Virus record (IMG/VR): IMGVR_UViG_3300020704_000001
Location: 1 to 64,000 of that record
Direction: 5' to 3' (one strand)
DNA from: a virus
DNA: 64,000 nt
Shown: one piece after another, positions 1 through 64,000 of the stretch
Layout of the letters: each line of letters begins with the position of its first letter
Position numbering within the stretch: the first letter of the stretch is position 1
The notes under the pieces: generated by a model
What the model was told of the DNA's origin: nothing
Databases searched by the model: none
The model's input: the letters and a program-made list of their open reading frames with translations, nothing else
Program-made: the position numbers and the translations under genes

Positions 1-364
1 ACATATGGCACTTGCTGAATATCATATCTATCTTTCGTTTTGAATATATAGTCACCTTCAGGCAATGTATCTTCCCAGATCTTTTCAGCATTATACCCAA
101 ACTCTTTATTGAGTTCATCATATATATTTCTCTTTGTATAATTGTTCTAATACCGTTGAATCTTACGGTCTACTGATAATGGATTCTTTTTCTTGTCTTG
201 GGTACGTGACGCATATATTACATAGTCAGCATTATGTGAAGATGCAAGTTTTTTACTACTTTGAATAGGAGTTCATGTCCAGTAGTCGGTGGATTGAATC
301 TGCCAAAGGCAAACACCACACTTTTTGAAGGCAATTCTTTGATTAGCTGTCTGTAATTCTTCAT
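1..364 (-). pseudogene. Broken nucleotidyltransferase (NMN adenylyltransferase-like), 5' part
   Basis: Reading leftward from the ATG at 364, the first 41 codons give a HIGH-superfamily nucleotidyltransferase start with the motif FGRFNPPTTGHE, which holds the T-x-G-H nucleotide-binding signature. T4-like marine phages often carry such a gene, annotated as nicotinamide-nucleotide or cytidylyl transferase. The frame then stops. One extra A in the A6 run near 254 would restore a good continuation (VVKKLASSHNADYVIY, then SRTQDKKKNPLSVDRKIQ), as expected for the family. Near 150 there is a TAG, and family-like residues (LEQLYKEKY) lie in a neighbouring frame, so at least two or three lesions are present. 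The frame is open again to the window edge. Either the gene has decayed or this end of the assembly has indel errors. A late-promoter box lies upstream at 398-405. Confidence 0.65.
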
Positions 365-397
365 TTAATCCATCTATATAATATTGCGGTAATATAT

Positions 398-405
398 TAT
401 TTATA
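398..405 (-). promoter_or_regulatory. T4-type late promoter box (TATAAATA)
   Basis: The exact octamer TATAAATA on the minus strand lies about 34 nt before the start of the broken nucleotidyltransferase gene. This is the element recognised by gp55/gp33-modified RNA polymerase in T4-like phages. Confidence 0.55.
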
Positions 406-421
406 CATCATAATGACTCAA

Positions 422-1168
422 TTAACTTAATTCTTTAATTGTGAATGCAAACCATACATCTAATTTAGTAGCATTATCTACACGTCTCATACATAAAGTT
501 AACATATTTGGGCTTCCTCCACCATGTAAATCCGCTGGACCTTCATCACCACTGGTGTTTTTACCTATAATAACTCCACTATGCCGCATATATGTTCCAT
601 TTGGTACAGTAAAGGTATTACCTTGATTACTAGAGTATATATCTTGATAAACACGATATTGACTATGCACGCCAAATGTAGTCCAAGCTGGAATGGCAGC
701 ACCAGAAATAGTTAGTGGACCTTCATACCACTCATAGATAATTGTACTTTGATTGGCATTATTATTACCAATTTCATATTCAATAATTTCAATTATATCA
801 GCAGCATTTGCACTACCATTTTGAAAGCTAACCACTGGTCGCATAGTATTGTCCATTGTCCAACCACGATTAGTATTGGTAGCATGATTATTGAATGCAT
901 ATAAATCGCCAGCTGGTTCTTCAGCAATTACTGTAATGACATTAGTGATTGTAGCATTTACATTACCACTAACTGGTATTGGGTTACCTACATCATTAGT
1001 AATTTCTACCGTTCCTGATACTGGTTGAGTTGCTGGAAAGTTATCAATAGAAATATGTTCTAATGCCGATAAAGTATTAGTATCTAATGCAACTGTTCCT
1101 GATACTGGTATTGGATTACCAACATCATTCTTAATCTCACCATCATAGGGTTTAAACAAATATGTCAT
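422..1168 (-). CDS. Virion structural protein with VGNPIPVSG repeats
   Basis: This 248-residue protein has no clear named homologue. The N-terminal third carries two copies of the peptide NDVGNPIPVSG and a related QPVSGTVEITNDVG stretch, a beta-rich repeat pattern common in surface or fiber-associated proteins of marine T4-like phages. The C-terminal half looks like a globular beta domain and contains a receptor-like YRVYQDIYSSNQG region. The ATG at 1168 overlaps the TGA of the upstream gene (ATGA) and has GGAG seven bases ahead, so it is preferred over an in-frame TTG four codons upstream. Translational coupling with the 1165-2127 gene suggests that the two products act together, probably on the capsid or tail surface. 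The function is not established. Confidence 0.7.
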   Translation of the reverse strand: MTYLFKPYDGEIKNDVGNPIPVSGTVALDTNTLSALEHISIDNFPATQPVSGTVEITNDVGNPIPVSGNVNATITNVITVIAEEPAGDLYAFNNHATNTNRGWTMDNTMRPVVSFQNGSANAADIIEIIEYEIGNNNANQSTIIYEWYEGPLTISGAAIPAWTTFGVHSQYRVYQDIYSSNQGNTFTVPNGTYMRHSGVIIGKNTSGDEGPADLHGGGSPNMLTLCMRRVDNATKLDVWFAFTIKELS

Positions 1169-2127
1169 ACAATTCTCCAACCATTTCTATAAATTAATTG
1201 TGTTCCACCATTATTGATTTGAATAATGAAACCGCCTGCATCATTATCTACATTGCCAACTACTGTAATAGGATTTGTTTCTGCATTACCAGATTCATCT
1301 TTGATGATTAACATTCTACCTGAACTAGGAGTAAGAGGTAATATAATTGTTACTGGACCAGCATAGTTAACACCAACATAATAATCAGAGTCATTTACTG
1401 AATATGTTGCAGTAGTAACTAATGTCGTTGTGTAAACAATATCATGTGGATTTACTTCAGCAAATTCGAATTTCTTTGATGTATTATTATATCTCATGTA
1501 GCGCATATCGTAAATACTAGAACGATCTACGTCATCTAACCATCTGAGATTTACTTCACCACCACCAGGACCTGCCATAGAAACTTTAGTTAACCAATTC
1601 TCCATATATTGAAGTTTATCGGTTATAGCTTTCATTTCAGGATTTACTTTTTGTAATTTTGGTTGATTAAATAAATCAACATTTGTTTTGAATAATTTGT
1701 CATATGTAGCAGGATTTAATAATTTATTTTGCTTCGTTGCTTCTATAATCAATAATTCTTCAGTTATTTCAGGAATAGATTCTTCTGAAACTTCTTCTAA
1801 CATAATTGGAATAATTTCGTGTTCAAAAATTGATTCAATTTCAGGAATAGATTCTTCTTCAACAATTTCTATTTTTTCTTCTTTTGATTGGAAAATAGAT
1901 AAAAATTCTTTTTCGTTTATTTTATCTATTTTCTTTTGTTTCTTTTCTTTTTCTTTTTCAGTTTTAATTTCTAATTCTAAAATAGAAAGAAATGAATCTC
2001 CTTTAAGATTATCAAAAAGAGAAGAAAATTTTGGTGGATTAAGAATGATCTCTGTTTGTTTAGTAACATTCTCTAATTCTTTTTTCCCTTCAGATACAAT
2101 TTCTAGAAAATCGTTTAAATCGTTCAT
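1165..2127 (-). CDS. Structural protein, coiled-coil N-terminus and beta-rich C-terminal domain
   Basis: This is a 320-residue product. Residues 1-170 are highly charged, rich in Glu, Lys and Ile, with heptad-like spacing, which suggests a long coiled coil. A short glycine segment (AGPGGG) follows. The C-terminal 120 residues (NLRWLDDVDRSS to the end) form a hydrophobic, beta-rich domain that ends in QLIYRNGWRIV. The same terminal architecture occurs in fiber and decoration proteins of T4-like marine phages, where a C-terminal beta domain trimerises. The gene shares an ATGA overlap with the downstream gene. I cannot assign an exact function. A minor virion protein or fiber is the likeliest role. 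Confidence 0.65.
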   Translation of the reverse strand: MNDLNDFLEIVSEGKKELENVTKQTEIILNPPKFSSLFDNLKGDSFLSILELEIKTEKEKEKKQKKIDKINEKEFLSIFQSKEEKIEIVEEESIPEIESIFEHEIIPIMLEEVSEESIPEITEELLIIEATKQNKLLNPATYDKLFKTNVDLFNQPKLQKVNPEMKAITDKLQYMENWLTKVSMAGPGGGEVNLRWLDDVDRSSIYDMRYMRYNNTSKKFEFAEVNPHDIVYTTTLVTTATYSVNDSDYYVGVNYAGPVTIILPLTPSSGRMLIIKDESGNAETNPITVVGNVDNDAGGFIIQINNGGTQLIYRNGWRIV

Positions 2128-2228
2128 TAATATTATACCAATATTCGTGTTTATATTAATATTTAGTCATTGAAAAATTGTATTTACTAAATAGAGGGAA
2201 GTACAATGGTTTTTAATATAGGAGTAAA

Positions 2229-2444
2229 ATGATGGACGATATTGCAGGTAAAGTGTTATATATATTTCATAGACTAAGAGAACCTTCATCTCATGCTGCG
2301 ATTTGTGGGTTATTGGCATTAATAGGACAACATATCCCTGATGAAACTTGGAATGCAACTATAAATGGATTAGCTGTATTGTTTGGTATTGTTGGTGTGT
2401 TTGTAGCTGAATCGACACCTAAAACAAAGGTAGATGGATTTTAA
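2229..2444 (+). CDS. Putative holin (small two-helix membrane protein)
   Basis: This 71-residue protein has two hydrophobic segments, roughly residues 18-32 (HAAICGLLALIGQHI) and 43-61 (NGLAVLFGIVGVFVA), separated by a short polar turn. A basic/polar N-terminus and a charged tail (ESTPKTKVDGF) flank them. The PSSHAAICGLLALIG pattern followed by a W and a second glycine-rich helix resembles class II phage holins, which open the inner membrane for the endolysin. GGAG lies just ahead of two tandem ATG codons (2229 and 2232). The gene overlaps a lipoprotein-like gene, as in lysis cassettes. A generic small membrane protein is the alternative. Confidence 0.55.
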   Translation: MMDDIAGKVLYIFHRLREPSSHAAICGLLALIGQHIPDETWNATINGLAVLFGIVGVFVAESTPKTKVDGF

Positions 2445-2634
2445 TAAAAATTGGCTTTGTATTATTATGTTTGGACTATTAATTGATAGTTGTACATACA
2501 GATTAGCACCAGATACAACTGTTAAATGTAAACCAGATGTACATTTAAATAAAGATTTAAACTTATTAAATTCTGATGGTACAGCAAATTTAGATACAGC
2601 ACATATCATGCCAGGATTTAACTGTATATTTTAG
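2434..2634 (+). CDS. Small lipoprotein-like protein, possible outer-membrane spanin
   Basis: This 66-residue product begins inside the end of the holin-like gene. Residues 5-19 form a short hydrophobic signal (NWLCIIMFGLLIDS) that ends at Cys20, giving a lipobox-like LIDSC. The aspartate at -2 makes the box atypical. The remaining 46 residues are polar. Small lipoproteins beside holins are often o-spanins, which tether to the outer membrane and help disrupt it at lysis. No partner i-spanin is visible. The function is inferred from position and signal only. Confidence 0.45.
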   Translation: MDFNKNWLCIIMFGLLIDSCTYRLAPDTTVKCKPDVHLNKDLNLLNSDGTANLDTAHIMPGFNCIF

Positions 2635-2696
2635 AAAATATATATTATGAGTAATTTGGAAGGAAACAAAATCCCAATTCTAGATTGAAAGGGAAA

Positions 2697-2843
2697 ATGG
2701 AAAGAGACAGGACTGTAGACTTTAAAAGGATGTTAAAAGAAAGTAAGAGAAAACAATATTCAAAGAAAAATAAATCACAAAATGGAATTAATATAGATTT
2801 TGATCACGAAATATTATCTTTTATTAGGTCTTTATTTAAATGA
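2697..2843 (+). CDS. Small basic protein of unknown function (48 aa)
   Basis: This short frame starts at an ATG preceded by AAAGGG at good spacing and ends just before the terminator at 2848. The product begins MERDRTVDFKRMLKESKRKQ and is rich in Lys and Arg in its first 30 residues, with a hydrophobic end (ILSFIRSLFK). It is co-oriented with the two lysis-like genes upstream. I do not recognise the family. Support comes from the ribosome binding site, its position and the fit to the terminator. Confidence 0.45.
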   Translation: MERDRTVDFKRMLKESKRKQYSKKNKSQNGINIDFDHEILSFIRSLFK

Positions 2844-2847
2844 TAGA

Positions 2848-2877
2848 AGGGGAGCATAAAACTCCCCTCTTTTTTTA
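2848..2877 (+). terminator. Rho-independent terminator
   Basis: A 7-bp stem AGGGGAG/CTCCCCT with a seven-base loop is followed by C and a run of eight T. It ends the short plus-strand unit and sits exactly where the minus-strand block converges. Confidence 0.85.
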
Positions 2878-3033
2878 CTTAGAATTTAGATTATTAATTC
2901 TACGTTGAATTTTATCTTTATCTTTCGGTCTTGAAGATTTATCTCGAAGTTCAGATAATTGTGTTAATGTTAAAGGTTTTAATTTAATTCTATCATTTCT
3001 TGTTCTTAAAGGGTTTCTTTTTCTAATTGCCAT
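2875..3033 (-). CDS. Conserved small basic phage protein (52 aa)
   Basis: The product starts MAIRKRNPLRTRNDRIKLK and contains LTQLSELRDKSSRPKDKDKI, a pattern that resembles small hypothetical proteins of T4-like cyanophages. It is strongly basic and may bind nucleic acid, although that is inference. The ATG at 3033 is preferred because GGAG lies just upstream, overlapping the stop of the previous gene (GGAGTAATAATATG). An upstream in-frame extension would have an unlikely composition. It is the last gene of the minus-strand early block. Confidence 0.55.
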   Translation of the reverse strand: MAIRKRNPLRTRNDRIKLKPLTLTQLSELRDKSSRPKDKDKIQRRINNLNSK

Positions 3034-3037
3034 ATTA

Positions 3038-3415
3038 TTACTCCGTTGCTTCATTAAAATCATCATCAATGTCAACATGTTCCAATAAATCCTCAAACAT
3101 ATCGTTAACAATCTTATATGAATTTTTGGTCTTTTTACATATTATACCAAAAAATCCACATTCTATTAATCCACCAATATAATGCCATGGATTTCCAATT
3201 ATCGCTTCAAACATTTCTAACTTAGAAATAGAACCATCCGACATTTCGTTATATGTTATAACATGATACTTCAATCCTAATTCATGTGTTTCAATTGGTT
3301 TTTCTTTTTTCTTATATGTAAATGGAGCTACATCTAATTCATCATTGTCATCTAATGTAAATTCAAATCCATCATGTTCTTCTTCGCTATAAACTTCTTT
3401 TAAATACCGTTTCAA
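3038..3415 (-). CDS. Hypothetical acidic protein (125 aa)
   Basis: This protein is acidic at both ends (EEEHDGFEFTLDDNDELD at the N-terminal side, EHVDIDDDFNEATE at the C-terminus) with a hydrophobic centre containing IGGLIECGFFGIICKK. It has no recognised domain. It lies downstream of the RNase H gene in the same direction, with a GGAG-type ribosome binding site (CAGGAGTG) about ten bases before the start. Confidence 0.6.
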   Translation of the reverse strand: MKRYLKEVYSEEEHDGFEFTLDDNDELDVAPFTYKKKEKPIETHELGLKYHVITYNEMSDGSISKLEMFEAIIGNPWHYIGGLIECGFFGIICKKTKNSYKIVNDMFEDLLEHVDIDDDFNEATE

Positions 3416-3454
3416 TATAGAACACTCCTGTGAGTATGTTTTTATTATATTTAT

Positions 3455-4306
3455 TTAAAATTCGTCAATACATTCCAACAACATATTCAATCTGTGTTTG
3501 ATAAAATATTTCATTATTGCATTTTTTGAACCAGTTTGCTCTATATCATATTCTTCAACAATTTTTGATTTGATATCTTGAGGGATCATAGTCAAATCAA
3601 TTAATAATTTATTTCTTTGAATATTTCTATAATAATCAATTCCTGGATTACTAAAATCCTCAGTTAATAATTTTTCTTTAATTTTTGCTGTTAATCGTTT
3701 TTGTCTAATATTAAGAACAAATACATCATCATTTGAAAGGCAACTAGGAATACCATCACCCTTATCTCCTGTTAAAATCTTTTCTTTTAATTCTAAGTGC
3801 GGATCAGCAGATTTAACAAATACTTTCAACATAGGATTAAATTGTTTTACATTTGGATATTGATGTAATTGTTTAAAATCACCATCAGAACTAATAATAA
3901 GAACTGGTTGATGAACAGATAATCTTGGCACCAATGTTCCAATCACATCATCAGCTTCAGCACGTTCTACTTCTATCAATTTATATGAAAAGGTTTCTTT
4001 TAGATCTGATTTAACTTCTGTCATAACTTCAAATAACAATTCCCAATCAATATCAGAATTTTCTCTGCTCTTCTTTCTTCCAGATTTGTAATAAGGAAAT
4101 ACTTCTTTCCTCCAATACTTTCTAGAATCACAAGCAATTACAATTTCGTTGTAATCTCTTTTAAATTTAAAAACAATAGCTCTAATAGAATTTAATATTA
4201 GATGACGACATAAGTCCTTATCCATCGTTTTAGTTCTTGTAGAAGCCATTGCAGATTGTATACCACCAATAACAACCTGCGAAAAATCTATAATCATCAC
4301 ACCCAT
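3455..4306 (-). CDS. rnh: RNase H / 5'-3' exonuclease (T4 Rnh, FEN family)
   Basis: This 283-residue enzyme matches T4 RNase H (305 residues). It removes RNA primers and adjacent DNA from lagging-strand fragments at the replication fork. The visible FEN motifs are an N-terminal metal-binding Asp (MIIDFSQ, D7), the V113-E-R-A-E-A-D-D-V core with acidic residues 117-120, SSDGDF at 139-144, and TGDKGDGIPS at 179-188 with the helix-hairpin-helix Gly-Asp ligands. The start at 4306 has AAGG upstream. A consensus early promoter lies 40 nt upstream (4346-4374), so this gene heads its own transcript. Confidence 0.93.
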   Translation of the reverse strand: MGVMIIDFSQVVIGGIQSAMASTRTKTMDKDLCRHLILNSIRAIVFKFKRDYNEIVIACDSRKYWRKEVFPYYKSGRKKSRENSDIDWELLFEVMTEVKSDLKETFSYKLIEVERAEADDVIGTLVPRLSVHQPVLIISSDGDFKQLHQYPNVKQFNPMLKVFVKSADPHLELKEKILTGDKGDGIPSCLSNDDVFVLNIRQKRLTAKIKEKLLTEDFSNPGIDYYRNIQRNKLLIDLTMIPQDIKSKIVEEYDIEQTGSKNAIMKYFIKHRLNMLLECIDEF

Positions 4307-4345
4307 ACTATACCTTATTCATCAATTTTATGTTTACTTTATAAT

Positions 4346-4374
4346 ATTATACTATAGATTCATATATTAGTCAA
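4346..4374 (-). promoter_or_regulatory. Early sigma70-type promoter for rnh
   Basis: On the minus strand TTGACT (4374-4369) and TATAAT (4351-4346) are separated by exactly 17 bases. The -35 box is preceded by TGC, as in two other promoters of this window. Transcription would start near 4339, giving a leader of about 33 nt. Confidence 0.8.
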
Positions 4375-4380
4375 GCACAT

Positions 4381-4569
4381 TTATCCACACAAATAATTTT
4401 GTACAGATTTGACTTGTAATACTTGATTCTCATTAACATATCCATAAATCATCCTTCCACTCGAAAGTGTGTGAACAATACTTGCATTCTGTAATGTTTC
4501 GTTTACCCTAACATCATTAAATCTCAATTTTAATTCAGTAAGTTCTTGTTGTGTAAATTCAGGTATCAT
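4381..4569 (-). CDS. Small hypothetical protein coupled to topoisomerase gene 52
   Basis: This 62-residue product contains SSGRMIYGYVNENQVLQVKS, which looks like a small beta-barrel segment. Its ATG overlaps the stop of gene 52 by four bases, so translation is probably coupled. The rnh promoter follows it. No family is recognised. Confidence 0.6.
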   Translation of the reverse strand: MIPEFTQQELTELKLRFNDVRVNETLQNASIVHTLSSGRMIYGYVNENQVLQVKSVQNYLCG

Positions 4570-5876
4570 AACGACTCCAATTCTTGTGTATATAAAGTTA
4601 AGTTTGTGGTTTCTAACAATTCAGCCTTTCTTTCGGATAAATTCTTTAATGAAGTTTTTAGTTGATCAATTTTATCTTTTGTCAAATTATATATTTTTAA
4701 TTCCAACATATTAATGTTAAATGATTCTTTTTTAAAGATTTCAATTAATTCTATTTTATTAGCGTTTCTAAATAAATCTACATTATTTAAATAATAATTT
4801 ATAAATCTAATCTTTTCACTTTCAGAAATAATATCTTGTTCAACAATTTCTAATAATTTAACAATTCTATCTGTATATATTTTTAATCTGAATTCAATAA
4901 AATAATCAATTATATCTCTAACATCAGTAAACTTACGAATTTTTCCAGTCTCTAACCAACAAGTTAAATTTTCTGTTATTGTTGTTGATAATTTTAATTT
5001 ATCTAATAATGTTTCATCATCTATTGTATTTAGAATGCCTCGCTGAAAATACACATCAATATCAAAACATTCTTCTGTAGAATTATCATCATAATCTTTA
5101 ATAAATGAAGCGTCAATCAGCTTATTTAAATGCTTCTTGGCATCGTCTAAATACATTCCTATAGGTAACTCTATGATTTTAATTTGCGTAGCTGAAACAC
5201 GCTGAAATGACCCTTGTATTTGATATTTCGTATCTTCTACATGTTTAACATTTCCTTTAAAATTTCTAAAGTTTGGCAACAATTTAAATTTAGAAGTAGA
5301 TTTTCCAGACAATTTTGCCTTTATATAGTCAGCCAATTCTTTATCATTCCTAGCAAGAATATTTGAAGCGAATCCAGTACCAATACCCTGTGAAGAATTC
5401 AATAAAATCCCAGGAAGAACAGGAACAAAGAATCTAGGTTCAATTCTATCATCATCTTCATACAAATATTCTAAAATAATATCATCTTCTTTTTTAAAGA
5501 ATGTTCTAAAATTTTTTGATAACTTTGTAAAAATATACCTTGGTGATGCTGGAACAGGAGATAATCTTGAACCGAATTGACCGATTGGGTCTAACCAATT
5601 CAGATTATTTGATCCAGCAAAATCTTGAGCCATATTTGATATAACATTAGATAATCCTTGTTCGCCATGATGATACTGTGAATAATTTGCAGTCAAAGAA
5701 CCTAATTGGGCAACCTTATATTCTGATGTAATATTTTTCTCAACACAAGTATATAAAACTTTTCTTTGAGAAATTTTAAGACCATCTATCAGATTCGGAA
5801 TAGACCTCTCATTATCATAATTTGCATAAGGTCTGTATTGTGTATCAAAAAACTTATTAATTGTTAATTCTTTCAT
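4566..5876 (-). CDS. 52: DNA topoisomerase II medium subunit (T4 gp52)
   Basis: This is the GyrA/ParC-like breakage-reunion subunit, 436 residues (T4 gp52 is 442). The sequence DGLKISQRKVL at 31-41 corresponds to the GyrA DGLKPVHRRVL element. ASPRY at 110-114 supplies the catalytic tyrosine Y114, which forms the covalent link to DNA. A long coiled-coil-like region (residues 300-430) forms the C-terminal gate. The start overlaps the end of the ATPase subunit gene by four bases. The two products form the phage type II enzyme needed for replication initiation and for relieving supercoils. Confidence 0.95.
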   Translation of the reverse strand: MKELTINKFFDTQYRPYANYDNERSIPNLIDGLKISQRKVLYTCVEKNITSEYKVAQLGSLTANYSQYHHGEQGLSNVISNMAQDFAGSNNLNWLDPIGQFGSRLSPVPASPRYIFTKLSKNFRTFFKKEDDIILEYLYEDDDRIEPRFFVPVLPGILLNSSQGIGTGFASNILARNDKELADYIKAKLSGKSTSKFKLLPNFRNFKGNVKHVEDTKYQIQGSFQRVSATQIKIIELPIGMYLDDAKKHLNKLIDASFIKDYDDNSTEECFDIDVYFQRGILNTIDDETLLDKLKLSTTITENLTCWLETGKIRKFTDVRDIIDYFIEFRLKIYTDRIVKLLEIVEQDIISESEKIRFINYYLNNVDLFRNANKIELIEIFKKESFNINMLELKIYNLTKDKIDQLKTSLKNLSERKAELLETTNLTLYTQELESL

Positions 5877-7750
5877 ACATTATCACCTATTCCCAACCAT
5901 TCTTTTCTTTTATCTGTCATTCCTGAATCTTTTGAAAATTGTAAATTAAATATATCCAAATCAGATAACCCTTCAGTTGTAACAACTTCTAGATTTTGTT
6001 CTAAATTTGAAAGATAATCTTTCCACTCTGAACTAGAACTTGTTCCTAATCCTTTGAAATACTTTGATTCATATTTTTCGCCTTTATGTTCATCTTTCCA
6101 TGCTTGGAAATCATCTACAGAATAAAAACTTAGTGTTTTACCTTTCATTTTAACCTTTACAATTGGTGTATTTAAAATACAAATAACCTTTAAATCAAAA
6201 AGTTCTGGCCAGAATTTATAAAATGCATTTATTAATAATCCTCGAATACCATAACCATCAAGATCTTGATCTGAGCTTATAATAATTCTTCTAAATCGAA
6301 TATCTTCAATAGATTTTACTTTCTCAGCAAAATTTAATCCAGTAATTGTCATAATATTCTTAAATTCTTTATTTTCAAGAATATCTTTTAAATCCATTGG
6401 CGTAACATTAATTGGTTTTCCTCGAAGAGGAAAACAAGCCATAGTTTTTGGATCCCTACCTGATAATAAACCAGAAAGAGCAGAATCACCTTCTGCTAAT
6501 AATAAAATAGCTTCATTTCTCTGTTTTGTTGAAGCATCATGAAACTTCTCAACTCTTTTTGGATCAGATTTGTCAAGATTTTTATTAGCCTTTCTAAGAT
6601 CAGCCATCAATTGTGCTTTTTCTTTAGCTGAAATCCAATCCAATATTGATTGAACAATATCAGTTTTTAAAATAGCTTTAATAAATTTATCAGAAACTGT
6701 CCAAGCAGTTTTCCATTCTGATGATGGAGAAATCATATTTTCTTTTGTTTGAGAAGAAAACCTAGGACGATTTAAAGTACCAAAAATAAACACTCTAATA
6801 TGATTACGAATGTCTGACGGTTTCACATCAACTTTATGTTTCTTTTTAAAGTGCTCTCGCAATTTGGCTGTAATTTGATCCATCACATAATTCACATGAG
6901 TTCCGCCTTGATATGTTTCAACAGAATTAATGAATGAAATTTGTTCAAATCCATCAGAATTTGTAATTCCAATATTCCAATTCTCATTAGAATCTGTTAA
7001 ATATTCATCAGCATACAAAGCAACATAATCATCAAACGATTTAAATTTAATTAGATCACCATTAAAATAAAATTTAATGTTAAGGTTACATGCTGCTGCA
7101 TCTATTACCTTTTTATAGATTTTATCTGTATGATCTTGATCCATTCCAGAAATCTTAAAAAACTCATAATCAGGAGTAAATGTAATTTTAGTTCCATTTT
7201 TTGTAAAATCTTTTATTTCTGGTTCTGAACGTTCCCTCATCCCATCCCAGAAATTTTGAGTTAATTTCTTTTTACCATCACACGATTCGACTTTAAAATT
7301 TGAAGATAAAACATTTGTTAAGGTACTACCAACACCATTTGTTCCAATTAAAGATTGGTCTTCATCATCATTGAAGTTAGAACCAGCCCTTAAATTAGAG
7401 AAAACAGTTTCAGCTATATAAGTTCCTGTTTGTTCATGAATTTGGACAGGAATCCCTCTACCATTATCAGAAATAGAAATTTCATCAAATGTTATATCAA
7501 CTTTAATTTGATTTAATGTTTCCGGAGCTCGTTTTCCTTCATCAATAGCATTATCAAGAATTTCAGAAAAGATTTTAACAAATGCTGGAATATAAGAAAC
7601 TTCTTTCTTTTCCATTTTATTAATTTCTTTATTTAAAATCCATTCTATAGAAGATTGTCTAGAGACAGATCCAGCGTACATTCCAGTTCTCGCACGAATA
7701 TGTGATATTTCATCAAGAACTTTATATGTTTGTTGTATATGTTTTGTCAT
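5873..7750 (-). CDS. 39: DNA topoisomerase II large subunit (fused T4 gp39 + gp60)
   Basis: This 625-residue subunit holds a GHKL ATPase domain (EILDNAIDEG at 63-72, DNGRGIP at 95-101, GTNGVGST at 136-143), a transducer region, and a TOPRIM domain (EGDSA at 420-424, DQDLDGYG at 494-501). In T4 the ATPase part and the TOPRIM part are split between genes 39 and 60. Here they are one uninterrupted frame, as in cyanophages. The product pairs with gp52, encoded directly downstream. A hairpin with a T-rich tail lies about 10 nt upstream of its start and may attenuate read-through from the preceding gene. Confidence 0.95.
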   Translation of the reverse strand: MTKHIQQTYKVLDEISHIRARTGMYAGSVSRQSSIEWILNKEINKMEKKEVSYIPAFVKIFSEILDNAIDEGKRAPETLNQIKVDITFDEISISDNGRGIPVQIHEQTGTYIAETVFSNLRAGSNFNDDEDQSLIGTNGVGSTLTNVLSSNFKVESCDGKKKLTQNFWDGMRERSEPEIKDFTKNGTKITFTPDYEFFKISGMDQDHTDKIYKKVIDAAACNLNIKFYFNGDLIKFKSFDDYVALYADEYLTDSNENWNIGITNSDGFEQISFINSVETYQGGTHVNYVMDQITAKLREHFKKKHKVDVKPSDIRNHIRVFIFGTLNRPRFSSQTKENMISPSSEWKTAWTVSDKFIKAILKTDIVQSILDWISAKEKAQLMADLRKANKNLDKSDPKRVEKFHDASTKQRNEAILLLAEGDSALSGLLSGRDPKTMACFPLRGKPINVTPMDLKDILENKEFKNIMTITGLNFAEKVKSIEDIRFRRIIISSDQDLDGYGIRGLLINAFYKFWPELFDLKVICILNTPIVKVKMKGKTLSFYSVDDFQAWKDEHKGEKYESKYFKGLGTSSSSEWKDYLSNLEQNLEVVTTEGLSDLDIFNLQFSKDSGMTDKRKEWLGIGDNV

Positions 7751-7759
7751 ATTTTCTAG

Positions 7760-7787
7760 TAAAGAAAAGCAGGATTTTAACCTGCTT
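7760..7787 (-). terminator. Minus-strand terminator or attenuator before gene 39
   Basis: An AAGCAGG/CCTGCTT stem of 7 bp with a seven-base loop is followed on the minus strand by TTCTTT. It stands between the small gene at 7802 and the topoisomerase start, so it may limit read-through into gene 39. Confidence 0.6.
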
Positions 7788-7801
7788 AATTTGAATTGAG
7801 A

Positions 7802-8077
7802 TTAGAATGTCACTAAAGTATGATTAGAATAAATTTGTTTTATTGAATCAATTCTAAATGATCTCCAACCAGCATTATCAATATCCCATACTGATAACAC
7901 ATTTGGATTATCAACTTTAGATGTTTTTTCTACAGATTCAACAACTTCTTTTTTCGAAACTGGAATAATATGTTCTTGTAAAGTACAATGTAATGTACGT
8001 TCAGTCCCATCAACTTTCGTAAAAGTAATTTCTGCAGTATCATTCTTTAAGTATTTTTTTATTTGTTCTTTGTCCAT
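7802..8077 (-). CDS. WYL_2/Sm-like SH3 beta-barrel protein (DUF2693-like)
   Basis: This 91-residue protein has the pattern FTKVDGTERTLHCTL near the N-terminus and SVWDIDNAGWRSFRIDSI near the C-terminus. These two segments define the small WYL_2 beta-barrel proteins found in T4-like cyanophages and relatives. The function is unknown. The domain may bind nucleic acid or a ligand. It has its own consensus promoter (8109-8137) and a GGTGAT ribosome binding site. Confidence 0.7.
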   Translation of the reverse strand: MDKEQIKKYLKNDTAEITFTKVDGTERTLHCTLQEHIIPVSKKEVVESVEKTSKVDNPNVLSVWDIDNAGWRSFRIDSIKQIYSNHTLVTF

Positions 8078-8108
8078 AATTATATCACCAATTTCATGTT
8101 AAAAATTT

Positions 8109-8137
8109 ATTATAATATAAACCCTAATAAATGTCAA
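8109..8137 (-). promoter_or_regulatory. Early sigma70-type promoter
   Basis: On the minus strand a perfect TTGACA (8137-8132) and TATAAT (8114-8109) are separated by 17 bases. It drives the WYL_2-like gene at 7802-8077. Confidence 0.82.
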
Positions 8138-8144
8138 CCACCAT

Positions 8145-8441
8145 TTAAAGAAGGAAAAATGCTAATACAACAAAGATCCCAAAACCAGTAATTAATTGTA
8201 GTTTACAAAATTCTGCTTTTTGATTCTTTACAGTATCTTCTTTAATTGACCTTTTCAATTCTTCTTCTGTCTCAAAAGAAGTTTCATAAGGAACAGAAGC
8301 AAAAGGATTTTTAATTTCTAAAAGTTCATCAACGACAAGTTGATTGTTTTCGTCACTAAGTTTAGATAAAATTTCTTTTTCAACATTTTCAATATGATTT
8401 TTCAATTTTGATCTATTTTTATTTGAAACTTTTAATGCCAT
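8145..8441 (-). CDS. Small C-tail-anchored protein (98 aa)
   Basis: Residues 1-75 are charged and helical (SKLKNHIENVEKEILSKL and similar). The C-terminus is one hydrophobic segment, LITGFGIFVVLAFFLL, which is a likely membrane anchor with no residues beyond it. It starts two bases after the stop of the preceding gene and has AAGG upstream. No family is recognised. Confidence 0.6.
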   Translation of the reverse strand: MALKVSNKNRSKLKNHIENVEKEILSKLSDENNQLVVDELLEIKNPFASVPYETSFETEEELKRSIKEDTVKNQKAEFCKLQLITGFGIFVVLAFFLL

Positions 8442-8443
8442 AT

Positions 8444-8602
8444 TTATTGTACCTTTGGAACTATTTGTGGATTTTTATCTAAATTCGAAATAACCTTGTC
8501 CATCAATTCTTGATCTACTGGAGAAACAAATGGTTTTGGTTCAACAGCTGGCTCTTTAGGAATTTCTTGATACGCTTTTCTAATACTATCTAAAATAGAC
8601 AT
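8444..8602 (-). CDS. Small hypothetical protein (52 aa)
   Basis: The product begins MSILDSIRKAYQEIPKEPAV and ends in NLDKNPQIVPKVQ. It is proline- and acid-rich and may be partly disordered. The ATG at 8602 is chosen because AGAGAAAAG precedes it. An in-frame ATG further upstream would extend into the body of the neighbouring small gene. Its first 17 bases overlap the end of the 8586-8738 gene. Confidence 0.55.
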   Translation of the reverse strand: MSILDSIRKAYQEIPKEPAVEPKPFVSPVDQELMDKVISNLDKNPQIVPKVQ

Positions 8603-8738
8603 CTTTTCTCTTCTTTTTTTGTTGATTATCATCAGAATCAAAAAATTGATTCTTTTTCGGTTTAGAACTTTTTATTTTATGTTTTGTTGGATGAAAATTG
8701 TTGAAATCTTCAAGTAACAGATCATTATACTTTTTCAT
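8586..8738 (-). CDS. Small basic hypothetical protein (50 aa)
   Basis: This short frame starts MKKYNDLLLEDFNNFHPTKH and ends in a Lys/Arg-rich tail. It begins seven bases after the stop of the 8746-9174 gene, with TTAGG upstream, and fills a gap that would otherwise be empty in a tightly packed operon. Co-orientation, an ordered start and protein-like composition support it. No family is recognised. Confidence 0.5.
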   Translation of the reverse strand: MKKYNDLLLEDFNNFHPTKHKIKSSKPKKNQFFDSDDNQQKKKRKDVYFR

Positions 8739-8745
8739 GTTGATT

Positions 8746-9174
8746 TTAACCTAACAATCCAGGGAAAATTTCTTTAACTAATTCTTCAGTCAAACCTTCA
8801 ATTTGTAAATCTTTTTGCATCATATTGAACCAAATTTGAGCTTCTTTAGGTTCAAATGATTCAAGTAGTTGAAGTAATAGATTATGTCTTTTCTTTTCTG
8901 TTAAAGAATCAGCTGTTGGATCACCTTTAAGAAACAGATAAACTTTTCTTATTTCTGATTCAATTCCAGCAATTCTAATTCCAGGAAATGTATCTGGTTT
9001 AATATAATCATCAGGAAAAGATTCTTCAACATAGAATTGATATTTTGGATCAAATGTATATTTTAGAACTTCTTTGAAGTAAGTAAATTGATTAGAAATT
9101 AGAACTTGTTTCTTTTCTTCAATTGTAGGAGCAGATTCAAATTTAGTTAAAATCTCATAAATATTAGGAGTCAT
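8746..9174 (-). CDS. DUF6433-like phage protein (142 aa)
   Basis: The pattern is an N-terminal helix (YEILTKFESAPTIEEKKQVL), a centre with LKYTFDPKYQFYVEESFPDD, then LTEKKRHNLLLQLLESFEPKEA and an end in GLTEELVKEIFPGLLG. It resembles a conserved family of T4-like cyanophages annotated as DUF6433, usually found among replication genes. The biochemical role is unknown. It heads a five-gene unit under the promoter at 9237-9265. Confidence 0.6.
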   Translation of the reverse strand: MTPNIYEILTKFESAPTIEEKKQVLISNQFTYFKEVLKYTFDPKYQFYVEESFPDDYIKPDTFPGIRIAGIESEIRKVYLFLKGDPTADSLTEKKRHNLLLQLLESFEPKEAQIWFNMMQKDLQIEGLTEELVKEIFPGLLG

Positions 9175-9236
9175 AATTTTCTTTAATGTAGTTAATAAAA
9201 TTTTGTTGTATAGAACTTAATTTAAATTCTACTGTT

Positions 9237-9265
9237 AGTATATATTAATTTTAATTTTTTGTCAA
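9237..9265 (-). promoter_or_regulatory. Early sigma70-type promoter
   Basis: On the minus strand TTGACA (9265-9260) and TATACT (9242-9237) are separated by 17 bases. It drives the small-gene unit beginning at 9174. Confidence 0.78.
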
Positions 9266-9285
9266 TTAAAATTTAAATAAGGTTT

Positions 9286-9367
9286 GAGCGAAGCGAGGAT
9301 TTACGAAGTAAATCAAATTAGCAACAAAACTGTTCCTACGCTTCGCTCGGAACCTCTCGCTTCGCTC
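9286..9367. repeat. GAGCGAAGCGAG inverted repeat enclosing two hairpins
   Basis: GAGCGAAGCGAG at 9286-9297 is an exact inverted copy of CTCGCTTCGCTC at 9356-9367 (12 bp). Between them lie a 7-bp hairpin GATTTAC/GTAAATC (9298-9314) and a 5-bp hairpin GTTCC/GGAAC (9332-9353), whose loop carries a third copy of the motif (CGCTTCGCTC, 9339-9348). Folded, this gives a three-way-junction shape. Its GC content is far above that of the surroundings. Confidence 0.75.
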
Positions 9368-9828
9368 GATCTTTTCTTTCTTCTTCTAAATTTTAGATAC
9401 AAAATCACTCTTCCCCGTTGATTAAGAACTATTATTAAATAATTCAGGTTTCTTAGAAACTGTTCCAGGGGGTGCTGAAGCAAAAACATGACTCCATAAT
9501 TATTATAGAGTAAAATTTGAACAATATGAATTAGACCTGCTAACTGTATCGACCACAATTGCTCATTGGCCGTCTGTCTTGCATGGATTGCTCCGCGACA
9601 GAAGTTTAGGGTATTAGATACATCATTAATACAACAACGATATCACATCAGGTTATATAAAATATCATAAAATAGTGTCATCACGACAGGGTTTATGATC
9701 TCTAATTCCAAGGGTACGATTTTTATGCTGGCCTTGATTATCTCAGCTCTCGATCCTCAATGGGAACAGAGGAAGGTTTCTGTTCTTGATTCCATTTATA
9801 GTGATGGAAACCACTTTAAAATCTATTT
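9286..9828 (-). ncRNA. Candidate structured noncoding RNA of about 500 nt
   Basis: This gene-free stretch lies directly downstream of a minus-strand promoter (9835-9862) and ends before the next promoter. Read on the minus strand it forms a row of compact hairpins: TTCCAT/ATGGAA (near 9802), GAACAG/CTGTTC (about 9764-9785), an 8-bp AUCAUAAA/UUUAUGAU stem (9664-9699) capped by UGUC/GACA, GUAUUA/UAAUAC (9611-9632), UCUGUC/GACAGA (9573-9602), GGCCA/UGGUC (9551-9571), GUUUC/GAAAC (near 9455) and the junction at 9286-9367. Its composition is less AT-rich than that of its neighbours. No frame is cleanly open. Large phage RNAs such as GOLLD and ROOL are possible relatives, but I cannot assign a family. 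A decayed gene is the alternative. The 3' end is uncertain. Confidence 0.5.
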
Positions 9829-9834
9829 AGTATA

Positions 9835-9862
9835 ATTATATCTTGTATATCTAAAAAGTCAA
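9835..9862 (-). promoter_or_regulatory. Early sigma70-type promoter directed into the gene-free segment
   Basis: On the minus strand TTGACT (9862-9857), preceded by TGC, and TATAAT (9840-9835) are separated by 16 bases. No intact gene follows, so its product is probably the structured RNA candidate. Start would be near 9828. Confidence 0.72.
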
Positions 9863-10056
9863 GCACTTTTTTGTATTTTTTCTAAATATTTTTTCTGATT
9901 TTTCATAATACGTTGATTATCCATCTTTTTTAGTTCAAGATATGCTGGCATATTTTCTGTATACCAAGATTTTTTAATATAATCCCATTTCAATCCAAAT
10001 TTTTCTGCTTTTTTTCTTTGATTTTTTGTTACTGCGTATTTCAAATAAGTTCTCAT
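9859..10056 (-). CDS. Small DUF5710-like protein (65 aa)
   Basis: The product contains RTYLKYAVTKNQRKKAEKFG followed by LKWDYIKKSWYTEN. This matches the DUF5710 pattern, in which a short beta-strand is followed by 'KDEAKALGARWD...KKWYVP'. Such domains often sit in primases and phage accessory proteins. Here the domain stands alone with a basic C-terminal tail. The ATG at 10056 is preferred over a TTG four codons upstream. Its stop overlaps the -35 box of the promoter at 9835-9862. Confidence 0.55.
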   Translation of the reverse strand: MRTYLKYAVTKNQRKKAEKFGLKWDYIKKSWYTENMPAYLELKKMDNQRIMKNQKKYLEKIQKSA

Positions 10057-10142
10057 AATAAATCTCAATAATTTTGTTAAATATAAGTAAAGGTGAACCC
10101 TTTGTTATTATATATTAAATTATTTTTAGGAGAAATATTGTT

Positions 10143-10487
10143 ATGATTAAAATTAGGTCAAAAGAAAGAGATGGTAGTGAAGTTTTAGTGAATGTGAATG
10201 CTATTAATTACATTGTTCCCTCATTAGACGGTGGTAGTGTGATACATTTTCAAACATCGTTTTTGGTTGCTCTAAATTCTATAGAAGAAATTGAATCAAA
10301 AATTAAGATATCAAGAACACACATTCAAGAATTATCTCCACAATCAACATTACTAACGGAATCAATAACTTTAGATACAGAATCAGTACTTTCTGATGGA
10401 TATCCTGAGCATCTTCCGAGACTTCCAACTGGTAATGTTGATAAACGTACAAACGCATATAAAGATTATATTGCTAGTAAAGGTTGA
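10143..10487 (+). CDS. Hypothetical protein (114 aa)
   Basis: The first 60 residues look like a small beta domain (IRSKERDGSEVLVNVNAIN, VIHFQTSFLVALNSIEEI). The rest is Ser/Thr-rich and probably flexible. TAGGAG lies upstream of the ATG. It is the first gene of a plus-strand unit with the FmdB-like gene and phoH. No family is recognised. Confidence 0.6.
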   Translation: MIKIRSKERDGSEVLVNVNAINYIVPSLDGGSVIHFQTSFLVALNSIEEIESKIKISRTHIQELSPQSTLLTESITLDTESVLSDGYPEHLPRLPTGNVDKRTNAYKDYIASKG

Positions 10488-10491
10488 TAAT

Positions 10492-10755
10492 ATGCCAATT
10501 TATCCACTAAGAAATAAGGAAACAGAAGAACTATTCGAAAAAAGTATGAAAATTTCTGAATATGAACAATATTTGCTTGACAATCCACACGTTGAAAGGT
10601 ATTATACAAGTGCAGCTTCAATTGGTGATGCAGTTAGGTTAGGCATTAAACAACCCCCAGCAGACTTTCAAAAATACATAATAGGGAGGATGAAAGACTC
10701 AATTCCTGGCAATACACTTCATGATAGAAAATATCAAATACCAAAAGAGTTTTAA
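10492..10755 (+). CDS. FmdB-like small phage protein (87 aa)
   Basis: The N-terminus MPIYPLRNKETEELFEKSMK, followed by KISEYEQYLLDNPHVERYY, follows the pattern of small cyanophage proteins of the FmdB-like type (MPxYxxxNxxTGEEFE). The zinc-ribbon cysteines of bacterial FmdB are absent. The ATG at 10492 follows AAGG and lies four bases after the previous stop. Earlier in-frame starts lie within the upstream gene and are unlikely. The function is unknown. Confidence 0.65.
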   Translation: MPIYPLRNKETEELFEKSMKISEYEQYLLDNPHVERYYTSAASIGDAVRLGIKQPPADFQKYIIGRMKDSIPGNTLHDRKYQIPKEF

Positions 10756-10784
10756 TTTTATTTTCAACAACCTAAAGGACTAAC

Positions 10785-11555
10785 ATGGCTCGAAAACCTA
10801 AAATTGTAGATACACATTTTGAAGATCTTTCTCAATATTATCCTCCAGAAAAAGAAAAAGTTACTCAAGGTGCTTCTAATAGGCTAAAGTTAAGATTAGA
10901 TGATTTAAAAACTATAAAACCATTAACTGACAATCAGAAATTATTTTTTGATTCGTATTCAGTTGGCGAATATTTTATGATGCTTTCTGGATCAGCTGGA
11001 ACTGGAAAAAGCTTTATTGCTTTATACAAAAGTATCGAAGAAGTAATGGATAAAGGCAATTCCTTTAATCAAGTTTTAATTGTTAGATCAGCAGTACAAA
11101 CAAGAGATGTTGGGTTTTTGAAGGGGTCATTAGAAGAAAAAACGTCTGTGTATGAATTGCCATATGAGCAAATTGCAGATCATTTGTTTGGGAAAAAGGG
11201 GGCTTATGGGCGACTTAAAGAGCAAGGATATGTTGAATTTATTACAACAACTGCAATAAGAGGGATTTCAATAGACAATTCTATAGTTGTTGTGGACGAA
11301 TGTCAAAATATGACTTGGGGGGAGTTATCTACAGTAATAACTCGAATCGGACATAACTCAAAAGTAATTTTTATTGGGGATACTAAACAAAATGATTTAA
11401 CTAAAAAATCAAACGAAGTGTCAGGAATGTCAGACTTTTTATCTGTAGCAAATAGTATGGATGAATTTTGTAGAATTCATTTTACTCCTGAAGATATCGT
11501 AAGGTCAAGTTTAGTTAAATCGTGGATTATTGCGTGTGAAAAATTAGGATTCTAA
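10785..11555 (+). CDS. phoH: PhoH-like ATPase
   Basis: This 256-residue P-loop protein shows Walker A GSAGTGKS at 69-76, a Walker B-type segment IVVVDECQNMT, and the sensor FIGDTKQNDL, in the order seen in PhoH ATPases. PhoH-like genes are widespread in marine phages. The product is a predicted helicase/RNA-associated ATPase whose role in infection is not settled. The stop of this gene is followed immediately by the start of the nuclease gene, so the two are probably co-translated. Confidence 0.93.
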   Translation: MARKPKIVDTHFEDLSQYYPPEKEKVTQGASNRLKLRLDDLKTIKPLTDNQKLFFDSYSVGEYFMMLSGSAGTGKSFIALYKSIEEVMDKGNSFNQVLIVRSAVQTRDVGFLKGSLEEKTSVYELPYEQIADHLFGKKGAYGRLKEQGYVEFITTTAIRGISIDNSIVVVDECQNMTWGELSTVITRIGHNSKVIFIGDTKQNDLTKKSNEVSGMSDFLSVANSMDEFCRIHFTPEDIVRSSLVKSWIIACEKLGF

Positions 11556-12215
11556 ATGTTTAACCATTGCCCTCCAATCTCATTAACAGAATATAAAAGA
11601 GTCCAAATAAATGGAAAACGACACTATCAAGTCCCAAATGGAAATTATCCATCTATAACTTCTGTTTTAAGTTTTCAAGATAATTCTTGGTTAGATGATT
11701 GGAGGGCAAAGGTTGGAGCAGAAGAAGCTGATAAAATTTCTGCTAGATCAAAAGGCAGAGGTACTAATTTACACAAAATGTGCGAGGATTATCTCAACAA
11801 TGATCCACAGTCATGTAAAATGCCTGATGCTAAAGAAATGTTTATCTCATTAAAGCCAATTTTAAATAAGATAAATAATATACACTTTCAAGAAGCATGT
11901 TTGTATAGTGATAAATTGAAAGTAGCAGGAACTGTTGATTGTATTGCAGAATATGATGGTGTTTTAAGTATAATTGATTTTAAAAATAGTCGATATCCAA
12001 AGACTTTAGATAAAATTAATGACTATTTACTACAAGAAACATTTTATTCGTTGGCATATTACGAATTATCGGGATTGTACGCTCCTCAGATCGTCACCAT
12101 AATCGCTGTTGAGAATAACGTACCACAAGTATTCATAGAACAAATTCGCCCTTATATGAAGCCTCTCGTAAGTCTGGTGAAGGAGTTCCATTCAACATTT
12201 TATAAAACTGCTTGA
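11556..12215 (+). CDS. PD-(D/E)XK exonuclease (RecB-like family)
   Basis: The 219-residue protein carries the RecB-type nuclease signature: a helix with GRGTNLHKMCEDYL (H73), an acidic residue in QEACLYS (E113), GTVDCI with D128, and IIDFKNS with D141 and K143. The family digests DNA ends in phage recombination and host DNA breakdown. It starts on the base after the phoH stop. Its last codons overlap the -35 region of the next promoter. Confidence 0.85.
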   Translation: MFNHCPPISLTEYKRVQINGKRHYQVPNGNYPSITSVLSFQDNSWLDDWRAKVGAEEADKISARSKGRGTNLHKMCEDYLNNDPQSCKMPDAKEMFISLKPILNKINNIHFQEACLYSDKLKVAGTVDCIAEYDGVLSIIDFKNSRYPKTLDKINDYLLQETFYSLAYYELSGLYAPQIVTIIAVENNVPQVFIEQIRPYMKPLVSLVKEFHSTFYKTA

Positions 12216-12240
12216 CTTTTTTACTTTTTTATAATATACT
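12212..12240 (+). promoter_or_regulatory. Early sigma70-type promoter before the SleB gene
   Basis: TTGACT (12212-12217), preceded by TGC, and TATACT (12235-12240) are separated by 17 bases. A closer TATAAT at 12230 has a 12-base spacing and is less suitable. The leader to the ATG at 12382 is about 135 nt. Confidence 0.7.
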
Positions 12241-12253
12241 ATTATTTTTAGAG

Positions 12254-12261
12254 TATAAATA
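12254..12261 (+). promoter_or_regulatory. T4-type late promoter box (TATAAATA)
   Basis: An exact TATAAATA, extended to TATAAATACTAATTA, lies 121 bases before the SleB start. The same extended sequence occurs at 46801. Early and late control of the wall hydrolase are both possible. Confidence 0.65.
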
Positions 12262-12381
12262 CTAATTACAATATGGTATTGTGATCAATTTAAATTAATT
12301 AGATAGCTTTTCAAGGCAAGAAAAAGTCCTAATTTTAACGTAAGAAATATTGATGTTGATATTTCCCAAGGAGAAAGAAAG

Positions 12382-12885
12382 ATGTATTCCCAGAAGAAAA
12401 AAGCGAATAAAGTTATTATTCCTTTAGTGATGATGTTGTTAATGTCTACAACTAGTCACGCAAAAGCCCATAATCAAACAGAAGAAGAAAAAGTCTGTTT
12501 AGCAAAAGTAATTTACCATGAAGCTCGTGGCGAGCCAGAAGTTGGTAAAAGGAGTGTTGCTAAGATTGTGATAAACCGAAAACAACATAAAAGGTTTCCA
12601 AAAACAATATGCCAAGTTGTAAATCAAATTGCATTTGTTGGAAAGAAAAAAGTATGTCAATTTTCTTGGGTATGTAATAGACCAAAACTTGATGCTTCTA
12701 GCGATTCATGGGAAGATTCTCTTGCATTATCTAATGCAATTCTCAACAATCAAGTAAAATTGCCAAACTTTGGTCCAGATGTATTGTTTTTCAGAAGTAC
12801 GTCTTCAAGACAATCTTTCGGAAAAGGATACAAATTTGTATCAAGAGTTGGAAACGCTAAATTTTATGAGAAAAAAATAATTTGA
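12382..12885 (+). CDS. Secreted SleB-type cell wall hydrolase (putative endolysin)
   Basis: This 167-residue protein begins with a Lys-rich stretch and a hydrophobic segment (VIIPLVMMLLMSTTSHAKA, about residues 11-29), a Sec signal peptide or signal-arrest helix. The rest is a Hydrolase_2/SleB domain with VIYHEARGEPEVGKRSVA (catalytic Glu near 47), VINRKQHKRFP, a CQFSWVC segment and a C-terminal FYEKK. The family cleaves peptidoglycan as a lytic transglycosylase. It stands alone, about 10 kb from the holin-like gene. Its ribosome binding site is AAGGAG. Confidence 0.85.
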   Translation: MYSQKKKANKVIIPLVMMLLMSTTSHAKAHNQTEEEKVCLAKVIYHEARGEPEVGKRSVAKIVINRKQHKRFPKTICQVVNQIAFVGKKKVCQFSWVCNRPKLDASSDSWEDSLALSNAILNNQVKLPNFGPDVLFFRSTSSRQSFGKGYKFVSRVGNAKFYEKKII

Positions 12886-12910
12886 CAATTTTTACTTTTT
12901 AAGTTATAAT
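12882..12910 (+). promoter_or_regulatory. Perfect consensus promoter before gene 33
   Basis: TTGACA (12882-12887) and TATAAT (12905-12910) are separated by 17 bases, a full sigma70 consensus. The -35 box overlaps the end of the SleB gene. It drives the 33-59-32 unit. Confidence 0.85.
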
Positions 12911-12939
12911 ATTATTTCTATTTACTAATCGTGGTTGTT

Positions 12940-13164
12940 ATGGATAATTTTGAGAAAATACAAGAATTTTCCTCTATCATTTTTGATAGAGTAAATAAAG
13001 GAAAATTAGAATATATTGATGCGATTGTAAGTTATTGTGAAGAACAAGAACTAGATGTTGATTCAATAATTTGTTTAATTTCTCCTTCATTAAGACAAAA
13101 AATGGAGGAGGAAGCTTTAGAATTAAAATTGATAAAAAGTTCAACACATCAGTTGACCTTTTAA
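12940..13164 (+). CDS. 33: Late transcription co-activator (T4 gp33)
   Basis: This 74-residue protein has the core VSYCEEQELDVDSIICLISPSLRQK followed by an acidic helix and a short hydrophobic C-terminus (QLTF). This matches short gp33 proteins of cyanophages. gp33 links host RNA polymerase to the sliding clamp, and together with gp55 it allows initiation at TATAAATA promoters. Gene order 33-59-32 is the T4 order. The ATG at 12940 is chosen over a GTG three codons upstream. A clear ribosome binding site is lacking, and the leader is only about 23 nt. Confidence 0.78.
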   Translation: MDNFEKIQEFSSIIFDRVNKGKLEYIDAIVSYCEEQELDVDSIICLISPSLRQKMEEEALELKLIKSSTHQLTF

Positions 13165-13179
13165 ATATATTGAGGTAAA

Positions 13180-13782
13180 ATGATTAATATTATGAACGGT
13201 TATTCTGCTTGTTGTCTTTATCGTGCATTAAAATTGCACTTTAATACAGAATACAATTTTGTAAAATACAAAGGGAAAATAAAATATACCTCTGTTCAAT
13301 ACGAAAAAAATAAACATAAATTTGTGTATGATAAATTAGCAAAAAAGTTTTCAGATGAAGATTTGAAACAATTTTATATTGCAAATTTTATTCACAATGA
13401 ACATGTTTGGATTCAAGATTTATTAAATCAAGAAGCTCATGAAGTGTTTGTTAACTTTTCAAAAAGAAAGCAATCATTATCTTATATCTTTAAAAATGAT
13501 CTACTAAATATTTTTAGTGAAGATCATAAAACCCTATTTAAAGGTACACAAAAAGAATTCCCTGTTTTACTTACTAAACTTTTAAGAAATGAAGTTAGTA
13601 TTGAAACAGTAATAATTATGAATAAATTTTTAAAGTTTGTTCATAAGTGGGATGAAAGTATCAAGGATGATATTTGTTGGCCTCATATTAGAAATTGTTT
13701 AATTAAATATGAGCCATTTTTAGAATATGATAAAGATAAATTCAAAAATGCTTTAATCCAAAGTATTGAAGAATTTAAATAA
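13180..13782 (+). CDS. 59: Helicase loader (T4 gp59)
   Basis: This is a 200-residue, basic, mostly helical protein. The T4 gp59 pattern is visible in the N-terminal YRALKLHFNTEYNFVKYKGK, the SVQYEKNKHKFVYDKLAKKF segment, FYIANFIHNEHVWIQDL, and LTKLLRNEVSIETVIIMNKFL. It loads the gp41 helicase onto gp32-coated single strands at forks and recombination intermediates. GAGG is placed well for the ATG at 13180. It is followed by gene 32. Confidence 0.9.
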   Translation: MINIMNGYSACCLYRALKLHFNTEYNFVKYKGKIKYTSVQYEKNKHKFVYDKLAKKFSDEDLKQFYIANFIHNEHVWIQDLLNQEAHEVFVNFSKRKQSLSYIFKNDLLNIFSEDHKTLFKGTQKEFPVLLTKLLRNEVSIETVIIMNKFLKFVHKWDESIKDDICWPHIRNCLIKYEPFLEYDKDKFKNALIQSIEEFK

Positions 13783-13787
13783 TTGTC

Positions 13788-13824
13788 GTTAAGTTGTGTT
13801 AAGTTGTTAATAATATTGTTAAAA
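13788..13824 (+). promoter_or_regulatory. Putative autogenous translational operator of gene 32
   Basis: The leader before gene 32 has two tandem copies of GTTAAGTTGT (13788-13807), followed by TTAATAATATTGTTAAAAGG, with TTAA units repeated up to the AAGG ribosome binding site. T4 gp32 represses its own mRNA by binding an unstructured, TTAAA-rich leader. The repeats suggest the same control here. That is inference, and no clear pseudoknot was found. Confidence 0.45.
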
Positions 13825-13834
13825 GGAAAATGAA

Positions 13835-14764
13835 ATGGTAGATTTCTCAGCGTTAAAAAAATCAAAAGGTTCTAATCTTGCAAAATTATCAAAAGCTGTT
13901 GAGGCTTTAGGTTCAAATGATAGAAAAGACGATTCAAACGAATATTGGAAATGCGAATTAGACAAAAGTGCTAATGGTTATGCAGTTATTCGATTTTTAC
14001 CAACACCCCCTCAAGATGTAGATTCAGATGGTCTTCCTTGGGCAAAATATTGGGATCACGGTTTCCAAGGTCCAGGTGGTTGGTATATTGAAAAATCTTT
14101 AACAACTATCAGTCAACCTGATCCATTATCTGAATTAAATTCTCGTTTATGGGAATCTGGTGATGAAGCAGATAAAGAACAAGCTAGAAAACAAAAACGT
14201 AGATTACACTATGTGTCAAATATCTACATTGTGAAAGATCAAAAAAACCCTCAAAATGAAGGTCAAGTTTTTAAATTTGTTTTTGGTAAAAAAATATTCG
14301 AAAAATTGACTGGAGCTATGAATCCACAATTTGAAGATGATAAACCAATTGATCCATTTGATCTATGGGAAGGTGCAAACTTTAAATTAAAAATTCGTAA
14401 AGTTGATGGGTATCAAAATTATGATTTAAGCGATTTTGATAATCCAGCTCCATTATTTGAGGATGATGAAAAATTGGAAAAAATTTGGAAATCTGAATAT
14501 TCTTTGTTAGAAATTGTAGATCCAAAAAATTTCAAATCTTATGCTGATTTAGATTCAAGACTTAAACGTGTTTTGGGTCAATCTAATCAAGCAAAATTTA
14601 AGACAGCTGAAGAATATACTTCTAAAACTGTTGAAGATGTTGAAGATGAAGAATTTATCCAAAAGAAAGTTGTTGAGAAGAAAACAACAACTTCATTTAC
14701 TGCTAAGGTGGAAGATGAGGAAGACGAAGATTTAAGTTATTTTAACAGTTTGTTAGAAGATTAG
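13835..14764 (+). CDS. 32: Single-stranded DNA-binding protein (T4 gp32)
   Basis: This 309-residue protein follows gp32 architecture: a basic N-terminal cooperativity segment (SALKKSKGSNLAKLSKAVEA), a central OB-fold core (YAVIRFLPTPPQ, GPGGWYIEKSLTTI), and an acidic C-terminal tail (KVEDEEDEDLSYFNSLLED) that contacts partners such as gp59. The zinc-binding His/Cys set of T4 gp32 is missing. The loop at 85-105 has no cysteine, and the only Cys is C40. The same loss is seen in cyanophage-type gp32. It coats single strands in replication, recombination and repair. A terminator follows. Confidence 0.93.
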   Translation: MVDFSALKKSKGSNLAKLSKAVEALGSNDRKDDSNEYWKCELDKSANGYAVIRFLPTPPQDVDSDGLPWAKYWDHGFQGPGGWYIEKSLTTISQPDPLSELNSRLWESGDEADKEQARKQKRRLHYVSNIYIVKDQKNPQNEGQVFKFVFGKKIFEKLTGAMNPQFEDDKPIDPFDLWEGANFKLKIRKVDGYQNYDLSDFDNPAPLFEDDEKLEKIWKSEYSLLEIVDPKNFKSYADLDSRLKRVLGQSNQAKFKTAEEYTSKTVEDVEDEEFIQKKVVEKKTTTSFTAKVEDEEDEDLSYFNSLLED

Positions 14765-14776
14765 ATCTTAAAGATG

Positions 14777-14801
14777 AAGGGGCTGATAAAGCCCCTTTTT
14801 T
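14777..14801 (+). terminator. Rho-independent terminator after gene 32
   Basis: An 8-bp AAGGGGCT/AGCCCCTT stem with a GATAA loop is followed by a T run. It separates the 33-59-32 unit from the convergent tape-measure gene. Confidence 0.88.
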
Positions 14802-17225
14802 TCACACTCTAATATTTGAATATAACATACTCAACAACATTGGTTCATCGTTTCTAACGCTTAACATTGGTGCTGTTTGAGGTTTTTGTTGTACTTGTTG
14901 TGTTGGTTGTGTTGGTTGTTGTATCACAATAGGTTGTTGTGGCTTTCTTGCTTGTTCTGCTATTTGTTTTAAATTTTCTTGAACAGAGTCAGGCGCTTTT
15001 TGTATTGGTGTTTGTGCATTTTGGACATCAGCAAGGATATTTCCAGTTGTATTTTTTTCTGGTTTTTCTAAAGAAGCTGTATTCTTTTGTGCAGTTTCAA
15101 GGTTTTTGTTTATTGGTCCAACATCTATAGATCCGTCATTTTTTGCTGTTTCAAGATGGTTTAGTTGCATTGAATCCATTGTAGCATTTATATTTGCTAA
15201 TTTTTGACCGTAATTTGGATCAGTAGCATAACCCGTTTTTGCTTGTGCTGCTATAGCTTCATCAACATTTTTAGCAGCCAAAACATCCTTATATCTTTTA
15301 TTATTTTGCAGAAAATCTATATAATCTCCTGCAGAATCTTCAGGATTATCATATTTTCTAAAATTTTGGTCTTTTGTGACCATTTTCCCATTTTCAAATT
15401 CTTGTGTTGATGCAGTTACACTATCTCCACCTGCTTTAGCTTTAATCCCAAACGCATTATTTCCAACCATATGTTTTCCATAACCTGTTTCTAATGACGT
15501 TTGTGTTGCTCCCAATTTAGCAATAGCTTCAGGGTTTTCTACACCTTTATCTTTTGCTGCTTTATATAAAGAATCATACATCTTATCATAATACTCTTTT
15601 TGTTCTTCCTTTAGAGGTTTTCCCGCCTTCCCTTCTATTTTTTCATGGTATCCAGGAGGTCTTTGATCTCCAGGTTCGAAAATGTGTTTCACAGATTCTT
15701 TTACTTTTGACCATTTTTGACTTATACTTTCCCCAAGTTCCTCGAAAAACCCCTTTTTATCTTCTGCATTACTAAATAATCCAGTTCCATCAGGAAGAAT
15801 TAATTCTTCAATGTTTAATTGCTTGATAGAAACAACACCAAAATTTAAACCTTTTTCTTTTTCTATCGGAATATTAATTTCAGGATTAGATTCTACCGTA
15901 TTAAATTCATTTGTTGGTGGTTCTTCTATAATTCTTGTTTGTAAATCTGGAGCAATATTTTGTGGTATTTTCTCTTGCAATGAATTGTCAACAGGCATTT
16001 CATCTGGATTAAATTTTCCAACATTTTTTGCTAAATCATATGCAGCTTGTATTTCAGATGATAACTTATTTCCCATTTGTATGGAAACTTCAGAAACAGC
16101 CATTTGTTTTTTTGATAATGGTCTATTTGGAATGACAGGTTCTCCTGCAACAAGAATTGAATTGGTTGCAGTTTTTGTTGATGAAACATCTAAATTACTT
16201 GTTTTACCTGTAACTCCATTTTGATCGGTTGCTTCGGTTGCAATTTCTTTTCCAGAATCATCAATCTTTGGTGGGATTATTTTAGTTTTTGTTTGTTGTT
16301 GCATTGCAGGGATTCTTGTTGCAGCAATAGGTTCTTTCATTATTTGTTTAAGTGTTCCTAAATGTCCACCTTCAAATTTTCCAGAATCTATCAACATTGC
16401 AATTTGTTCTTTTGGTAATGTTTTCAAATAAGAAACATTTTCAATAGTTGGGTTTATAAACTTCCAAGAAATTACTTTTTTTGCTAAAAGAGTTTTAAAT
16501 AATTCTCTGGTCTTTGGATCTGGCATATCCAATATCATTTCGCCGATTTCTTTTGCGGCTAATACTGTAGCAACAGTTGCACCAACTGGTCCTGCTACTA
16601 ATGGTCTTGCTAATCTAAACGCAGTTGTTGCACCCCTTTTAATTCCTTTCCATGCAGTACTAGCAATTCCCCCTGCTGCTGCTCCTTCTAATGCACCTTC
16701 TGCCACACCTGCTAATGTTGAACCTAATCCACTACCTTCTTTATTTTCTTTTTTATTTTCATCACTAGAATTTTGTTGAGATGCAGTTTGTTGCAAATTT
16801 CCAGTTTCATTCATTCTCGCTACAACATTAGCATTAGATAAACTTGATTGTGTTTGATTTAAAATTGAATTCCTAGCTAATAATGCTGTATATGCTGAAA
16901 TTTTTTCAACAGTAATATTAAGTTTAATTAAATCGCCATGAATTTTATTCAATGCTTGTAGAGCAGTTTTACTGTTTCCTTCTGTCAATATAGAATTTGT
17001 TCCTGCACCAGCAAGGCTACTAATATCAACAGGTTGCCCATTACCCTTATTATTTTGAGAACCTGTTGTCTGATTTATTGGAATTGTATTAATATTAGAC
17101 TTTTTAGGAGTTAATTCCTTATCTTTTCCTTGTTTAAGAGCATTATATGCTCCATATAAAGAACTGCTTGCAGTTAAAGTTCTTGTTGACTTTATTGCTG
17201 ACCCAATACTCGAAAAAATTGACAT
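14802..17225 (-). CDS. Tail tape-measure-like protein with FlgJ-type glucosaminidase domain
   Basis: This 807-residue protein combines a helical N-terminal part, hydrophobic Ala/Gly segments near 175-235 (LGSTLAGVAEGALEGAAAGG, RPLVAGPVGATVATVLAAK), a long low-complexity middle, a glucosaminidase domain at about 535-682 and a Gln/Pro-rich tail. The hydrolase domain shows LGATQTSLETGYGKH (likely catalytic Glu in SLETG), GNNAFGIKA, FRKYDNPEDSAGDYIDFL and TGYATDPNYGQKLANI, as in FlgJ. It lies directly after gp26 and its frameshift extension, the place of a tape measure. A likely role is to set tail length and open the peptidoglycan during DNA entry. The gp5 homologue here has no lysozyme domain. 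Assignment as the T4 gp29 equivalent rests on position. Confidence 0.75.
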   Translation of the reverse strand: MSIFSSIGSAIKSTRTLTASSSLYGAYNALKQGKDKELTPKKSNINTIPINQTTGSQNNKGNGQPVDISSLAGAGTNSILTEGNSKTALQALNKIHGDLIKLNITVEKISAYTALLARNSILNQTQSSLSNANVVARMNETGNLQQTASQQNSSDENKKENKEGSGLGSTLAGVAEGALEGAAAGGIASTAWKGIKRGATTAFRLARPLVAGPVGATVATVLAAKEIGEMILDMPDPKTRELFKTLLAKKVISWKFINPTIENVSYLKTLPKEQIAMLIDSGKFEGGHLGTLKQIMKEPIAATRIPAMQQQTKTKIIPPKIDDSGKEIATEATDQNGVTGKTSNLDVSSTKTATNSILVAGEPVIPNRPLSKKQMAVSEVSIQMGNKLSSEIQAAYDLAKNVGKFNPDEMPVDNSLQEKIPQNIAPDLQTRIIEEPPTNEFNTVESNPEINIPIEKEKGLNFGVVSIKQLNIEELILPDGTGLFSNAEDKKGFFEELGESISQKWSKVKESVKHIFEPGDQRPPGYHEKIEGKAGKPLKEEQKEYYDKMYDSLYKAAKDKGVENPEAIAKLGATQTSLETGYGKHMVGNNAFGIKAKAGGDSVTASTQEFENGKMVTKDQNFRKYDNPEDSAGDYIDFLQNNKRYKDVLAAKNVDEAIAAQAKTGYATDPNYGQKLANINATMDSMQLNHLETAKNDGSIDVGPINKNLETAQKNTASLEKPEKNTTGNILADVQNAQTPIQKAPDSVQENLKQIAEQARKPQQPIVIQQPTQPTQQVQQKPQTAPMLSVRNDEPMLLSMLYSNIRV

Positions 17226-17246
17226 AAAGTTTCCTTAACTTTTATA

Positions 17247-17438
17247 TTACCTATTACCTTGTTTTTGTAAATCTGCTTGTTCTTTTAAATAATTTACTAA
17301 TAAACTCACATATATTTCCCGTTCCCAAGGAATCATTTCATCAAGCTCTCGCAAACTATAATTATGGTGTTGCATTAAACCAAAATTTGTTTTATAATAG
17401 TACGCAAGATCTTCACTACCAAGAATTAATCGAAAAAA
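17247..17438 (-). CDS. -1 frameshift extension of gp26 (gp51-like tail assembly chaperone part)
   Basis: This 61-codon frame has no ATG, GTG or TTG before its conserved-looking core. It reads SEDLAYYYKTNFGLMQHHNY, then SLRELDEMIPWEREIYVSLL and ends QADLQKQGNR. Small proteins of this type (YYYKxNFxLMQxHxYSLxELExMIPWERE) follow gp26 in T4-like marine phages. The frame joins gp26 exactly at the slippery heptamer T TTT TTC (17438-17432) through a -1 shift, giving ...EDIFDF-FRLILGSED. The fused chain would be about 299 residues. The position directly before the tape measure parallels the G/GT tail assembly chaperones of lambda. Expression as a separate gene would need a rare ATT start or an unseen one. 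Confidence 0.75.
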   Translation of the reverse strand, partial: FFRLILGSEDLAYYYKTNFGLMQHHNYSLRELDEMIPWEREIYVSLLVNYLKEQADLQKQGNR

Positions 17439-18148
17439 TCGAATATATCTTCTACATCAATGTGGTGTTCTGTTCCACATTTTTTACACTTTAAATTTAT
17501 TTGTTTATGAATTTTTGGTTCATTTGCAAAAAAATTCCCTATTTTAGAGTACTGTTCCATAGTTAAATTTCCCAACCACTCAACAAGTTCTGCTTTTGGG
17601 ATATCTTGAGCACTATGAGAAGATGTTTCATCATAAATAAATTCAATGTTTTTTGCTACTAAATTAAATTCTTCTTCAGCAGTTAAAAATTCACTTTTTT
17701 TGATTATGTTCGGTTCAAATCTTTGAAAATTTAATTTAACACCAATTTTATCTGTTATTTGTATTGTTTGTGGCAATGCTTCGGTTATTTCCAAATCTGT
17801 TAATAAATTTAATCTGTGTAGCATTATCCCACCACAAATTTCCTCATCTACAACATTTTCGCATTTATATTTTAAATCGACACTTTCTGATTGAGATCTT
17901 GCTCTAAGTTGATAAAATAAAAATTCAATATCAGTTACAGGCAATTTTCTAGCATTTATTGGTGACAATACACAATTATCAACAATTTGTGCGATTGCTT
18001 CGATTAATGCTTCTGGCTCATTTGATTCAACAGCCATCAATAAGATTTTTTGTTCTTTCACAACATAAGGTCTAAATTTAACATCCTGTTTCGATACAGG
18101 AAGCTTTACAGTATATGTTGGAGAATCAATTTTTGGTAATAGTGACAT
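17426..18148 (-). CDS. 26: Baseplate hub assembly protein (T4 gp26-like)
   Basis: This 240-residue protein starts MSLLPKIDSPTYTVKLPVSK with FRPYVVKEQKILLMAVES, the pattern of gp26-type hub assembly chaperones. It has two cysteine pairs (KYKCENVVDEEICGG in the middle and LKCKKCGTEHHIDV near the C-terminus) that could bind zinc. T4 gp26 with gp51 assists assembly of the baseplate hub around the tape measure. The zero-frame product ends IFDFFD directly after the T TTT TTC heptamer, and a -1 shift adds 61 residues. AAGG lies ahead of the start, four bases after the preceding stop. Confidence 0.82.
   Translation of the reverse strand: MSLLPKIDSPTYTVKLPVSKQDVKFRPYVVKEQKILLMAVESNEPEALIEAIAQIVDNCVLSPINARKLPVTDIEFLFYQLRARSQSESVDLKYKCENVVDEEICGGIMLHRLNLLTDLEITEALPQTIQITDKIGVKLNFQRFEPNIIKKSEFLTAEEEFNLVAKNIEFIYDETSSHSAQDIPKAELVEWLGNLTMEQYSKIGNFFANEPKIHKQINLKCKKCGTEHHIDVEDIFDFFD
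17432..17438 (-). other. Slippery heptamer T TTT TTC for -1 ribosomal frameshifting
   Basis: In the gp26 frame the codons are GAT TTT TTC GAT TAA, so the bases fit X XXY YYZ with X = T, Y = T, Z = C. The stop lies one codon after the site. The -1 frame continues open for 61 codons into a conserved-looking peptide. Confidence 0.75.
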
Positions 18149-18152
18149 AATA

Positions 18153-18914
18153 TTATCCTTGGTTCAATGATTTAAAGTTTGGGTTTAAAATATTTGATTG
18201 TTGTGTTGGTGTTCCGAAATTTGGTGTTAAGTATGAATTAAGTGTTGTATTAAACGAATTAATTCCTGTATTAATTACTTGAGTTCCTGATTGTGGAACA
18301 ATATTAAAATTATTAATAGTTTCAGTAAAGTTTTTTGAATTTTCGTAAAAATTATATTGATATTCTGTATATGCAAATGTAACATTAAACGATATTGCTT
18401 GATTTTCAGCAGACCACGCTAATGGAATTTGACTTATTGCTATTGGGAATGCGTCGGTTAGTGTGCACGAAAGAAGTTTTTCTCCAGCAGATGTATAGTG
18501 TGTGATTGTTGGTTGACACACTATCTCATCTTTATATTTCACATTATATGTTGTATCGATACCATTTCCAATAACCTCTCCTCTGCCAGTAAAAAGTGCT
18601 ATCCATGTAAGGAATGTTTGCCTTACTTCTTCAATACCAAGACCTGGAGTGTAAAATGATAATGTAATATCGTTATATGCTGACATTATTGGATACTTTT
18701 CAACTACTCCATATATTTTTTGAGAAACTGTTGCAATAGATTCTCCTGGAAGTTCTGCTGAATGACAAAGATATGATAGTGTTTTTGTGTTTACATTTGA
18801 AAAGATTTTTGCTGCAAGACCTGATGGCGCAGGTATAGTAACATCAAAATATGCACTTCTTCCTATATCATATTTTAATAATTGATCTAATGCCCCTAAA
18901 TAATTAGTAGCCAT
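18153..18914 (-). CDS. Tail-tube-like baseplate protein (gp54-like candidate)
   Basis: This 253-residue protein has the gp19-type tube fold signals: a start with GRSAYFDVTIPAPSGLAAKI, LCHSAELPGESIATVSQKIY, a strand-turn-strand around YNDITLSFYT, a helix (VRQTFLTWIALFTG), and a closing strand pair (AFPIAISQIPLAWSA ... ISFNVTFAYTEYQYN). The last 50 residues are Asn/Gln-rich and probably disordered. Tube-like proteins of this length in the baseplate block act as the junction between hub and tail tube (T4 gp54). That equivalence is inferred from fold and position. GAGG precedes the start. Confidence 0.6.
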   Translation of the reverse strand: MATNYLGALDQLLKYDIGRSAYFDVTIPAPSGLAAKIFSNVNTKTLSYLCHSAELPGESIATVSQKIYGVVEKYPIMSAYNDITLSFYTPGLGIEEVRQTFLTWIALFTGRGEVIGNGIDTTYNVKYKDEIVCQPTITHYTSAGEKLLSCTLTDAFPIAISQIPLAWSAENQAISFNVTFAYTEYQYNFYENSKNFTETINNFNIVPQSGTQVINTGINSFNTTLNSYLTPNFGTPTQQSNILNPNFKSLNQG

Positions 18915-18923
18915 TGTTTATCC

Positions 18924-19517
18924 TCATTGTAATGAATCCATTGATTCTTTCCATACTTGTTGTTTTGATTTTTTCTTAAAATTTTCAAATGGTAATGCAG
19001 CTGCATATCCCCAATCATAAGGAGGTATTAATTTAATTCCACCCCTTATTTGTTTATATAAATATTGTTTAAAGCAAGGTTTAAACATTTGCATTGTTGT
19101 TATATTCTTCAAAATATCATAAGAAATTCTTAGTCTCTCTAATTCGCCATCTTTATATACCGATTTATCCAATAAATTGCTCAATAATATCATCCTAATA
19201 TTTATTGGTAAATAATGTAAATTTATCCCTTGAAAACCACCTTTTATAGTTCCCATCATTAATATTAATGGAAAAGTATCATAATATGGCAAAGAAGTTT
19301 TTAATTTTGGATCATAATGAAAAAGATACATTTTACCAACTTCAAATCGTTGAGTATTTTCTTCATTAAGAATTTCTTCTTCTTTTTGTTTTAATTCTTC
19401 AATTTCTACAGCTTTAGGATTTATTAATGTCTTTATTTTCCCTTTAAACCATTTAATTGATTCAAATGCCGAACTTAATGTTATCTTTATATTAAAATCG
19501 TCTTGACTCTTTAACAT
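18924..19517 (-). CDS. 2: DNA end protector-like protein (T4 gp2 candidate)
   Basis: The product of 197 residues has the core FEVGKMYLFHYDPKLKTSLP, YYDTFPLILMMGTIKGGFQG and INLHYLPINIRMILLSNLLD, a pattern annotated as gp2 in cyanophage-type genomes. T4 gp2 is a head/DNA end protein that shields packaged DNA from RecBCD. The ATG at 19517 overlaps the gp4 stop (TAATG) and is preferred over a start 14 codons further in, which would overlap gp4. Pairing with gp4 mirrors T4 (2, 4). The gp2 name rests on family pattern and neighbourhood. Confidence 0.6.
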   Translation of the reverse strand: MLKSQDDFNIKITLSSAFESIKWFKGKIKTLINPKAVEIEELKQKEEEILNEENTQRFEVGKMYLFHYDPKLKTSLPYYDTFPLILMMGTIKGGFQGINLHYLPINIRMILLSNLLDKSVYKDGELERLRISYDILKNITTMQMFKPCFKQYLYKQIRGGIKLIPPYDWGYAAALPFENFKKKSKQQVWKESMDSLQ

Positions 19518-19960
19518 TAGAAATTTACATCCTTTTCTGTTAGTGTCATAAATTGCCAATTTCTATCAAGACAATAAGATTTCGCAGCTTTCCATTTTGC
19601 CTGATTTACTGCATAAGTACAAACTTCAGTTATATACCGTTTTGTTATTCTCGTTTTTATTTGCGGTTCAATTGTTTGTGCATATGGTTTTATTTCTATT
19701 AAATATGCTTTAATTCTTCCATCAGAACCTTTTATTCTTGCAAATACATCAGGAAAATATCTGTGATACTTATTATCAACAGGAGATTTATATGGAATAA
19801 CACATTCTTCTGAATGCCACTCAACAACATTAGGGTTATTATCCATCCAATTAAATATTTTTATTTCCCAACTTGATCTTGCAGTTATATTTTCCCAATC
19901 TCCAAGGTATTTTTCTTTATTCTTTGGAACCCACTTTTTAGGTTTAGGATATTTGCTCAT
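19517..19960 (-). CDS. 4: Head completion protein (T4 gp4, gp50/65)
   Basis: This 147-residue protein is a TnsA/PD-(D/E)XK-like fold. It shows YLGDWENITARSSWEIKIFN, WHSEECVIPYKSPVD, the metal-binding segment YHRYFPDVFARIK and YLIEIKPYAQT, in the order of T4 gp4. gp4 finishes filled heads before tail joining and may act as a nuclease on protruding DNA. A divergent late promoter at 19989-19996 lies 29 bases upstream. Confidence 0.88.
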   Translation of the reverse strand: MSKYPKPKKWVPKNKEKYLGDWENITARSSWEIKIFNWMDNNPNVVEWHSEECVIPYKSPVDNKYHRYFPDVFARIKGSDGRIKAYLIEIKPYAQTIEPQIKTRITKRYITEVCTYAVNQAKWKAAKSYCLDRNWQFMTLTEKDVNF

Positions 19961-19972
19961 ATTAAAGTTTGA

Positions 19973-19980
19973 TATAAATA
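19973..19980 (+). promoter_or_regulatory. T4-type late promoter box for gene 48 unit
   Basis: An exact TATAAATA, 42 bases before the gene 48 start, with the opposite-strand box only 8 bases further on. Confidence 0.7.
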
Positions 19981-19988
19981 GTTTATAA

Positions 19989-19996
19989 TATTTATA
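19989..19996 (-). promoter_or_regulatory. T4-type late promoter box for gene 4 unit
   Basis: An exact TATAAATA on the minus strand, 29 bases before the gene 4 start. It forms a divergent pair with 19973-19980, in which each box lies downstream of the other. Confidence 0.65.
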
Positions 19997-20021
19997 TAAA
20001 AATTAATACGGGATAAATTTA

Positions 20022-21032
20022 ATGGAAACGCTTCCAACATCGCCATTAGCAAAATTATATACAAATCCAAATATGATGACTACATTGGCATATCCTTCCG
20101 ATCTTGGTACAAGTAGAAAGGGGCATTGGATAAATTTTAATATTTCTGTTCCTACAAAATCAACATATGCAACAACATACACACCTCAAGGATCAGCTGG
20201 AATATTAAATGCAATATCAGCTTCTTCTATGACAAGTATAGTAAATGCAATTTCGCACCCAATAGATACAATATCTTCATTATTTTCTACATTAGGAGCA
20301 ACTAATTCTTCTGGTTCTGCATATAATGCCCCTATTCCCGAATTATGGACATATACAGTTACTCCTGGGTCTACAAAACTTTCAACAGTAATTAGTTTAT
20401 ATGCTCCAGACACTCTTTCTACTGTCCAACACTCTCATTATAGTGTAGAAAGTTTAGGAGAAGCTACAGGAGTTGTTGGACAACTTGCAGCAGGAACAAT
20501 TGGAATTGAAGAAGCAATAAAATCTGGTGGTGGGGATACTGCAATAAAAAATATGGCGGTTGAGGCTGCTCTTGCTACTGCAACTGGGAGTCAAGTTGTT
20601 GTTAATGCTGGACTTAAAGCTGGAGGTTCTGCCATAAACCCACAAATGGAAGTGTTTTTTAAAGATATCGATTTTAGAACCTTCCAATTTGATTTTTTGT
20701 TTACACCTCGTTCTGCTTCTGAAGCAGAAACAGTAAGGGCTATAATACAAGCATTCAAATTTCATGCTGCTCCTGAATTAGATAAAAATAATAGTGCTGG
20801 CGGAAGATATTATATTGTTCCGTCTGTTTTTGAAATTCAAATGTATAAAGATGGCCAAAAAAATGAGAATGTCGGAAAATATGGTGTCTGTGCTTGTGAA
20901 ACAGTAAATGTTGATTACGCTCCTCAGGGGTGGGTTACTCATGAAGATGGTATGCCAGTACAAACGCGTCTAACTCTCCAATTCAAAGAGATGGAAATAA
21001 TGACAAAAGAACGTATTGCACAAGGATATTAA
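20022..21032 (+). CDS. 48: Baseplate tail-tube cap (T4 gp48)
   Basis: This 336-residue protein has the C-terminal gp48 pattern: FKDIDFRTFQFDFLFTPRSA, a helix (EAETVRAIIQAFKFH), YYIVPSVFEIQMYKDG, YGVCACETVNVDYAPQGW, and a closing LQFKEMEIMTKERIAQGY. T4 gp48 caps the hub and starts the tail tube. The middle (residues 45-160) is Ser/Thr-rich and variable. It heads the long late plus-strand region and is followed two bases later by gene 53. Confidence 0.85.
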   Translation: METLPTSPLAKLYTNPNMMTTLAYPSDLGTSRKGHWINFNISVPTKSTYATTYTPQGSAGILNAISASSMTSIVNAISHPIDTISSLFSTLGATNSSGSAYNAPIPELWTYTVTPGSTKLSTVISLYAPDTLSTVQHSHYSVESLGEATGVVGQLAAGTIGIEEAIKSGGGDTAIKNMAVEAALATATGSQVVVNAGLKAGGSAINPQMEVFFKDIDFRTFQFDFLFTPRSASEAETVRAIIQAFKFHAAPELDKNNSAGGRYYIVPSVFEIQMYKDGQKNENVGKYGVCACETVNVDYAPQGWVTHEDGMPVQTRLTLQFKEMEIMTKERIAQGY

Positions 21033-21034
21033 TA

Positions 21035-21673
21035 ATGGCTGATTTCTTTTCAAAATATCCAAAATTAATTTATAATAATAAAATTGCTACAGATCTTATT
21101 GCAAGAGTCGCATTAAGAGAAAAATATTCAAATAAAGTGCAGTTATATTATGAATATGACTTACAAGAAGGAGATACTCCAGAGATTGTAGCATCAAAAT
21201 ATTATGGCGATCCAGAAAAAAACTGGATAATATTATTTATGAATGAAATTATAGATCCTGTTTTTGATTTTCCTTTATCACAATCGAATTTTATTGCATA
21301 TCTTGATAGCAAATATATGCTCGAAGGTTCTGCAATAAACCGTACTGGTTCTCAATATGCAACATTAACTATAAATCCTGATCCACTAGGGTATGTTGTT
21401 GATGTCATAACAACAGATCAATCTTCTGGAACAATTTCTACAAATACAATATATATTGATCAAAAAGCATATAATGGACAATATTCGAATCCGACATTTA
21501 ATTTTACAAATAGTCCTTTTTCAAATATTCAATATATTAAACGAACAGTAACAATTTATGATTATGAGAATCAAATAAATGAATCAAAAAGGACAATAAA
21601 ATTGCTACAAACACAATATGTCAGCAAATTCGAAGAAGAATTATCTTCTTTAATGAAACTTCAATATGTGTAA
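21035..21673 (+). CDS. 53: Baseplate wedge protein (T4 gp53)
   Basis: The first 90 residues, with FFSKYPKLIYNNKIATDLIA, LYYEYDLQEGDTPEIVASKYYGD and NWIILFMNEIIDPVFDFPLS, match the gp53 wedge family (LysM-like). gp53 joins neighbouring wedges around the hub. The C-terminal part ends in a helix (LSSLMKLQYV). The length of 212 residues is close to T4 gp53 (196). Confidence 0.9.
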   Translation: MADFFSKYPKLIYNNKIATDLIARVALREKYSNKVQLYYEYDLQEGDTPEIVASKYYGDPEKNWIILFMNEIIDPVFDFPLSQSNFIAYLDSKYMLEGSAINRTGSQYATLTINPDPLGYVVDVITTDQSSGTISTNTIYIDQKAYNGQYSNPTFNFTNSPFSNIQYIKRTVTIYDYENQINESKRTIKLLQTQYVSKFEEELSSLMKLQYV

Positions 21674-21679
21674 AATAAT

Positions 21680-23032
21680 ATGAGTGACGGTATATTAACC
21701 TCCCAAGACATAGGAATAAAATCTTGTTTGATTTCCGGATCATCAGGACAACAAATTGACTTTAAAAATATAATTATAGAATTTAATTATTATGAAGATA
21801 TATTTGCTAATGGAGTTAGTGGTTCTCTGGTGGTAAATGATTCTATGGGCTACATAAATATTTTACAGTTACAGGGGTCAGAAGTTTTATCTCTTGTTAT
21901 AGACAAACCAGGATTAAATCTGCCAATTTCTGGTAATTATAGAATTTATACAATATCAAACAGAAAACAAACAAATTCAACAAATCAAAATTATATAATC
22001 AAATTTTGTTCTGAAGAATTATTTTTAAATGAACAATATAGAATTTCTAAGTCTTACACCAAAGTTAAAGTTTCTGATATTGTTATTGATATTGCATATA
22101 ACCAATTAAAAATTCCTGAACCATTATTGATTATTGATGAAACAACTGGATTAAGAGATATTGTAGTTCCCAACTTTAAACCAATTCAAGCAATAAACTG
22201 GCTGTCAACATTTGCATTAGCTGGTGGATCAAAAAATATTGGCGCTCCATTTTTCTTTTATGAAGATAGAGATGGTTGGAAATTTAAATCAATTTTAACG
22301 TTATTTAAACAACCAGTTTATAAAACATATGAATATAGCGTAAAAGGTTTAAAATCTGACAGTAATGATTTGGTAACCGATTTAAATGCTGAAATTGTTA
22401 ATGTTATACAATATGAACATGTCAAAAATTTTGATTCTGTTTCTGCTGCCAGATCAGGTGTTTTTGCAAATAAGTTGCACACTGTTGATCCGTTAAGATT
22501 AAAACTTGGAGAAACAGATTTTAATTATGCTCAATATTTAAGTAATAATCCAGCAACATTAAATCAATACAATATTCCTGATACAGCAAAAAATAGAAAA
22601 GGTGATACAATGTCTGATGCTTCTGCTGTAGTAAAATATTGTATGACAACATCAGGCCAAAATCAAAATTCTTATATAAAAAGCAAAAATATTACAGTAA
22701 ATGAAAATTTAGTTGAACAAACAGTACCATTAAGAACAGCACAAATTGCGTTATTTTGTATTAATAGAATGAAATTATTAATTCCAGGTGATGTGTATAT
22801 GACAATTGGAAGAGTTATCGAATTTAATTTACCTCAAGTATCTTATAATAAAGCATCAAGACAAAAAGGAAAGGACGAATTTTATTCTGGAAAATATTTA
22901 GTCACAGCAGTAAGACATTTATTTAATCAAGCAGGAACATATGTTACATGTATTGAAATATGTAAAGATTCTTCCCCAACCCAATATGGTTCTTTTGATA
23001 ATTCAAATCCTGAATGGAATTCTTTACGATGA
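21680..23032 (+). CDS. 27: Baseplate hub protein (T4 gp27-like)
   Basis: This is a 450-residue protein. The start (LTSQDIGIKSCLISGSSGQQ, IIIEFNYYEDIFANGVSGSL) and the inner segment IVIDIAYNQL ... FKPIQAINWLSTFAL follow the hub family that forms the trimeric ring holding the gp5 spike. A bound-ligand-like FYEDRDGWKFKSI follows. T4 gp27 is 391 residues. It lies between genes 53 and 5, and its stop overlaps the gene 5 start (ATGA). The name gp27 rests on domain order and position. Confidence 0.72.
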   Translation: MSDGILTSQDIGIKSCLISGSSGQQIDFKNIIIEFNYYEDIFANGVSGSLVVNDSMGYINILQLQGSEVLSLVIDKPGLNLPISGNYRIYTISNRKQTNSTNQNYIIKFCSEELFLNEQYRISKSYTKVKVSDIVIDIAYNQLKIPEPLLIIDETTGLRDIVVPNFKPIQAINWLSTFALAGGSKNIGAPFFFYEDRDGWKFKSILTLFKQPVYKTYEYSVKGLKSDSNDLVTDLNAEIVNVIQYEHVKNFDSVSAARSGVFANKLHTVDPLRLKLGETDFNYAQYLSNNPATLNQYNIPDTAKNRKGDTMSDASAVVKYCMTTSGQNQNSYIKSKNITVNENLVEQTVPLRTAQIALFCINRMKLLIPGDVYMTIGRVIEFNLPQVSYNKASRQKGKDEFYSGKYLVTAVRHLFNQAGTYVTCIEICKDSSPTQYGSFDNSNPEWNSLR

Positions 23033-24063
23033 ACAATACATTAGATTTTAATAATACAAGAAGAGGAAATTTTCTTGGTCATGATGGGTTTATTTGGTGG
23101 ATTGGTGTTGTTGAAAATAGAAATGACCCATTAAACCTTGGGCGATGTCAAGTTAGAATTAAAGGTCTTCATTCTGCAAATTTAACAGAAATAACTACAG
23201 AATCATTACCTTGGGCACAGCCACTTTTTCCTATTAATCAATCATTTTCTACTCCTGCCACATTAACTGAGGGGGATATGGTTGTCGGGTTTTTCCTTGA
23301 TGGTGATTCTGCACAATTTCCAGTAATTTTTGGAATGTTTCATGGAATACCAGAAGATCAAACAAATCTAAATTTAGGATTTAATGATCCAAGAACTGCT
23401 GACCAATTAAAGGCAGCGCCAAGAAAACCAAAATCAATTAATTATAATACTTCTGGTAGTGGTGCATCAATAAATGATAATTCTGCTGGCAACAATTATC
23501 CTGATATACTGAATGAACCAACTACTGATAGACTAACAAGAAACGAAAGTATAGATTCTACAATCGTAAAATCAAAAAGGGATTCAGTAGTAAATGTTAC
23601 AGATGCGAAAGGCGGTTCATGGAAAGAACCTGCTACTCCATATAATGCAACATATCCATATAATCATGTTTTAGCAACTGAGTCCGGTCATTATCTTGAA
23701 TTTGATGATTCCCCTGGAGCCGAACGTGTTCATTTATACCACAGATCAGGAACTTTTTCAGAAATACATCCAGATGGCACAAAAGTTGAAAAAATTACTA
23801 AAAATAAATATACGATAGTGATGGGTGACGATGACATCTATGTTATGGGGGATTGTTCTGTTACAGTCCAAGGCAATGCAAAAGTTTATGTTCAAAAAAA
23901 TTGCGATTTAAAAGTAGATGGAACTATGAATCAAACTATTGGAAAAGATTTAAACCTTACTGTTGGTGGAAATATTACAACAATTGCGAGTGGAAATATT
24001 ACTCAAACAAGTATTGGTGATACACAAATTATTGGTGCTAGTGTTGATATTTTATACATATAA
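23029..24063 (+). CDS. 5: Baseplate central spike (T4 gp5-like), lacking a lysozyme domain
   Basis: This 344-residue protein opens with the gp5 OB-fold (GFIWWIGVVENRNDPLNLGRCQV, ESLPWAQPL, GDMVVGFFLDGDSAQFPVIFG). It ends in a repetitive beta-prism (VMGDCSVTVQGNAKVYVQ, GTMNQTIGKDLNLTVGGN), the needle that punctures the outer membrane. T4 gp5 has a T4-lysozyme domain between these parts. Here a linker without lysozyme motifs takes its place (residues about 115-210). The ATG overlaps the upstream TGA and is preferred over a start five codons earlier. Wall-degrading activity may instead come from the tape-measure protein. Confidence 0.88.
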   Translation: MNNTLDFNNTRRGNFLGHDGFIWWIGVVENRNDPLNLGRCQVRIKGLHSANLTEITTESLPWAQPLFPINQSFSTPATLTEGDMVVGFFLDGDSAQFPVIFGMFHGIPEDQTNLNLGFNDPRTADQLKAAPRKPKSINYNTSGSGASINDNSAGNNYPDILNEPTTDRLTRNESIDSTIVKSKRDSVVNVTDAKGGSWKEPATPYNATYPYNHVLATESGHYLEFDDSPGAERVHLYHRSGTFSEIHPDGTKVEKITKNKYTIVMGDDDIYVMGDCSVTVQGNAKVYVQKNCDLKVDGTMNQTIGKDLNLTVGGNITTIASGNITQTSIGDTQIIGASVDILYI

Positions 24064-24076
24064 CTCGGGGAAATAA

Positions 24077-24505
24077 ATGTCAATTCTTACAACCACAAAT
24101 GGCTTAACAAATGGTGTCGTTGATCAAAGTGGATATTCAGACCTTGATTTATCGTTTAATCCTCATCCAGTAACTGGGGATTTAATGATAACAACAGGAA
24201 ATATTGCTGTTTCTAGAGCATTAAAAAATTTAATTTTAACTAATCATTACGAAAAACCATTTAATCCAGATTATGGTTCAAATGTCCTAAAATTATTATT
24301 TGAACCAATGACACCATTTACTGCTTCAACTTTAGAATCAGAAATAAAATATACTATCAAAAATTTTGAACCTAGAATATCAATAAATTTCGTGAATGTT
24401 GTTGCAGATTATGAAAATGATGCTTACGCTGTTTCTATATCATATTACATAAATAATTTAGTTCAACCGTTTTCAGCAGATTTTTTACTAGCACGTTTGC
24501 GATAA
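24077..24505 (+). CDS. 25: Baseplate wedge protein (T4 gp25)
   Basis: This 142-residue protein shows the gp25 lysozyme-like wedge pattern: DLDLSFNPHPVTGDL, an RALKNLILTNHYEKPFNPDY core, LKLLFEPMTPFTASTLE, and a closing beta pair. gp25 is conserved in all contractile injection systems and joins the wedge to the sheath. A late box with one mismatch overlaps its stop. Confidence 0.92.
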   Translation: MSILTTTNGLTNGVVDQSGYSDLDLSFNPHPVTGDLMITTGNIAVSRALKNLILTNHYEKPFNPDYGSNVLKLLFEPMTPFTASTLESEIKYTIKNFEPRISINFVNVVADYENDAYAVSISYYINNLVQPFSADFLLARLR

Positions 24506-24511
24506 TAAATA
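24504..24511 (+). promoter_or_regulatory. Probable late promoter, one mismatch (AATAAATA)
   Basis: The sequence AATAAATACTAT differs from the exact box TATAAATACTAT at 52189 in one base. It lies 28 bases before the gene 6 start. Confidence 0.4.
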
Positions 24512-24538
24512 CTATAAAAGAATTATAGGGGTAGATAA

Positions 24539-26617
24539 ATGGCAACCGCCAATTCAAACATTAATATTACTAATTTAGATTTTGATTCTATAAAATCAAC
24601 TCTACAAACCTATCTTGGTAATCAATCGCAATTTACAGATTATAATTTTAATGGGTCTGTCATTTCTTCAGTTTTAGATTTATTATCTTATAACACATAT
24701 TATAATTCGTTTTATTTAAATATGGTAGCTAATGAGATGTTTCTTGATACTGCGCTAAAACGCAGTTCAGTAATTTCTCATGCAAAATTACTAAATTATA
24801 CACCAAGATCATCTATTTGTCCAAGTGCTATTGTAAATATAACAGTAACTGGTGGGTATAATTCTAATTTTTCTATTCCAAAATATACAGTGTTTCAATC
24901 AGAAGCAATAAATGGTACAAATTATCAATTTGTCACATTAGATTCTTTTTCTGTACCAGCTGTTTCGAATATTGCAACATTTAATTCGCTTAAATTATAT
25001 CAAGGCCAACCAGTTTCATATACATTTAATGTTGATCCTGTTGGAAATCCTTCTTTTATATTTAAATTGCCGGATGGAACTATAGATTTATCTACACTTA
25101 ATATTGTAGTATATCCAAATTCTCAATCCACAGCATTTTCTGTTTACAATCTAGCAACAGATTATATGTCTCTTGATGAAACTTCTAATGTATATTGGGT
25201 CCAAGAATCATTAGATGGATATTATGAAATTTATTTTGGAGATGGAATTCTTGGAAATAAATTATCAGCTTCAAATATTGTCGTTGTTGAATATTTAACT
25301 ACAAGCACAATAAACGCAAATGGAGCAAAATCGTTTACTTTAATGGATAAACTCCAATATTATTCTTCTTTTTCTATCACAACAATTCAACCAGCTACAG
25401 GCGGTCAAGCAAAAGAATCAATTGATTCAATAAAATTTCAAGCTCCAAAATCCTTTTCTGCACAAAATAGAGCGGTATCAAAAGAAGATTATATTACAGC
25501 AATACAACAAAATAAATTTGGATATTCGTTTGATTCAGTAAATGTTTGGGGTGGAGAAGAAAATGACCCTCCAATTTATGGGCAAATTTTTGTTTGTATA
25601 AAACCAACAGGCGGATATTTATTAACAGATACACAAAAACAAAGACTCATAAGTGATGTTATAACACCTATTTCTGTTATGACAGTAAGACCTATAATAA
25701 TAGATCCAGATTATACTTATGTTAAAATTTCTGTAAATGTTGTTTATGATCAAAAATTAACAGTCTTGACTCCTGCCCAGTTACAGACTGCAATTTCTGG
25801 ATTAATACAAAATTTTGGGAATTCCACATTAAATACATTTAATTCTTCATTTTTATCTAGCGAATTAAATTCTATAATTTTAAATGCTGATAGTTCTATT
25901 CTTACCAATGAGATTAGCATCCAACTCCAAAAGAAATTTTTTCCAAATACTTCAACACCAACAACATATAATTTATATTTTGGGGCTCCTCTATCAAAAG
26001 GTATTTTATTGACTGGTGTAAATAGTTCACCATCATTTAAAGTTATAGATACATCAAATTTATCAACATCTATTGATGGTGTTTTTATTGAAGAATCTCC
26101 TACTCTTACTGTTGGTATATCTTCTATCCAAATAGTTAATCCTGGGTTTGGTTATCAACAAACACCAACAATACAAATTTTAGGTGATGGAACAGGCGCA
26201 ACTGCTGTTGCTAATATGACAGTAAATGGAGCTATTAAAAATATTGTTGTTACAAATGCAGGTTCTGGTTATACTAGTGCAATAATAAAAATTGTTCCGG
26301 CAGCTAATGATACAACAGGACAAATGGGCTCTGCAACTGTTGTTTTACAAGGACAATATGGATCTTTGCGAACATCATATTATAATGATAATCAAATAAA
26401 AACAATTTTAAATGATAATGCAGGAACAATAGATTATTTAAATGGTATAATAACATTAAATTCTTTTAATCCAGTTGAAATTGATAATCCTTTAGGACAG
26501 TTTACATTAACAGCTTCTCCAACATCAACTATATTTTCTTCAACATATAATAGAATTATAACGCTGGATCCATTTGATCCAAATTCCATTACCGTAAATG
26601 TAATTGCGAAATCATAA
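24539..26617 (+). CDS. 6: Baseplate wedge protein (T4 gp6)
   Basis: This is a 692-residue protein (T4 gp6 is 660). The first 130 residues (FDSIKSTLQTYLGNQSQFTD, SVLDLLSYNTYYNSFYLNM, MFLDTALKRSSVISHAKLLN) are the gp6/gpJ signature. The middle carries EIYFGDGILGNKL and AVSKEDYITAIQ. Residues about 530-590 add a GFGYQQTPTIQILGDGTGA / GSGYTSAIIKI repeat pair not seen in T4 gp6. gp6 dimers form the inner baseplate ring. The stop overlaps the next start. Confidence 0.92.
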   Translation: MATANSNINITNLDFDSIKSTLQTYLGNQSQFTDYNFNGSVISSVLDLLSYNTYYNSFYLNMVANEMFLDTALKRSSVISHAKLLNYTPRSSICPSAIVNITVTGGYNSNFSIPKYTVFQSEAINGTNYQFVTLDSFSVPAVSNIATFNSLKLYQGQPVSYTFNVDPVGNPSFIFKLPDGTIDLSTLNIVVYPNSQSTAFSVYNLATDYMSLDETSNVYWVQESLDGYYEIYFGDGILGNKLSASNIVVVEYLTTSTINANGAKSFTLMDKLQYYSSFSITTIQPATGGQAKESIDSIKFQAPKSFSAQNRAVSKEDYITAIQQNKFGYSFDSVNVWGGEENDPPIYGQIFVCIKPTGGYLLTDTQKQRLISDVITPISVMTVRPIIIDPDYTYVKISVNVVYDQKLTVLTPAQLQTAISGLIQNFGNSTLNTFNSSFLSSELNSIILNADSSILTNEISIQLQKKFFPNTSTPTTYNLYFGAPLSKGILLTGVNSSPSFKVIDTSNLSTSIDGVFIEESPTLTVGISSIQIVNPGFGYQQTPTIQILGDGTGATAVANMTVNGAIKNIVVTNAGSGYTSAIIKIVPAANDTTGQMGSATVVLQGQYGSLRTSYYNDNQIKTILNDNAGTIDYLNGIITLNSFNPVEIDNPLGQFTLTASPTSTIFSSTYNRIITLDPFDPNSITVNVIAKS

Positions 26618-29600
26618 TGAATACAAGTCAAAATATATCGACATTATTACAATCTCAATTGCCTGAATATATTAGGGGCGATCCATCATATTCAAATTTT
26701 GTTTCTTTTCTCCAAGCCTACTATGAATGGATGGAACAAGATTCAGATACAAATAACACAAATGTTTTATATAATTCTAAAAATATTTTAAATTATAATG
26801 ATATTGATAATACTACAGAAAAGTTTTTAGAATATTATGTTAATGATTTTTTACAATTTTTCCCAAAAGATTCTCTTGTATCGCCACAATTAGCAATTAA
26901 AGCAGCTAAAGAATTATATAGATCGAAAGGTACTCCAGCGTCTTATAAATTTTTATTTAAAATTTTATATAATTCTGATTTTGATTTATTTTTTACTAAA
27001 GATGCAATATTAGAAGCTTCTAGTGGGGTTTGGTATATACCTAAAAGTTTAAAATTATATACTACAGATACAGCATATTTAAATATACAAAACACAAGAA
27101 TATTTGGAGAAACTTCTAAATCAATTGCAACTGTTGAAAATTCTGTTCTTGCTGGAAATAAAACTGAAGTTTTTATTTCCAATATTGAACGTTTATTTAA
27201 TTCTGGAGAAATGGTACGAATCGTTGATTCTAATAATCAAGATATATACTTTTTAAATTCCCAAATAGTCCAAAAAGATCAAAACGGAAATTACCCAGTT
27301 GGAGCTTATAATCTACGAACAAAACTTGTAGGGCAAGTAAGTCAAATAAATATTGATCCACAAAATAGAGGTTTATATTATAATCCAGGCGATCCAGTTG
27401 TGGTATATGGAGGTTTAAATCAATCTATTTCTAATCCAATTGGAGCAACAGCCCATGTTGGAACAACTACATCTGGTTCTGTAAAACAAATAATTCCCAC
27501 AACTGGCGGATTTGGATACACATCAAACACGTTAATTTCGATCTCTAATGCTCCTGGAGCTATTGCAATAGTTGGATCATTAACTGCTCAACTACCTCCT
27601 GTTCCTGTAATATCAAATCCTGGAAGTGGGTATAATGTCGGCGATATTGTTATAAAGGGAAATACTCAGTCTCATTTTGCATTTGCTGACGTTTCGCAAG
27701 TTGATGAAAATGGTTCTGTAACAAGTATTATATACAGAAATGGTTTAAATGCAAATGTTATATTGGGGATAACTGCAAATGTTTTATCTTCGAATATTTT
27801 TGCGACAAATGCTGCAATCACAATATCTACTGTTCCTGGAAACGGTGCTGCAAATGCAACATATATTGTTGCTGATACTATTGATTTAAAACTTCAAGAA
27901 CCTCATCTTGGGCATTCTAGTGGAATTCAACTTGGAAGTAGCGCAAGTCCAATTCCATATTATTTTTCAAAATTGCCTTCTGCTAATATAAATTCTAAAT
28001 TATCTGACGCATTTACTTTTGAATCTTTTTCAACATTTGCAATTTCTTCAATTTTTGTTGAAAATGGTGGTGGTGGAATTGCATCATTACCATCAATAGC
28101 TGCTGAATCCATCTATCCAACAGATGTTTATGATCCCTCTGATCCAACAAATGCACTAGGGAATAATATTACTGGGAATCTGGCAAACTTAGGAATATTA
28201 TCTCCAATCCAAATTGTTAATCCAGGGACTGGTTATCAAATTAATGATAGAATTATTTTTTCTGGAGGCTCTGGATATGGCGCGAATGCAATAGTATCTC
28301 AGGTATCTCCATCTGGCGGGATTACACAAATAGACTTTAAATATCCAAACGCTGGAAACATAGAATATCCTCTTGGTGGGATGGGATATAAACAATCTTC
28401 ATTACCTGTTGTTGTTGTAAATTCCAGCAATGTCTTAGCGAGTAATGCTGCATTATTAGTTCCTGGAATTCTTGGTTCTGGTGCTACATTTTCTGTATCT
28501 ACAGATAGGATTGGTTCTGTTACAACAATAGATTTAGTAACATATGGCGAAGATTATATATCACAACCAAACGTTTCTTTATATATTCAAGATGTTGTTG
28601 TATCAAACACTTCAACTTCAGATATAATACAATCTGGTGACATTGTCTATCAAGGAATTTCTGCAAATAACCCAAGTTATGTAGCTACTGTTGATTCTGT
28701 TTCAGAATTAACATATAATGCAATACAAGAATCATCCTTATATAATTTAAGAGTATTTAATTATAGTTCTAAAATAAATCCAGCATTACCATTAGTTGTG
28801 CAAAATAAACCAATAAATTTAAAATTGGCTAATACTGCATTCCCATTAAATACATTTTACCCTGGAAGCCCAGAATATGATGTTAATGGAATAAAGACGT
28901 ATGGAGATGGAAATGCAAAAGCTACTTCAAAATTTTTAAATGGGTTGGCGATTGGGGCTGGACAATATTTGACTTCACAAGGTCAATTAAGCAGTTTTAG
29001 TGTATTACAAAACGAAAATTATAATAATTTTACCTATCAAATTACTGTAGAGGCTGAAATATCAAAATATAGGGAAATGTTATTAAAATTGTTGCATCCA
29101 TCTGGAATGAAGATTATAGGCAGATATTCAATAAAATCTGATGTAATGAATGAAATAACTGCATCAGACACATTAGTTTTCGGCCACACATTACAATATT
29201 ATTCAAGTTCTCTTCTGACAACTGCAACCATGGTTGCAGATTTTATTAATAAGAGTAATAATATTATATCATTTTCAAATTTGTTTGGTTCTGGAATTAT
29301 TGGAATTTTCGCAAATTCAATAGTTGAAATTACCTCATCTGCTGGAGATTCAATTAAATCTGATGTTGTGTCTATAGATACAACGAAAAATACAATAACA
29401 CTAAAAACTAATACTTGGTTAACATTTTCTAATGTTGCTTATGTTTCAGCAAACGTTGGGAGTAATACTATTTCAGTATTATCATTAACTGGTTCTTATG
29501 ATATTATAAATAGTGGGAACTATACTAACTCATCATACCCATTAATGGATATTGTTAGAGCTGGTGATAAAATTTTAATTCCAAATAATACGGTAAAAAT

Positions 29601-29817
29601 TGTTTCTGGTGTAGATTATATTAATAATAATATAATATTGACTTCAAATTTAACAAATGCTGCAAACAATTCGTTATTATCGGTAAATAGAACTTTTGTT
29701 GCAACAAGCCCGTATATTAAAATATATGGTTCTACTGGAACACCAGTTTTTCTTGAAATAACAGATCAATCTGGAAACTCGATAACAACACAAGATGGTT
29801 TAATAATTACAGCTTAA
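26617..29817 (+). CDS. 7: Large baseplate wedge protein (T4 gp7 position)
   Basis: This is a 1066-residue protein (T4 gp7 is 1032). The N-terminal 130 residues (LLQSQLPEYIRGDPSYSNFV, FLQAYYEWMEQ, AAKELYRSKGTPASYKFLFK) are typical of the large wedge-associated protein of marine T4-like phages. From about residue 210 to 680 it has many GxGY units (GGFGYTS, GSGYNVGD, GTGYQIND, SGYGANA) and one SGDIVYQG unit. The C-terminus is beta-rich. The gp7 name is given by gene order after 6 and by size. Direct homology to T4 gp7 is uncertain. Confidence 0.68.
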   Translation: MNTSQNISTLLQSQLPEYIRGDPSYSNFVSFLQAYYEWMEQDSDTNNTNVLYNSKNILNYNDIDNTTEKFLEYYVNDFLQFFPKDSLVSPQLAIKAAKELYRSKGTPASYKFLFKILYNSDFDLFFTKDAILEASSGVWYIPKSLKLYTTDTAYLNIQNTRIFGETSKSIATVENSVLAGNKTEVFISNIERLFNSGEMVRIVDSNNQDIYFLNSQIVQKDQNGNYPVGAYNLRTKLVGQVSQINIDPQNRGLYYNPGDPVVVYGGLNQSISNPIGATAHVGTTTSGSVKQIIPTTGGFGYTSNTLISISNAPGAIAIVGSLTAQLPPVPVISNPGSGYNVGDIVIKGNTQSHFAFADVSQVDENGSVTSIIYRNGLNANVILGITANVLSSNIFATNAAITISTVPGNGAANATYIVADTIDLKLQEPHLGHSSGIQLGSSASPIPYYFSKLPSANINSKLSDAFTFESFSTFAISSIFVENGGGGIASLPSIAAESIYPTDVYDPSDPTNALGNNITGNLANLGILSPIQIVNPGTGYQINDRIIFSGGSGYGANAIVSQVSPSGGITQIDFKYPNAGNIEYPLGGMGYKQSSLPVVVVNSSNVLASNAALLVPGILGSGATFSVSTDRIGSVTTIDLVTYGEDYISQPNVSLYIQDVVVSNTSTSDIIQSGDIVYQGISANNPSYVATVDSVSELTYNAIQESSLYNLRVFNYSSKINPALPLVVQNKPINLKLANTAFPLNTFYPGSPEYDVNGIKTYGDGNAKATSKFLNGLAIGAGQYLTSQGQLSSFSVLQNENYNNFTYQITVEAEISKYREMLLKLLHPSGMKIIGRYSIKSDVMNEITASDTLVFGHTLQYYSSSLLTTATMVADFINKSNNIISFSNLFGSGIIGIFANSIVEITSSAGDSIKSDVVSIDTTKNTITLKTNTWLTFSNVAYVSANVGSNTISVLSLTGSYDIINSGNYTNSSYPLMDIVRAGDKILIPNNTVKIVSGVDYINNNIILTSNLTNAANNSLLSVNRTFVATSPYIKIYGSTGTPVFLEITDQSGNSITTQDGLIITA

Positions 29818-29837
29818 CAATTACATTAGGTTAAAAA

Positions 29838-30935
29838 ATGGCAACGATTAAAATTTCAGATTTACCTTCAAGTGGGTTAAATTCAAGTTCAAATACTTCA
29901 AACATATATTTTGTGATTGTTGATGCTTCTACGAATACAACATACAAAGCAACAGAAACGCAATTATCTCAAAGCATTTTTAATAGTAATATATTAAATG
30001 TTGGTCAAGCTCCGATAATTTTTCCGAATATAAGTGCGCAAATTTCTGGGAATTCTTCCCCATATTTGCAAATTAATCATCAGAATTTAATGCCAAATTC
30101 TTCAGTGGATTTTATTGGGACTGCTGACGTTGGAACAAATCTCTACAATTATATTGATCTTGGTATAAATGGTTCTACATTTTCTGACGCCACATATTCT
30201 TCAATGAATGCGTTAGATGGATATTTGTATGTTCAAGGGTCATCTTTATCCCCATATTCTGGGAATTTAGTAATTGGAACTGCTTCGGCTAACGCAAATA
30301 TAGTTTTTATTGCTGGCGGAACAACATCAAGCAATGTTGTGGGAAGAATGAGTTCAAATAAAATGGATATTTTAGTTCCATCTTCAATTTCAGCAAATTC
30401 TAATACTGTTGCATTTACAATAAATCAATTAGGAAATGGAGCTTCGTTCATTATTAATGACGAGACAGTACCTGACGCAACCCCATTCTATATTGATTCA
30501 AATGGAAATGTTGGTATTGCGACGACAAATACAGCAAATAATAAATTAACTGTTGTTGGTGATAGTTATTTTACTGGTAATTTTAATGTTTCTGGAAACT
30601 TAGCTATTAAAAATACAGTGGCATATACTCCAAGAATTTTATTTGGCGCACAAACAGCAATTACTATAAATTTCTCTACAGACTCCCTCGTTAGAGCAAC
30701 AATGGCTGCGAATCTTACAATGTCATTTGCCAATTATTCTCCTGGAAGAGTTGTTGAAGTTTGGATAACAAACACTTCTGGCGCGAGTCAAAATTTAATT
30801 CATGGCCTTGTTGCAGTAAACTCAACAGCAAATAACTATTTGTTTTCTATCCCTGGAAACTCAACAATAGTTTCTAAATTTATTTCGTTTGCTTCTGATA
30901 TTGGTAATACGTTTAATTCAATAACACACATATAA
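29838..30935 (+). CDS. Virion structural protein, fiber-like (365 aa)
   Basis: This Ser/Asn/Thr-rich protein starts MATIKISDLPSSGLNSSSNT, the common 'IKISDLP' start of marine phage fiber proteins. It includes NIYFVIVDASTNTTYKATET and, later, the peptide GYLYVQGSSLSPYSGNLVIG. The centre is beta-rich and the end (WITNTSGASQNLIHG) resembles a trimerising head. It lies between the gp7-like and gp8-like genes, so it is probably attached to the baseplate. The exact role is unknown. Confidence 0.65.
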   Translation: MATIKISDLPSSGLNSSSNTSNIYFVIVDASTNTTYKATETQLSQSIFNSNILNVGQAPIIFPNISAQISGNSSPYLQINHQNLMPNSSVDFIGTADVGTNLYNYIDLGINGSTFSDATYSSMNALDGYLYVQGSSLSPYSGNLVIGTASANANIVFIAGGTTSSNVVGRMSSNKMDILVPSSISANSNTVAFTINQLGNGASFIINDETVPDATPFYIDSNGNVGIATTNTANNKLTVVGDSYFTGNFNVSGNLAIKNTVAYTPRILFGAQTAITINFSTDSLVRATMAANLTMSFANYSPGRVVEVWITNTSGASQNLIHGLVAVNSTANNYLFSIPGNSTIVSKFISFASDIGNTFNSITHI

Positions 30936-30939
30936 AATT

Positions 30940-32331
30940 ATGGCAAATAATCAAACATTACTTACAAATGCTTCAAAATTTTCAGCAGTGAAAAATATGT
31001 ATTATTCACCTGTAGCATTGGTGCAAAATGCATTATATTCACAAATGTTTTGTTTTCTTTCACATGTTGATCCTTGGCCAGACGCAAATAACCCACCAGT
31101 CCCACTACAAGATCAACGATCACTAAAACAAATTATGAAAGGTATATTTGTTGCTAAACCGATTGGCACAAATCAAATGTCTCCTGTTATTAGAAGAATT
31201 AATTGGACAAGTGGATCTATTTACGATTATTATCAAGATAATGTTGACATGTTTGAAACAAACATGGTTAATGATATGATGACAGGTACATATACCTATA
31301 CATTCTATATCAATAACAAATATGATCAAGTATTTAAATGTTTATGGAACAATAATGGTGGAGCTTCAATTGTAGAACCATATTTTGAACCAGGATCATA
31401 TAACACAAATAATATATTTAAAGGTTCTGATGGATATAAATGGAAATATATCTACACAATAGATTATGCCTCAAAAGTTGAATTTATGGATACTAATTGG
31501 ATTCCAGTACCAATTAAAGAATATTCATCTAATCCACTGAAAAATCCTTCTGTTGGTTATGGAAATATTGATGTTATAAATGTTACTAATGGCGGTTCTG
31601 GATATTCAAACTCTGCAATTACTGTAACTATTTCAGGGGACAATACTACACAAGCAACTGGGTATGCTACTACTGATAATGGGACAATTTCAGATATTAT
31701 TGTAACTAATAGCGGAGCAAATTATATAACAGCAAATGTAACAATATCATCTTCTTCTGGATATGGAGCAACAGCAATTGCCCCAGTATCTCCAATAGGA
31801 GGTCATGGACAGGACGCATTATCAGAACTTGGGTGTTGTAATATTATGATCACAACAACATTTTCTGGAATTGAACAAGATACTTCTGGAACGCAAATGA
31901 TTCCAACAGATATAACATATTATCAATTGGGAATTTTGTCAAATCCAACATCAGTCAGTACCTCCCCAGATATTGCAAACCCGATTATATATAAAACAAC
32001 AACAGATCTAATTGTTGCTGGTGGTTTTGGTGTTTTTGTTTCAGATGAAATAATATATCAAGGTTCTAGTCTTGCAGCAGCAACTTTTACTGGTACAGTT
32101 TTATCTTTTGATCCTGCTTCAAATATTTTGAAGGTACTAAATACTAGCGGAATACTGAATATTAACGCTCCAGTTTTTGGAAATTTTTCAAATACAGTAA
32201 GAACTCTATTGGCGTATAATTTGCCTGATTTAGTTACTCTTTCTGGTGATATTGTATATATTGATAATAGGACTGGAATACAAAGAAGTTATGATGGTAT
32301 TGAACAATTTAAAATAGTATTGGGTTACTAA
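30940..32331 (+). CDS. 8: Baseplate wedge protein (T4 gp8-like)
   Basis: This is a 463-residue protein (T4 gp8 is 334). The core has RRINWTSGSIYDYYQDNVDM, a YTFYINNKYDQVFKCLWNNNGGAS segment and YKWKYIYTIDYASKVEFM, as in gp8. Extra modules follow: two GSGY-type repeats (about residues 210-275) and a DEIIYQGSSLAAATFTG unit (about 365-380). gp8 dimers join the wedge to gp7. The extensions account for the larger size. Confidence 0.82.
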   Translation: MANNQTLLTNASKFSAVKNMYYSPVALVQNALYSQMFCFLSHVDPWPDANNPPVPLQDQRSLKQIMKGIFVAKPIGTNQMSPVIRRINWTSGSIYDYYQDNVDMFETNMVNDMMTGTYTYTFYINNKYDQVFKCLWNNNGGASIVEPYFEPGSYNTNNIFKGSDGYKWKYIYTIDYASKVEFMDTNWIPVPIKEYSSNPLKNPSVGYGNIDVINVTNGGSGYSNSAITVTISGDNTTQATGYATTDNGTISDIIVTNSGANYITANVTISSSSGYGATAIAPVSPIGGHGQDALSELGCCNIMITTTFSGIEQDTSGTQMIPTDITYYQLGILSNPTSVSTSPDIANPIIYKTTTDLIVAGGFGVFVSDEIIYQGSSLAAATFTGTVLSFDPASNILKVLNTSGILNINAPVFGNFSNTVRTLLAYNLPDLVTLSGDIVYIDNRTGIQRSYDGIEQFKIVLGY

Positions 32332-32343
32332 AAGGAAAAATAA

Positions 32344-35300
32344 ATGGCTTTAAATTTTAATACTCAACCATATATGGATGATTTTGATCCAAGTAAAAAT
32401 TTTCATAGAATATTGTTCAAACCAGGAGTAGCGGTTCAGGCAAGGGAATTAACCCAAGCACAAACAATATTACAAAATCAAATATCAAATTTTGCTTCTA
32501 GTATTTTTTCGCAAAATACTCCAGTTTCTGGTGGAAATGTTACTACAAATTTAACTACTAATTATATTAAGTTAAATCAGACATATAACAATTCTCCAAT
32601 AAAGGCTTCAGTTTTTTTAAATAAGTTAATAACCGATTCAACTGGAACAATTTTAGCGAGAGTAATTGCAACAGAAGAAGCAACGTTTCCAGGAACTATT
32701 TCTGGCGATCCACCAACATTAATTGTTACATATATATCAGGGACAAAATTTTCTGATAATATGGGAATTTTTACAACAGATAATACAAATTTTGCTGCTT
32801 CTTCAATTGGTATTACTGGTGGCACAACATGTACTGGGTTAAGTTCTGTTGCTTCGATATCTCCAGGAGTTTTTTATGTTGTAAATGGATATAATATGTC
32901 TTCCATCGCTAATAGTGATGGATCATTTAATAAATATTCTATTGGAAATTTTGTTTCTGTATTAGAACAAACTGTCATTTTAAGCAAATATAGCAATTCT
33001 CCATCTGTTAGAGTTGGTCTAGAAATAAATGAAACAATTATTGATTATGTTAATGATTCTTCATTATTAGATCCAGCTGTTGGTGCATCAAATTTCCAAG
33101 CTCCAGGGGCTGATAGATATTCGTTATCTCTAAGTTTAACTACTTATCCTTTAGATTTAGGAAATGATGACCTTTTTATCGAATTAGTTAGAATTGATGC
33201 AGGAAATATCCTAAAGCAAGTTGATGGTACTGTATATTCTACTATTGATGATTATTTCGCAAAAAGAGATTTTGAAACAAATGGTGATTACATTGTTACC
33301 CCATTTACGTTTACTCCATCAAAAAACTCTCTTGGAGACTCAACAAAGTACGATTTAAGTATAAGTAAGGGGATTGCTTATGTTCATGGTTATCGTATCG
33401 AGAACCAATCAAATTTAGTCCTAACATCAGATAGAGCAAGAAATTATAATGCTGTAAATGTTAATGATGTATATATTGATTATGGAAGTTATTTTTTCGT
33501 TGATTCTTTAAGTGGTTTTTTTGATACAACAACCCAACCATCTATAGATTTACATTGCGTTCCATCTGCAAATATTAATTCTACGAGTGTATCTACATAT
33601 AATTCAACATTAGTTGGTGCTGGAAATATTAGAGGATTAAGCTACGTTTCAGATAATGGAAATTCAAGCACTTCTACATACATATATAAAGCATATGTTA
33701 CTGATATAACAACAAAAAATTTAATTGGCTCAGTTACGAGCGCAACATCAACTTCAATCGTAATCAATGATCCATCAAATATATTTTCAGTGACATCTAA
33801 TGCATATATTAATATGCCAATAACTATAACAAGCGGAACTGCAGCTGGAGATATAAGAAACATAACATCATACATTGTTACTGGTGGTGTAAAAACAATA
33901 TCTGTAAATGCTCCATTTACTGTAAACCCATCATCAACTTCTACCTTTACATTGTCCATGTCTAGCACTGATGTTGAATCAATTGTCCAAACAGTAGGTT
34001 CTGGGTCTTATGCATTAACTGCTAACGTGAACATTAATATCGCTTCAGGAAAAAGTGGTTCTGTAATTTCTGGAGATGCTGTTTTAGAAAATCCACAAAC
34101 TCCAGAATTAATATTTCCAATAGGGAATCCTTATGTTTCAAGTATTTCAAATTCTTCATATACATCGACAAAAAACTGGAGAAACAAGGTATTTTCTTCT
34201 GGTGGAATATTAACACTTAATATAACTTCTGGACCATTAACATTTATAGGTTCTGGAGTATTATCTGACAGCACAATTAAACAAAATTATTTTATTGTTG
34301 ATTCTACAACCAATCAACTTTTAGATATTTCTAATTCTGATGGAACTACTATTACTGTAACACCATCCAAAACACAAATAACATTTTCAAATCCATCTTT
34401 TGCAAATAAACATGTAAATATTTCAACAATAGTAAATGTCACAAGCGCTGATAGTTCTGCTGGTGGAATATTAAAAGCAAAAAATTTGATTGTTGGTAGT
34501 AATACAACAATCAGTACATCTGGACCAGATAGTGGTGGTGCTTTAAATGGAACAACTTTTGTTGATTTAACGTATGGACAAGTTTATATTCTAAACACTG
34601 GGTTATCGAGTAGTAATATCTCTTTATATGTTTCTGATGTTAAAAAAATAACAAGAATTATTGATACAAAATCTCCAACCACTTTTCCATCATTTGGGAT
34701 GCTCACATCTTCTGCATATGATGTAACTAATTTATATTCGCTTAATAATGGCCAAAAAGACTCACATTATGATCATGCAAGTATATCTTTAATTCCAGGT
34801 GCTAATTCCCCAAAAGGAAATTTATTAATCATATTTGATAGATATTCTCACTCAAGTGGTGATGGTTATTTTAGTGTTCTATCTTATTTGTCAACAACAT
34901 ATGGCGGTATTTCCACATCTCCAGAACAATATCAAAATATTCCAACATATCTATCTCAAAGCGGAAATTCTTATAGATTATCTGATTGTTTAGATTTTAG
35001 ACCAGTCAGAGCTTCTGCAAAAAGTACATTTGCTTACGAATATAATACTCCTTTGTCTTCTGATGGTGGAATATTAATACCAAATGCAACAACTCAATTC
35101 CAAAGCGCATATTCATATTATCTTCCAAGAAAAGATATATTAATTTTAAGTAAAGACAAAAGTTTTAATATTATTGAAGGTACTGCTGCAACAAATCCAA
35201 TTTTCCCACCAACACCAAATGGGGCTTTGCTTCTTGCTAAGTTATCTTTAGATGCATACACTGCGTATGTTCCAGGAGAAAACCCATCAGGAACAATTCC

Positions 35301-37674
35301 AAACCTTTCTGTTGATCCAGTACCACATAATCGTTGGGCTAAATCGGATATTACAGATCTTCAAACAAGAGTAAATAATCTTGAATATTATACTTCATTA
35401 AGCATTTTAGAACAAAACGCACAATCATTACAAGTTTCAGATGCTAATGGATTAAATAGGTTTAAAAATGGTATTTTGGTTGATGACTTTTCTTCTTATT
35501 CTACAGCAGATACAACAAATCAAGACTTTGCTGCAAATATAAACATAAGAACAAAACAATTATCTCCAATTACAGTAGTAGACAATTTTCAATTAAATAA
35601 TCCTATTGTATTAAATAGTTTGGGAACATTAACTGCTACAAATACATTTGCTGTGTCAAGTCTTGGTGGAACCAGAACAAATTTATTTACATTACCATAT
35701 ACAACTTCTAACATAATAACTCAACCATTAGCGACAAGTACAATCAGTTTAAATCCTTTTGCTGTTACAATTTATCAAGGTATTGCTTCGTTATTTCCTC
35801 CTATGGATAATTGGGTTGATACTACACAATCTCCTGCACTATTATCAAATTCTCCTGGATTGCAAATTAGTCAACAAACAAATGGAGTTAATGTTATAAA
35901 TGCTGGTGATTTTGCTATAATCCCAGGAACTATATCTTCTTCGTCTTCTTCTACCTCTACTGGTGGAATAATAAATCATGGTGCATTTAATGGTCCATTT
36001 GGATCTCAAGTCGGGTATTCTGCAACAACTACAACGACTTATACAAGCAGTTTACTTCTACAAAATATCTCAACATCTATAAATTCTTCTCCAGCATTAA
36101 ATGTTAATAATGGATATTTAAGTAATATTGCTATCTTACCATATATAAGACCTCAACAAATAGGATTTAAAGTTAAAGGTCTTTTGGTAAATACACCAGT
36201 ATCAACATGGTTTGATGGGGTTAATATTGATAAATACATTTCTTCTCCAAATACAATAGAATTAACTGGAGTAACTGGAACTTTTAATGAAGGAGATGTT
36301 GTTGGTTTTTACATCTTAAACGTATTTAATCCAACAGCAAGGGTTGAAGGAACATATGTTTATCCAGGAACATCTAATGTTAGGTTGTATGTAACAAATT
36401 TAATCGGTGCTCCTACATATACAACAACAAATGTAATTCAAAATGCAAATTTTGACGCCAATGGTAATTACTCAGGAACTACTGCCAGTGGAAGTGTAAA
36501 TTCTGGTGTTACTCCTTTATTAACTTCTGGACAAGTAACTTCGGTTGGTGGTTCTTATACACTTTCTGGTGGAGGAACTACATATATGATTTATGCTGTA
36601 CAAGACCCAAATGAATGGTGTTCTTTTATGAATCAATATGCAGTATGGCAGGATTTAAATTCTTCTGTTTCAACTTGGAATTCTCCACTATTCTATCAAA
36701 CATTATCTGCTGGTTTATATACATACACATTAGCTGTTGATAATACTGCAACAATATATTTGGATGGTTCCGCAATTACAACATATTCTGGATTTACAAC
36801 TCCAGTTACTGGGATAATGACAGTCGCAACAACTGGCAGCCATTCAATTTCTTGGAGCGCAACAAATACTGGCGGTCCAGCAGGGTTTGCACTCTCTATT
36901 AAAGACTCTTCTGGAAACGAAGTATTTAATTCTAGAACACCACCAAACGCAAGTTATAATAATGTAGCACAGGAACTGGTAATGCCACAGGGTGGTGCTT
37001 GGTTCTCTGGCGCCACAGCAATTGCATTAGATCAAAATTGTTCAAGTATTCCAAACTTTTATGTTGGAGCAACAATAAATATTACATCTACATATGTGTA
37101 TTCTTACACACTACAAACTGCAACATATGTTCCACCACCTCCTCCTCCAAGCGGTGGTGGTGGTGGCGGTGGTGGCGGTGGTTCTATAATTTGTACAAAA
37201 TTATTTGAACTTGGATTACTTGACTGGAGTATTTATGAAGCTGATGAGGCTTTTGGTAAAATGATCAAAGAAAATAATCCAGAAATTTATGAAGGATATA
37301 TTCGTTGGGCATCTATTGTTGTTGATTGGATGAACGGTTCAGGTCCAGATATTATGTTCTGGATCAAAGATGATGTTCAAAGAAAAAATAAACAAAAAGA
37401 AATGGTAACAAAATGGACACAAAGAATTGCAACTCCATGGGCTGAGCATATGGCATACAAAATGGGTGTTCTTGAAATGGATAATAAAGTTGGAAAATTT
37501 ATTATGTCTGTTGGATTCCCAATTTGTAAAATTGCAAATGTATTAATAAATAAGAATAAGAAACCAAACATAATAATTGGCTATAGTATGTGGGCTTTAT
37601 TTTCGGTTTTGTATTCAATTAGTACAATTTTCAAAAAAGAAACTAAACAATCGGTGGAAGTAAATGTCATATAA
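32344..37674 (+). CDS. Giant DUF4815 virion structural protein (1776 aa)
   Basis: The N-terminus YMDDFDPSKNFHRILFKPGV, followed by AVQARELTQAQTILQNQIS, is the DUF4815 signature, found in large baseplate- or fiber-linked proteins of marine T4-like phages. The middle is a long beta-rich array. Near 1480-1590 lies a lectin- or PA14-like region (TYTLAVDNTATIYLDGSAIT). A poly-Pro/poly-Gly hinge (about 1590-1610) follows. The last 165 residues form a distinct helical domain that starts SIICTKLFELGLLDWSIYEA, also known as an end module of tail-tip proteins. A hydrophobic stretch lies near the C-terminus (IIIGYSMWALFSVLYSIST). The start of the next gene overlaps its end. Confidence 0.8.
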   Translation: MALNFNTQPYMDDFDPSKNFHRILFKPGVAVQARELTQAQTILQNQISNFASSIFSQNTPVSGGNVTTNLTTNYIKLNQTYNNSPIKASVFLNKLITDSTGTILARVIATEEATFPGTISGDPPTLIVTYISGTKFSDNMGIFTTDNTNFAASSIGITGGTTCTGLSSVASISPGVFYVVNGYNMSSIANSDGSFNKYSIGNFVSVLEQTVILSKYSNSPSVRVGLEINETIIDYVNDSSLLDPAVGASNFQAPGADRYSLSLSLTTYPLDLGNDDLFIELVRIDAGNILKQVDGTVYSTIDDYFAKRDFETNGDYIVTPFTFTPSKNSLGDSTKYDLSISKGIAYVHGYRIENQSNLVLTSDRARNYNAVNVNDVYIDYGSYFFVDSLSGFFDTTTQPSIDLHCVPSANINSTSVSTYNSTLVGAGNIRGLSYVSDNGNSSTSTYIYKAYVTDITTKNLIGSVTSATSTSIVINDPSNIFSVTSNAYINMPITITSGTAAGDIRNITSYIVTGGVKTISVNAPFTVNPSSTSTFTLSMSSTDVESIVQTVGSGSYALTANVNINIASGKSGSVISGDAVLENPQTPELIFPIGNPYVSSISNSSYTSTKNWRNKVFSSGGILTLNITSGPLTFIGSGVLSDSTIKQNYFIVDSTTNQLLDISNSDGTTITVTPSKTQITFSNPSFANKHVNISTIVNVTSADSSAGGILKAKNLIVGSNTTISTSGPDSGGALNGTTFVDLTYGQVYILNTGLSSSNISLYVSDVKKITRIIDTKSPTTFPSFGMLTSSAYDVTNLYSLNNGQKDSHYDHASISLIPGANSPKGNLLIIFDRYSHSSGDGYFSVLSYLSTTYGGISTSPEQYQNIPTYLSQSGNSYRLSDCLDFRPVRASAKSTFAYEYNTPLSSDGGILIPNATTQFQSAYSYYLPRKDILILSKDKSFNIIEGTAATNPIFPPTPNGALLLAKLSLDAYTAYVPGENPSGTIPNLSVDPVPHNRWAKSDITDLQTRVNNLEYYTSLSILEQNAQSLQVSDANGLNRFKNGILVDDFSSYSTADTTNQDFAANINIRTKQLSPITVVDNFQLNNPIVLNSLGTLTATNTFAVSSLGGTRTNLFTLPYTTSNIITQPLATSTISLNPFAVTIYQGIASLFPPMDNWVDTTQSPALLSNSPGLQISQQTNGVNVINAGDFAIIPGTISSSSSSTSTGGIINHGAFNGPFGSQVGYSATTTTTYTSSLLLQNISTSINSSPALNVNNGYLSNIAILPYIRPQQIGFKVKGLLVNTPVSTWFDGVNIDKYISSPNTIELTGVTGTFNEGDVVGFYILNVFNPTARVEGTYVYPGTSNVRLYVTNLIGAPTYTTTNVIQNANFDANGNYSGTTASGSVNSGVTPLLTSGQVTSVGGSYTLSGGGTTYMIYAVQDPNEWCSFMNQYAVWQDLNSSVSTWNSPLFYQTLSAGLYTYTLAVDNTATIYLDGSAITTYSGFTTPVTGIMTVATTGSHSISWSATNTGGPAGFALSIKDSSGNEVFNSRTPPNASYNNVAQELVMPQGGAWFSGATAIALDQNCSSIPNFYVGATINITSTYVYSYTLQTATYVPPPPPPSGGGGGGGGGGSIICTKLFELGLLDWSIYEADEAFGKMIKENNPEIYEGYIRWASIVVDWMNGSGPDIMFWIKDDVQRKNKQKEMVTKWTQRIATPWAEHMAYKMGVLEMDNKVGKFIMSVGFPICKIANVLINKNKKPNIIIGYSMWALFSVLYSISTIFKKETKQSVEVNVI

Positions 37675-39835
37675 TTATAATACATCTCAGACACAAATTC
37701 TTTCAAGTATATTTACTGATACTGCAAAGATTATTTCTTATGATGCTACAAATAAAATTGCATATTTAGATACTCCTGTCCATGTTTCTTTAGGGTATAA
37801 TGCTGCAATGGGCACAATTACTTCTCATTATAATTTAATTGGTAGTATAACAAATGTTGCCCAAGCTATTTCTTCAGGAACATCTCTTCCAGCATTATCA
37901 ACAGATGAGAATGGAAATTTTGTTGGGATATTTAATGTCCCTTCATCAAAATTCCAAACTGGCACAAAAGTTTTTAGGGTTGATAATAGGACAGTAACTA
38001 CTGATCCAACAACTTCAACTTGTTATGCAGAAGCGTCTTTTACTGCTTCAGGTTTATCGGCTCAATCAAATCAAGCAAACTTTTCTCCTTCTGTTGATTC
38101 AAGTTCAATGAAGTTTACTTCAGTTGCACAAGCTTCACAAACCTTAGTGAATACACTAACAACATATACACCATATGATCCTATAGCTCAATCATTCATA
38201 ATTGATTCAACAAATTATCCTAATGGTGTGTATTTAAAATCAATAAAAGTGTTTTTCTGTACAAAACCTTCTTCTAATATCCCAGTAACTCTGTCTATTG
38301 TTCCAACAGTAAATGGAACACCAAATGGAAGCGCATTAGATTATTCTACCGTAACTTTATCTACAGCACAAGTAAATAATCCAACACCTAATCCACATTA
38401 TCTTGATCCAACAACTTATACAGAGTTTATGTTTCATGCTCCTGTATATATTCAGTCTGGTGTTTTATACGCTTTTGTATTAAAAGCTAACTCTCCAGAT
38501 TATACTGTATATTTGGCTCAACAAAATTCTACTGCAATTCCATCAACAGCTAAACCTTTACCAACAAGTGCAAATCCAACTACTCCAACAAAAGTTGGAG
38601 CTGCGCCATATGTTGGGGCTTTATTTGAATCTCAAAATTCAATTACATGGTCTGCTGATCAAACAAAAGATTTAATGTTTATAATTGATCAATGCGTTTT
38701 TGATACATCTAAAACACCACAAATTAATTTTAATGTTGTACAAGGTCTTCCATTTAGAAAATTAGGAAAAGATGACATTCAACATAAATTAGATGCAAAT
38801 AATGTTTCTAATTTAATAGGCAATTTTTCTGGCAGTTTACGTTCTGATGCGTTTAATATAACAACCACAGATTTTGTTCCAACATCAACTTCAATTGGAT
38901 ATAATTACACTGCAACACTTGCAAATGGTAATGTTCCTGATGGACCATATGGAATCTCTCCAGGAAAATTTGGGTGTCCAACACCATCAAATATCCAATT
39001 AAATGATGGTAAAGGTGAAAGAATTTTATTGGCAGCATCGAACTCATCATTCTCTCTTTCTGCTACATTAACTTCTTCTGATCCTAATGTTAGCCCAATA
39101 GTTTCTGATGATGGTATATCTTTATTTAATTTGAGATATATGATTAATAATATGGGAATACAAAATAATGTTATTGCTATTGCAAATACCGGATATGGAT
39201 ACAATGTGAATGCATTTTCTGTAACAGTAAGTTCTCCTGATATTGGATCAGATATTGCTGTTCTTTCTGCTAATCTTTCAAGTAATGGTACAATTTCTAC
39301 AATTTATTCTGTATATCCTGGTTCTGGATATTTGACAACACCAACAATCTACATTAATGGAACAAATACATATCCAGCTATTGTTACTGTTTCAGGAGAA
39401 ACAAGTCCTCATGGCGGAAATTCTTATGCAAAATATTTTACTAAAAAAGTAATCTTGACTGCTGGGAATGATTCTGGAGATTTAAGAGTATATTATACTG
39501 CATATAAACCAATAGGAACTGGTGTTTATATTTATTATAAAATATTAAGCAGTAGTGATTCTCAAACATTTGATTCTGGAAATTGGCAATTAATGACACA
39601 ATTAACAGGAACAACTTATTCTACATCACAATCTGATTTAATTGAATTTGAATGTGCTCCAGGAGTTAATGGGATAGCGTATAATTCTATTTCATACACA
39701 AATACTAGTGGAACAAATTATACATCATTCATACAATTCGCCATTAAAGTGGTTTTAGCTTCTTCAGATAACACAAATGTTCCTTTCTTATCTGATATCA
39801 GAGCATTAGCATTGCCATCTGGAACAGGAATCTAA
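37664..39835 (+). CDS. Large virion structural protein, partner of the DUF4815 protein (723 aa)
   Basis: The sequence YDPIAQSFIIDSTNYPNGVY, LKSIKVFFCTKPSSNIPVTL and QNSITWSADQTKDLMFIIDQ is the pattern that forms the C-terminal half of many cyanophage structural proteins whose N-terminal half is DUF4815. Here the two halves are on separate genes. Near 510-560 there are GYGYNVN and GSGYLTTPTIYING units. The start overlaps the upstream gene by 11 bases. It is likely part of the outer baseplate where fibers attach. Confidence 0.7.
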   Translation: MSYNYNTSQTQILSSIFTDTAKIISYDATNKIAYLDTPVHVSLGYNAAMGTITSHYNLIGSITNVAQAISSGTSLPALSTDENGNFVGIFNVPSSKFQTGTKVFRVDNRTVTTDPTTSTCYAEASFTASGLSAQSNQANFSPSVDSSSMKFTSVAQASQTLVNTLTTYTPYDPIAQSFIIDSTNYPNGVYLKSIKVFFCTKPSSNIPVTLSIVPTVNGTPNGSALDYSTVTLSTAQVNNPTPNPHYLDPTTYTEFMFHAPVYIQSGVLYAFVLKANSPDYTVYLAQQNSTAIPSTAKPLPTSANPTTPTKVGAAPYVGALFESQNSITWSADQTKDLMFIIDQCVFDTSKTPQINFNVVQGLPFRKLGKDDIQHKLDANNVSNLIGNFSGSLRSDAFNITTTDFVPTSTSIGYNYTATLANGNVPDGPYGISPGKFGCPTPSNIQLNDGKGERILLAASNSSFSLSATLTSSDPNVSPIVSDDGISLFNLRYMINNMGIQNNVIAIANTGYGYNVNAFSVTVSSPDIGSDIAVLSANLSSNGTISTIYSVYPGSGYLTTPTIYINGTNTYPAIVTVSGETSPHGGNSYAKYFTKKVILTAGNDSGDLRVYYTAYKPIGTGVYIYYKILSSSDSQTFDSGNWQLMTQLTGTTYSTSQSDLIEFECAPGVNGIAYNSISYTNTSGTNYTSFIQFAIKVVLASSDNTNVPFLSDIRALALPSGTGI

Positions 39836-39836
39836 T

Positions 39837-40064
39837 ATGTATGTAAAAGTTACTGGAACTAATTTTGTCAGAGATATAAATTCTATGGCAATTATTAATA
39901 CAGATAATAATGAAAAGAATGAATACTATTCAAAACAAAAACTATTAAGTACCCAAAAACAAGAACTAAATAATATTAGATCTGAAATTGACGAAATGAA
40001 AAGTGATGTTTCTGACATAAAACAATTATTGCTACAATTAATGGACAAAGGTTCTCATGGCTAA
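39837..40064 (+). CDS. Small coiled-coil protein of the baseplate-fiber region (75 aa)
   Basis: The N-terminus (VKVTGTNFVRDINSMAIINT) is conserved in small marine phage proteins. Residues 30-70 form a heptad-type coiled coil (KQKLLSTQKQELNNIRSEID). It begins one base after the previous stop and overlaps the fiber gene by eight bases. A linker or fiber assembly role is plausible. Confidence 0.65.
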   Translation: MYVKVTGTNFVRDINSMAIINTDNNEKNEYYSKQKLLSTQKQELNNIRSEIDEMKSDVSDIKQLLLQLMDKGSHG

Positions 40065-42969
40065 TACAGTTTCTTTATTAAATTACGCTAACACATTTGG
40101 TGATTGGGTTGTTACTACAAATGCATTAGGACTAGAGAATAATACTTTAGCAATTGGTAATTATCGCAAAGCAGCAGGAACATTATATTTAGAGAATGGT
40201 TCTTTAGCTCTCCAGTCTAATGGTAATGTAATTTTTGCTCAACAATTAGCAGTCCAAGGATTTGGATCTTCTCTTTATGTTCAAAATAATGCTGCTGTTG
40301 GCGGTCAAGTATATTTTACAAATACAGCATTATCGTTAACTGCTTCTGGACAAATTTTAGCTAGTGGTCCTGGAACTGGATTGATTGTTGCAAATAATTC
40401 TATATTATCTGGAAATATTAGCATAGCGGGTACAACTGTTGCTGTAGGAAACGTTAGTTTTGCAAATAATTTAGTCGTATCAAAAACAACAAATACAAAC
40501 TTTTTAAATGTATTTACAAACGCTTTTATTGGTAATAGTGCTGCAATAACAAATGGAACATACACAAATACACTTTTAGCGGCAACAAGTGTTACTACAC
40601 CAACAGTATATTCAACAACAATTTTTGCTAATACAGTGCAAGCGTATTTAAGCGTTAATACAGCTTCTGTTAATACAATTTCTCTTTCAGCTAATTCTTC
40701 TATTCTTGGCAATATTCAAGCTAATTCTTGTATAATTAATACTATTCAAGCTAATACATCGATTAATACTGCAAGCATTACTACTTCTTCGTCAATATCA
40801 ACTCCAAGGATTTCTATAAGCTCCACTATTGATGCTAATAATGCATCAGCCTATTTTGGCTCAGTACAATCTGGCCAATTTACTGTAAATGGAAATTTTG
40901 TTATCTTGGGCGCAACAGTATACAATACTAATACTTTTACATTAAGCGCAAATGCAACTACAGCAGTTACAAGTGCTTTTATTGTGAATCGAGGAATAAC
41001 TGGACAAGCTGCAGCACTTAGATGGAATGAACCAAGTAAATATTGGGACATGTTAGATGTTTCTTCTGGTTCGTATTATAAAGTATTAACATCAAATTCC
41101 ATTTCAGATTCTATTACAAGTTCAAGCACAACAAATATTGCTTCTTCAAATGCTGTTTATGTTTTAAATAATACTGTATCATCTAATATTTCTTCATTAT
41201 TTAGTTTAGTATCTACAGTTTATTCTTCAGCAAACTCTGGTATAAAATATATAAATGGAACTTCCGGTTCAGCAATACCATCATCAGGTGTTGTATCATT
41301 TTTAAGTACAAATGGTATAACTGCTACAAGTTCTAGTAACACCATAACATTTAATACCCCTCAAGACATTAGATCTACTGCTTCTCCAACATTTAATTCT
41401 TTAGTATTAACAAATGCTCTTCCAATAGCGTATGGTGGTACTGGTGCAACAAGTTCTTCTGGTGCATTAACAAATCTTCTTCCTGCGTTCACAACTGCTG
41501 GTTATGTTTTGGCGAGTGGCGGTCCAGGAAACTATTATTGGGCAGCTGGCGGAACTGGTGGTGGTGGTAGTGGTAGTGGTACGACTCCAGGAACAACTAT
41601 AAATTCGTCAAGGTTAAGTTATACTGCAGCAAATAGTGTGACACAAGTTTGGACAACACCAGCATTTACAAATACGACACAAGTTAGATCATATATTAAT
41701 GGCGTTCGTCAATTTGAATCGGAATATTCATTAAATCAATCAGCAAATACAATAACATTTTCAGTAGCACCAACTGCTGGTGATTCTATTCTTATTGAAG
41801 TTGATGGGTATTATGTGAGTCCATACTATGCAAATAATATTGCTTTCACAGTTAATAGTTCAATTTCTCCAACAGCAAATACGATCCAATTGGCTATTGA
41901 CCAATTAGTTTCTGTTGCAGCACCAAAAATTTCTCCACAACTTATTGGTACTCCATTAGCTGTTACTGCTCCAGTTGGAGTTAGTAATACAATGATTGCA
42001 ACAACTGGATTCGTATATAATGTATTAAATAATTCAAGTACTGCATTTTTAGGGACATATTTAAATTCTCAGATGCAAGGAACTTTGGCAATAGGAAATG
42101 GTGGTACAGGAACAACTACAGGGACTGGCTCTGGAAATGTTGTATTAAGTACAAGTCCAACTCTTGTGACACCAATTTTAGGGACTCCACAATCTGGAAA
42201 CTTCTCAACTGGAACTTTTACTTGGCCCACATTCAATCAGAATACTACTGGTACTGCTTCTAATATAACATCATATCCATTAAATCAATCAGTTTCTACT
42301 ACAGGCGCTCCAACCTTTGCTAATATTAAAACATCTGACGGAACTTCAACACAATTTGGGGGTTCGGCTACAACTGGGTTTTATATGGATGCCACAAATG
42401 CAGCCATTAGAACAACCTCTGCTGGTAATATCTATATGCAAAATGCTGGTGGAACATCTACTTATGGAACGTTCAATTCGGCAGGATTTAATGGAAACTT
42501 AAATGGTACTTGGTCTCAGCTTCCAGCTGGAACAACAACAAATTTTTACCAAGCAGCTGCACCGACAGGTTGGACACAACGCACAGATTTAAATGACTTT
42601 ATGATGTATATAGTTTCAGGAGCAGGTGGTGGATCAGGTGGTGTGCATTCTCCAATTACTAATAGTGTCGTTCCTGCGCATACACACTCCTTTTCAACTG
42701 GTGCGCCTTCAAACGATCATACCCATTCTGATAATGGTCACACACATAACTACGACCATGGTATGCAACAAACAGTTAACCTTTTTAATGGAGGGTCTTA
42801 TCAAGGGTTTCCTGTAGGACCTGTTGGAACATATACTACAGCCACAGGTTATGCGTCTTTAACTGGACAATCCGCTACTCACACGCATTCAGGTTCAACA
42901 GATAATGGCTCTAGCCAGACTAATTGGTCACCAAAATATTTATCTAATATAATGTGTACCAAAAGTTAA
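40057..42969 (+). CDS. Tail fiber with HxH-type collar end (970 aa)
   Basis: This is a long, Ala/Asn/Thr/Ser-rich protein with repeated short beta-strands, typical of a fiber shaft. Residues 545-600 resemble a knob (TQVRSYINGVRQFE, AGDSILIEVDGYY). A module GNGGTGTTTGTGSGNVVLST leads to a C-terminal head with many H-x-H motifs (HTHSFSTG, NDHTHSDNGHTHN, THTHSGSTDNGSSQ), like the metal-binding tip of T4 gp12. The last 100 residues are shared with the next fiber gene. It probably binds the host receptor. Confidence 0.75.
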   Translation: MANTVSLLNYANTFGDWVVTTNALGLENNTLAIGNYRKAAGTLYLENGSLALQSNGNVIFAQQLAVQGFGSSLYVQNNAAVGGQVYFTNTALSLTASGQILASGPGTGLIVANNSILSGNISIAGTTVAVGNVSFANNLVVSKTTNTNFLNVFTNAFIGNSAAITNGTYTNTLLAATSVTTPTVYSTTIFANTVQAYLSVNTASVNTISLSANSSILGNIQANSCIINTIQANTSINTASITTSSSISTPRISISSTIDANNASAYFGSVQSGQFTVNGNFVILGATVYNTNTFTLSANATTAVTSAFIVNRGITGQAAALRWNEPSKYWDMLDVSSGSYYKVLTSNSISDSITSSSTTNIASSNAVYVLNNTVSSNISSLFSLVSTVYSSANSGIKYINGTSGSAIPSSGVVSFLSTNGITATSSSNTITFNTPQDIRSTASPTFNSLVLTNALPIAYGGTGATSSSGALTNLLPAFTTAGYVLASGGPGNYYWAAGGTGGGGSGSGTTPGTTINSSRLSYTAANSVTQVWTTPAFTNTTQVRSYINGVRQFESEYSLNQSANTITFSVAPTAGDSILIEVDGYYVSPYYANNIAFTVNSSISPTANTIQLAIDQLVSVAAPKISPQLIGTPLAVTAPVGVSNTMIATTGFVYNVLNNSSTAFLGTYLNSQMQGTLAIGNGGTGTTTGTGSGNVVLSTSPTLVTPILGTPQSGNFSTGTFTWPTFNQNTTGTASNITSYPLNQSVSTTGAPTFANIKTSDGTSTQFGGSATTGFYMDATNAAIRTTSAGNIYMQNAGGTSTYGTFNSAGFNGNLNGTWSQLPAGTTTNFYQAAAPTGWTQRTDLNDFMMYIVSGAGGGSGGVHSPITNSVVPAHTHSFSTGAPSNDHTHSDNGHTHNYDHGMQQTVNLFNGGSYQGFPVGPVGTYTTATGYASLTGQSATHTHSGSTDNGSSQTNWSPKYLSNIMCTKS

Positions 42970-43039
42970 TTGATTATTTTATAACATATAATAAACAGCG
43001 AATGTATTAATTATTTAAAACGCTTAATAGGATCACTTA

Positions 43040-43954
43040 ATGACAACTCAAATAAAATCGTCTGTTTTAGCAACTACTGCAGTAACCCAAGGGAGTTATG
43101 GCTCAACGACACTAATTCCATCATTTACTGTTGATGCTCAAGGAAGATTACAATCTGCTACTAACAATACCCCAAGCATTTCTGCATCTTTTATAACTGG
43201 TACGCTAGCAGTCGCTTCAGGAGGTACTGGTGTTACCACTTCTACTGGCTCTGGAAGTATTGTATTAAGTACAAGTCCAACTCTTGTGACACCAATTTTA
43301 GGAACTCCAACTAGCGGTACATTAACTAATTGTACTGGTTATACTTATGCTAATTTAACAGGCACAGTTACTACTTGGAATCAGAGTACTACGGGTAATG
43401 CTTTGACTGCCACAACTGCAGCGTCTTGCTCAGGAAATGCTAGTACAGCAACTACAGCTGCCACGGCAACTACAGCATTAAATTTAAACGGCACTTGGAC
43501 ACAAATGCCAGCTGGTACAGTAACTAACTTCTTTCAGGCAGCAGCGCCAACAGGTTGGACACAAAATAATACTTATACTAACCATATGATGCGAATAGTA
43601 TCAGGTGCAGGTGGTGGTTCAGGCGGTACAATGTCGCCTATTTTAAATAATGTTGTACCTTCACATACACACAGTTTTTCTACTGGCGGAACTTCTAATG
43701 ATCACACACATTATGATTATGGACATACGCATACATACTACCAATACCCAGGTAGTGGTGCACTAACTGGATGGTCAACTCCGGGTGGCGCAGCACAACC
43801 TCAATATAACCCAAATGGTGTTACAGCCACAGGTTATGCGTCTTTAACTGGACAATCTGTTAATCACACTCACTCAGGTTCAACTGATAATGGTTCAAGC
43901 CAAACAAACTGGACTCCACAATACATAGATAATATCTTGTGCTATAAAAACTAA
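43040..43954 (+). CDS. Short tail fiber with HxH-type tip (304 aa)
   Basis: The 304-residue protein has an N-terminal segment (SVLATTAVTQGSYGSTTLIP, FTVDAQGRL) used by fiber tips for attachment, then the module ASGGTGVTTSTGSGSIVLST, then a C-terminal head with HTHSFSTGG, NDHTHYDYGHTHTYY and HTHSGSTDNG. The head is a paralogue of the previous fiber's end. The gene stands alone behind a 70-base spacer. It could be an alternative receptor-binding tip. Confidence 0.75.
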   Translation: MTTQIKSSVLATTAVTQGSYGSTTLIPSFTVDAQGRLQSATNNTPSISASFITGTLAVASGGTGVTTSTGSGSIVLSTSPTLVTPILGTPTSGTLTNCTGYTYANLTGTVTTWNQSTTGNALTATTAASCSGNASTATTAATATTALNLNGTWTQMPAGTVTNFFQAAAPTGWTQNNTYTNHMMRIVSGAGGGSGGTMSPILNNVVPSHTHSFSTGGTSNDHTHYDYGHTHTYYQYPGSGALTGWSTPGGAAQPQYNPNGVTATGYASLTGQSVNHTHSGSTDNGSSQTNWTPQYIDNILCYKN

Positions 43955-44082
43955 GGAATAAAAATGAAAGAATTTATTACAGGCTATCAATATGGTGATA
44001 ATATGCGCTTTTCTTGTGTATATGTATTTCCTAATAATCTAGATAAAGATGAAATACACGTACCTCCAAGAACAACTTTAAT
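43925..44082. repeat. Direct repeat copy 1 (fiber end + small gene start)
   Basis: Copy 1 of a near-identical 158-base segment. It covers the last 10 codons of the short fiber gene, the spacer and the first 40 codons of the next small gene. Copy 2 lies at 46466-46630 with a 7-base insertion in the spacer. Confidence 0.9.
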
Positions 44083-44188
44083 AGCACCGCCCGATTTATC
44101 TGAAAACCAAGATGCCTTATGGGATGGTACAATGTGGTCTGCTGTAGATAAAGAACCTGTTCCACCTAACCCATATGCACCAATATGA
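43964..44188 (+). CDS. Small fiber-region protein (74 aa), paralogue of 46512-46805
   Basis: The first 40 residues (MKEFITGYQYGDNMRFSCVY, VFPNNLDKDEIHVPPRTTLI) are the same as in the gene at 46512, down to the DNA. After that the two diverge. It follows the short fiber gene, ends in PVPPNPYAPI and overlaps the next small gene by four bases. A fiber assembly or tip-associated role is possible. No family is recognised. Confidence 0.65.
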   Translation: MKEFITGYQYGDNMRFSCVYVFPNNLDKDEIHVPPRTTLIAPPDLSENQDALWDGTMWSAVDKEPVPPNPYAPI

Positions 44189-44313
44189 GCGAAGAAATAA
44201 AAGGCAGTAATATATATCGTTATGCATGTTACACAAAACTTGCTGGAATTACTCCCAGTACAGGAGAGGTAATGGACGAATCAGGTTGTAGTATAAAGGA
44301 AACATATAAATGA
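44185..44313 (+). CDS. Truncated paralogue of the Cys-motif gene at 46838 (42 aa)
   Basis: The product contains YRYACYTKLAGITPSTGEVM and DESGCS, which match the middle of the 46838 product (RCVWYTKLAGTNPNTGEVMDEYGCA). The N-terminal CPLGAKC motif and the whole C-terminal helix are missing. It has ATGA overlaps with both neighbours, so it may still be translated as part of the chain of coupled genes. It is a degenerate copy from an older duplication. Confidence 0.6.
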   Translation: MSEEIKGSNIYRYACYTKLAGITPSTGEVMDESGCSIKETYK

Positions 44314-45563
44314 CGACAGAAGTAGATGCATCAGTCTTAGCACCAACTGCTGTTACCATAGGAACTTATGGTGGCACAGATAGTATCCCATCGTTTACTG
44401 TCGATGCTCAGGGGAGATTAACTTTTGCAGGAAATAATACACCGAGTATACCAACTAGTCAAATTACAGGAACTCTCGGTGTTGCATCTGGCGGTACTGG
44501 TGTTACTACTTCTACTGGCTCTGGAAGTATTGTATTAAGTACAAGTCCAACTCTTGTGACACCAATTTTAGGGACTCCGCAATCTGGAAACTTATCAAAT
44601 TGTACGTTCCCAACACTTAATCAAAATACTACTGGTACTGCTGCAGGTTTAAGTGCTACATTAGCAGTCGCTTCAGGAGGTACTGGTGTTACCACTTCTA
44701 CTGGCTCTGGAAGTATTGTATTAAGTATAAGTCCAACTCTTGTGACACCAATTTTAGGGACTCCGCAATCTGGAAACTTATCAAATTGTACGTTCCCAAC
44801 ACTTAATCAAAATACTACTGGTTCATCAGCATCTGTGACGGGAACTGTTGCCGTAGGTAACGGTGGAACTGGGTCAACAACATTGACCGTTAATAACGTG
44901 CTACTAGGTAACGGCACATCAGCATTACAAGCGGTCGCCCCAAGTACATCGGGCAACGTATTAACATCAAATGGGACAACATGGCAATCAATCGCGCCAA
45001 GTGGTGGCGGTTTCACCAGTATGGTCGTCTTCACAGCATCAGGTACATGGACTATTCCTGCTGGCATTACTAAGGCGAAAGTGACTATCCAAGGGGCTGG
45101 CGGTGGTGGTGCTTCTTCTATCTCTACTTGTCAAATGGCTGGTAATGGCGGTGGCGGCGGTGCGACTATAAAATATGTAACTGGATTGACTCCAACTGGA
45201 ACTGTTGCTTGTACGATTGGCGCTGGTGGCGCTGGTGCCATTAGTGGTGCTACTAATGGTGGTGCGGGCGGGACTACATCTTTTGGCGCTTATTGCTCTG
45301 TAACTGGCGGAGGAGGCGGGGCTTCGTCAGGCATACTTGATCCAGTTTATTTCCAATTCCCGATAGGGTCAGGAGGCGCAGGAACAGGCGGGAATTGGAA
45401 CCTTACTGGATCAAGTATGCCTGGTTATTTCTACACTTACACACCGCCCTCTTTAAACTATATTTCTAGTGGCACTAATCCACTCGGTAGCGGTGGCGCG
45501 GGCAACTATTCAATTGGTACCGGTACTGCTGGAATGTCAGGTTTTATCATGATTGAATATTAA
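44310..45563 (+). CDS. Tail fiber/adhesin with duplicated module and glycine-rich tip (417 aa)
   Basis: The N-terminal 40 residues (ASVLAPTAVTIGTYGGTDSI, PSFTVDAQGRLTFAG) match the start of the 43040 fiber. Two copies of a 48-residue module (GGTGVTTSTGSGSIVLSxSP ... FPTLNQNTTG) follow. The C-terminal 170 residues carry poly-glycine loops (GAGGGGASS, GNGGGGGAT, GAGGAGAISG, TGGGGGASSG), as in gp38-type adhesins of T-even phages, where such loops set host range. It probably competes with or replaces the HxH-type tip as a receptor-binding end. Confidence 0.75.
   Translation: MTTEVDASVLAPTAVTIGTYGGTDSIPSFTVDAQGRLTFAGNNTPSIPTSQITGTLGVASGGTGVTTSTGSGSIVLSTSPTLVTPILGTPQSGNLSNCTFPTLNQNTTGTAAGLSATLAVASGGTGVTTSTGSGSIVLSISPTLVTPILGTPQSGNLSNCTFPTLNQNTTGSSASVTGTVAVGNGGTGSTTLTVNNVLLGNGTSALQAVAPSTSGNVLTSNGTTWQSIAPSGGGFTSMVVFTASGTWTIPAGITKAKVTIQGAGGGGASSISTCQMAGNGGGGGATIKYVTGLTPTGTVACTIGAGGAGAISGATNGGAGGTTSFGAYCSVTGGGGGASSGILDPVYFQFPIGSGGAGTGGNWNLTGSSMPGYFYTYTPPSLNYISSGTNPLGSGGAGNYSIGTGTAGMSGFIMIEY
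44493..44822. repeat. Internal tandem duplication in the adhesin gene (144 bp copies, 186 bp period)
   Basis: Copies at 44493-44636 and 44679-44822 are nearly identical and in frame (48 codons, period 62 codons). Shorter parts of the same sequence occur in the fiber genes at about 43223-43309 and 42099-42205. Confidence 0.85.
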
Positions 45564-45576
45564 GGAGAAAATATAA

Positions 45577-45828
45577 ATGAAAGCATTAATAAGCCCTATT
45601 GAACCTGTAAACAATTCTGACGGCACAACGGGCTATCGAGTTGCACAAGTTGAAGAAATAACTTTTGATGTAGCTGAACCATTATATTGGCTTGACTGCG
45701 ATGCCAACGTGATAGCAGATATTTACTATTTTGATACTACATCTAATAATATATTAAAAAAGCCTGTTATTGCTCATACTAATGTATCAGGCACACAACC
45801 AATATCAACTGGAACACAGGCATTCTAA
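45577..45828 (+). CDS. Small fiber-region protein (83 aa)
   Basis: The product starts MKALISPIEPVNNSDGTTGY and has VAEPLYWLDCDANVIADIYY, a pattern seen in small proteins next to phage tail fiber genes. It may be a fiber assembly or attachment factor. AAGGAG lies upstream, and its stop overlaps the start of the cupin gene by one base. Confidence 0.6.
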   Translation: MKALISPIEPVNNSDGTTGYRVAQVEEITFDVAEPLYWLDCDANVIADIYYFDTTSNNILKKPVIAHTNVSGTQPISTGTQAF

Positions 45829-46112
45829 TGGATATTTTGATACTGCCCCCAGCGCATAGCCTAACTTATGACGGTGCAACACTAAACATTTATCATGCCA
45901 ACAAGGGTGAGGGATTGCCGCATCATGTTCACACGTTTAGTCACGCAACCATGTGTCATTCAGGGTCAATCATTGTCCGTAAGGAGGGCAAAGAAATGAT
46001 AGTTACTAAAGAAACTCAACCTATAAATCTTACTGCTAATGAATGGCATGAAATTGAAGCATTAGAAGATAATACAGTGTTCTGTAATATGTTCTCTGAA
46101 GAAAAATATTAA
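45828..46112 (+). CDS. Cupin-fold protein (94 aa)
   Basis: This small beta-barrel shows the cupin motif 1 (GEGLPHHVHTFSHATMCHSG with H32, H33, H35, H39) and motif 2 around NEWHEIEALEDNTVFCN (H74). The histidines could bind one metal. Single-domain cupins act as enzymes or small-molecule sensors, and no substrate can be read from the sequence. Its place among fiber genes is unusual for a metabolic protein. Confidence 0.7.
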   Translation: MDILILPPAHSLTYDGATLNIYHANKGEGLPHHVHTFSHATMCHSGSIIVRKEGKEMIVTKETQPINLTANEWHEIEALEDNTVFCNMFSEEKY

Positions 46113-46187
46113 AACACAATCCGTACCAAAAGTAAAGAGCGAATACCATACCAATAACAACCATAACAACCACCATAGGAAAATAAA

Positions 46188-46451
46188 ATGAAATTATTAC
46201 AAAATATAGGTAAGTTCTTTAAAGACTTATTCCGTCAATCTTTACAAGCACAATTAGCAATTTTAGTTCCAATTGCTCAAGGTGTTGTTACTAAGATTGA
46301 ATCAGATCCAACTATCATTGTTGATGCTGGTAAACAAGAAACTGCGTTTTCACTTGTACTTGCTGAATTGTCTGCGAAAGAATTGCAATTTTTACCTAGA
46401 ATAATTAACTTGGCGATTGAAATTGCTGTCGTTGATTTAAAAGGAGCCTAA
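46188..46451 (+). CDS. Hypothetical small helical protein (87 aa)
   Basis: An amphipathic N-terminus (MKLLQNIGKFFKDLFRQSLQ) is followed by a mostly helical, moderately hydrophobic chain ending LPRIINLAIEIAVVDLKGA. Similar small proteins occur near lysis or fiber genes of phages. The role is unknown. AGGAAAATAAA precedes the start. Confidence 0.6.
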   Translation: MKLLQNIGKFFKDLFRQSLQAQLAILVPIAQGVVTKIESDPTIIVDAGKQETAFSLVLAELSAKELQFLPRIINLAIEIAVVDLKGA

Positions 46452-46459
46452 ATTGTTGA

Positions 46460-46495
46460 CAATATATAGATAATATCTTGTGCTATAAAAACTAA
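46460..46495 (+). pseudogene. Remnant of a tail fiber 3' end (11 codons + stop)
   Basis: The bases read CAA TAT ATA GAT AAT ATC TTG TGC TAT AAA AAC TAA, giving QYIDNILCYKN, identical to the last 11 residues of the fiber gene at 43040-43954. No start or upstream fiber sequence is present. It marks the left edge of the duplicated segment. Confidence 0.85.
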
Positions 46496-46630
46496 AAATC
46501 AAGGAATAAAAATGAAAGAATTTATTACAGGCTATCAATATGGTGATAATATGCGCTTTTCTTGTGTATATGTATTTCCTAATAATCTAGATAAAGATGA
46601 AATACACGTACCTCCAAGAACAACTTTAAT
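46466..46630. repeat. Direct repeat copy 2 (fiber end + small gene start)
   Basis: Copy 2 of the segment at 43925-44082, with a 7-base insertion in the spacer after the fiber stop. The distance between copies is about 2.5 kb. Confidence 0.9.
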
Positions 46631-46805
46631 TGCTCCACCAAGTAATATTGCCCCTGGAAAAGAAGCAATGTGGACAGGAGAAACTTGGGTTATTGTAGCT
46701 ACAGAACCTTTACCTGCAAATCCACATATTGTTGAAGTCCCATCTGTTGAAGTCCCATCTATTGTTGAAGAAATAGCAAATACACCAAACATTAGCGCAG
46801 TATAA
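46512..46805 (+). CDS. Small fiber-region protein (97 aa), paralogue of 43964-44188
   Basis: The first 40 residues are the same as in the 43964 gene. The second half differs (SNIAPGKEAMWTGETWVIVA, then a repeated VEVPS pattern). The C-terminus has VPSVEVPSIVEEIANTPNIS. Its stop overlaps a late promoter box. The identical DNA of the first half and the different second half suggest recombination at a conserved module. Confidence 0.65.
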   Translation: MKEFITGYQYGDNMRFSCVYVFPNNLDKDEIHVPPRTTLIAPPSNIAPGKEAMWTGETWVIVATEPLPANPHIVEVPSVEVPSIVEEIANTPNISAV

Positions 46806-46808
46806 ATA
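46801..46808 (+). promoter_or_regulatory. T4-type late promoter box (TATAAATA)
   Basis: An exact TATAAATACTAATTA, the same extended box as at 12254, lies 37 bases before the 46838 gene and overlaps the stop codon of the upstream gene. Confidence 0.7.
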
Positions 46809-46837
46809 CTAATTATTAATTGACTGAGGTTTATATT

Positions 46838-47149
46838 ATGGATATTAAAACAATTTTAACTTGCCCATTGGGTGCGAAATGTGAAGAAATTAAAGATGCA
46901 GCAATTCATCGCTGTGTTTGGTATACAAAACTTGCAGGAACTAACCCAAATACTGGGGAAGTAATGGACGAATATGGTTGTGCGATGACATGGATCCCTG
47001 TTTTATTGATTGAAAATTCAATGCAACAAAGAAGTACAAGTTCAGCTGTAGAATCTTTCCGTAACGAAATGGTTCAAAGTAATGAAATGAATCAACAAAT
47101 TTTATTATCTGCAGCAACGGTAAACCAGAAATTAATAAGTAATAGTTAA
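46838..47149 (+). CDS. Conserved Cys-motif phage protein (103 aa)
   Basis: The N-terminus contains CPLGAKCEEIKDAAIHRCVW and EVMDEYGCAM, a four-cysteine pattern that could bind zinc or Fe-S. A helix follows (SAVESFRNEMVQSNEMNQQI). The family is common in marine and other phages, near tail or neck genes, without a known function. The ATG at 46838 after GAGG is preferred over a TTG six codons upstream. Confidence 0.7.
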   Translation: MDIKTILTCPLGAKCEEIKDAAIHRCVWYTKLAGTNPNTGEVMDEYGCAMTWIPVLLIENSMQQRSTSSAVESFRNEMVQSNEMNQQILLSAATVNQKLISNS

Positions 47150-47179
47150 GATGTTAAATTAATAATCTAGGAGAATAAA

Positions 47180-47401
47180 ATGTCAGACTTTTTTAGTAAA
47201 ACCGGTAATATGTTTAAATCGATTTTTTCGTTTTTCTCAAAAAACACTGCAACTTTAACTGAAGCTGCTGTTATTGTAGAAACAGTTTCTGATAATGCAG
47301 AATTAATTCCTACAACAATTGCTGTTGGTAAAGCTGTTGAGCAAGGTGCAACAGTTTTAGAAAAAATAGAAATTGCAAATACTGAAACTTCTGGATCTTA
47401 A
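47180..47401 (+). CDS. Hypothetical small protein (73 aa)
   Basis: A Phe/Ser/Lys-rich start (MSDFFSKTGNMFKSIFSFFS) is followed by a helical segment rich in Ala, Val and Glu. AGGAG precedes the ATG. It lies between the Cys-motif gene and gene 13. No family is recognised. Confidence 0.55.
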   Translation: MSDFFSKTGNMFKSIFSFFSKNTATLTEAAVIVETVSDNAELIPTTIAVGKAVEQGATVLEKIEIANTETSGS

Positions 47402-47430
47402 TTTAATCCACAGCGCCAAGGAAAATTCAA

Positions 47431-48177
47431 ATGGCTGAAATAGCATCTAGAGACGATTTAAAACAATATTGCCTCAGAAGACTTGGCGCTCCAGTAATTA
47501 AAATAAATGTTGACGATGCTCAACTTGAAGATAGAATTGATGATGCTCTTCAACTATATCAAGATTATCATTATGATGCCTCTGAAGTATATTATTGGCA
47601 ACATACTATTACTCAACAAGACGTTAATCAACAATATTTTGATATAGATCCAAGCATTTTTGGGATTACTAGAATATTTCCATTAAATGATACGTTAACA
47701 CAAAATAATATGTTTGATCTTAGATATCAATTAAGATTACACGAATTATACGATTTCACATCAACTTCATATACTAATTTTAGTATAACAATGCAGCACC
47801 TACAAAACTTACAATCAATGTTCACTGGTGATATTCCAGTAAGGTTTCAAAGACACACAAATAGATTATATGTTGATTGGGCTTGGGGTTCAACAAATGC
47901 TGCTGTTGGTTTAACTGTTGTTGCTGAAGGATATCAAGCTATTGATCCAGAAACATTTGAATCCGTTTATAATGATATGTGGCTCAAAAAATATACTACA
48001 GCGTTATTCAAACGCCAATGGGGTGATAATATGAAAAAATTTGGAAATATTCAGCTTCCTGGTGGAATAACTTTAAATGGTAAAGAAACTTTTGATGAAG
48101 CTACAATTGAAATTGATAAATTGGAAGAAGAAATGCAAGAAAGATATTCATTACCAGCCCAATTTATGATTGGATAA
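47431..48177 (+). CDS. 13: Neck protein (T4 gp13)
   Basis: This is a 248-residue protein (T4 gp13 is 309). The start DDLKQYCLRRLGAPVIKINV with DAQLEDRIDDALQLYQDYHYD and the later ALFKRQWGDNMKKFGNIQLP, LPGGITLNGKETFDEA match gp13. It forms the head-to-tail connector ring below the portal. It is followed three bases later by gene 14. Confidence 0.92.
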   Translation: MAEIASRDDLKQYCLRRLGAPVIKINVDDAQLEDRIDDALQLYQDYHYDASEVYYWQHTITQQDVNQQYFDIDPSIFGITRIFPLNDTLTQNNMFDLRYQLRLHELYDFTSTSYTNFSITMQHLQNLQSMFTGDIPVRFQRHTNRLYVDWAWGSTNAAVGLTVVAEGYQAIDPETFESVYNDMWLKKYTTALFKRQWGDNMKKFGNIQLPGGITLNGKETFDEATIEIDKLEEEMQERYSLPAQFMIG

Positions 48178-48179
48178 TT

Positions 48180-49037
48180 ATGACTTCTCCATATTTTCAA
48201 AATTATGGTAATGCTGTTGAATCGAAACTCATAGAAGACTTATATAATGAAGCAATAGCAATACAGGGATTTCCTGGCTATTATCTACAAAATAAAAATA
48301 CAGCTTCTAGAGATCTTATTTATGGTGATGATCCAATAAAAGCTTTTGATACTTCTTATAAATTAGATATGTATCTTGTCAACACATTCGATTATGGTGA
48401 TGAACAAGATTTCTTTTCTAAATTTGGACTTGAAGTTAGGAATCAAGTAAAAATTCAATTTACTGTCAGAGAATTTTCTAAACAAACACTAAAAACAATG
48501 GCTAGACCTCTCGAGGGAGATTTAATCTTTATTCCTTTCATGAAGGATACTGGAGAGCTATTTGAAATTAAATTCGTAAATTCTTCAAAAGATTTATATA
48601 CTCTTGGAAGATCAAAACCATATTTTTATGAATTATCTCTTGAACCGTTTAAATATAATGAAGAAAATATTGATACTGGTGTTGCAGCAATTGATAATAT
48701 TGGGTTGCTAGAGAAATTTAAAACTGATTTAGACCTTATTTCTGGTTCAGGACAATATATCATAAATGAGATGGTATATCAAGGTTCTGCAAACAATCAT
48801 ATTGCGTACGCAGAAATAATTGATTGGGATTCAGCGAATACAATTTTAACTGTTATCAATGATATTGGAGAGTTTGATCCAGCTTCTTCTCTTCCAATTG
48901 TTGGAGCCACAAGTAATGCAATCTATTATTTAACATCAACAAATAACAGTGAACAACCAAATTTCGACAATGACTTTATTCATGATGAAGGGTTAACATT
49001 TATCCAAGCGAGCGATAATCCATTTGGCAGTCTATAA
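48180..49037 (+). CDS. 14: Neck protein (T4 gp14) with an added VYQG module
   Basis: This is a 285-residue protein (T4 gp14 is 256). The first 140 residues (SPYFQNYGNAVESKLIEDLY, NEAIAIQGFPGYYLQ, FSKFGLEVRNQVKIQFTVRE) are gp14. From about residue 190 it carries INEMVYQGSANNHIAYAEII, which recurs in gp15, gp8 and the gp7-like protein and is not part of T4 gp14. It closes the neck with gp13. Confidence 0.9.
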   Translation: MTSPYFQNYGNAVESKLIEDLYNEAIAIQGFPGYYLQNKNTASRDLIYGDDPIKAFDTSYKLDMYLVNTFDYGDEQDFFSKFGLEVRNQVKIQFTVREFSKQTLKTMARPLEGDLIFIPFMKDTGELFEIKFVNSSKDLYTLGRSKPYFYELSLEPFKYNEENIDTGVAAIDNIGLLEKFKTDLDLISGSGQYIINEMVYQGSANNHIAYAEIIDWDSANTILTVINDIGEFDPASSLPIVGATSNAIYYLTSTNNSEQPNFDNDFIHDEGLTFIQASDNPFGSL

Positions 49038-49046
49038 GGAAAAATT

Positions 49047-50045
49047 GTGTATCCACCAACTAATGCTCCAGTATTAAATACAAGATTACAAGCTATCAGA
49101 AAAACAACGGTAGCATTCGCATCACTTTTTAAGAATATCCCATTTATACAATACAATAATGATGGTTCAATAAAAGAAGAAATAATCGTACCTATTGTTT
49201 ATGGTGATAAAGAAAAATATGTAAAAAGATTAGAAGCTACTTCTAATCAAAATATATCAAATGAAAAAGTCCAAATAACACTACCAAGAATTGAATATGG
49301 ACTGATTAATATGTTGTATGATCCAGCGCGGAGAACAAATCAAGCAAATAAAATTGTTGGATGTAATTCTAATGGTTCAATATATGTAAACTCTCCGATG
49401 CCATATAATTTTAATTTTGAAATTGTTATCTATACAAGAAATATTGAAGATGCTAATCAAATAATGGAATATATTCTTCCATATTTTTGTCCTGATTATA
49501 ATATAAAAATAAATATGGTTCCAGAGGCTGGAATTATAAAAAATATTCCAATCACATATATGGGCGATTCTGAAGATGAAGATTCTTCAGGAACATTTGA
49601 TAGTTCTGTTCGGTCTGTATTCAGAACTCTTTCTTTTGTTGCAAGAAGTTATATCTACCAACCTCCAAAATATTATAAACCGATTCTTTTTACAGATACA
49701 AATATTAATATAATACAATCTACAAACAATATAAATGTTGTTTCTGGTAATGGAACGTTTTATGTTGGAGATACAGTATTTCAAGGAGATTCTTTTGATA
49801 GAGCAACAGCTAAAGCTACTGTAGATTATTGGGATCCAAACACAAAAACATTAAGAATATCTCCAGTTTCTGGATCATTTACTCCAAATACAGTAATACA
49901 AAATCTAGAAAAAACAGCTAAATATATCACTGCGAATGTAAACGGTTCTATTGCTTACAACACAAAAATTACCCCTGTGCCAAACACATATCCAATAGTT
50001 GGTCCATATGATTATAATATTATTACAACTGACTATACAAAATAA
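49047..50045 (+). CDS. 15: Tail sheath terminator (T4 gp15) with an added VFQG module
   Basis: This is a 332-residue protein (T4 gp15 is 272). The first 220 residues (RKTTVAFASLFKNIPFIQYN, VPIVYGDKEKYVKRLE, PRIEYGLINMLYDPARRTN) are typical of gp15, which caps the sheath and tube. The last 90 residues include VGDTVFQGDSFDRATAKATV, a variant of the module in gp14. A GTG start is used after AAGGAAAA. Confidence 0.9.
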   Translation: MYPPTNAPVLNTRLQAIRKTTVAFASLFKNIPFIQYNNDGSIKEEIIVPIVYGDKEKYVKRLEATSNQNISNEKVQITLPRIEYGLINMLYDPARRTNQANKIVGCNSNGSIYVNSPMPYNFNFEIVIYTRNIEDANQIMEYILPYFCPDYNIKINMVPEAGIIKNIPITYMGDSEDEDSSGTFDSSVRSVFRTLSFVARSYIYQPPKYYKPILFTDTNINIIQSTNNINVVSGNGTFYVGDTVFQGDSFDRATAKATVDYWDPNTKTLRISPVSGSFTPNTVIQNLEKTAKYITANVNGSIAYNTKITPVPNTYPIVGPYDYNIITTDYTK

Positions 50046-50048
50046 ATT

Positions 50049-50495
50049 ATGACAACACAATTTAATAAAAAAATGGAGAAATTATTTGATGTTCCTTCAT
50101 CTGTTTTATATGATGATTCAGAACTCCAAGAATATCTTCCAGCTGACTCAGACCAAGAATTAACAGCCCTTTTGGATCATGATCTTAAACAGGATTACGA
50201 AAAAACTAGAAATAAACTTGATTCCTTAATAGAAAAAGGAACTGATGCTATTGATAGCATGCTTTCTATTGCTAGAGAATCAGAAAAAGCGAGAGATTTT
50301 GAAGTTGCTGGTAATATGATCAAAACCATTGTTGATGCTTCGAAAGATTTATTGGAAGTACAAAAGAAAATGAGAGAAATGACAGGAAAAAAAGATTCAG
50401 GAACTACTAATATTAAAAATGCAGTTTTTGTTGGGAGTACAACAGAACTTCTGAAGGCGATGAAAGATATTAAAAACGGAAATATAAGTGAGTGA
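50049..50495 (+). CDS. 16: Small terminase subunit (T4 gp16)
   Basis: This 148-residue protein (T4 gp16 is 164) is helical and charged, with a coiled-coil centre (DAIDSMLSIARESEKARDFE, VAGNMIKTIVDASKDLLEVQ) as in gp16 oligomers. It recognises DNA and stimulates the gp17 motor. The start is three bases after gene 15, and its end overlaps gene 17 by eight bases. Confidence 0.88.
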   Translation: MTTQFNKKMEKLFDVPSSVLYDDSELQEYLPADSDQELTALLDHDLKQDYEKTRNKLDSLIEKGTDAIDSMLSIARESEKARDFEVAGNMIKTIVDASKDLLEVQKKMREMTGKKDSGTTNIKNAVFVGSTTELLKAMKDIKNGNISE

Positions 50496-52167
50496 AAAAG
50501 AATATTATAGAGACAATTTACTCTTAAAACGTCCAGGTGTTCAATATGAATTTGAACAATGGCAATTAGAAGAAATAGAAAAATGTGCTTCTGATCCAAT
50601 ATACTTCATTAGAAATTATGTAAAAATCATATCTCTAGATGAAGGCATTATATATTTTAATATGCACAAATATCAAGAAGAGATGGTTAATGCATTCCAC
50701 AATAATCGATTCTCAATAGTTCGTATTGGTAGACAGTCAGGAAAAACAACAACATCTGTAGCATATTTACTCTGGTTATCTATTTTTACCGAAAGATATA
50801 GTATTGCAATAACAGCAAATAAAAAAGCTTTAGCTGTAGATATTTTATCTAGATATCAATTAGCATACGAAAATCTTCCAATGTGGTTACAACAGGGTGT
50901 TGTTATTTGGAATAAAGGGTCTGTTGAATTAGAAAATGGATCAAAACTTTTAGCAGCATCTACAGCTGCAAGTTCTATTCGTGGTGGATCGTTCAATCTT
51001 GTAATGATGGACGAATTTGCTCACGTCCACAATAACTTAGCCGAAGAATTTTTTACTTCTACATATCCTGTAATTTCTTCTGGAACATCTACTAAAATTA
51101 TTATAGTTTCTACTCCAAGAGGCATGAATCTATATTATAGAATGTGGATGGATGCAATAAACGGAAAAAGCGATTATTTCCCTGTAGATATTCATTGGTC
51201 AAGAGTCCCTGGAAGAGATGAAGCATGGCGCGAAAAGACCATTCGTAATACTTCAGAAAGGCAATTTGCACAAGAATTCGGCTGCGAATTCCATGGATCA
51301 ACAAATACATTAATTGATGGAGGAAAACTTCAGATATTAATTGCAAAAGAACCATTGGAACTTGACGAAAAAGATGCTTTCGGAATGGAAATTTACGAAA
51401 AGCCAATAAGAGAATATTATGATGATGAAACACAAAAGATGGTTGATAAAGATCATATCTATGTTCTTTGTGCTGATGTTTCTGAAGGAAAAAATTTAGA
51501 TTATACAACATTTTCTGTTTTTGATGTTTCAACAATTCCATATAAACAGGTTGCAACATATAGAAATAATCAAATTTCTCCTATGCTATTTCCTGATATA
51601 TTAAGGTTATGTGCTGAATATTATAATAATGCTCATGTATTAATAGAAATAAATAATAACCCTCAAGTTGCAGATATTCTATATCAGGACCTAGAATATG
51701 AAAATGTGTTCAAAATATATTCTGGAAATAAACAAGCACAACAATTATCTGAGAGTGGAAAGGCAACTCAAAATGGCTTAAATATGAGCCCATTAGTGAA
51801 ACGAACTGGATGTTCTGCACTAAAAACTATAATTGAAACAAATAAACTTGAAATTTATTCTTCAGAAACAATATATGAATTAACTAGATTTATTGCTACA
51901 AATAATTCATTTGCTGCTGAAGAAGGAGCTCATGACGATTTAGCTATGACGTTAGTTATGTTTGCTTGGGTGACAACTCAAAAATTATTCATAGAATTGT
52001 CTTCTACAGATATAAGAAAAAGGTTACAAATTGAACATAATTATGCAAAAGAAGAAGATTCCGAAATACCACCAATGCCTATGTTTTCTGACGATTTAAG
52101 AGATAGGTTCATTTTAGAAGCTGGAGATCTTTGGCAAGTTGTAGAAGAAGAACAATTTTATTATTAA
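50488..52167 (+). CDS. 17: Large terminase subunit (T4 gp17)
   Basis: This 559-residue packaging motor has Walker A GRQSGKT at 81-87, Walker B VMMDEFA near 172-178, coupling motif (IIVSTPRGM), and a C-terminal RNase H-like nuclease with ADVSEGKNLDYT and HDDLAMTLVM. These carry the catalytic Asp residues. It cuts and pumps DNA into proheads. A GTG start (GTGAGTGAA) is used, inside the end of gene 16. Confidence 0.96.
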   Translation: MSEKEYYRDNLLLKRPGVQYEFEQWQLEEIEKCASDPIYFIRNYVKIISLDEGIIYFNMHKYQEEMVNAFHNNRFSIVRIGRQSGKTTTSVAYLLWLSIFTERYSIAITANKKALAVDILSRYQLAYENLPMWLQQGVVIWNKGSVELENGSKLLAASTAASSIRGGSFNLVMMDEFAHVHNNLAEEFFTSTYPVISSGTSTKIIIVSTPRGMNLYYRMWMDAINGKSDYFPVDIHWSRVPGRDEAWREKTIRNTSERQFAQEFGCEFHGSTNTLIDGGKLQILIAKEPLELDEKDAFGMEIYEKPIREYYDDETQKMVDKDHIYVLCADVSEGKNLDYTTFSVFDVSTIPYKQVATYRNNQISPMLFPDILRLCAEYYNNAHVLIEINNNPQVADILYQDLEYENVFKIYSGNKQAQQLSESGKATQNGLNMSPLVKRTGCSALKTIIETNKLEIYSSETIYELTRFIATNNSFAAEEGAHDDLAMTLVMFAWVTTQKLFIELSSTDIRKRLQIEHNYAKEEDSEIPPMPMFSDDLRDRFILEAGDLWQVVEEEQFYY

Positions 52168-52188
52168 GGTTACCAAAACGTTAGATAT

Positions 52189-52196
52189 TATAAATA
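52189..52196 (+). promoter_or_regulatory. T4-type late promoter box for gene 18
   Basis: An exact TATAAATA, 37 bases before the tail sheath start, followed by CTATT. Confidence 0.72.
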
Positions 52197-52232
52197 CTAT
52201 TAAAAATATTATCTTTCAACAAGGAGTAAATT

Positions 52233-54128
52233 ATGGCATTTCAAGTCAGTCCAAGTGTTACATTATCAGAATATGATAACACTAATTCTATACCAGTTTC
52301 AGGTTCTTCAGTAGGCGCTTTTGCTGGAGATTTCTCTTGGGGTCCAGGAAACAAAAGAATATCTATAGGTTCAGCGAATGAATTGGTATCAACATACACT
52401 CAACCAACCAACAATAACTACGCTTCATTCTTTTCAGCTTCAAATTTTTTAGCATATACAAACAATTTAATTGTAGTAAGAACAGTTTCTTCAAATTCAT
52501 ATAATGCAACAGCTAATGCTTCTGCAACATTTAGTATTCCAAACAAACAAAATTGGGAATTAGCTTATTCTACAAACCAATCAAATTTAAATGTTATTGG
52601 ACCATTCGCAGCAAGATATCCAGGAGCATTAGGGAACTCTTTAACTGTTTCAGTTTGTTCTAGCAATACTGCATTTAAAAGCCCTGCATTTACAGCAAAT
52701 ACAGTTGCAAACTCTACTTCTGTTTTGATAACTGGATTTACTACAGCATTTGCTGCTTCATATCCGTATTTTAGTTCTAATGATATTATTACATTAAATG
52801 GAACTTCATATACAATTGCATCAATTTCAGGTAATACAGTTACTACAACAACTCAACAACCAACAACTGCAACTAATGTTACAGCAAAACTTTCTTGGAA
52901 ATATGCTTCATCATTCTCAGCTGCTCCTGGAACTTCAGTTTATGGCGCTTCTCAAGGTGCTTCTGGAGATGAAATTTCTATTGCTGTTATTGATACAAAT
53001 GGTGCATTTACTGGTGTTAAAGGTTATGTGTTAGAAACATTTGATCGTGTATCAAAAGCTACTGATTCAATTACAGATGATGGTTCAAATAACTATTATA
53101 ATTCAGCTATCTTTGACAAATCAAAGTATATATTTAAAGCTGGAACAGTTCCTGGAGCAACAAATTGGGACCAAACTTCATTAAATACTGTATTTAACGG
53201 TGCAAATAATTATACAGTACAACTTAGCGGTGGGACTGATGTTCTATCTTCTGATTCTGATAGAATTAATGGATATCAATTGTTTGCAAACCCCGAAGAA
53301 GTAACAGTTGACTTTTTAATCGCTGGCGAATCAAGCGCTACTGTTTCAGGTGCAATATTAACTATAGCTAATCAAAGAAAAGATTGTGTTGCATTCATCT
53401 CTCCATTAAGACAAGATGCTGTAACTTCTGTAAATATTGATAATATTATTGCGTACAGAAACAGTTTAAGTCCATCTACTTCTTACTCAGTTATGGATTC
53501 AGGGTACAAATATCAATACGACAAATACAATAATGTGTATAGATATGTTCCATTAAATGCTGATATTGCTGGTTTATGTGCAAGAACTGATAAAACAAAT
53601 GCTCCATGGTATTCTCCTGCTGGATATAATCGTGGTCAAATATTAAATGCTATTAGATTGTCATATAATCCAACTCAAACAAACAGAGACGATTTATATC
53701 AAGCTGGTATTAATCCTGTATGTTCATTCCCAGGACAAGGTGTTGTTTTATTTGGCGATAAAACTATGCAAGCAAAAGCTTCTGCGTTTGATCGCATAAA
53801 CGTTCGTAGATTGTTTATTACTCTTGAAAGAGCAATTGCTGATGCTGCTAAATATTCATTGTTTGAATTTAATGACACATTCACACAATCAGCATTTATC
53901 TCGTTAGTTGATCCTTATCTTCGTTCAGTAAAATCTGGAAAAGGAATCTACGCTTACAAAGTTGTTTGTGATTCGTCTAATAACCCACCATCTGTTGTTG
54001 ATCAAAATGGTTTCGTTGGCGATATTTTTATCCAACCAGCTAAATCTATTAACTTTATACAATTAAACTTTACTGCAGTAAATAGTGGTGTTAGTTTTAC
54101 TGAAGTTGCAGGAACTTCAGTCGGTTAA
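52233..54128 (+). CDS. 18: Tail sheath protein (T4 gp18)
   Basis: This is a 631-residue protein (T4 gp18 is 659). It starts MAFQVSPSVTLSEYDNTNSI, followed by GAFAGDFSWGPGNKRISIGS, the conserved sheath start. The C-terminal core has SPAGYNRGQILNAIRLSYNP, DDLYQAGINPVCSFPGQGVV, FGDKTMQAKASAFDRINVRR and LFITLERAIADAAKY, which form the conserved sheath fold. It polymerises around the tube and contracts on infection. AAGGAG precedes the start. Confidence 0.96.
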   Translation: MAFQVSPSVTLSEYDNTNSIPVSGSSVGAFAGDFSWGPGNKRISIGSANELVSTYTQPTNNNYASFFSASNFLAYTNNLIVVRTVSSNSYNATANASATFSIPNKQNWELAYSTNQSNLNVIGPFAARYPGALGNSLTVSVCSSNTAFKSPAFTANTVANSTSVLITGFTTAFAASYPYFSSNDIITLNGTSYTIASISGNTVTTTTQQPTTATNVTAKLSWKYASSFSAAPGTSVYGASQGASGDEISIAVIDTNGAFTGVKGYVLETFDRVSKATDSITDDGSNNYYNSAIFDKSKYIFKAGTVPGATNWDQTSLNTVFNGANNYTVQLSGGTDVLSSDSDRINGYQLFANPEEVTVDFLIAGESSATVSGAILTIANQRKDCVAFISPLRQDAVTSVNIDNIIAYRNSLSPSTSYSVMDSGYKYQYDKYNNVYRYVPLNADIAGLCARTDKTNAPWYSPAGYNRGQILNAIRLSYNPTQTNRDDLYQAGINPVCSFPGQGVVLFGDKTMQAKASAFDRINVRRLFITLERAIADAAKYSLFEFNDTFTQSAFISLVDPYLRSVKSGKGIYAYKVVCDSSNNPPSVVDQNGFVGDIFIQPAKSINFIQLNFTAVNSGVSFTEVAGTSVG

Positions 54129-54153
54129 TTTTTGTTAATAAATAAATAAAAGG

Positions 54154-54173
54154 GAGCAGCTTTCGGGCTGCTC
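54154..54173 (+). other. GC-rich hairpin between genes 18 and 19
   Basis: A perfect 7-bp stem GAGCAGC/GCTGCTC with a TTTCGG loop. No T run follows, so it may protect or process the mRNA rather than terminate it. It could let tube mRNA outlast sheath mRNA. Confidence 0.6.
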
Positions 54174-54206
54174 TAAACAAAAGATCTTATAAAGAGGAAT
54201 AAACAA

Positions 54207-54785
54207 ATGGCGTTTAATGTAGATCAATTTAGAATGGCAATGGCATTGGATGGTGCAAGACCAAACTTGTTCCAAGTAACATTATCATTTCCAAGCCTTG
54301 TCGCTTATGGTGACACAAGAGAATTATCTTTTATGGCAAATTCAACAACATTACCATCATCTATTGTTGGTGTAGCAAGACAAAGTTATTTTGGTAGAGA
54401 AGTAAAATTTCCTGGAAATAGAGTATTTCAGGATTGGTCAATTAATGTAATTAATGATGAAACATTTAATATCAGAAATGCATTTGAACAATGGTTGAAT
54501 ATAATAAACAATAATAGTGGAAATGTGAGAGATTCAGCTGCAGTGTATAGTAATGGGTATTCTGTTGATGCTCAAGTAACACAATTCAGTAAAGATGGTC
54601 AACCATTAAAACAATATAATTTTGTTGGTTTATTTCCTACCCAAGTTGATCCTATCAATTTAAGTTGGGGAAATAATGATACTATTGAAGAATTTGGCGT
54701 TACATTCTCGTATCAATATTGGGAGTCTACAAGAGATGCTGCAACACAGCCTTCTCCTAATGCAGCTTCTGCAGCTTTCCTATAA
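54207..54785 (+). CDS. 19: Tail tube protein (T4 gp19)
   Basis: This is a 192-residue protein (T4 gp19 is 163). ARPNLFQVTLSFPSLVAYGD, MANSTTLPSSIVGVARQSYF, EVKFPGNRVFQDWSINVIND and the closing EEFGVTFSYQYWES match the gp19 tube fold. It forms the hollow inner tube that guides DNA. GAGGAATAAAC precedes the ATG. Confidence 0.95.
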   Translation: MAFNVDQFRMAMALDGARPNLFQVTLSFPSLVAYGDTRELSFMANSTTLPSSIVGVARQSYFGREVKFPGNRVFQDWSINVINDETFNIRNAFEQWLNIINNNSGNVRDSAAVYSNGYSVDAQVTQFSKDGQPLKQYNFVGLFPTQVDPINLSWGNNDTIEEFGVTFSYQYWESTRDAATQPSPNAASAAFL

Positions 54786-54806
54786 TATTTTTTGAGTTTT
54801 TAGATT

Positions 54807-56471
54807 ATGGCAAAAATATCATTATTCGGATTTAAACTTGGGAAAGATACTCCTGCGCAGGAAGTTTTACCCTCGTTTTCTCCACCTGTGCTAGATGATG
54901 GTGCTGTAACCATAACGGCTGCAGCACATTATGGAACAAGCATTGATTTAGATTCAAATTATAAGAATGATGTTGAGTTAATTACTCGGTATCGTGAAAT
55001 GGCAATGCAACCAGAAATTGAAACTGCTGTTGACGACATTATCAATGAAGCAGTAATTCATGACGAAGATGAATCAGTTAAAATTGTCTCAGATAATATC
55101 AAAGCCTCTCCAAAAGTAAGAGCTGCTATTGATGAAGAATTCCAAAATATCTTAACTCTTTTAAATTTCAAAAATTTAGGCCAAGATATATTCAGAAGAT
55201 ATTATGTTGATGGAAGATTATTTTATAATATCATTCTAGATAAAGAAAATCCACAAGCAGGTATTCAAGAATTACGTTATACTGATCCAAGAAAACTTAC
55301 TAAAATCAGAGAAATAAAAAAAGTAAAAGATAAAACTACTGGTTTTGATATTGTGCAAGGATTTGCTGAATATTATATTTATTCAGATTCGATTTCTACA
55401 AAATCGAATTTATCTAATTCTGGACTAAGAATTGCTCCAGATTCTATTATTTCTGTGACAAGCGGACTATTAGATTCAAAACGATCTATAATATTAAGTT
55501 ATTTACATAAAAGTATTAAACCTCTCAATCAATTAAGAATGATTGAAGATGCTACTATTATATATAAAATCTCTAGAGCTCCAGAAAGAAGAATATTTTA
55601 TATAGATGTTGGAAATTTGCCGAAAATGAAGGCAGAACAATATCTTAAAGATATTATGACAAAATACAAAAATAAAGTTGTATATGATGCAAACACTGGT
55701 GCAATTCGTGATGATAGAAGATTTCTTTCTATGCAAGAAGATTTCTGGTTACCAAGAAGAAATGGACAATCAACTGAAATTACAACATTACCATCATCAG
55801 CAGCATTTGATGATATGTCAATGATTGAATATTTTGAAAAGAAATTATATAAATCTTTAAATGTTCCATATTCAAGACTAATTCAATCTGATTCTCCTTT
55901 TGATGCAGGAAATCCGGACCAAATATCTAGAGACGAAATTAAATTTGCAAAATTTATTAATAGATTAAGATTAAAATTTACTGATTTATTTGATCAAGCA
56001 TTAAGAGTTCAATGTTACTTAAAAGGTATTTGTTCTCAAGAAGAATTTGATACATATAAACAACATATCTATTATGATTTTAAGATAGATAACCATTATG
56101 CAGAATTAATTGATGCACAACTATTGCAAAGTAGAATGGGTGTTCTTGATTCTGTTGCCCCCTATGTTGGGAAATATTATTCACAACAATGGATTCAGAA
56201 AAATATATTACAATTTTCTGATGAAGATATTAAACAAATGGCAAAAGAGATTACAGATGAAGTTAAAGATGGATGGTATCCTGACCCAAAACTTGCTGCA
56301 ACAGATCCATCTTTAGGTGGTTTACCTCCTGATGGGAGCCAAGACTCTTTGCCTGTTTCAGATAATACTGATGCTAGCAACGATCAACAAGATGAACCAC
56401 AAAATAAACCTGTAAAAAAACAAAAAGATTCTGATCAACAATCTAATAACCCATATTATACTAATGGCTAA
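54807..56471 (+). CDS. 20: Portal protein (T4 gp20)
   Basis: This is a 554-residue protein (T4 gp20 is 524). YREMAMQPEIETAVDDIINE, DPRKLTKIREIKKV, YKISRAPERRIFYIDVGNLP, MQEDFWLPRRNGQSTEITTL and SLNVPYSRLIQSDSPFDAGN match the gp20 dodecameric portal. The last 60 residues are polar and disordered. It sits at the unique head vertex. The next start overlaps its end. Confidence 0.96.
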   Translation: MAKISLFGFKLGKDTPAQEVLPSFSPPVLDDGAVTITAAAHYGTSIDLDSNYKNDVELITRYREMAMQPEIETAVDDIINEAVIHDEDESVKIVSDNIKASPKVRAAIDEEFQNILTLLNFKNLGQDIFRRYYVDGRLFYNIILDKENPQAGIQELRYTDPRKLTKIREIKKVKDKTTGFDIVQGFAEYYIYSDSISTKSNLSNSGLRIAPDSIISVTSGLLDSKRSIILSYLHKSIKPLNQLRMIEDATIIYKISRAPERRIFYIDVGNLPKMKAEQYLKDIMTKYKNKVVYDANTGAIRDDRRFLSMQEDFWLPRRNGQSTEITTLPSSAAFDDMSMIEYFEKKLYKSLNVPYSRLIQSDSPFDAGNPDQISRDEIKFAKFINRLRLKFTDLFDQALRVQCYLKGICSQEEFDTYKQHIYYDFKIDNHYAELIDAQLLQSRMGVLDSVAPYVGKYYSQQWIQKNILQFSDEDIKQMAKEITDEVKDGWYPDPKLAATDPSLGGLPPDGSQDSLPVSDNTDASNDQQDEPQNKPVKKQKDSDQQSNNPYYTNG

Positions 56472-56883
56472 ACATATAAAAAAAGATTTACCACAAGTTT
56501 TGGTATTAAAACGGCAGTTTATTCAAAGATTTCCAAATGGACAAATGGTTGCATTATATCATTCTGATCATTTAAATCAATTTGTTACTGTTCCTTTAGA
56601 CAATTCACAATTTTCTTCTAATACAGTTGAAAGCGTTTTAGAAAGATTAAATTATATCTCAGAAAATGATGATGTCGAAACATTAGTATTTGAAGATCTA
56701 TCTGAATTGAATATAAATAAAGAATGTGCTGATATAATGTTAGAATTTATTGCATCTCAACCGGAATTATTAGAAGCAATTGTTGTTTCTGATAAAAAAT
56801 TCTTAGAATTATTAGAACAGGCTGTAAATTTATCATCAGATATACCGGAATCTGAATCAAATCAGGAGTTAGAAGAACAATGA
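56464..56883 (+). CDS. Probable prohead core protein (139 aa, T4 67/68 position)
   Basis: The protein starts MAKHIKKDLPQVLVLKRQFI followed by FPNGQMVALYHSDHLNQFVT and has a helical acidic second half ending SESNQELEEQ. It lies between genes 20 and 21, where T4 has the small prohead core genes 67 and 68. Its acidic tail fits a core role. No direct T4 homology was visible. It overlaps both neighbours by a few bases. Confidence 0.55.
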   Translation: MAKHIKKDLPQVLVLKRQFIQRFPNGQMVALYHSDHLNQFVTVPLDNSQFSSNTVESVLERLNYISENDDVETLVFEDLSELNINKECADIMLEFIASQPELLEAIVVSDKKFLELLEQAVNLSSDIPESESNQELEEQ

Positions 56884-57530
56884 AATTATTAAACGAATTT
56901 ACAGAATCGGTCTCAACTAATGTGTTGGTTGAAGAAACGACTGGCAAAAAATCTTATAAAATTAATGGTCCATTTATTCATACAGAAGAAGCAAATAGAA
57001 ATGGTCGTATTTATATAAAAGAACATATGCTTCCGGAAGTTTCTAGATATAAAAAAGATTTTGTAGATACAAGAAGAGCATTAGGAGAACTTTCTCACCC
57101 AGAAGGTCCAGCAATCAACCCTGATAAAGTTTCTCATTTAATTACAAAATTAGAATTTGTTGATAATTTGTGCATTGGCGAGGCAACAATTCTAGATACC
57201 CCGAATGGTAATATCGTTAAATCATTTATTGATGCTGGAGTAAATTTTGGCGTCTCAACTAGAGGTCTTGGTTCGATCAAAGAATCTGGCGGTTTGAAAT
57301 ATGTCCAACCAGATTTTCGCTTAGTTACAGTAGATATAGTTTTAGATCCATCTGGAAAAGCGTGTTATGTCGAAGGATTGATGGAAGGAAAAGAATGGAT
57401 GTATGTTGATGGGAAAGGTTGGGTAGAACAATACCTTGAAGAATCGCGAAAAACCTTAAAAACACTAAAAGCTAAAGATGTTGAACCAATGGCGTTACAA
57501 ATTTTTGAGAATTTTCTCGCAAAATTATAA
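56880..57530 (+). CDS. 21: Prohead core protease (T4 gp21)
   Basis: This 216-residue serine protease shows ANRNGRIYIKEHMLPEVSRY, the catalytic His in LGELSHPEGP (H73) and Ser in NFGVSTRGLG (S126), and a third acidic/His site around LVTVDIVLDPS (D152). It is the herpes-virus-type S-H-D fold that cleaves scaffold and shell proteins in maturation. The start overlaps the core-protein gene by four bases. Confidence 0.94.
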   Translation: MKLLNEFTESVSTNVLVEETTGKKSYKINGPFIHTEEANRNGRIYIKEHMLPEVSRYKKDFVDTRRALGELSHPEGPAINPDKVSHLITKLEFVDNLCIGEATILDTPNGNIVKSFIDAGVNFGVSTRGLGSIKESGGLKYVQPDFRLVTVDIVLDPSGKACYVEGLMEGKEWMYVDGKGWVEQYLEESRKTLKTLKAKDVEPMALQIFENFLAKL

Positions 57531-57534
57531 CTTT

Positions 57535-57542
57535 TATAAATA
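57535..57542 (+). promoter_or_regulatory. T4-type late promoter box for gene 22
   Basis: An exact TATAAATA lies 31 bases before the gene 22 start, just after the gene 21 stop. Confidence 0.7.
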
Positions 57543-57572
57543 ATACTAAACGAAATCTAAGAGGATATATAC

Positions 57573-58664
57573 ATGTCAAAAGAAAAAAATTTGAATCTTT
57601 CTGAAGCTGCATTAGAGATTCTGAACACAAACGTAAAAACAAAAGATGCTAGCCAAGATAAATTCGGCCAAGGCGAAAAATTAAAAGATACAGTAAATAA
57701 AAGTGCTTCTGATATCGGAAGTGCAAGTTTTGCAGAATATGATTTGAAAGATGTTCCTACTGCAACTGCTCCAGGAGAAACTCCTCCTGTTGGCTCAGAA
57801 CCAATTAAAAAATTAGCTCCTCAACCAGCAGAAACTTCAACAGCTGTTGATACTAAAGTTGACCAATTACCTAAAAAGGGAAAATTTGTTAACGAAGAGG
57901 AAGAAGTTGATGAAACTGAATCTGAAGAAGAAGTTAATGAAGATATCGAAGCATTAATGGCTGGCGAAAACCTTTCTGAAGAATTTAAAAAGAAAGCTAC
58001 TGCTATCTTTGAAGCTGCTGTTAAAGCAAAAGTTTCTGAATTAGCTGAAGAATTAGAAGCACAATATGTTGCTCAATTCGAAGAAGCTTATGAAGAAATG
58101 AAAGAAGATTTCTCAACAAAAGTAGACGAATATTTAGATTACGTTGTTGAATCTTGGTTAGAAGAAAATACTCTTGCTATTGAATCAGGTCTAAGAACTG
58201 AAATAGCTGAAGGTTTTATGGAATCATTAAAAGCAGTGTTCGAAGAGCACTATATTGATATCCCTGAAGAAAAATTTGATGTAGTTGAAAGTTTAACTTC
58301 TAAAGTAGAAGTTTTAGAAAAACAAGTCAATGAAGAAATGACAAAAAACATTAACTTGAAACAAAAATTGTCAGAACAAAAGAAAGTAGAAGCTCTTCAT
58401 GCAGTTTGTGAAGGATTAACTTTATCTCAAGCAGAAAAAATTAAATCTATCGCCGAGGGTGTAGAATTTGTTTCTGATGAAGATTTCGTAAATCAAATGG
58501 AAGACATTAAAGAATCTTATTTCTCTACTGCTACTTCTGTTAAACCCGCTTCGAAAGAATCTTTGAACGATGTAGTAGAATTAATCGAAGAAAAAGAACA
58601 AAAAGTTGTTGATCCAGTTATCGCAGCTTATGCTTCTAAAATTTCTCAAACACTATTAAAATAA
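57573..58664 (+). CDS. 22: Prohead scaffold protein (T4 gp22)
   Basis: This is a 363-residue protein (T4 gp22 is 269). It is very acidic, with Glu-rich helices (EEEEVDETESEEEVNEDIEA) and a long coiled coil from about 140 to 280. It forms the inner core on which the gp23 shell assembles, and is then degraded by gp21. The extra length lies mainly in the N-terminal 110 residues (Pro-, Ala- and Thr-rich). AGAGG precedes the ATG. Confidence 0.88.
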   Translation: MSKEKNLNLSEAALEILNTNVKTKDASQDKFGQGEKLKDTVNKSASDIGSASFAEYDLKDVPTATAPGETPPVGSEPIKKLAPQPAETSTAVDTKVDQLPKKGKFVNEEEEVDETESEEEVNEDIEALMAGENLSEEFKKKATAIFEAAVKAKVSELAEELEAQYVAQFEEAYEEMKEDFSTKVDEYLDYVVESWLEENTLAIESGLRTEIAEGFMESLKAVFEEHYIDIPEEKFDVVESLTSKVEVLEKQVNEEMTKNINLKQKLSEQKKVEALHAVCEGLTLSQAEKIKSIAEGVEFVSDEDFVNQMEDIKESYFSTATSVKPASKESLNDVVELIEEKEQKVVDPVIAAYASKISQTLLK

Positions 58665-58698
58665 AAATACTTTAGAAAATAAAAAGGAGTTGTAAAAA

Positions 58699-60021
58699 AT
58701 GGCATTATTAAACGAAGAATTAAACCTAAAATGGGGTCCAATTTTAGAGCACCCTGAATTAACTAGCATTTCTGATCCATATAAAAAAGCAGTTACTGCT
58801 ATTATTTTAGAAAATCAACAAAATGCAATGGATGCTGATCGTCAAACTTTGAACGAAACAACAACTAACGTTGCTGGTGGTATTTCAAATTTTGATCCAA
58901 TCTTAATCAGCTTAGTACGTCGTGCGCTTCCTAACTTAATTGCTTATGATATCGCTGGCGTTCAACCAATGACTGGCCCAACTGGTTTGATCTTTGCATT
59001 ACGTTCACGTTACGGTTCACAATCTGGCGCCGAAGCTTTCTACAATGAAGCTAATACTATCTTCTCTGGTATTATTGGTAATACTCCAGCAGGTAATACT
59101 GGTTCTACTACTGCTTCTGCTGCTTCTGCAAATAGTGCTGTTGATTCTACTGGTCCATTAGCTTTATCTAGTTTTGATACTGGTACTGGTTTAACTACTG
59201 CTTTGGGTGAAGTTTTAGGTGCATCAAACGCTTTCCCTGAAATGGGTATCTCTATCGAGAAAGTAACTGTTTCTGCTAAAACTCGTGCATTGAAAGCTGA
59301 GTACTCTTTAGAAATGGCACAAGACTTAAAAGCAATTCATGGTCTTGACGCTGAAACTGAATTGTCTAATATTCTTTCTACTGAAATTTTATCAGAAATC
59401 AACCGTGAAGTTATCCGTACTATCTACACTGTAGCTAAAGCTGGTGCTCAATTCGGTACTGTAACTCCTGGTATATTTGATTTAGATACTGACTCAAATG
59501 GTCGTTGGTCAGTTGAGCGTTTCAAAGGTTTGATTTATCATATCGAAAGAGAAGCTAACCAAATCGCGAAAACTACTCGTAGAGGAAAAGGTAACATCTT
59601 AATCGTTTCTTCTGATGTTGCTTCTGCTTTAGCAATGGCTGGTGTATTACAATATACTCCTGCTCTTTCTGCTGATCTACAAGTAGATGACACTGGAAAT
59701 ACTTTTGCTGGTTTGTTACATGGTCGTATCAAAGTTTATATCGATCCTTATTTTGGTGGTTCTGCACAAAACGTAGAATTATGTACTGTTGGTTATAAAG
59801 GTACTTCTCCTTATGATTCAGGTTTATTCTACTGCCCATACGTTCCTTTACAAATGGTTCGTGCAGTTGATCCTTCAACTTTCCAACCAAAAATTGGATT
59901 TAAGACTCGTTACGGTTTAGTTGCTAATCCTTTTGCTGAAGGTTTAAACCAAGGTTTAGGACAATTAAATGCTCGTGCAAACTTATATTACAGAATTTTT
60001 GCTATCAAAAACTTAATGTAA
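58699..60021 (+). CDS. 23: Major capsid protein (T4 gp23)
   Basis: This is a 440-residue protein (T4 gp23 is 521). SLVRRALPNLIAYDIAGVQP, MTGPTGLIFALRSRYGSQSG, FPEMGISIEKVTVSAKTRAL, KAEYSLEMAQDLKAIHGLDA and FLY-type end (QLNARANLYYRIFAIKNLM) match gp23. The prohead protease site is probably in the first 70 residues. Codon use stands out: Arg is mostly CGT, whereas neighbours mostly use AGA, consistent with very high expression. GGAG is well placed. A terminator follows. Confidence 0.97.
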   Translation: MALLNEELNLKWGPILEHPELTSISDPYKKAVTAIILENQQNAMDADRQTLNETTTNVAGGISNFDPILISLVRRALPNLIAYDIAGVQPMTGPTGLIFALRSRYGSQSGAEAFYNEANTIFSGIIGNTPAGNTGSTTASAASANSAVDSTGPLALSSFDTGTGLTTALGEVLGASNAFPEMGISIEKVTVSAKTRALKAEYSLEMAQDLKAIHGLDAETELSNILSTEILSEINREVIRTIYTVAKAGAQFGTVTPGIFDLDTDSNGRWSVERFKGLIYHIEREANQIAKTTRRGKGNILIVSSDVASALAMAGVLQYTPALSADLQVDDTGNTFAGLLHGRIKVYIDPYFGGSAQNVELCTVGYKGTSPYDSGLFYCPYVPLQMVRAVDPSTFQPKIGFKTRYGLVANPFAEGLNQGLGQLNARANLYYRIFAIKNLM

Positions 60022-60028
60022 TAGAAAC

Positions 60029-60044
60029 TATAACTTCGGTTATA
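60029..60044 (+). other. UUCG-capped hairpin downstream of gene 23
   Basis: TATAAC TTCG GTTATA forms a 6-bp stem with a very stable UUCG-type tetraloop. It stands seven bases after the gp23 stop and a few bases before the terminator, and may protect the mRNA 3' end. Confidence 0.6.
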
Positions 60045-60050
60045 TTAGGA

Positions 60051-60074
60051 AAGGGGCTGAAAAGCCCCTTTTTT
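60051..60074 (+). terminator. Rho-independent terminator after gene 23
   Basis: AAGGGGCT/AGCCCCTT forms an 8-bp stem with a GAAA tetraloop, followed by a T run. Its stem is the same as that of the terminator after gene 32. Confidence 0.9.
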
Positions 60075-60078
60075 ATGC

Positions 60079-61419
60079 TTAAAAGAAAGAATCAAAAGTA
60101 ACAATTTCTTCTTCAATAAAATGATCTTTCCATAATTTATCAGCAACCCTTTTTACTTCAGGATTCTCTTTTCCAACAAGGGGTTGTTCATATTCTCCGC
60201 TATTATTACCTCCAAATGCAAGATTAATGAATTGTGAAGCAATAGTTTTTCTATCAAACGATAAAAGTTTCTTTTGATTGTTTTTAATAATTTTAAGATA
60301 ATCTTTTTCATTAATATTAAAATATTGATTGATAAGATCACCAAACTCTTTTGGTGTTGCATCATGAGGAATCATTAAATAATTTTCGTTTGGTTTAAAT
60401 ACTTCACCAATACCTTTTTCGTTGTCTGAAACTCCAAAATTTCTAGCAATAGGGACAACACCATTAAGCATAGAATCAACAATTACTCTATTAAAATGTT
60501 CTCCATAATTCATAGACCAACTAGGATCTAATAAAAATTTACATGTATCAAGAATTTCGTCACGCTTATTTTCGGTAATAAATCCAATATATGAGAATTT
60601 TCCTGAATTTGCAGCATTGTCCCAAATTGGCATATTTAATCTATCACTACCAGCATTTGGATCTAATTGTTTTGTACAATGATATTCTGGCTTACACTTA
60701 TCAACGGAAGTCATATAATTCCTTTCAATCCCATCACCAGCTACAATAACATATCCATCAATATAGGGAACTGCTGCAATTAAATCATCAACCCTTTTCC
60801 ACCGCTTAAATGTTTGTAAAGATAAAATTTTATCTTCTTTTAAAGCAAAAGATGGTATTTTCTGTTTTGATAAATCTTGAGGATTTAAAATTAAATTTCT
60901 TGGAACAGTTAAAAAATTAGCTGATTTTACTGCTGATGGGTGAACACAAGCAAGACCTGAAAATTTATGTTGAAATTTATATATCCAAGAATAATTCTTA
61001 ATAAGATTTCCGTCATGAATAACAACAATTTGTTTTGCTGTTACATCTTCAATCATTGGAGTCCAATCAAGAAAGTGTTCTGTTTCTGAATTTTTAAACC
61101 CAAAAATAGATTGCCAAATAACCAAATCATGTTTATTTGCATCTTCCACAAATCTAGAAATTTCATTAGTGTTCTTTAAAGCATAATACGGACAAATCCA
61201 ACCCTTTCCTTGATGGACTGGATATCCAGTCCCCACACCAATCTCATATCCTTCTTTTAAAGAATAATCAAGATCTCCTTTCTGAGGAGTTTTTGTTGGT
61301 TTCACAAATGCAAATGTCACATCATGACCAAGTTCTTTTAATCCAGCACATAACTGCTCATTATGATTAATAATTCCACCAAAATTATTAAACACATGCA
61401 TAACTACAAATATTTTCAT
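60079..61419 (-). CDS. GT-B glycosyltransferase (family 4-like), next to a TET/JBP dioxygenase
   Basis: This 446-residue protein has an N-terminal Rossmann half that begins MKIFVVMHVFNNFGGIINHN and a C-terminal half with LSLQTFKRWKRVDDLIAAVP, YVIVAGDG, SYIGFITENKRDEILDTCKF, and LLDPSWSMNYGEHFNRVIVD. The last corresponds to the GT4 donor-site loop with acidic residues (E-x7-E type). It would transfer a sugar from a nucleotide sugar, and the acceptor is not visible in the sequence. The gene starts 12 bases after the dioxygenase, with GAGGCGAG upstream, so the two form an operon. That pairing suggests a DNA base as the acceptor. Capsid or tail glycosylation is the alternative. Confidence 0.78.
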   Translation of the reverse strand: MKIFVVMHVFNNFGGIINHNEQLCAGLKELGHDVTFAFVKPTKTPQKGDLDYSLKEGYEIGVGTGYPVHQGKGWICPYYALKNTNEISRFVEDANKHDLVIWQSIFGFKNSETEHFLDWTPMIEDVTAKQIVVIHDGNLIKNYSWIYKFQHKFSGLACVHPSAVKSANFLTVPRNLILNPQDLSKQKIPSFALKEDKILSLQTFKRWKRVDDLIAAVPYIDGYVIVAGDGIERNYMTSVDKCKPEYHCTKQLDPNAGSDRLNMPIWDNAANSGKFSYIGFITENKRDEILDTCKFLLDPSWSMNYGEHFNRVIVDSMLNGVVPIARNFGVSDNEKGIGEVFKPNENYLMIPHDATPKEFGDLINQYFNINEKDYLKIIKNNQKKLLSFDRKTIASQFINLAFGGNNSGEYEQPLVGKENPEVKRVADKLWKDHFIEEEIVTFDSFF

Positions 61420-61431
61420 TTAATTCTCGCC

Positions 61432-62850
61432 TCAGAAGAAATCTTCAATACCATTTAATTCAAATGATTTTTTTAACCATGGATGATGTTTTTCTAACCA
61501 TTCATCACCTTGATCGCCTTTGGATTTTAAATAATCATACCACTCTTTTGCTCTAGCATAATCGTGATGTTTGTCTTCAGAGTCAGCCCACATTCCTGGA
61601 CTTATTCCATTCCAACGGTTTCTTTGTTCTGGATGATCTTTGTTTAATCTTCTTGATTCAACAAATATTCTTCTTTCTTGTTCATACTCAAAAGAACCTA
61701 ATTCAGCCATAGATTCATGAGTAAATGCAATTATTGATAATCTTTCTGCATCAGGATCCTCAAGAACAATTGGTGTATTTCCATGTAAACCAACAGTATT
61801 TAAAACTAATAATAAATCTCTTGGTCTAACATTTACAGCATAACCAATTTCAGGGAATGTTAGATAACCACCAGAAAACTTATCATTATTGCTCATGACA
61901 CATAAATTTGCCATCCCTAATTCCATATTCTTGGCGTCATGATGTGCTGCAGTTCTAAAATTACGATTCACAGTTACTGTTGTAAATGGAGTTCCTGGAA
62001 CTCGAAATTTAGAATCAATTTTTTCTGCTACTTCCATTTGATTACTAAATCTCCATGGAAGTAATTCTTTAAATCCTTTAGATAAGGATTGTAAAAATGG
62101 ATATGCTAATGCAAATTCTTCTGGATTATCTCTGGTATAAGATGTTGCTCTACCATATGGAATTCTTGGATATCTTGAATACCAACCAGAAATGCCACTA
62201 TTAACAACATTAGCATAAGTTGTATCGCTAATATAATTATCTAAAATATCTTGTGCTTTCTTTTTTGCAATATCTACCTCTTCGTCACACAATGAATTTG
62301 CAAAATCATCAAATATAAAATTATTTGCTTTGATTTTTTCGGTCAACCAAACAACACCCCTACTCTCATCAGATTTTAATGTTTTATATTTCTCTCTAAT
62401 TATATTAATTTCTTTTCTTGGATTTCTTTCTCCAAAAATATCAGAAATATTATTTTTTAAAAAATGTTCAAGAATATCGAATTGCTCATCTGTAACCCAT
62501 TCTCTTCCGCCACATGTACCTGTTCTTGGTCCACCAGCAATACCTCTATTTTGAGTTTCAACTGCTGCTTCTCGTAATCCAGCATAAGCTGAATCAGCTT
62601 CTTCTTGTGTAAAGAAGTTTTTACGGAATTTAAAAACAATATTTTTTTCGTTCAACCCCTTTCCACAATGCCCACAATCCATATTTTTTTCACAATTTTC
62701 TTCAGCTGTGAAATCAGCACAATCTGGTGGTAAATATATATCACAATCTTCTTCTATCAATGTATGATAATGTGAATCATCTAACCATTGACCTATTAAA
62801 TCTGGTCTTGGTATAACTTCTTCAGGTTTTAATACAATTACTTTTGTCAT
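61432..62850 (-). CDS. TET/JBP-like 2-oxoglutarate/Fe(II) dioxygenase
   Basis: This 472-residue protein contains a TET/JBP-type double-stranded beta-helix. ISGWYSRYPRIPYGRATSYT (about 220-239) and PFTTVTVNRNFRTAAHHDAK (288-307) carry the H-x-D iron motif (H303 or H304, D305). GGYLTFPEIGYAV (328-339) and RPRDLLLVLNTVGLHGN follow with the distal His H356 and the 2-oxoglutarate Arg R370 in AERLSIIAF. Phage enzymes of this family oxidise 5-methylcytosine. JBP enzymes hydroxylate thymine. A Cys-rich segment (residues 53-63, CEKNMDCGHCG) at the N-terminus may bind zinc. AGGATC is upstream. No cytosine methyltransferase lies in this window, so the substrate base is open. Confidence 0.8.
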   Translation of the reverse strand: MTKVIVLKPEEVIPRPDLIGQWLDDSHYHTLIEEDCDIYLPPDCADFTAEENCEKNMDCGHCGKGLNEKNIVFKFRKNFFTQEEADSAYAGLREAAVETQNRGIAGGPRTGTCGGREWVTDEQFDILEHFLKNNISDIFGERNPRKEINIIREKYKTLKSDESRGVVWLTEKIKANNFIFDDFANSLCDEEVDIAKKKAQDILDNYISDTTYANVVNSGISGWYSRYPRIPYGRATSYTRDNPEEFALAYPFLQSLSKGFKELLPWRFSNQMEVAEKIDSKFRVPGTPFTTVTVNRNFRTAAHHDAKNMELGMANLCVMSNNDKFSGGYLTFPEIGYAVNVRPRDLLLVLNTVGLHGNTPIVLEDPDAERLSIIAFTHESMAELGSFEYEQERRIFVESRRLNKDHPEQRNRWNGISPGMWADSEDKHHDYARAKEWYDYLKSKGDQGDEWLEKHHPWLKKSFELNGIEDFF

Positions 62851-62931
62851 TTTTTGATCCTATTAATATTAATACTCATAGTTTACTATACTTTTTAAAT
62901 AAAGTAAAGCGCTTTTTGTTATTTAGAAAAA

Positions 62932-62939
62932 TATAAATA
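62932..62939 (+). promoter_or_regulatory. T4-type late promoter box
   Basis: An exact TATAAATA lies 26 bases before the tube-like gene at 62965, preceded by an A-rich stretch. Confidence 0.68.
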
Positions 62940-62964
62940 TAGTAATAAAACAAAGGAACTTAAA

Positions 62965-63495
62965 ATGGCTGCACAAGACTTTTCTCCATGTGATCAAGAT
63001 ATTTTGCAATCTGCAAAATTTATCTTTACTATTCCTAGATTAACCTCTACACAATTCTTTTGTCAGGCAGCAAATATTCCTGGAATATCAACACATGCAA
63101 AATATCAAACTACTACATTTTTAGACCTAGCAATTCCAGGCGATAAAATAATTTTTGAGGATTTAAATATAGAATTTTTGTTAGATGAGGAATTGCAGTC
63201 ATGGATTGGAATAAGTGAATGGATGCGGGGTATTGCGTTTCCTGAAAATTTTGATCAATATATAAATTTAAGGCATCAATCAAAATATAGTGAACGAGTA
63301 GAATTCCCTCAATATGCTGATGCAGAATTGGTTGTTTTATCTTCATCAAATCAACCAACAGTAAAAGTATATTTTAAAGATTTATTTCCTATTTCTTTAT
63401 CTGCGATAGACTTTGATATAAGATTGAGTTCTGAAAAAGTAATGACAGCATCTGCGTCCTTTAAATATAAAAGGTATGATGTAGAAATATTGTAG
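62965..63495 (+). CDS. Tail-tube-like structural protein (176 aa)
   Basis: FIFTIPRLTSTQFFCQAANI, PGISTHAKYQTTTFLDLAIP, GDKIIFEDLNIEFLLDEELQ, WMRGIAFPENFDQY and FKDLFPISLSAIDFDIRLSS form the gp19-like fold common to tube-related proteins of marine T4-like phages. It differs from gp19 (54207) and from the protein at 18153, so the phage has three tube-like proteins. A role at the tube end or baseplate junction (T4 gp3 or gp54) is possible. The exact counterpart is not certain. Confidence 0.7.
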   Translation: MAAQDFSPCDQDILQSAKFIFTIPRLTSTQFFCQAANIPGISTHAKYQTTTFLDLAIPGDKIIFEDLNIEFLLDEELQSWIGISEWMRGIAFPENFDQYINLRHQSKYSERVEFPQYADAELVVLSSSNQPTVKVYFKDLFPISLSAIDFDIRLSSEKVMTASASFKYKRYDVEIL

Positions 63496-63528
63496 TACCT
63501 ATATAAATTTATTTGAGAATTAATTATT

Positions 63529-63969
63529 ATGCTAAAACTTGATCAAATCATTGAGGAATGGAAATCTGATTGTAAAATAGATGAAACAGACCCTCAACAC
63601 GAACTAATAAAAACCCCATTGCTCCATGCAAAATATATTGAAATATTGTCTCAACAAAGACTAGCATCACATAAAATGAAATTTAACCACTCAAAAATGA
63701 AAAAAATCAGAAGGGAATATTATTTTGGGAATTTAGACAAAGAAACCCTTGATGAATATGGGTGGGAGCAGTTTGATCTTAGGATTGGAACTAAAGGTAA
63801 TGTAGATTACTACTTAGATTCAGACGAGAATTTAATAAGACTTCTTGAAAAAAAAGCTTATTATGATGAATGTGTATCAATATGCGAATCAATTCTAAAA
63901 GAATTGTCTGCTCGTACTTGGCAACTCAGGGAATTTATGCAATATAACAAATTTTTGGCTGGTGGATAA
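63529..63969 (+). CDS. uvsY: Recombination mediator (T4 UvsY)
   Basis: This is a 146-residue protein (T4 UvsY is 137). The start LKLDQIIEEWKSDCKIDETD with HAKYIEILSQQRLASHKMKF and the C-terminal CESILKELSARTWQLREFMQ follow UvsY. It loads the UvsX recombinase onto gp32-coated DNA. Its stop overlaps the start of the next gene (TAATG), which fits the usual uvsY-uvsW order. Confidence 0.9.
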   Translation: MLKLDQIIEEWKSDCKIDETDPQHELIKTPLLHAKYIEILSQQRLASHKMKFNHSKMKKIRREYYFGNLDKETLDEYGWEQFDLRIGTKGNVDYYLDSDENLIRLLEKKAYYDECVSICESILKELSARTWQLREFMQYNKFLAGG

Positions 63970-64000
63970 TGATAGAAGTACATAAAATAAACGAATCCTT
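63969..64000 (+). CDS. uvsW: Start of a gene cut by the window edge, probably uvsW
   Basis: The ATG overlaps the uvsY stop and opens with MIEVHKINES. Cyanophage UvsW helicases start similarly, and uvsW follows uvsY in T4-like genomes. Only ten codons are visible, so the identity rests mainly on gene order. Confidence 0.45.
   Translation, partial: MIEVHKINES

Follow-up and report, generated by a model that had tools for sequence, protein, structure and literature searches.

The DNA analysed here, referred to as the window, comprises bases 1-64,000 of the 80,620-base record of a lake virus. Its gene content includes a phage DNA topoisomerase II pair, PhoH, an exonuclease and an endolysin, which are likewise found in T4-like phages. 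At the locus under study, the minus strand carries a small DUF5710-like gene, a promoter, a gene-free segment and a group of palindromic GAGCGAAGCG hairpins, and further downstream a DUF6433 gene with a separate promoter (Table 1). The small gene, whose likely start is the ATG at 10056, gave a weak match to its Pfam family (E 3.4e-4, under the curated cut-off). An alignment search for relatives of the small gene returned the same virus only, and the DUF5710 domain had a single match among the relatives, in an unrelated larger protein. Another gap of 428 bases, with no ORF of at least 60 aa, is located at 2610-3037 of the window.

Table 1. Features of the locus and the RNA of the second cassette (window positions unless stated otherwise).
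Feature	Position	Strand	Remarks
Conserved flanking gene beyond the ~870-base stretch	10143-10487	+	Homologue L020:407-775
Small DUF5710-like gene, first half of the cassette	9859-10068	-	Weak Pfam PF18974 match
Promoter TTGACT-16-TATAAT	9835-9862	-	11/12 match; small gene upstream has its TGA stop in the -35 box
Gene-free segment, proposed noncoding RNA body	9375-9828	-	No coding signal; G-U stem excess; counterpart at the second locus
GAGCGAAGCG palindromic hairpins, proposed 3' end/terminator region	9286-9370	-	Fold z about -5
Separate promoter of the DUF6433 gene, TTGACA-17-TATACT	9237-9265	-	Similar TTGACA...TATACT at the same place in L020
DUF6433/phrog_461 gene, downstream	8746-9174	-	Family matches; adjoins the 10143 gene in L020
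Second-locus RNA	Record 65,833-66,247 (L127:1833-2247), outside the window	-	Covarying family member

Coding signal, promoter and folding of the segment

An initial annotation of this DNA had described about 540 bases without an intact gene at 9286-9828. Codon scores agreed with this description: all six frames, with 4-18 stops each, scored negative, between -0.12 and -0.40 bits per codon, compared with a 5th percentile of +0.28 bits per codon for the true coding pieces of this genome. The same annotation had named a decayed gene as the alternative, pointing to a minus-strand frame with few stops. That frame was confirmed, with just 4 stops, and an open frame of 81 codons is present at 9313-9558. 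The 4-stop frame scored -0.39 bits per codon, however, the 81-codon frame matches no database family, and no intact gene turned up in any relative; we therefore consider the remnant of a decayed gene highly unlikely, the codon scores in particular speaking against it. The segment was also correctly described as less AT-rich than its surroundings, with a G+C content of 35-37% (35.1%) vs ∼14% in the immediate flanks and 31% in the genome. Elsewhere in the window, G+C rises to 51.6% (genome 31%) at 45001-45500, within or at the end of ORF 44310-45563, and fold energies there are low on both strands.

The promoter that had been reported to point into the gene-free bases is present, on the minus strand. 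Its TGCTTGAC context was found at further spacer sites of the record, including 4376(-), 12210(+), 66325(-) and 71930(+), and at each of these four sites it is followed by a -10-like box. A few additional GCTTGAC words in the record are not of this promoter kind. The recurrence of the context and -10-like box at other spacers suggests that TTGACT-16-TATAAT is probably one of this phage's regular promoters, from which an RNA start at about 9828 would follow.

The chain of hairpins described for this strand held up in part. The named stems exist, among them the 8-bp stem AUCAUAAA/UUUAUGAU at 9699-9692/9671-9664 with UGUC/GACA nested inside, but Watson-Crick stems are barely above chance: those of at least 5 bp numbered 19 vs 13.2 in shuffles (6% of shuffles), and one 8-bp stem is expected in ∼22% of shuffles. 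When G-U pairs were allowed, stems were in excess on the promoter's strand (93 vs 70 in shuffles, z 2.84), compared with a z of -0.63 on the opposite strand and a maximum of 2.49 in 60 random window pieces; this is a modest strand-specific signal, and several other statistics had been tried before it. Folding of 9375-9830 gave an ordinary energy (z -1.47). For the whole stretch the fold z reached -3.0, largely due to the GAGCGAAGCG palindromes, which fold far better than shuffles. These palindromes could end the transcript, and no clear U-run follows the hairpins at 9286-9370. We concluded that the hairpins alone are weak evidence for a structured RNA. Fold energy is a poor detector here, because the RNA of the second locus, described below, itself fails the test (fold z -0.31); its G-U stem z was about -0.3.

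A second cassette and its RNA family

The record contains six copies of the GAGCGAAGCG sequence, three at 9286-9370 and three at 65,600-65,795, and no other cluster is present. The second cluster closes a cassette of the same order, namely a DUF5710-like small gene, a promoter over its stop, a gene-free segment and the GAGCGAAGCG hairpins. The small genes of the two cassettes are related (E 6e-6), both have GCT TGA as their last codons, the stop lying within the -35 box, and the promoter junctions are identical at 25 of 29 positions. The next gene past the second cassette is convergent (L127:80-1474, plus strand), so the second-locus RNA cannot be its leader. The part of the record covered by L127 also holds the GCGAGCGCAGCGAAGCAGGAGCGAAGCG hairpin unit in tandem duplicate (L127:1697-1866, ∼85 bp; single in L199) and five clustered tRNA genes (Asn, Ser, Pro, Ser, Met; L127:8620-9160).

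One 17-mer of the second-locus RNA had matches in 56 viral contig stretches, ranging from fragments to contigs of 354 kb. The aligned members of this family, called the sister family below, represent an RNA of ∼375 nt with 15 helices, one of them a pseudoknot, and 85 pairs. Covariation was assessed on 27 diverse sequences. Paired cells amounted to 94.9%, vs 78.9% in shuffles and 37-43% in slid structures, a control that somewhat favours the structure, itself derived from the same alignment, to an extent far exceeded by the effect size and the double-sided changes. Compensatory changes on both sides were found in 51 of the 85 pairs, the covariation score was 0.468 vs 0.183, and the five-pair pseudoknot helix showed variation at every pair. 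We concluded that the second-locus RNA is a real structured RNA family with strong covariation.

The sister family is apparently undescribed. Rfam 15 gave nothing relevant for the second locus and the family members at gathering or relaxed thresholds, and the conserved word of the family was absent from the literature searched; an earlier description may exist elsewhere. No member was found in 50,697 phage records, which yielded unrelated short matches only (E 1-10), or in 48 other relatives and comparison records (0/48), many of them fragments. A search of 84,980 bacterial and archaeal genomes for the family motif produced six matches, all of motif length only and at most 20.9 bits.

Membership of the window segment in the sister family was tested with alignment A7 and two covariance models, R1 (the 3' core, including the GGGUAAGGUACAGAGCCC hairpin and the pseudoknot) and R2 (the 5' domain). 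The best R1 match near the segment reached 8.7 bits (E 0.16) and had no invariant hairpin, compared with 101.9 bits at the second locus; R2 gave at best 3.4 bits on the segment vs 117.3 bits. An nhmmer sequence profile found nothing on the segment and the second locus at E 5.9e-54. As far as membership is testable with these models, the segment does not appear to belong to the family. The two loci are alike in cassette layout, promoter junction, 3' hairpin motif, length class and G+C (35.1% in the segment, 35.4% in the sister RNA), but are without detectable homology in sequence or structure, and the segment could be either a too-diverged relative or a different RNA in the same type of cassette.

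Within the sister family, L172, L193, L195 and L177 form a diverged subfamily that scores 69-82 bits with R1; its members have a CACCUGAAA loop, and their 5' half differs. In L162, L178, L156 and L160 the genes flanking the family RNA differ from the DUF5710-like small gene, which is thus not a general partner of the RNA. ORFs of ∼690 aa adjoin the family RNA in two large phage contigs (L178:9091-11163, minus strand; L160:2025-4091, plus strand) and, judging by their sequence, read like a CHASE2-type adenylate cyclase. Another family-bearing contig carries a tmRNA gene (L174:2676-3154, minus strand), and its matches to the betaproteobacterial and permuted tmRNA models hint at the host group.

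Relatives of the segment and its place between genes

The entire segment is present in contig L002 with one base different, located in the loop of the UGUC/GACA hairpin, and an identical part of it is present in L003. Beyond such near-identical contigs, searches of viral contigs, phage records and plasmids revealed no homologue. When 2.9 million viral contigs were scanned four times with 16-17-mers, the remaining matches were all unrelated, and blastn against phages and plasmids gave just short AT-rich or promoter-like matches. In blastn comparisons with the complete records of 33 relatives and of 50 viruses that bear the sister family, the segment matched the same virus and otherwise by chance only, the two best chance matches lying in or beside coding sequence. 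Exact-word matches were rejected as relatives, the inspected ones being coding sequence or unrelated DNA. A 16-mer, CTCTGTTCCCRYTGAG, common to the segment, L158 and L163 had been spotted by eye and was judged a chance match.

The relative L020 (PhoH 70% and DUF6433 protein 65% identical) has both flanking genes adjacent, 123 bases apart, and about 870 bases with the small gene and the segment (∼9270 to ∼10135) are absent from the same place. These bases are therefore either extra in this virus or lost in L020. Imperfect direct repeats, 870 bases apart, flank the stretch. Their identity is just 77-89% and they are located upstream of two genes, so that sequence common to gene starts, and not an insertion, may account for them. 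DNA with no RNA role, either spacer or inserted, be it a small mobile or recombined element with palindromes or a replication or recombination site, would be consistent with the gap in L020, the flanking repeats and the segment's lack of homologues. We nevertheless regard such DNA as rather unlikely, given the good promoter, the strand specificity of the stem excess, the parallel to a verified RNA locus and the other possible origin of the repeats.

The position of the segment, ∼110 bases upstream of the DUF6433 gene and on the same strand, raises the alternative of a long 5' leader of that gene, i.e., an attenuator- or riboswitch-like cis element instead of a free RNA, and the lack of a clear U-run behind the hairpins points the same way. 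The DUF6433 gene has its own promoter, however, and L020 keeps the gene together with a similar promoter in the absence of the segment. The convergent gene downstream of the second-locus RNA also argues against a leader, and we consider this explanation improbable.

Proposed reading and comparison with known systems

In the reading that we favour and hold to be fairly likely, a phage noncoding RNA of ∼450-540 nt is transcribed from the segment; it would be a structured RNA of orphan type within one of two paralogous cassettes. The initial annotation had proposed a noncoding RNA as well; this is still the best reading by way of the second locus, but not by way of the hairpins, which hardly exceed chance, or of any Rfam family. 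The high expression that the annotation also proposed would be a conjecture from the good promoter match. The sequence itself supplies the 11/12 promoter match, the absence of a coding signal, a G+C content like that of the sister RNA, the G-U stem excess on the promoter strand only and, as the main argument, the second locus of this genome, which shares the layout and encodes an RNA family with conserved, strongly covarying structure. The lack of homologues and of a match to the sister family, the ordinary fold energy and the missing clear U-run weaken the case.

For the window RNA we infer transcription, its two ends, folding and any function as follows. Transcription would start near 9828 at a host-type promoter (sigma-70-like, presumably early) and end in or after the GAGCGAAGCG hairpins. 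The transcript would be noncoding and would fold as a structured RNA. The locus is one of two cassettes in the genome, each composed of a DUF5710-like small gene, a stop-overlapping promoter, a gene-free segment and GAGCGAAGCG hairpins. The folded RNA may act in trans during infection, perhaps with protein partners; a trans role is suggested by the second locus, which has no gene downstream that it could regulate in cis. That the DUF5710-like proteins bind these RNAs would be a guess. A wider and quite tentative reading is that of two paralogous protein-RNA cassettes in which a small DUF5710-like gene, via its stop-overlapping promoter, is coupled to an interchangeable large structured RNA, one RNA being of a widespread, pseudoknotted family new to Rfam and the other of a second, orphan class.

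Few large structured RNAs are known from phages, mostly without an assigned role. If the locus is real, a single phage would possess a pair of large RNAs that are unrelated but lie in matching cassettes. The RNA family of the second locus is the larger discovery, and a noncoding RNA at the window coordinates is probable rather than proven. The sister family is found in dozens of viral contigs, from freshwater and other sources, of up to 354 kb, and its covariation already suffices for a secondary-structure model including the pseudoknot, which makes structural work and partner searches possible.

GOLLD and ROOL are large structured noncoding RNAs known from phages, for which a cryo-EM study is available (PMC12286853). 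Membership of the segment in the GOLLD/ROOL class, as had been suggested, found no match at the Rfam 15 gathering score or in a relaxed scan, and the sister family is likewise without a match to these RNAs. No other Rfam 15 family matched the segment, including group I intron, 6S and tmRNA. Over the 64-kb window, Rfam 15 gave none at gathering score and chance matches only in the relaxed scan, and ARAGORN detected no tRNA or tmRNA. In HEARO/OMEGA systems an RNA lies beside a protein gene in one cassette, an arrangement shared by the cassette of the window. The neighbour in those systems is an HNH nuclease, whereas here, with no Rfam match for the RNA, it is a DUF5710-like protein of 65-69 aa.

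Follow-up and report, generated by a model that had tools for sequence, protein, structure and literature searches.

A gene of the gp26 family ends in this virus one codon after a run of six Ts, and the −1 reading frame continues open beyond its stop. The question raised by the locus is whether that second frame is a small gene in its own right or the C-terminal end of a longer gp26 product. The window, that is, the whole stretch of 64,000 nucleotides analysed, is part of an 80,620-base IMG/VR virus record and has a GC content of 31.5%. By way of a −1 programmed frameshift, the locus very probably gives rise to a short and a long tail assembly chaperone, in the manner of lambda G/GT. The features concerned are listed here with the evidence for each.

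18153–18914, minus strand: gene resembling a tail tube or tube initiator gene (PHROG 45 tail tube, 3.5e-30)
17426–18148, minus strand: gp26-like gene for the short form (TAC-N), 240 amino acids (PF12322, PHROG 150, T4-type gp26 profile, AlphaFold2)
17432–17438, minus strand: slippery heptamer T_TTT_TTC, one codon ahead of the gp26 stop (sequence; 87 of 87 loci)
17247–17432, minus strand: −1 extension, predicted to be the C-terminal domain of TAC-NC, the long form and counterpart of T4 gp51 (PHROG 634, gp51 C-terminus profile, tblastn)
17350–17420, minus strand: possible weak downstream stem, extent approximate (97-nt fold of the window, −17.8 kcal/mol, z −1.43)
14802–17225, minus strand: 807-amino acid gene in the tape-measure position, whose product has a glucosaminidase (FlgJ-like) domain at its C-terminus (PF01832, 2.6e-22; PHROG 3513, 7.6e-39)

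The 3′ end of the gp26-like gene reads GAT (17440–17438), TTT (17437–17435), TTC (17434–17432), GAT and TAA, with the stop at 17428–17426. A preliminary description of this DNA had placed the heptamer T TTT TTC at 17438–17432, one codon before the stop, and the sequence agrees exactly. After a slip the −1 frame would be entered at CGA (17432–17430) and followed through 61 sense codons to a stop at 17249–17247, the open length given earlier. This extension begins RLILGSEDLAYYYKTNFGLMQHHNYSLRELDEMIPWEREIYVSLL; 5′ of the slip site its frame is open for just seven codons. The predicted frameshift product has 300 amino acids (239 + 61), against 240 for the short form, and the junction peptide of the long form is predicted to be IFDFFRLILGSED. 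The earlier observation that no start codon precedes the core of the peptide also holds: ATG, GTG and TTG are absent before codon 20 of the −1 frame in the window, and the first ATG, at codon 20, lies inside the conserved core 'NFGLMQHHN'. Heptamers of the form T_TTT_TTN occur in phase 11 times in the window (65 open reading frames, 20,165 codons). Only the one in gp26 combines a position close to a gene end with a long −1 extension, which reaches 58 codons past the stop; the runner-up reaches 6. At another gene end, that of the gp4-like head closure gene (window 19517–19559, minus strand), A_AAT_TTC stands at the stop, with an open −1 frame that belongs to the gp2-like DNA end protector gene. 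This is probably an ordinary gene overlap.

Both parts of the locus have relatives in the T4 gp26/gp51 family, a gp26-like domain and a gp51 C-terminal domain being present. The gp26-like protein matches PF12322 T4_baseplate (5.2e-50), PHROG 150 (1.1e-51) and a profile of T4-type gp26 (4.6e-24). The extension matches PHROG 634, named 'baseplate hub assembly catalyst' (5e-26), and a profile of the T4-type gp51 C-terminus (4.1e-11). It also matches the C-terminal end of PHROG 150 (3.5e-7), so that some PHROG 150 members must already hold both parts. A tblastn search with the extension retrieved 577 phage records, cyanophages in the majority, and among the matches listed the similarity begins at the slip site.

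The architecture of T4-type gp51 explains these matches. The protein, of about 250 amino acids, consists of a gp26-like N-terminal region of about 200 residues followed by the extension in one frame. PF12322 matches the N-terminal part in six of six T4-type gp51 proteins scanned, and a profile of this domain matches the marine gp26 family at 4.8e-13 and T4-type gp26 at 5.7e-18. The joint between the domains falls at the residue that matches the slip-site Phe. By homology, the extension is the C-terminal domain of gp51 and, because the N-terminal domain of gp51 is itself gp26-like, the predicted frameshift product is the counterpart of the whole of gp51. The preliminary description was thus right to call the extension gp51-like, although the peptide corresponds to the C-terminal domain only. 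Its proposal of two products from one locus is likewise supported, by the 87 conserved loci, the coding pattern of the −1 frame and the T4-type control described below. The longer product, which it had viewed as a gp26–gp51-like fusion, is better regarded as the counterpart of a complete gp51 than as a joining of unrelated proteins. In an unrooted tree, the frameshift genes, T4 gp26 and the N-terminal domains of T4 gp51 form three supported groups.

T4-type phages, which encode the long form separately and lack the slip site, serve as a natural control. On the T4-type contigs examined, the short gene is divergent to the in-frame long gene. Codon-by-codon reading of six T4-type gp26 genes showed no heptamer in any of them and a −1 frame that closes at once. 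As read from the genomes, the two forms come from two heptamer-less genes in T4-type phages, and would come from one gene with a −1 shift here and in most marine relatives. Not all Straboviridae share the two-gene arrangement of T4, since two members of that family, one of Schizotequatrovirus and one of Angelvirus (L011 and L118), have a single gene with T_TTT_TTC. The gp26 gene of the former, Vibrio phage TCU-VP03-AIR1 (662–1510 of the locus), is labelled deoxynucleotide monophosphate kinase, evidently a misannotation.

Conservation of the site was assessed in 92 loci with both parts, from IMG/VR and named phages, reduced to 87 non-redundant loci below 95% identity. An in-phase T_TTT_TTN heptamer and the common −1 peptide are present in all 87. 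The second slip codon is TTC in 72 loci, TTT in 8, TTA in 6 and TTG in 1; seven loci therefore encode Leu in place of the second Phe and still retain the six Ts, which indicates that the heptamer outlives the Phe residue. The residue before the heptamer may be Ser, Asp, Asn, Ala or His, and its codon always ends in T. Given the amino acids, and with loci treated as independent, the log10 P of the invariant T before the first Phe codon is about −17.8, and that of the invariant TTT as first Phe codon about −11.4. The gp26 stop follows within 0–2 codons in 80 of the 87 loci and after 8 codons in the other seven. Over codons 3–18 of the −1 frame, variability at the three codon positions is 0.95, 0.75 and 1.48 bits. 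The third position is the most variable straight past the gp26 stop and ahead of the usual first start, which argues that the −1 frame is coding there. The site also occurs in more distant phages, among them a KVP40-type Vibrio phage, phiN3, Cr30, Stenotrophomonas phage Ps15, Agrobacterium phage OLIVR5 and Aeromonas phage AsFcp_4; in Rhizobium phage RHph_I1_18 it is T_TTT_TTA.

Relatives of the window differ in the signals that surround the slip site. In 47 of the 87 loci (L005–L102), an SD-like GGAGG or GAGGG lies 15–18 nt before the first Phe codon and ends 8–9 nt upstream of the heptamer. Anti-SD pairing in relatives averages −6.3 kcal/mol, compared with −4.8 kcal/mol for synonymous shuffles. 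An SD-like stimulator upstream of a slip site is reminiscent of dnaX, and the upstream sequences in these relatives are a candidate translational stimulator. No such element is present in the window, where the duplex reaches only −0.4 kcal/mol, and none is claimed for this phage. A stimulatory RNA structure downstream of the site was also considered. Folding of single sequences gave a mean z of −1.4 downstream and +0.1 upstream. A consensus search in 30 aligned relatives found no pair, leaving the stem without covariation support; given this result and the z of just −1.43 for the fold in the window, the structure was dropped.

A variant of the site was observed in Ackermannviridae (L020, L021, L111, L112 and L117). 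These loci keep the −1 extension (FHLMFETDLLSYF) but have N_NTT_TTY, for example GAA ATT TTC ATT TAA, in place of a canonical heptamer. Vibrio phage K475, for which no family is given, has an N_NTT_TTY site as well. In phages selz and May there is no ATG at the junction of gp26 and extension. It is conceivable, though somewhat doubtful, that lineages tune the frameshift differently, with an SD-like stimulator in many T4-like relatives, its loss here and a non-canonical N_NUU_UUY in Ackermannviridae. The ratio of short to long form would then be set by different cis signals.

Most records annotate the extension in another way, as a separate small gp51-like gene with its own start or with termination–reinitiation at the gp26 stop. 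Several place the gp51 start right past that stop or with a one-base overlap, and an ATG does lie among codons 1–12 of the extension in 31 of the 87 loci. All 31 nevertheless keep the heptamer, so that an early ATG is nowhere accompanied by loss of the slippery site. The preliminary description had suggested following both the heptamer and the missing start through related loci; the former is conserved throughout, whereas the latter is not universal. Before codon 20 of the extension, ATG is lacking in 45 of the 87 loci, the window included, and ATG, GTG and TTG are all lacking in 20. Where ATG is lacking, the annotated starts fall within the conserved domain. Among the records examined, a separate gp51 is called with too late a start or the extension is missing. 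Among the matches listed, homology starts at the slip site, 5′ of any start codon, and the AUG at codon 20 in the window has no Shine–Dalgarno-like stretch, unlike the next gene, which has AAGGA before 17225. An independent gene would also leave the conservation of the heptamer without explanation, and this reading is improbable.

Two further accounts concern the T run itself. Long-form mRNAs might be produced by RNA polymerase slipping on the Ts, which are found at every locus, with no ribosomal frameshift involved. Efficient polymerase slippage in E. coli usually needs roughly 8–9 Ts. The run is exactly six in 79 of the 87 loci, which speaks against such an origin; moreover, the run lies in phase and puts TTC in the A site, in keeping with tandem slippage of tRNAs, and the SD-like sequences 8–9 nt upstream in 47 of 87 loci fit a stimulator of translation. 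Transcriptional slippage is accordingly rated very unlikely. Alternatively, the Ts might be kept merely to encode a needed Phe–Phe pair, the −1 frame being a relic; T4-type gp26 does carry a C-terminal FF (GLKEFF) without frameshifting. Its FF codons vary (TTC TTT, TTT TTT) and are preceded by G or A, however, and hence form no T_TTT_TTN, whereas in the frameshift loci the preceding codon always ends in T despite five different residues. The seven loci without a second Phe retain the six Ts, and the −1 frame is under amino acid constraint. No related locus was seen in which FF persists while the heptamer is broken and the −1 frame has decayed. A need for Phe–Phe is hardly credible as the whole explanation.

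Programmed −1 frameshifting remains the preferred reading because the heptamer is universal, the −1 peptide is conserved, starts are often absent, T4-type phages encode the corresponding protein, gp51, in a single frame, and the genes are ordered tube, gp26, extension and tape-measure-like gene. Slippage at this site, its rate and the chaperone role of the products are what we infer from these features. The mechanism may be envisaged as follows. (i) Most ribosomes would stop at TAA and release the 240-amino acid short form (gp26, TAC-N). (ii) A minority, with P and A sites both occupied by tRNA-Phe on U_UUU_UUC, would shift back by one base and so bypass the stop. Tandem slippage of the two Phe-tRNAs is the simplest route. 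(iii) The slipped ribosomes would add 61 residues to yield the 300-amino acid long form (TAC-NC), which corresponds to T4 gp51. (iv) If the analogy with lambda G/GT holds, the freshly synthesised tape-measure protein, probably the 807-amino acid product, would be coated by many copies of the short form and a few of the long. (v) The chaperone pair would then, on the same analogy, pass the tape measure to the tube subunit in tail assembly.

The neighbouring genes are consistent with this role. On the minus strand the order is gp4-like head closure gene, gp2-like DNA end protector gene, tube-like gene, gp26 with its extension, and the 807-amino acid gene. Positional counterparts of the last are annotated as tape measure in Cr30 and Rhizobium phage RHph_I1_18, and a small gene sometimes intervenes. 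PHROG tape-measure models gave no match to the 807-amino acid protein; its position suggests that it is probably the tape measure. The glucosaminidase or FlgJ-like domain suggests that the protein may cut the cell wall besides measuring the tail.

Structure models add suggestive evidence only. The AlphaFold2 model of gp26 (pLDDT 93.4) has the HK97 tail assembly chaperone 2OB9 as its top match in the PDB, a weak one (probability 0.77, E 0.48) that may hint at a chaperone fold. Against predicted viral proteins, the model matches other gp26 and gp51 proteins. For the long form, a T4-type protein was modelled. In that model (pLDDT 91.8) the extension forms helices after the gp26-like domain, and a search of the PDB gave no match to a chaperone fold. 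A sequence search of solved structures found none for gp26 and a chance match only for the extension.

Several known systems invite comparison. Vladimirov, Gautam and Davidson (Virology 566:9–15, 2022) reportedly found the frameshift conserved in several T4-like groups, with T4 using genes 26 and 51. The PRFect paper (PMC10885494) names Vladimirov et al. 2022 as the source for T4-like phages in which frameshifting is replaced by a short gene plus a longer fusion gene, and the Adele paper (PMC12846349) cites the same study for poly-T slippery signals in T4-like TAC-N genes. As far as these citing texts convey it, the published TAC-N/TAC-NC pairs share with the present locus the gp26 family, a poly-T slippery sequence and a −1 extension; the phage studied here represents another, uncultivated lineage. 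The step of reading gp51 as a long form is reportedly already part of the 2022 literature. From the marine single-gene form, gp51 can be recognised as the long version of gp26; both would accordingly rank as tape-measure chaperones, a role that becomes testable in T4. What is added here is a large conservation count, a candidate SD-like stimulator and the annotation of gp51 starts, which are placed late or missing. What remains new is the stimulator pattern, together with the variant site of Ackermannviridae.

The lambda slippery heptamer is GGGAAAG, and thus differs from that of the phage studied. Lambda G/GT and the HK97 gp13 type nevertheless have in common with it a short protein, a −1 shift near its end, a C-terminal addition and, with the 807-amino acid product as the probable tape measure, a gene position between tube and tape measure. 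Sequence similarity to them was not found, and HK97 gp13 is linked by the weak fold match of the gp26 model. The gene order parallels lambda V-G-GT-H, if the 807-amino acid product is taken as the tape measure. In Vandenendeviridae and Andersonviridae (phage Adele, PMC12846349), there is again a −1 shift near the TAC-N end and an unannotated TAC-C downstream, but the motif is GTTTTT rather than T_TTT_TTC and the families are others. The N_NTT_TTY site of Ackermannviridae resembles the GTTTTT motif reported for Vandenendeviridae. Compared with T4, gp26 matches the short form and gp51 matches the short-form domain plus the extension; T4 differs in having two divergently transcribed genes, the long one read in a single frame, in place of one locus. 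The phage departs from the T4 gene arrangement and still belongs within the gp26/gp51 family, as a well-supported, expected and mostly unannotated case of the published T4-like chaperone frameshift.
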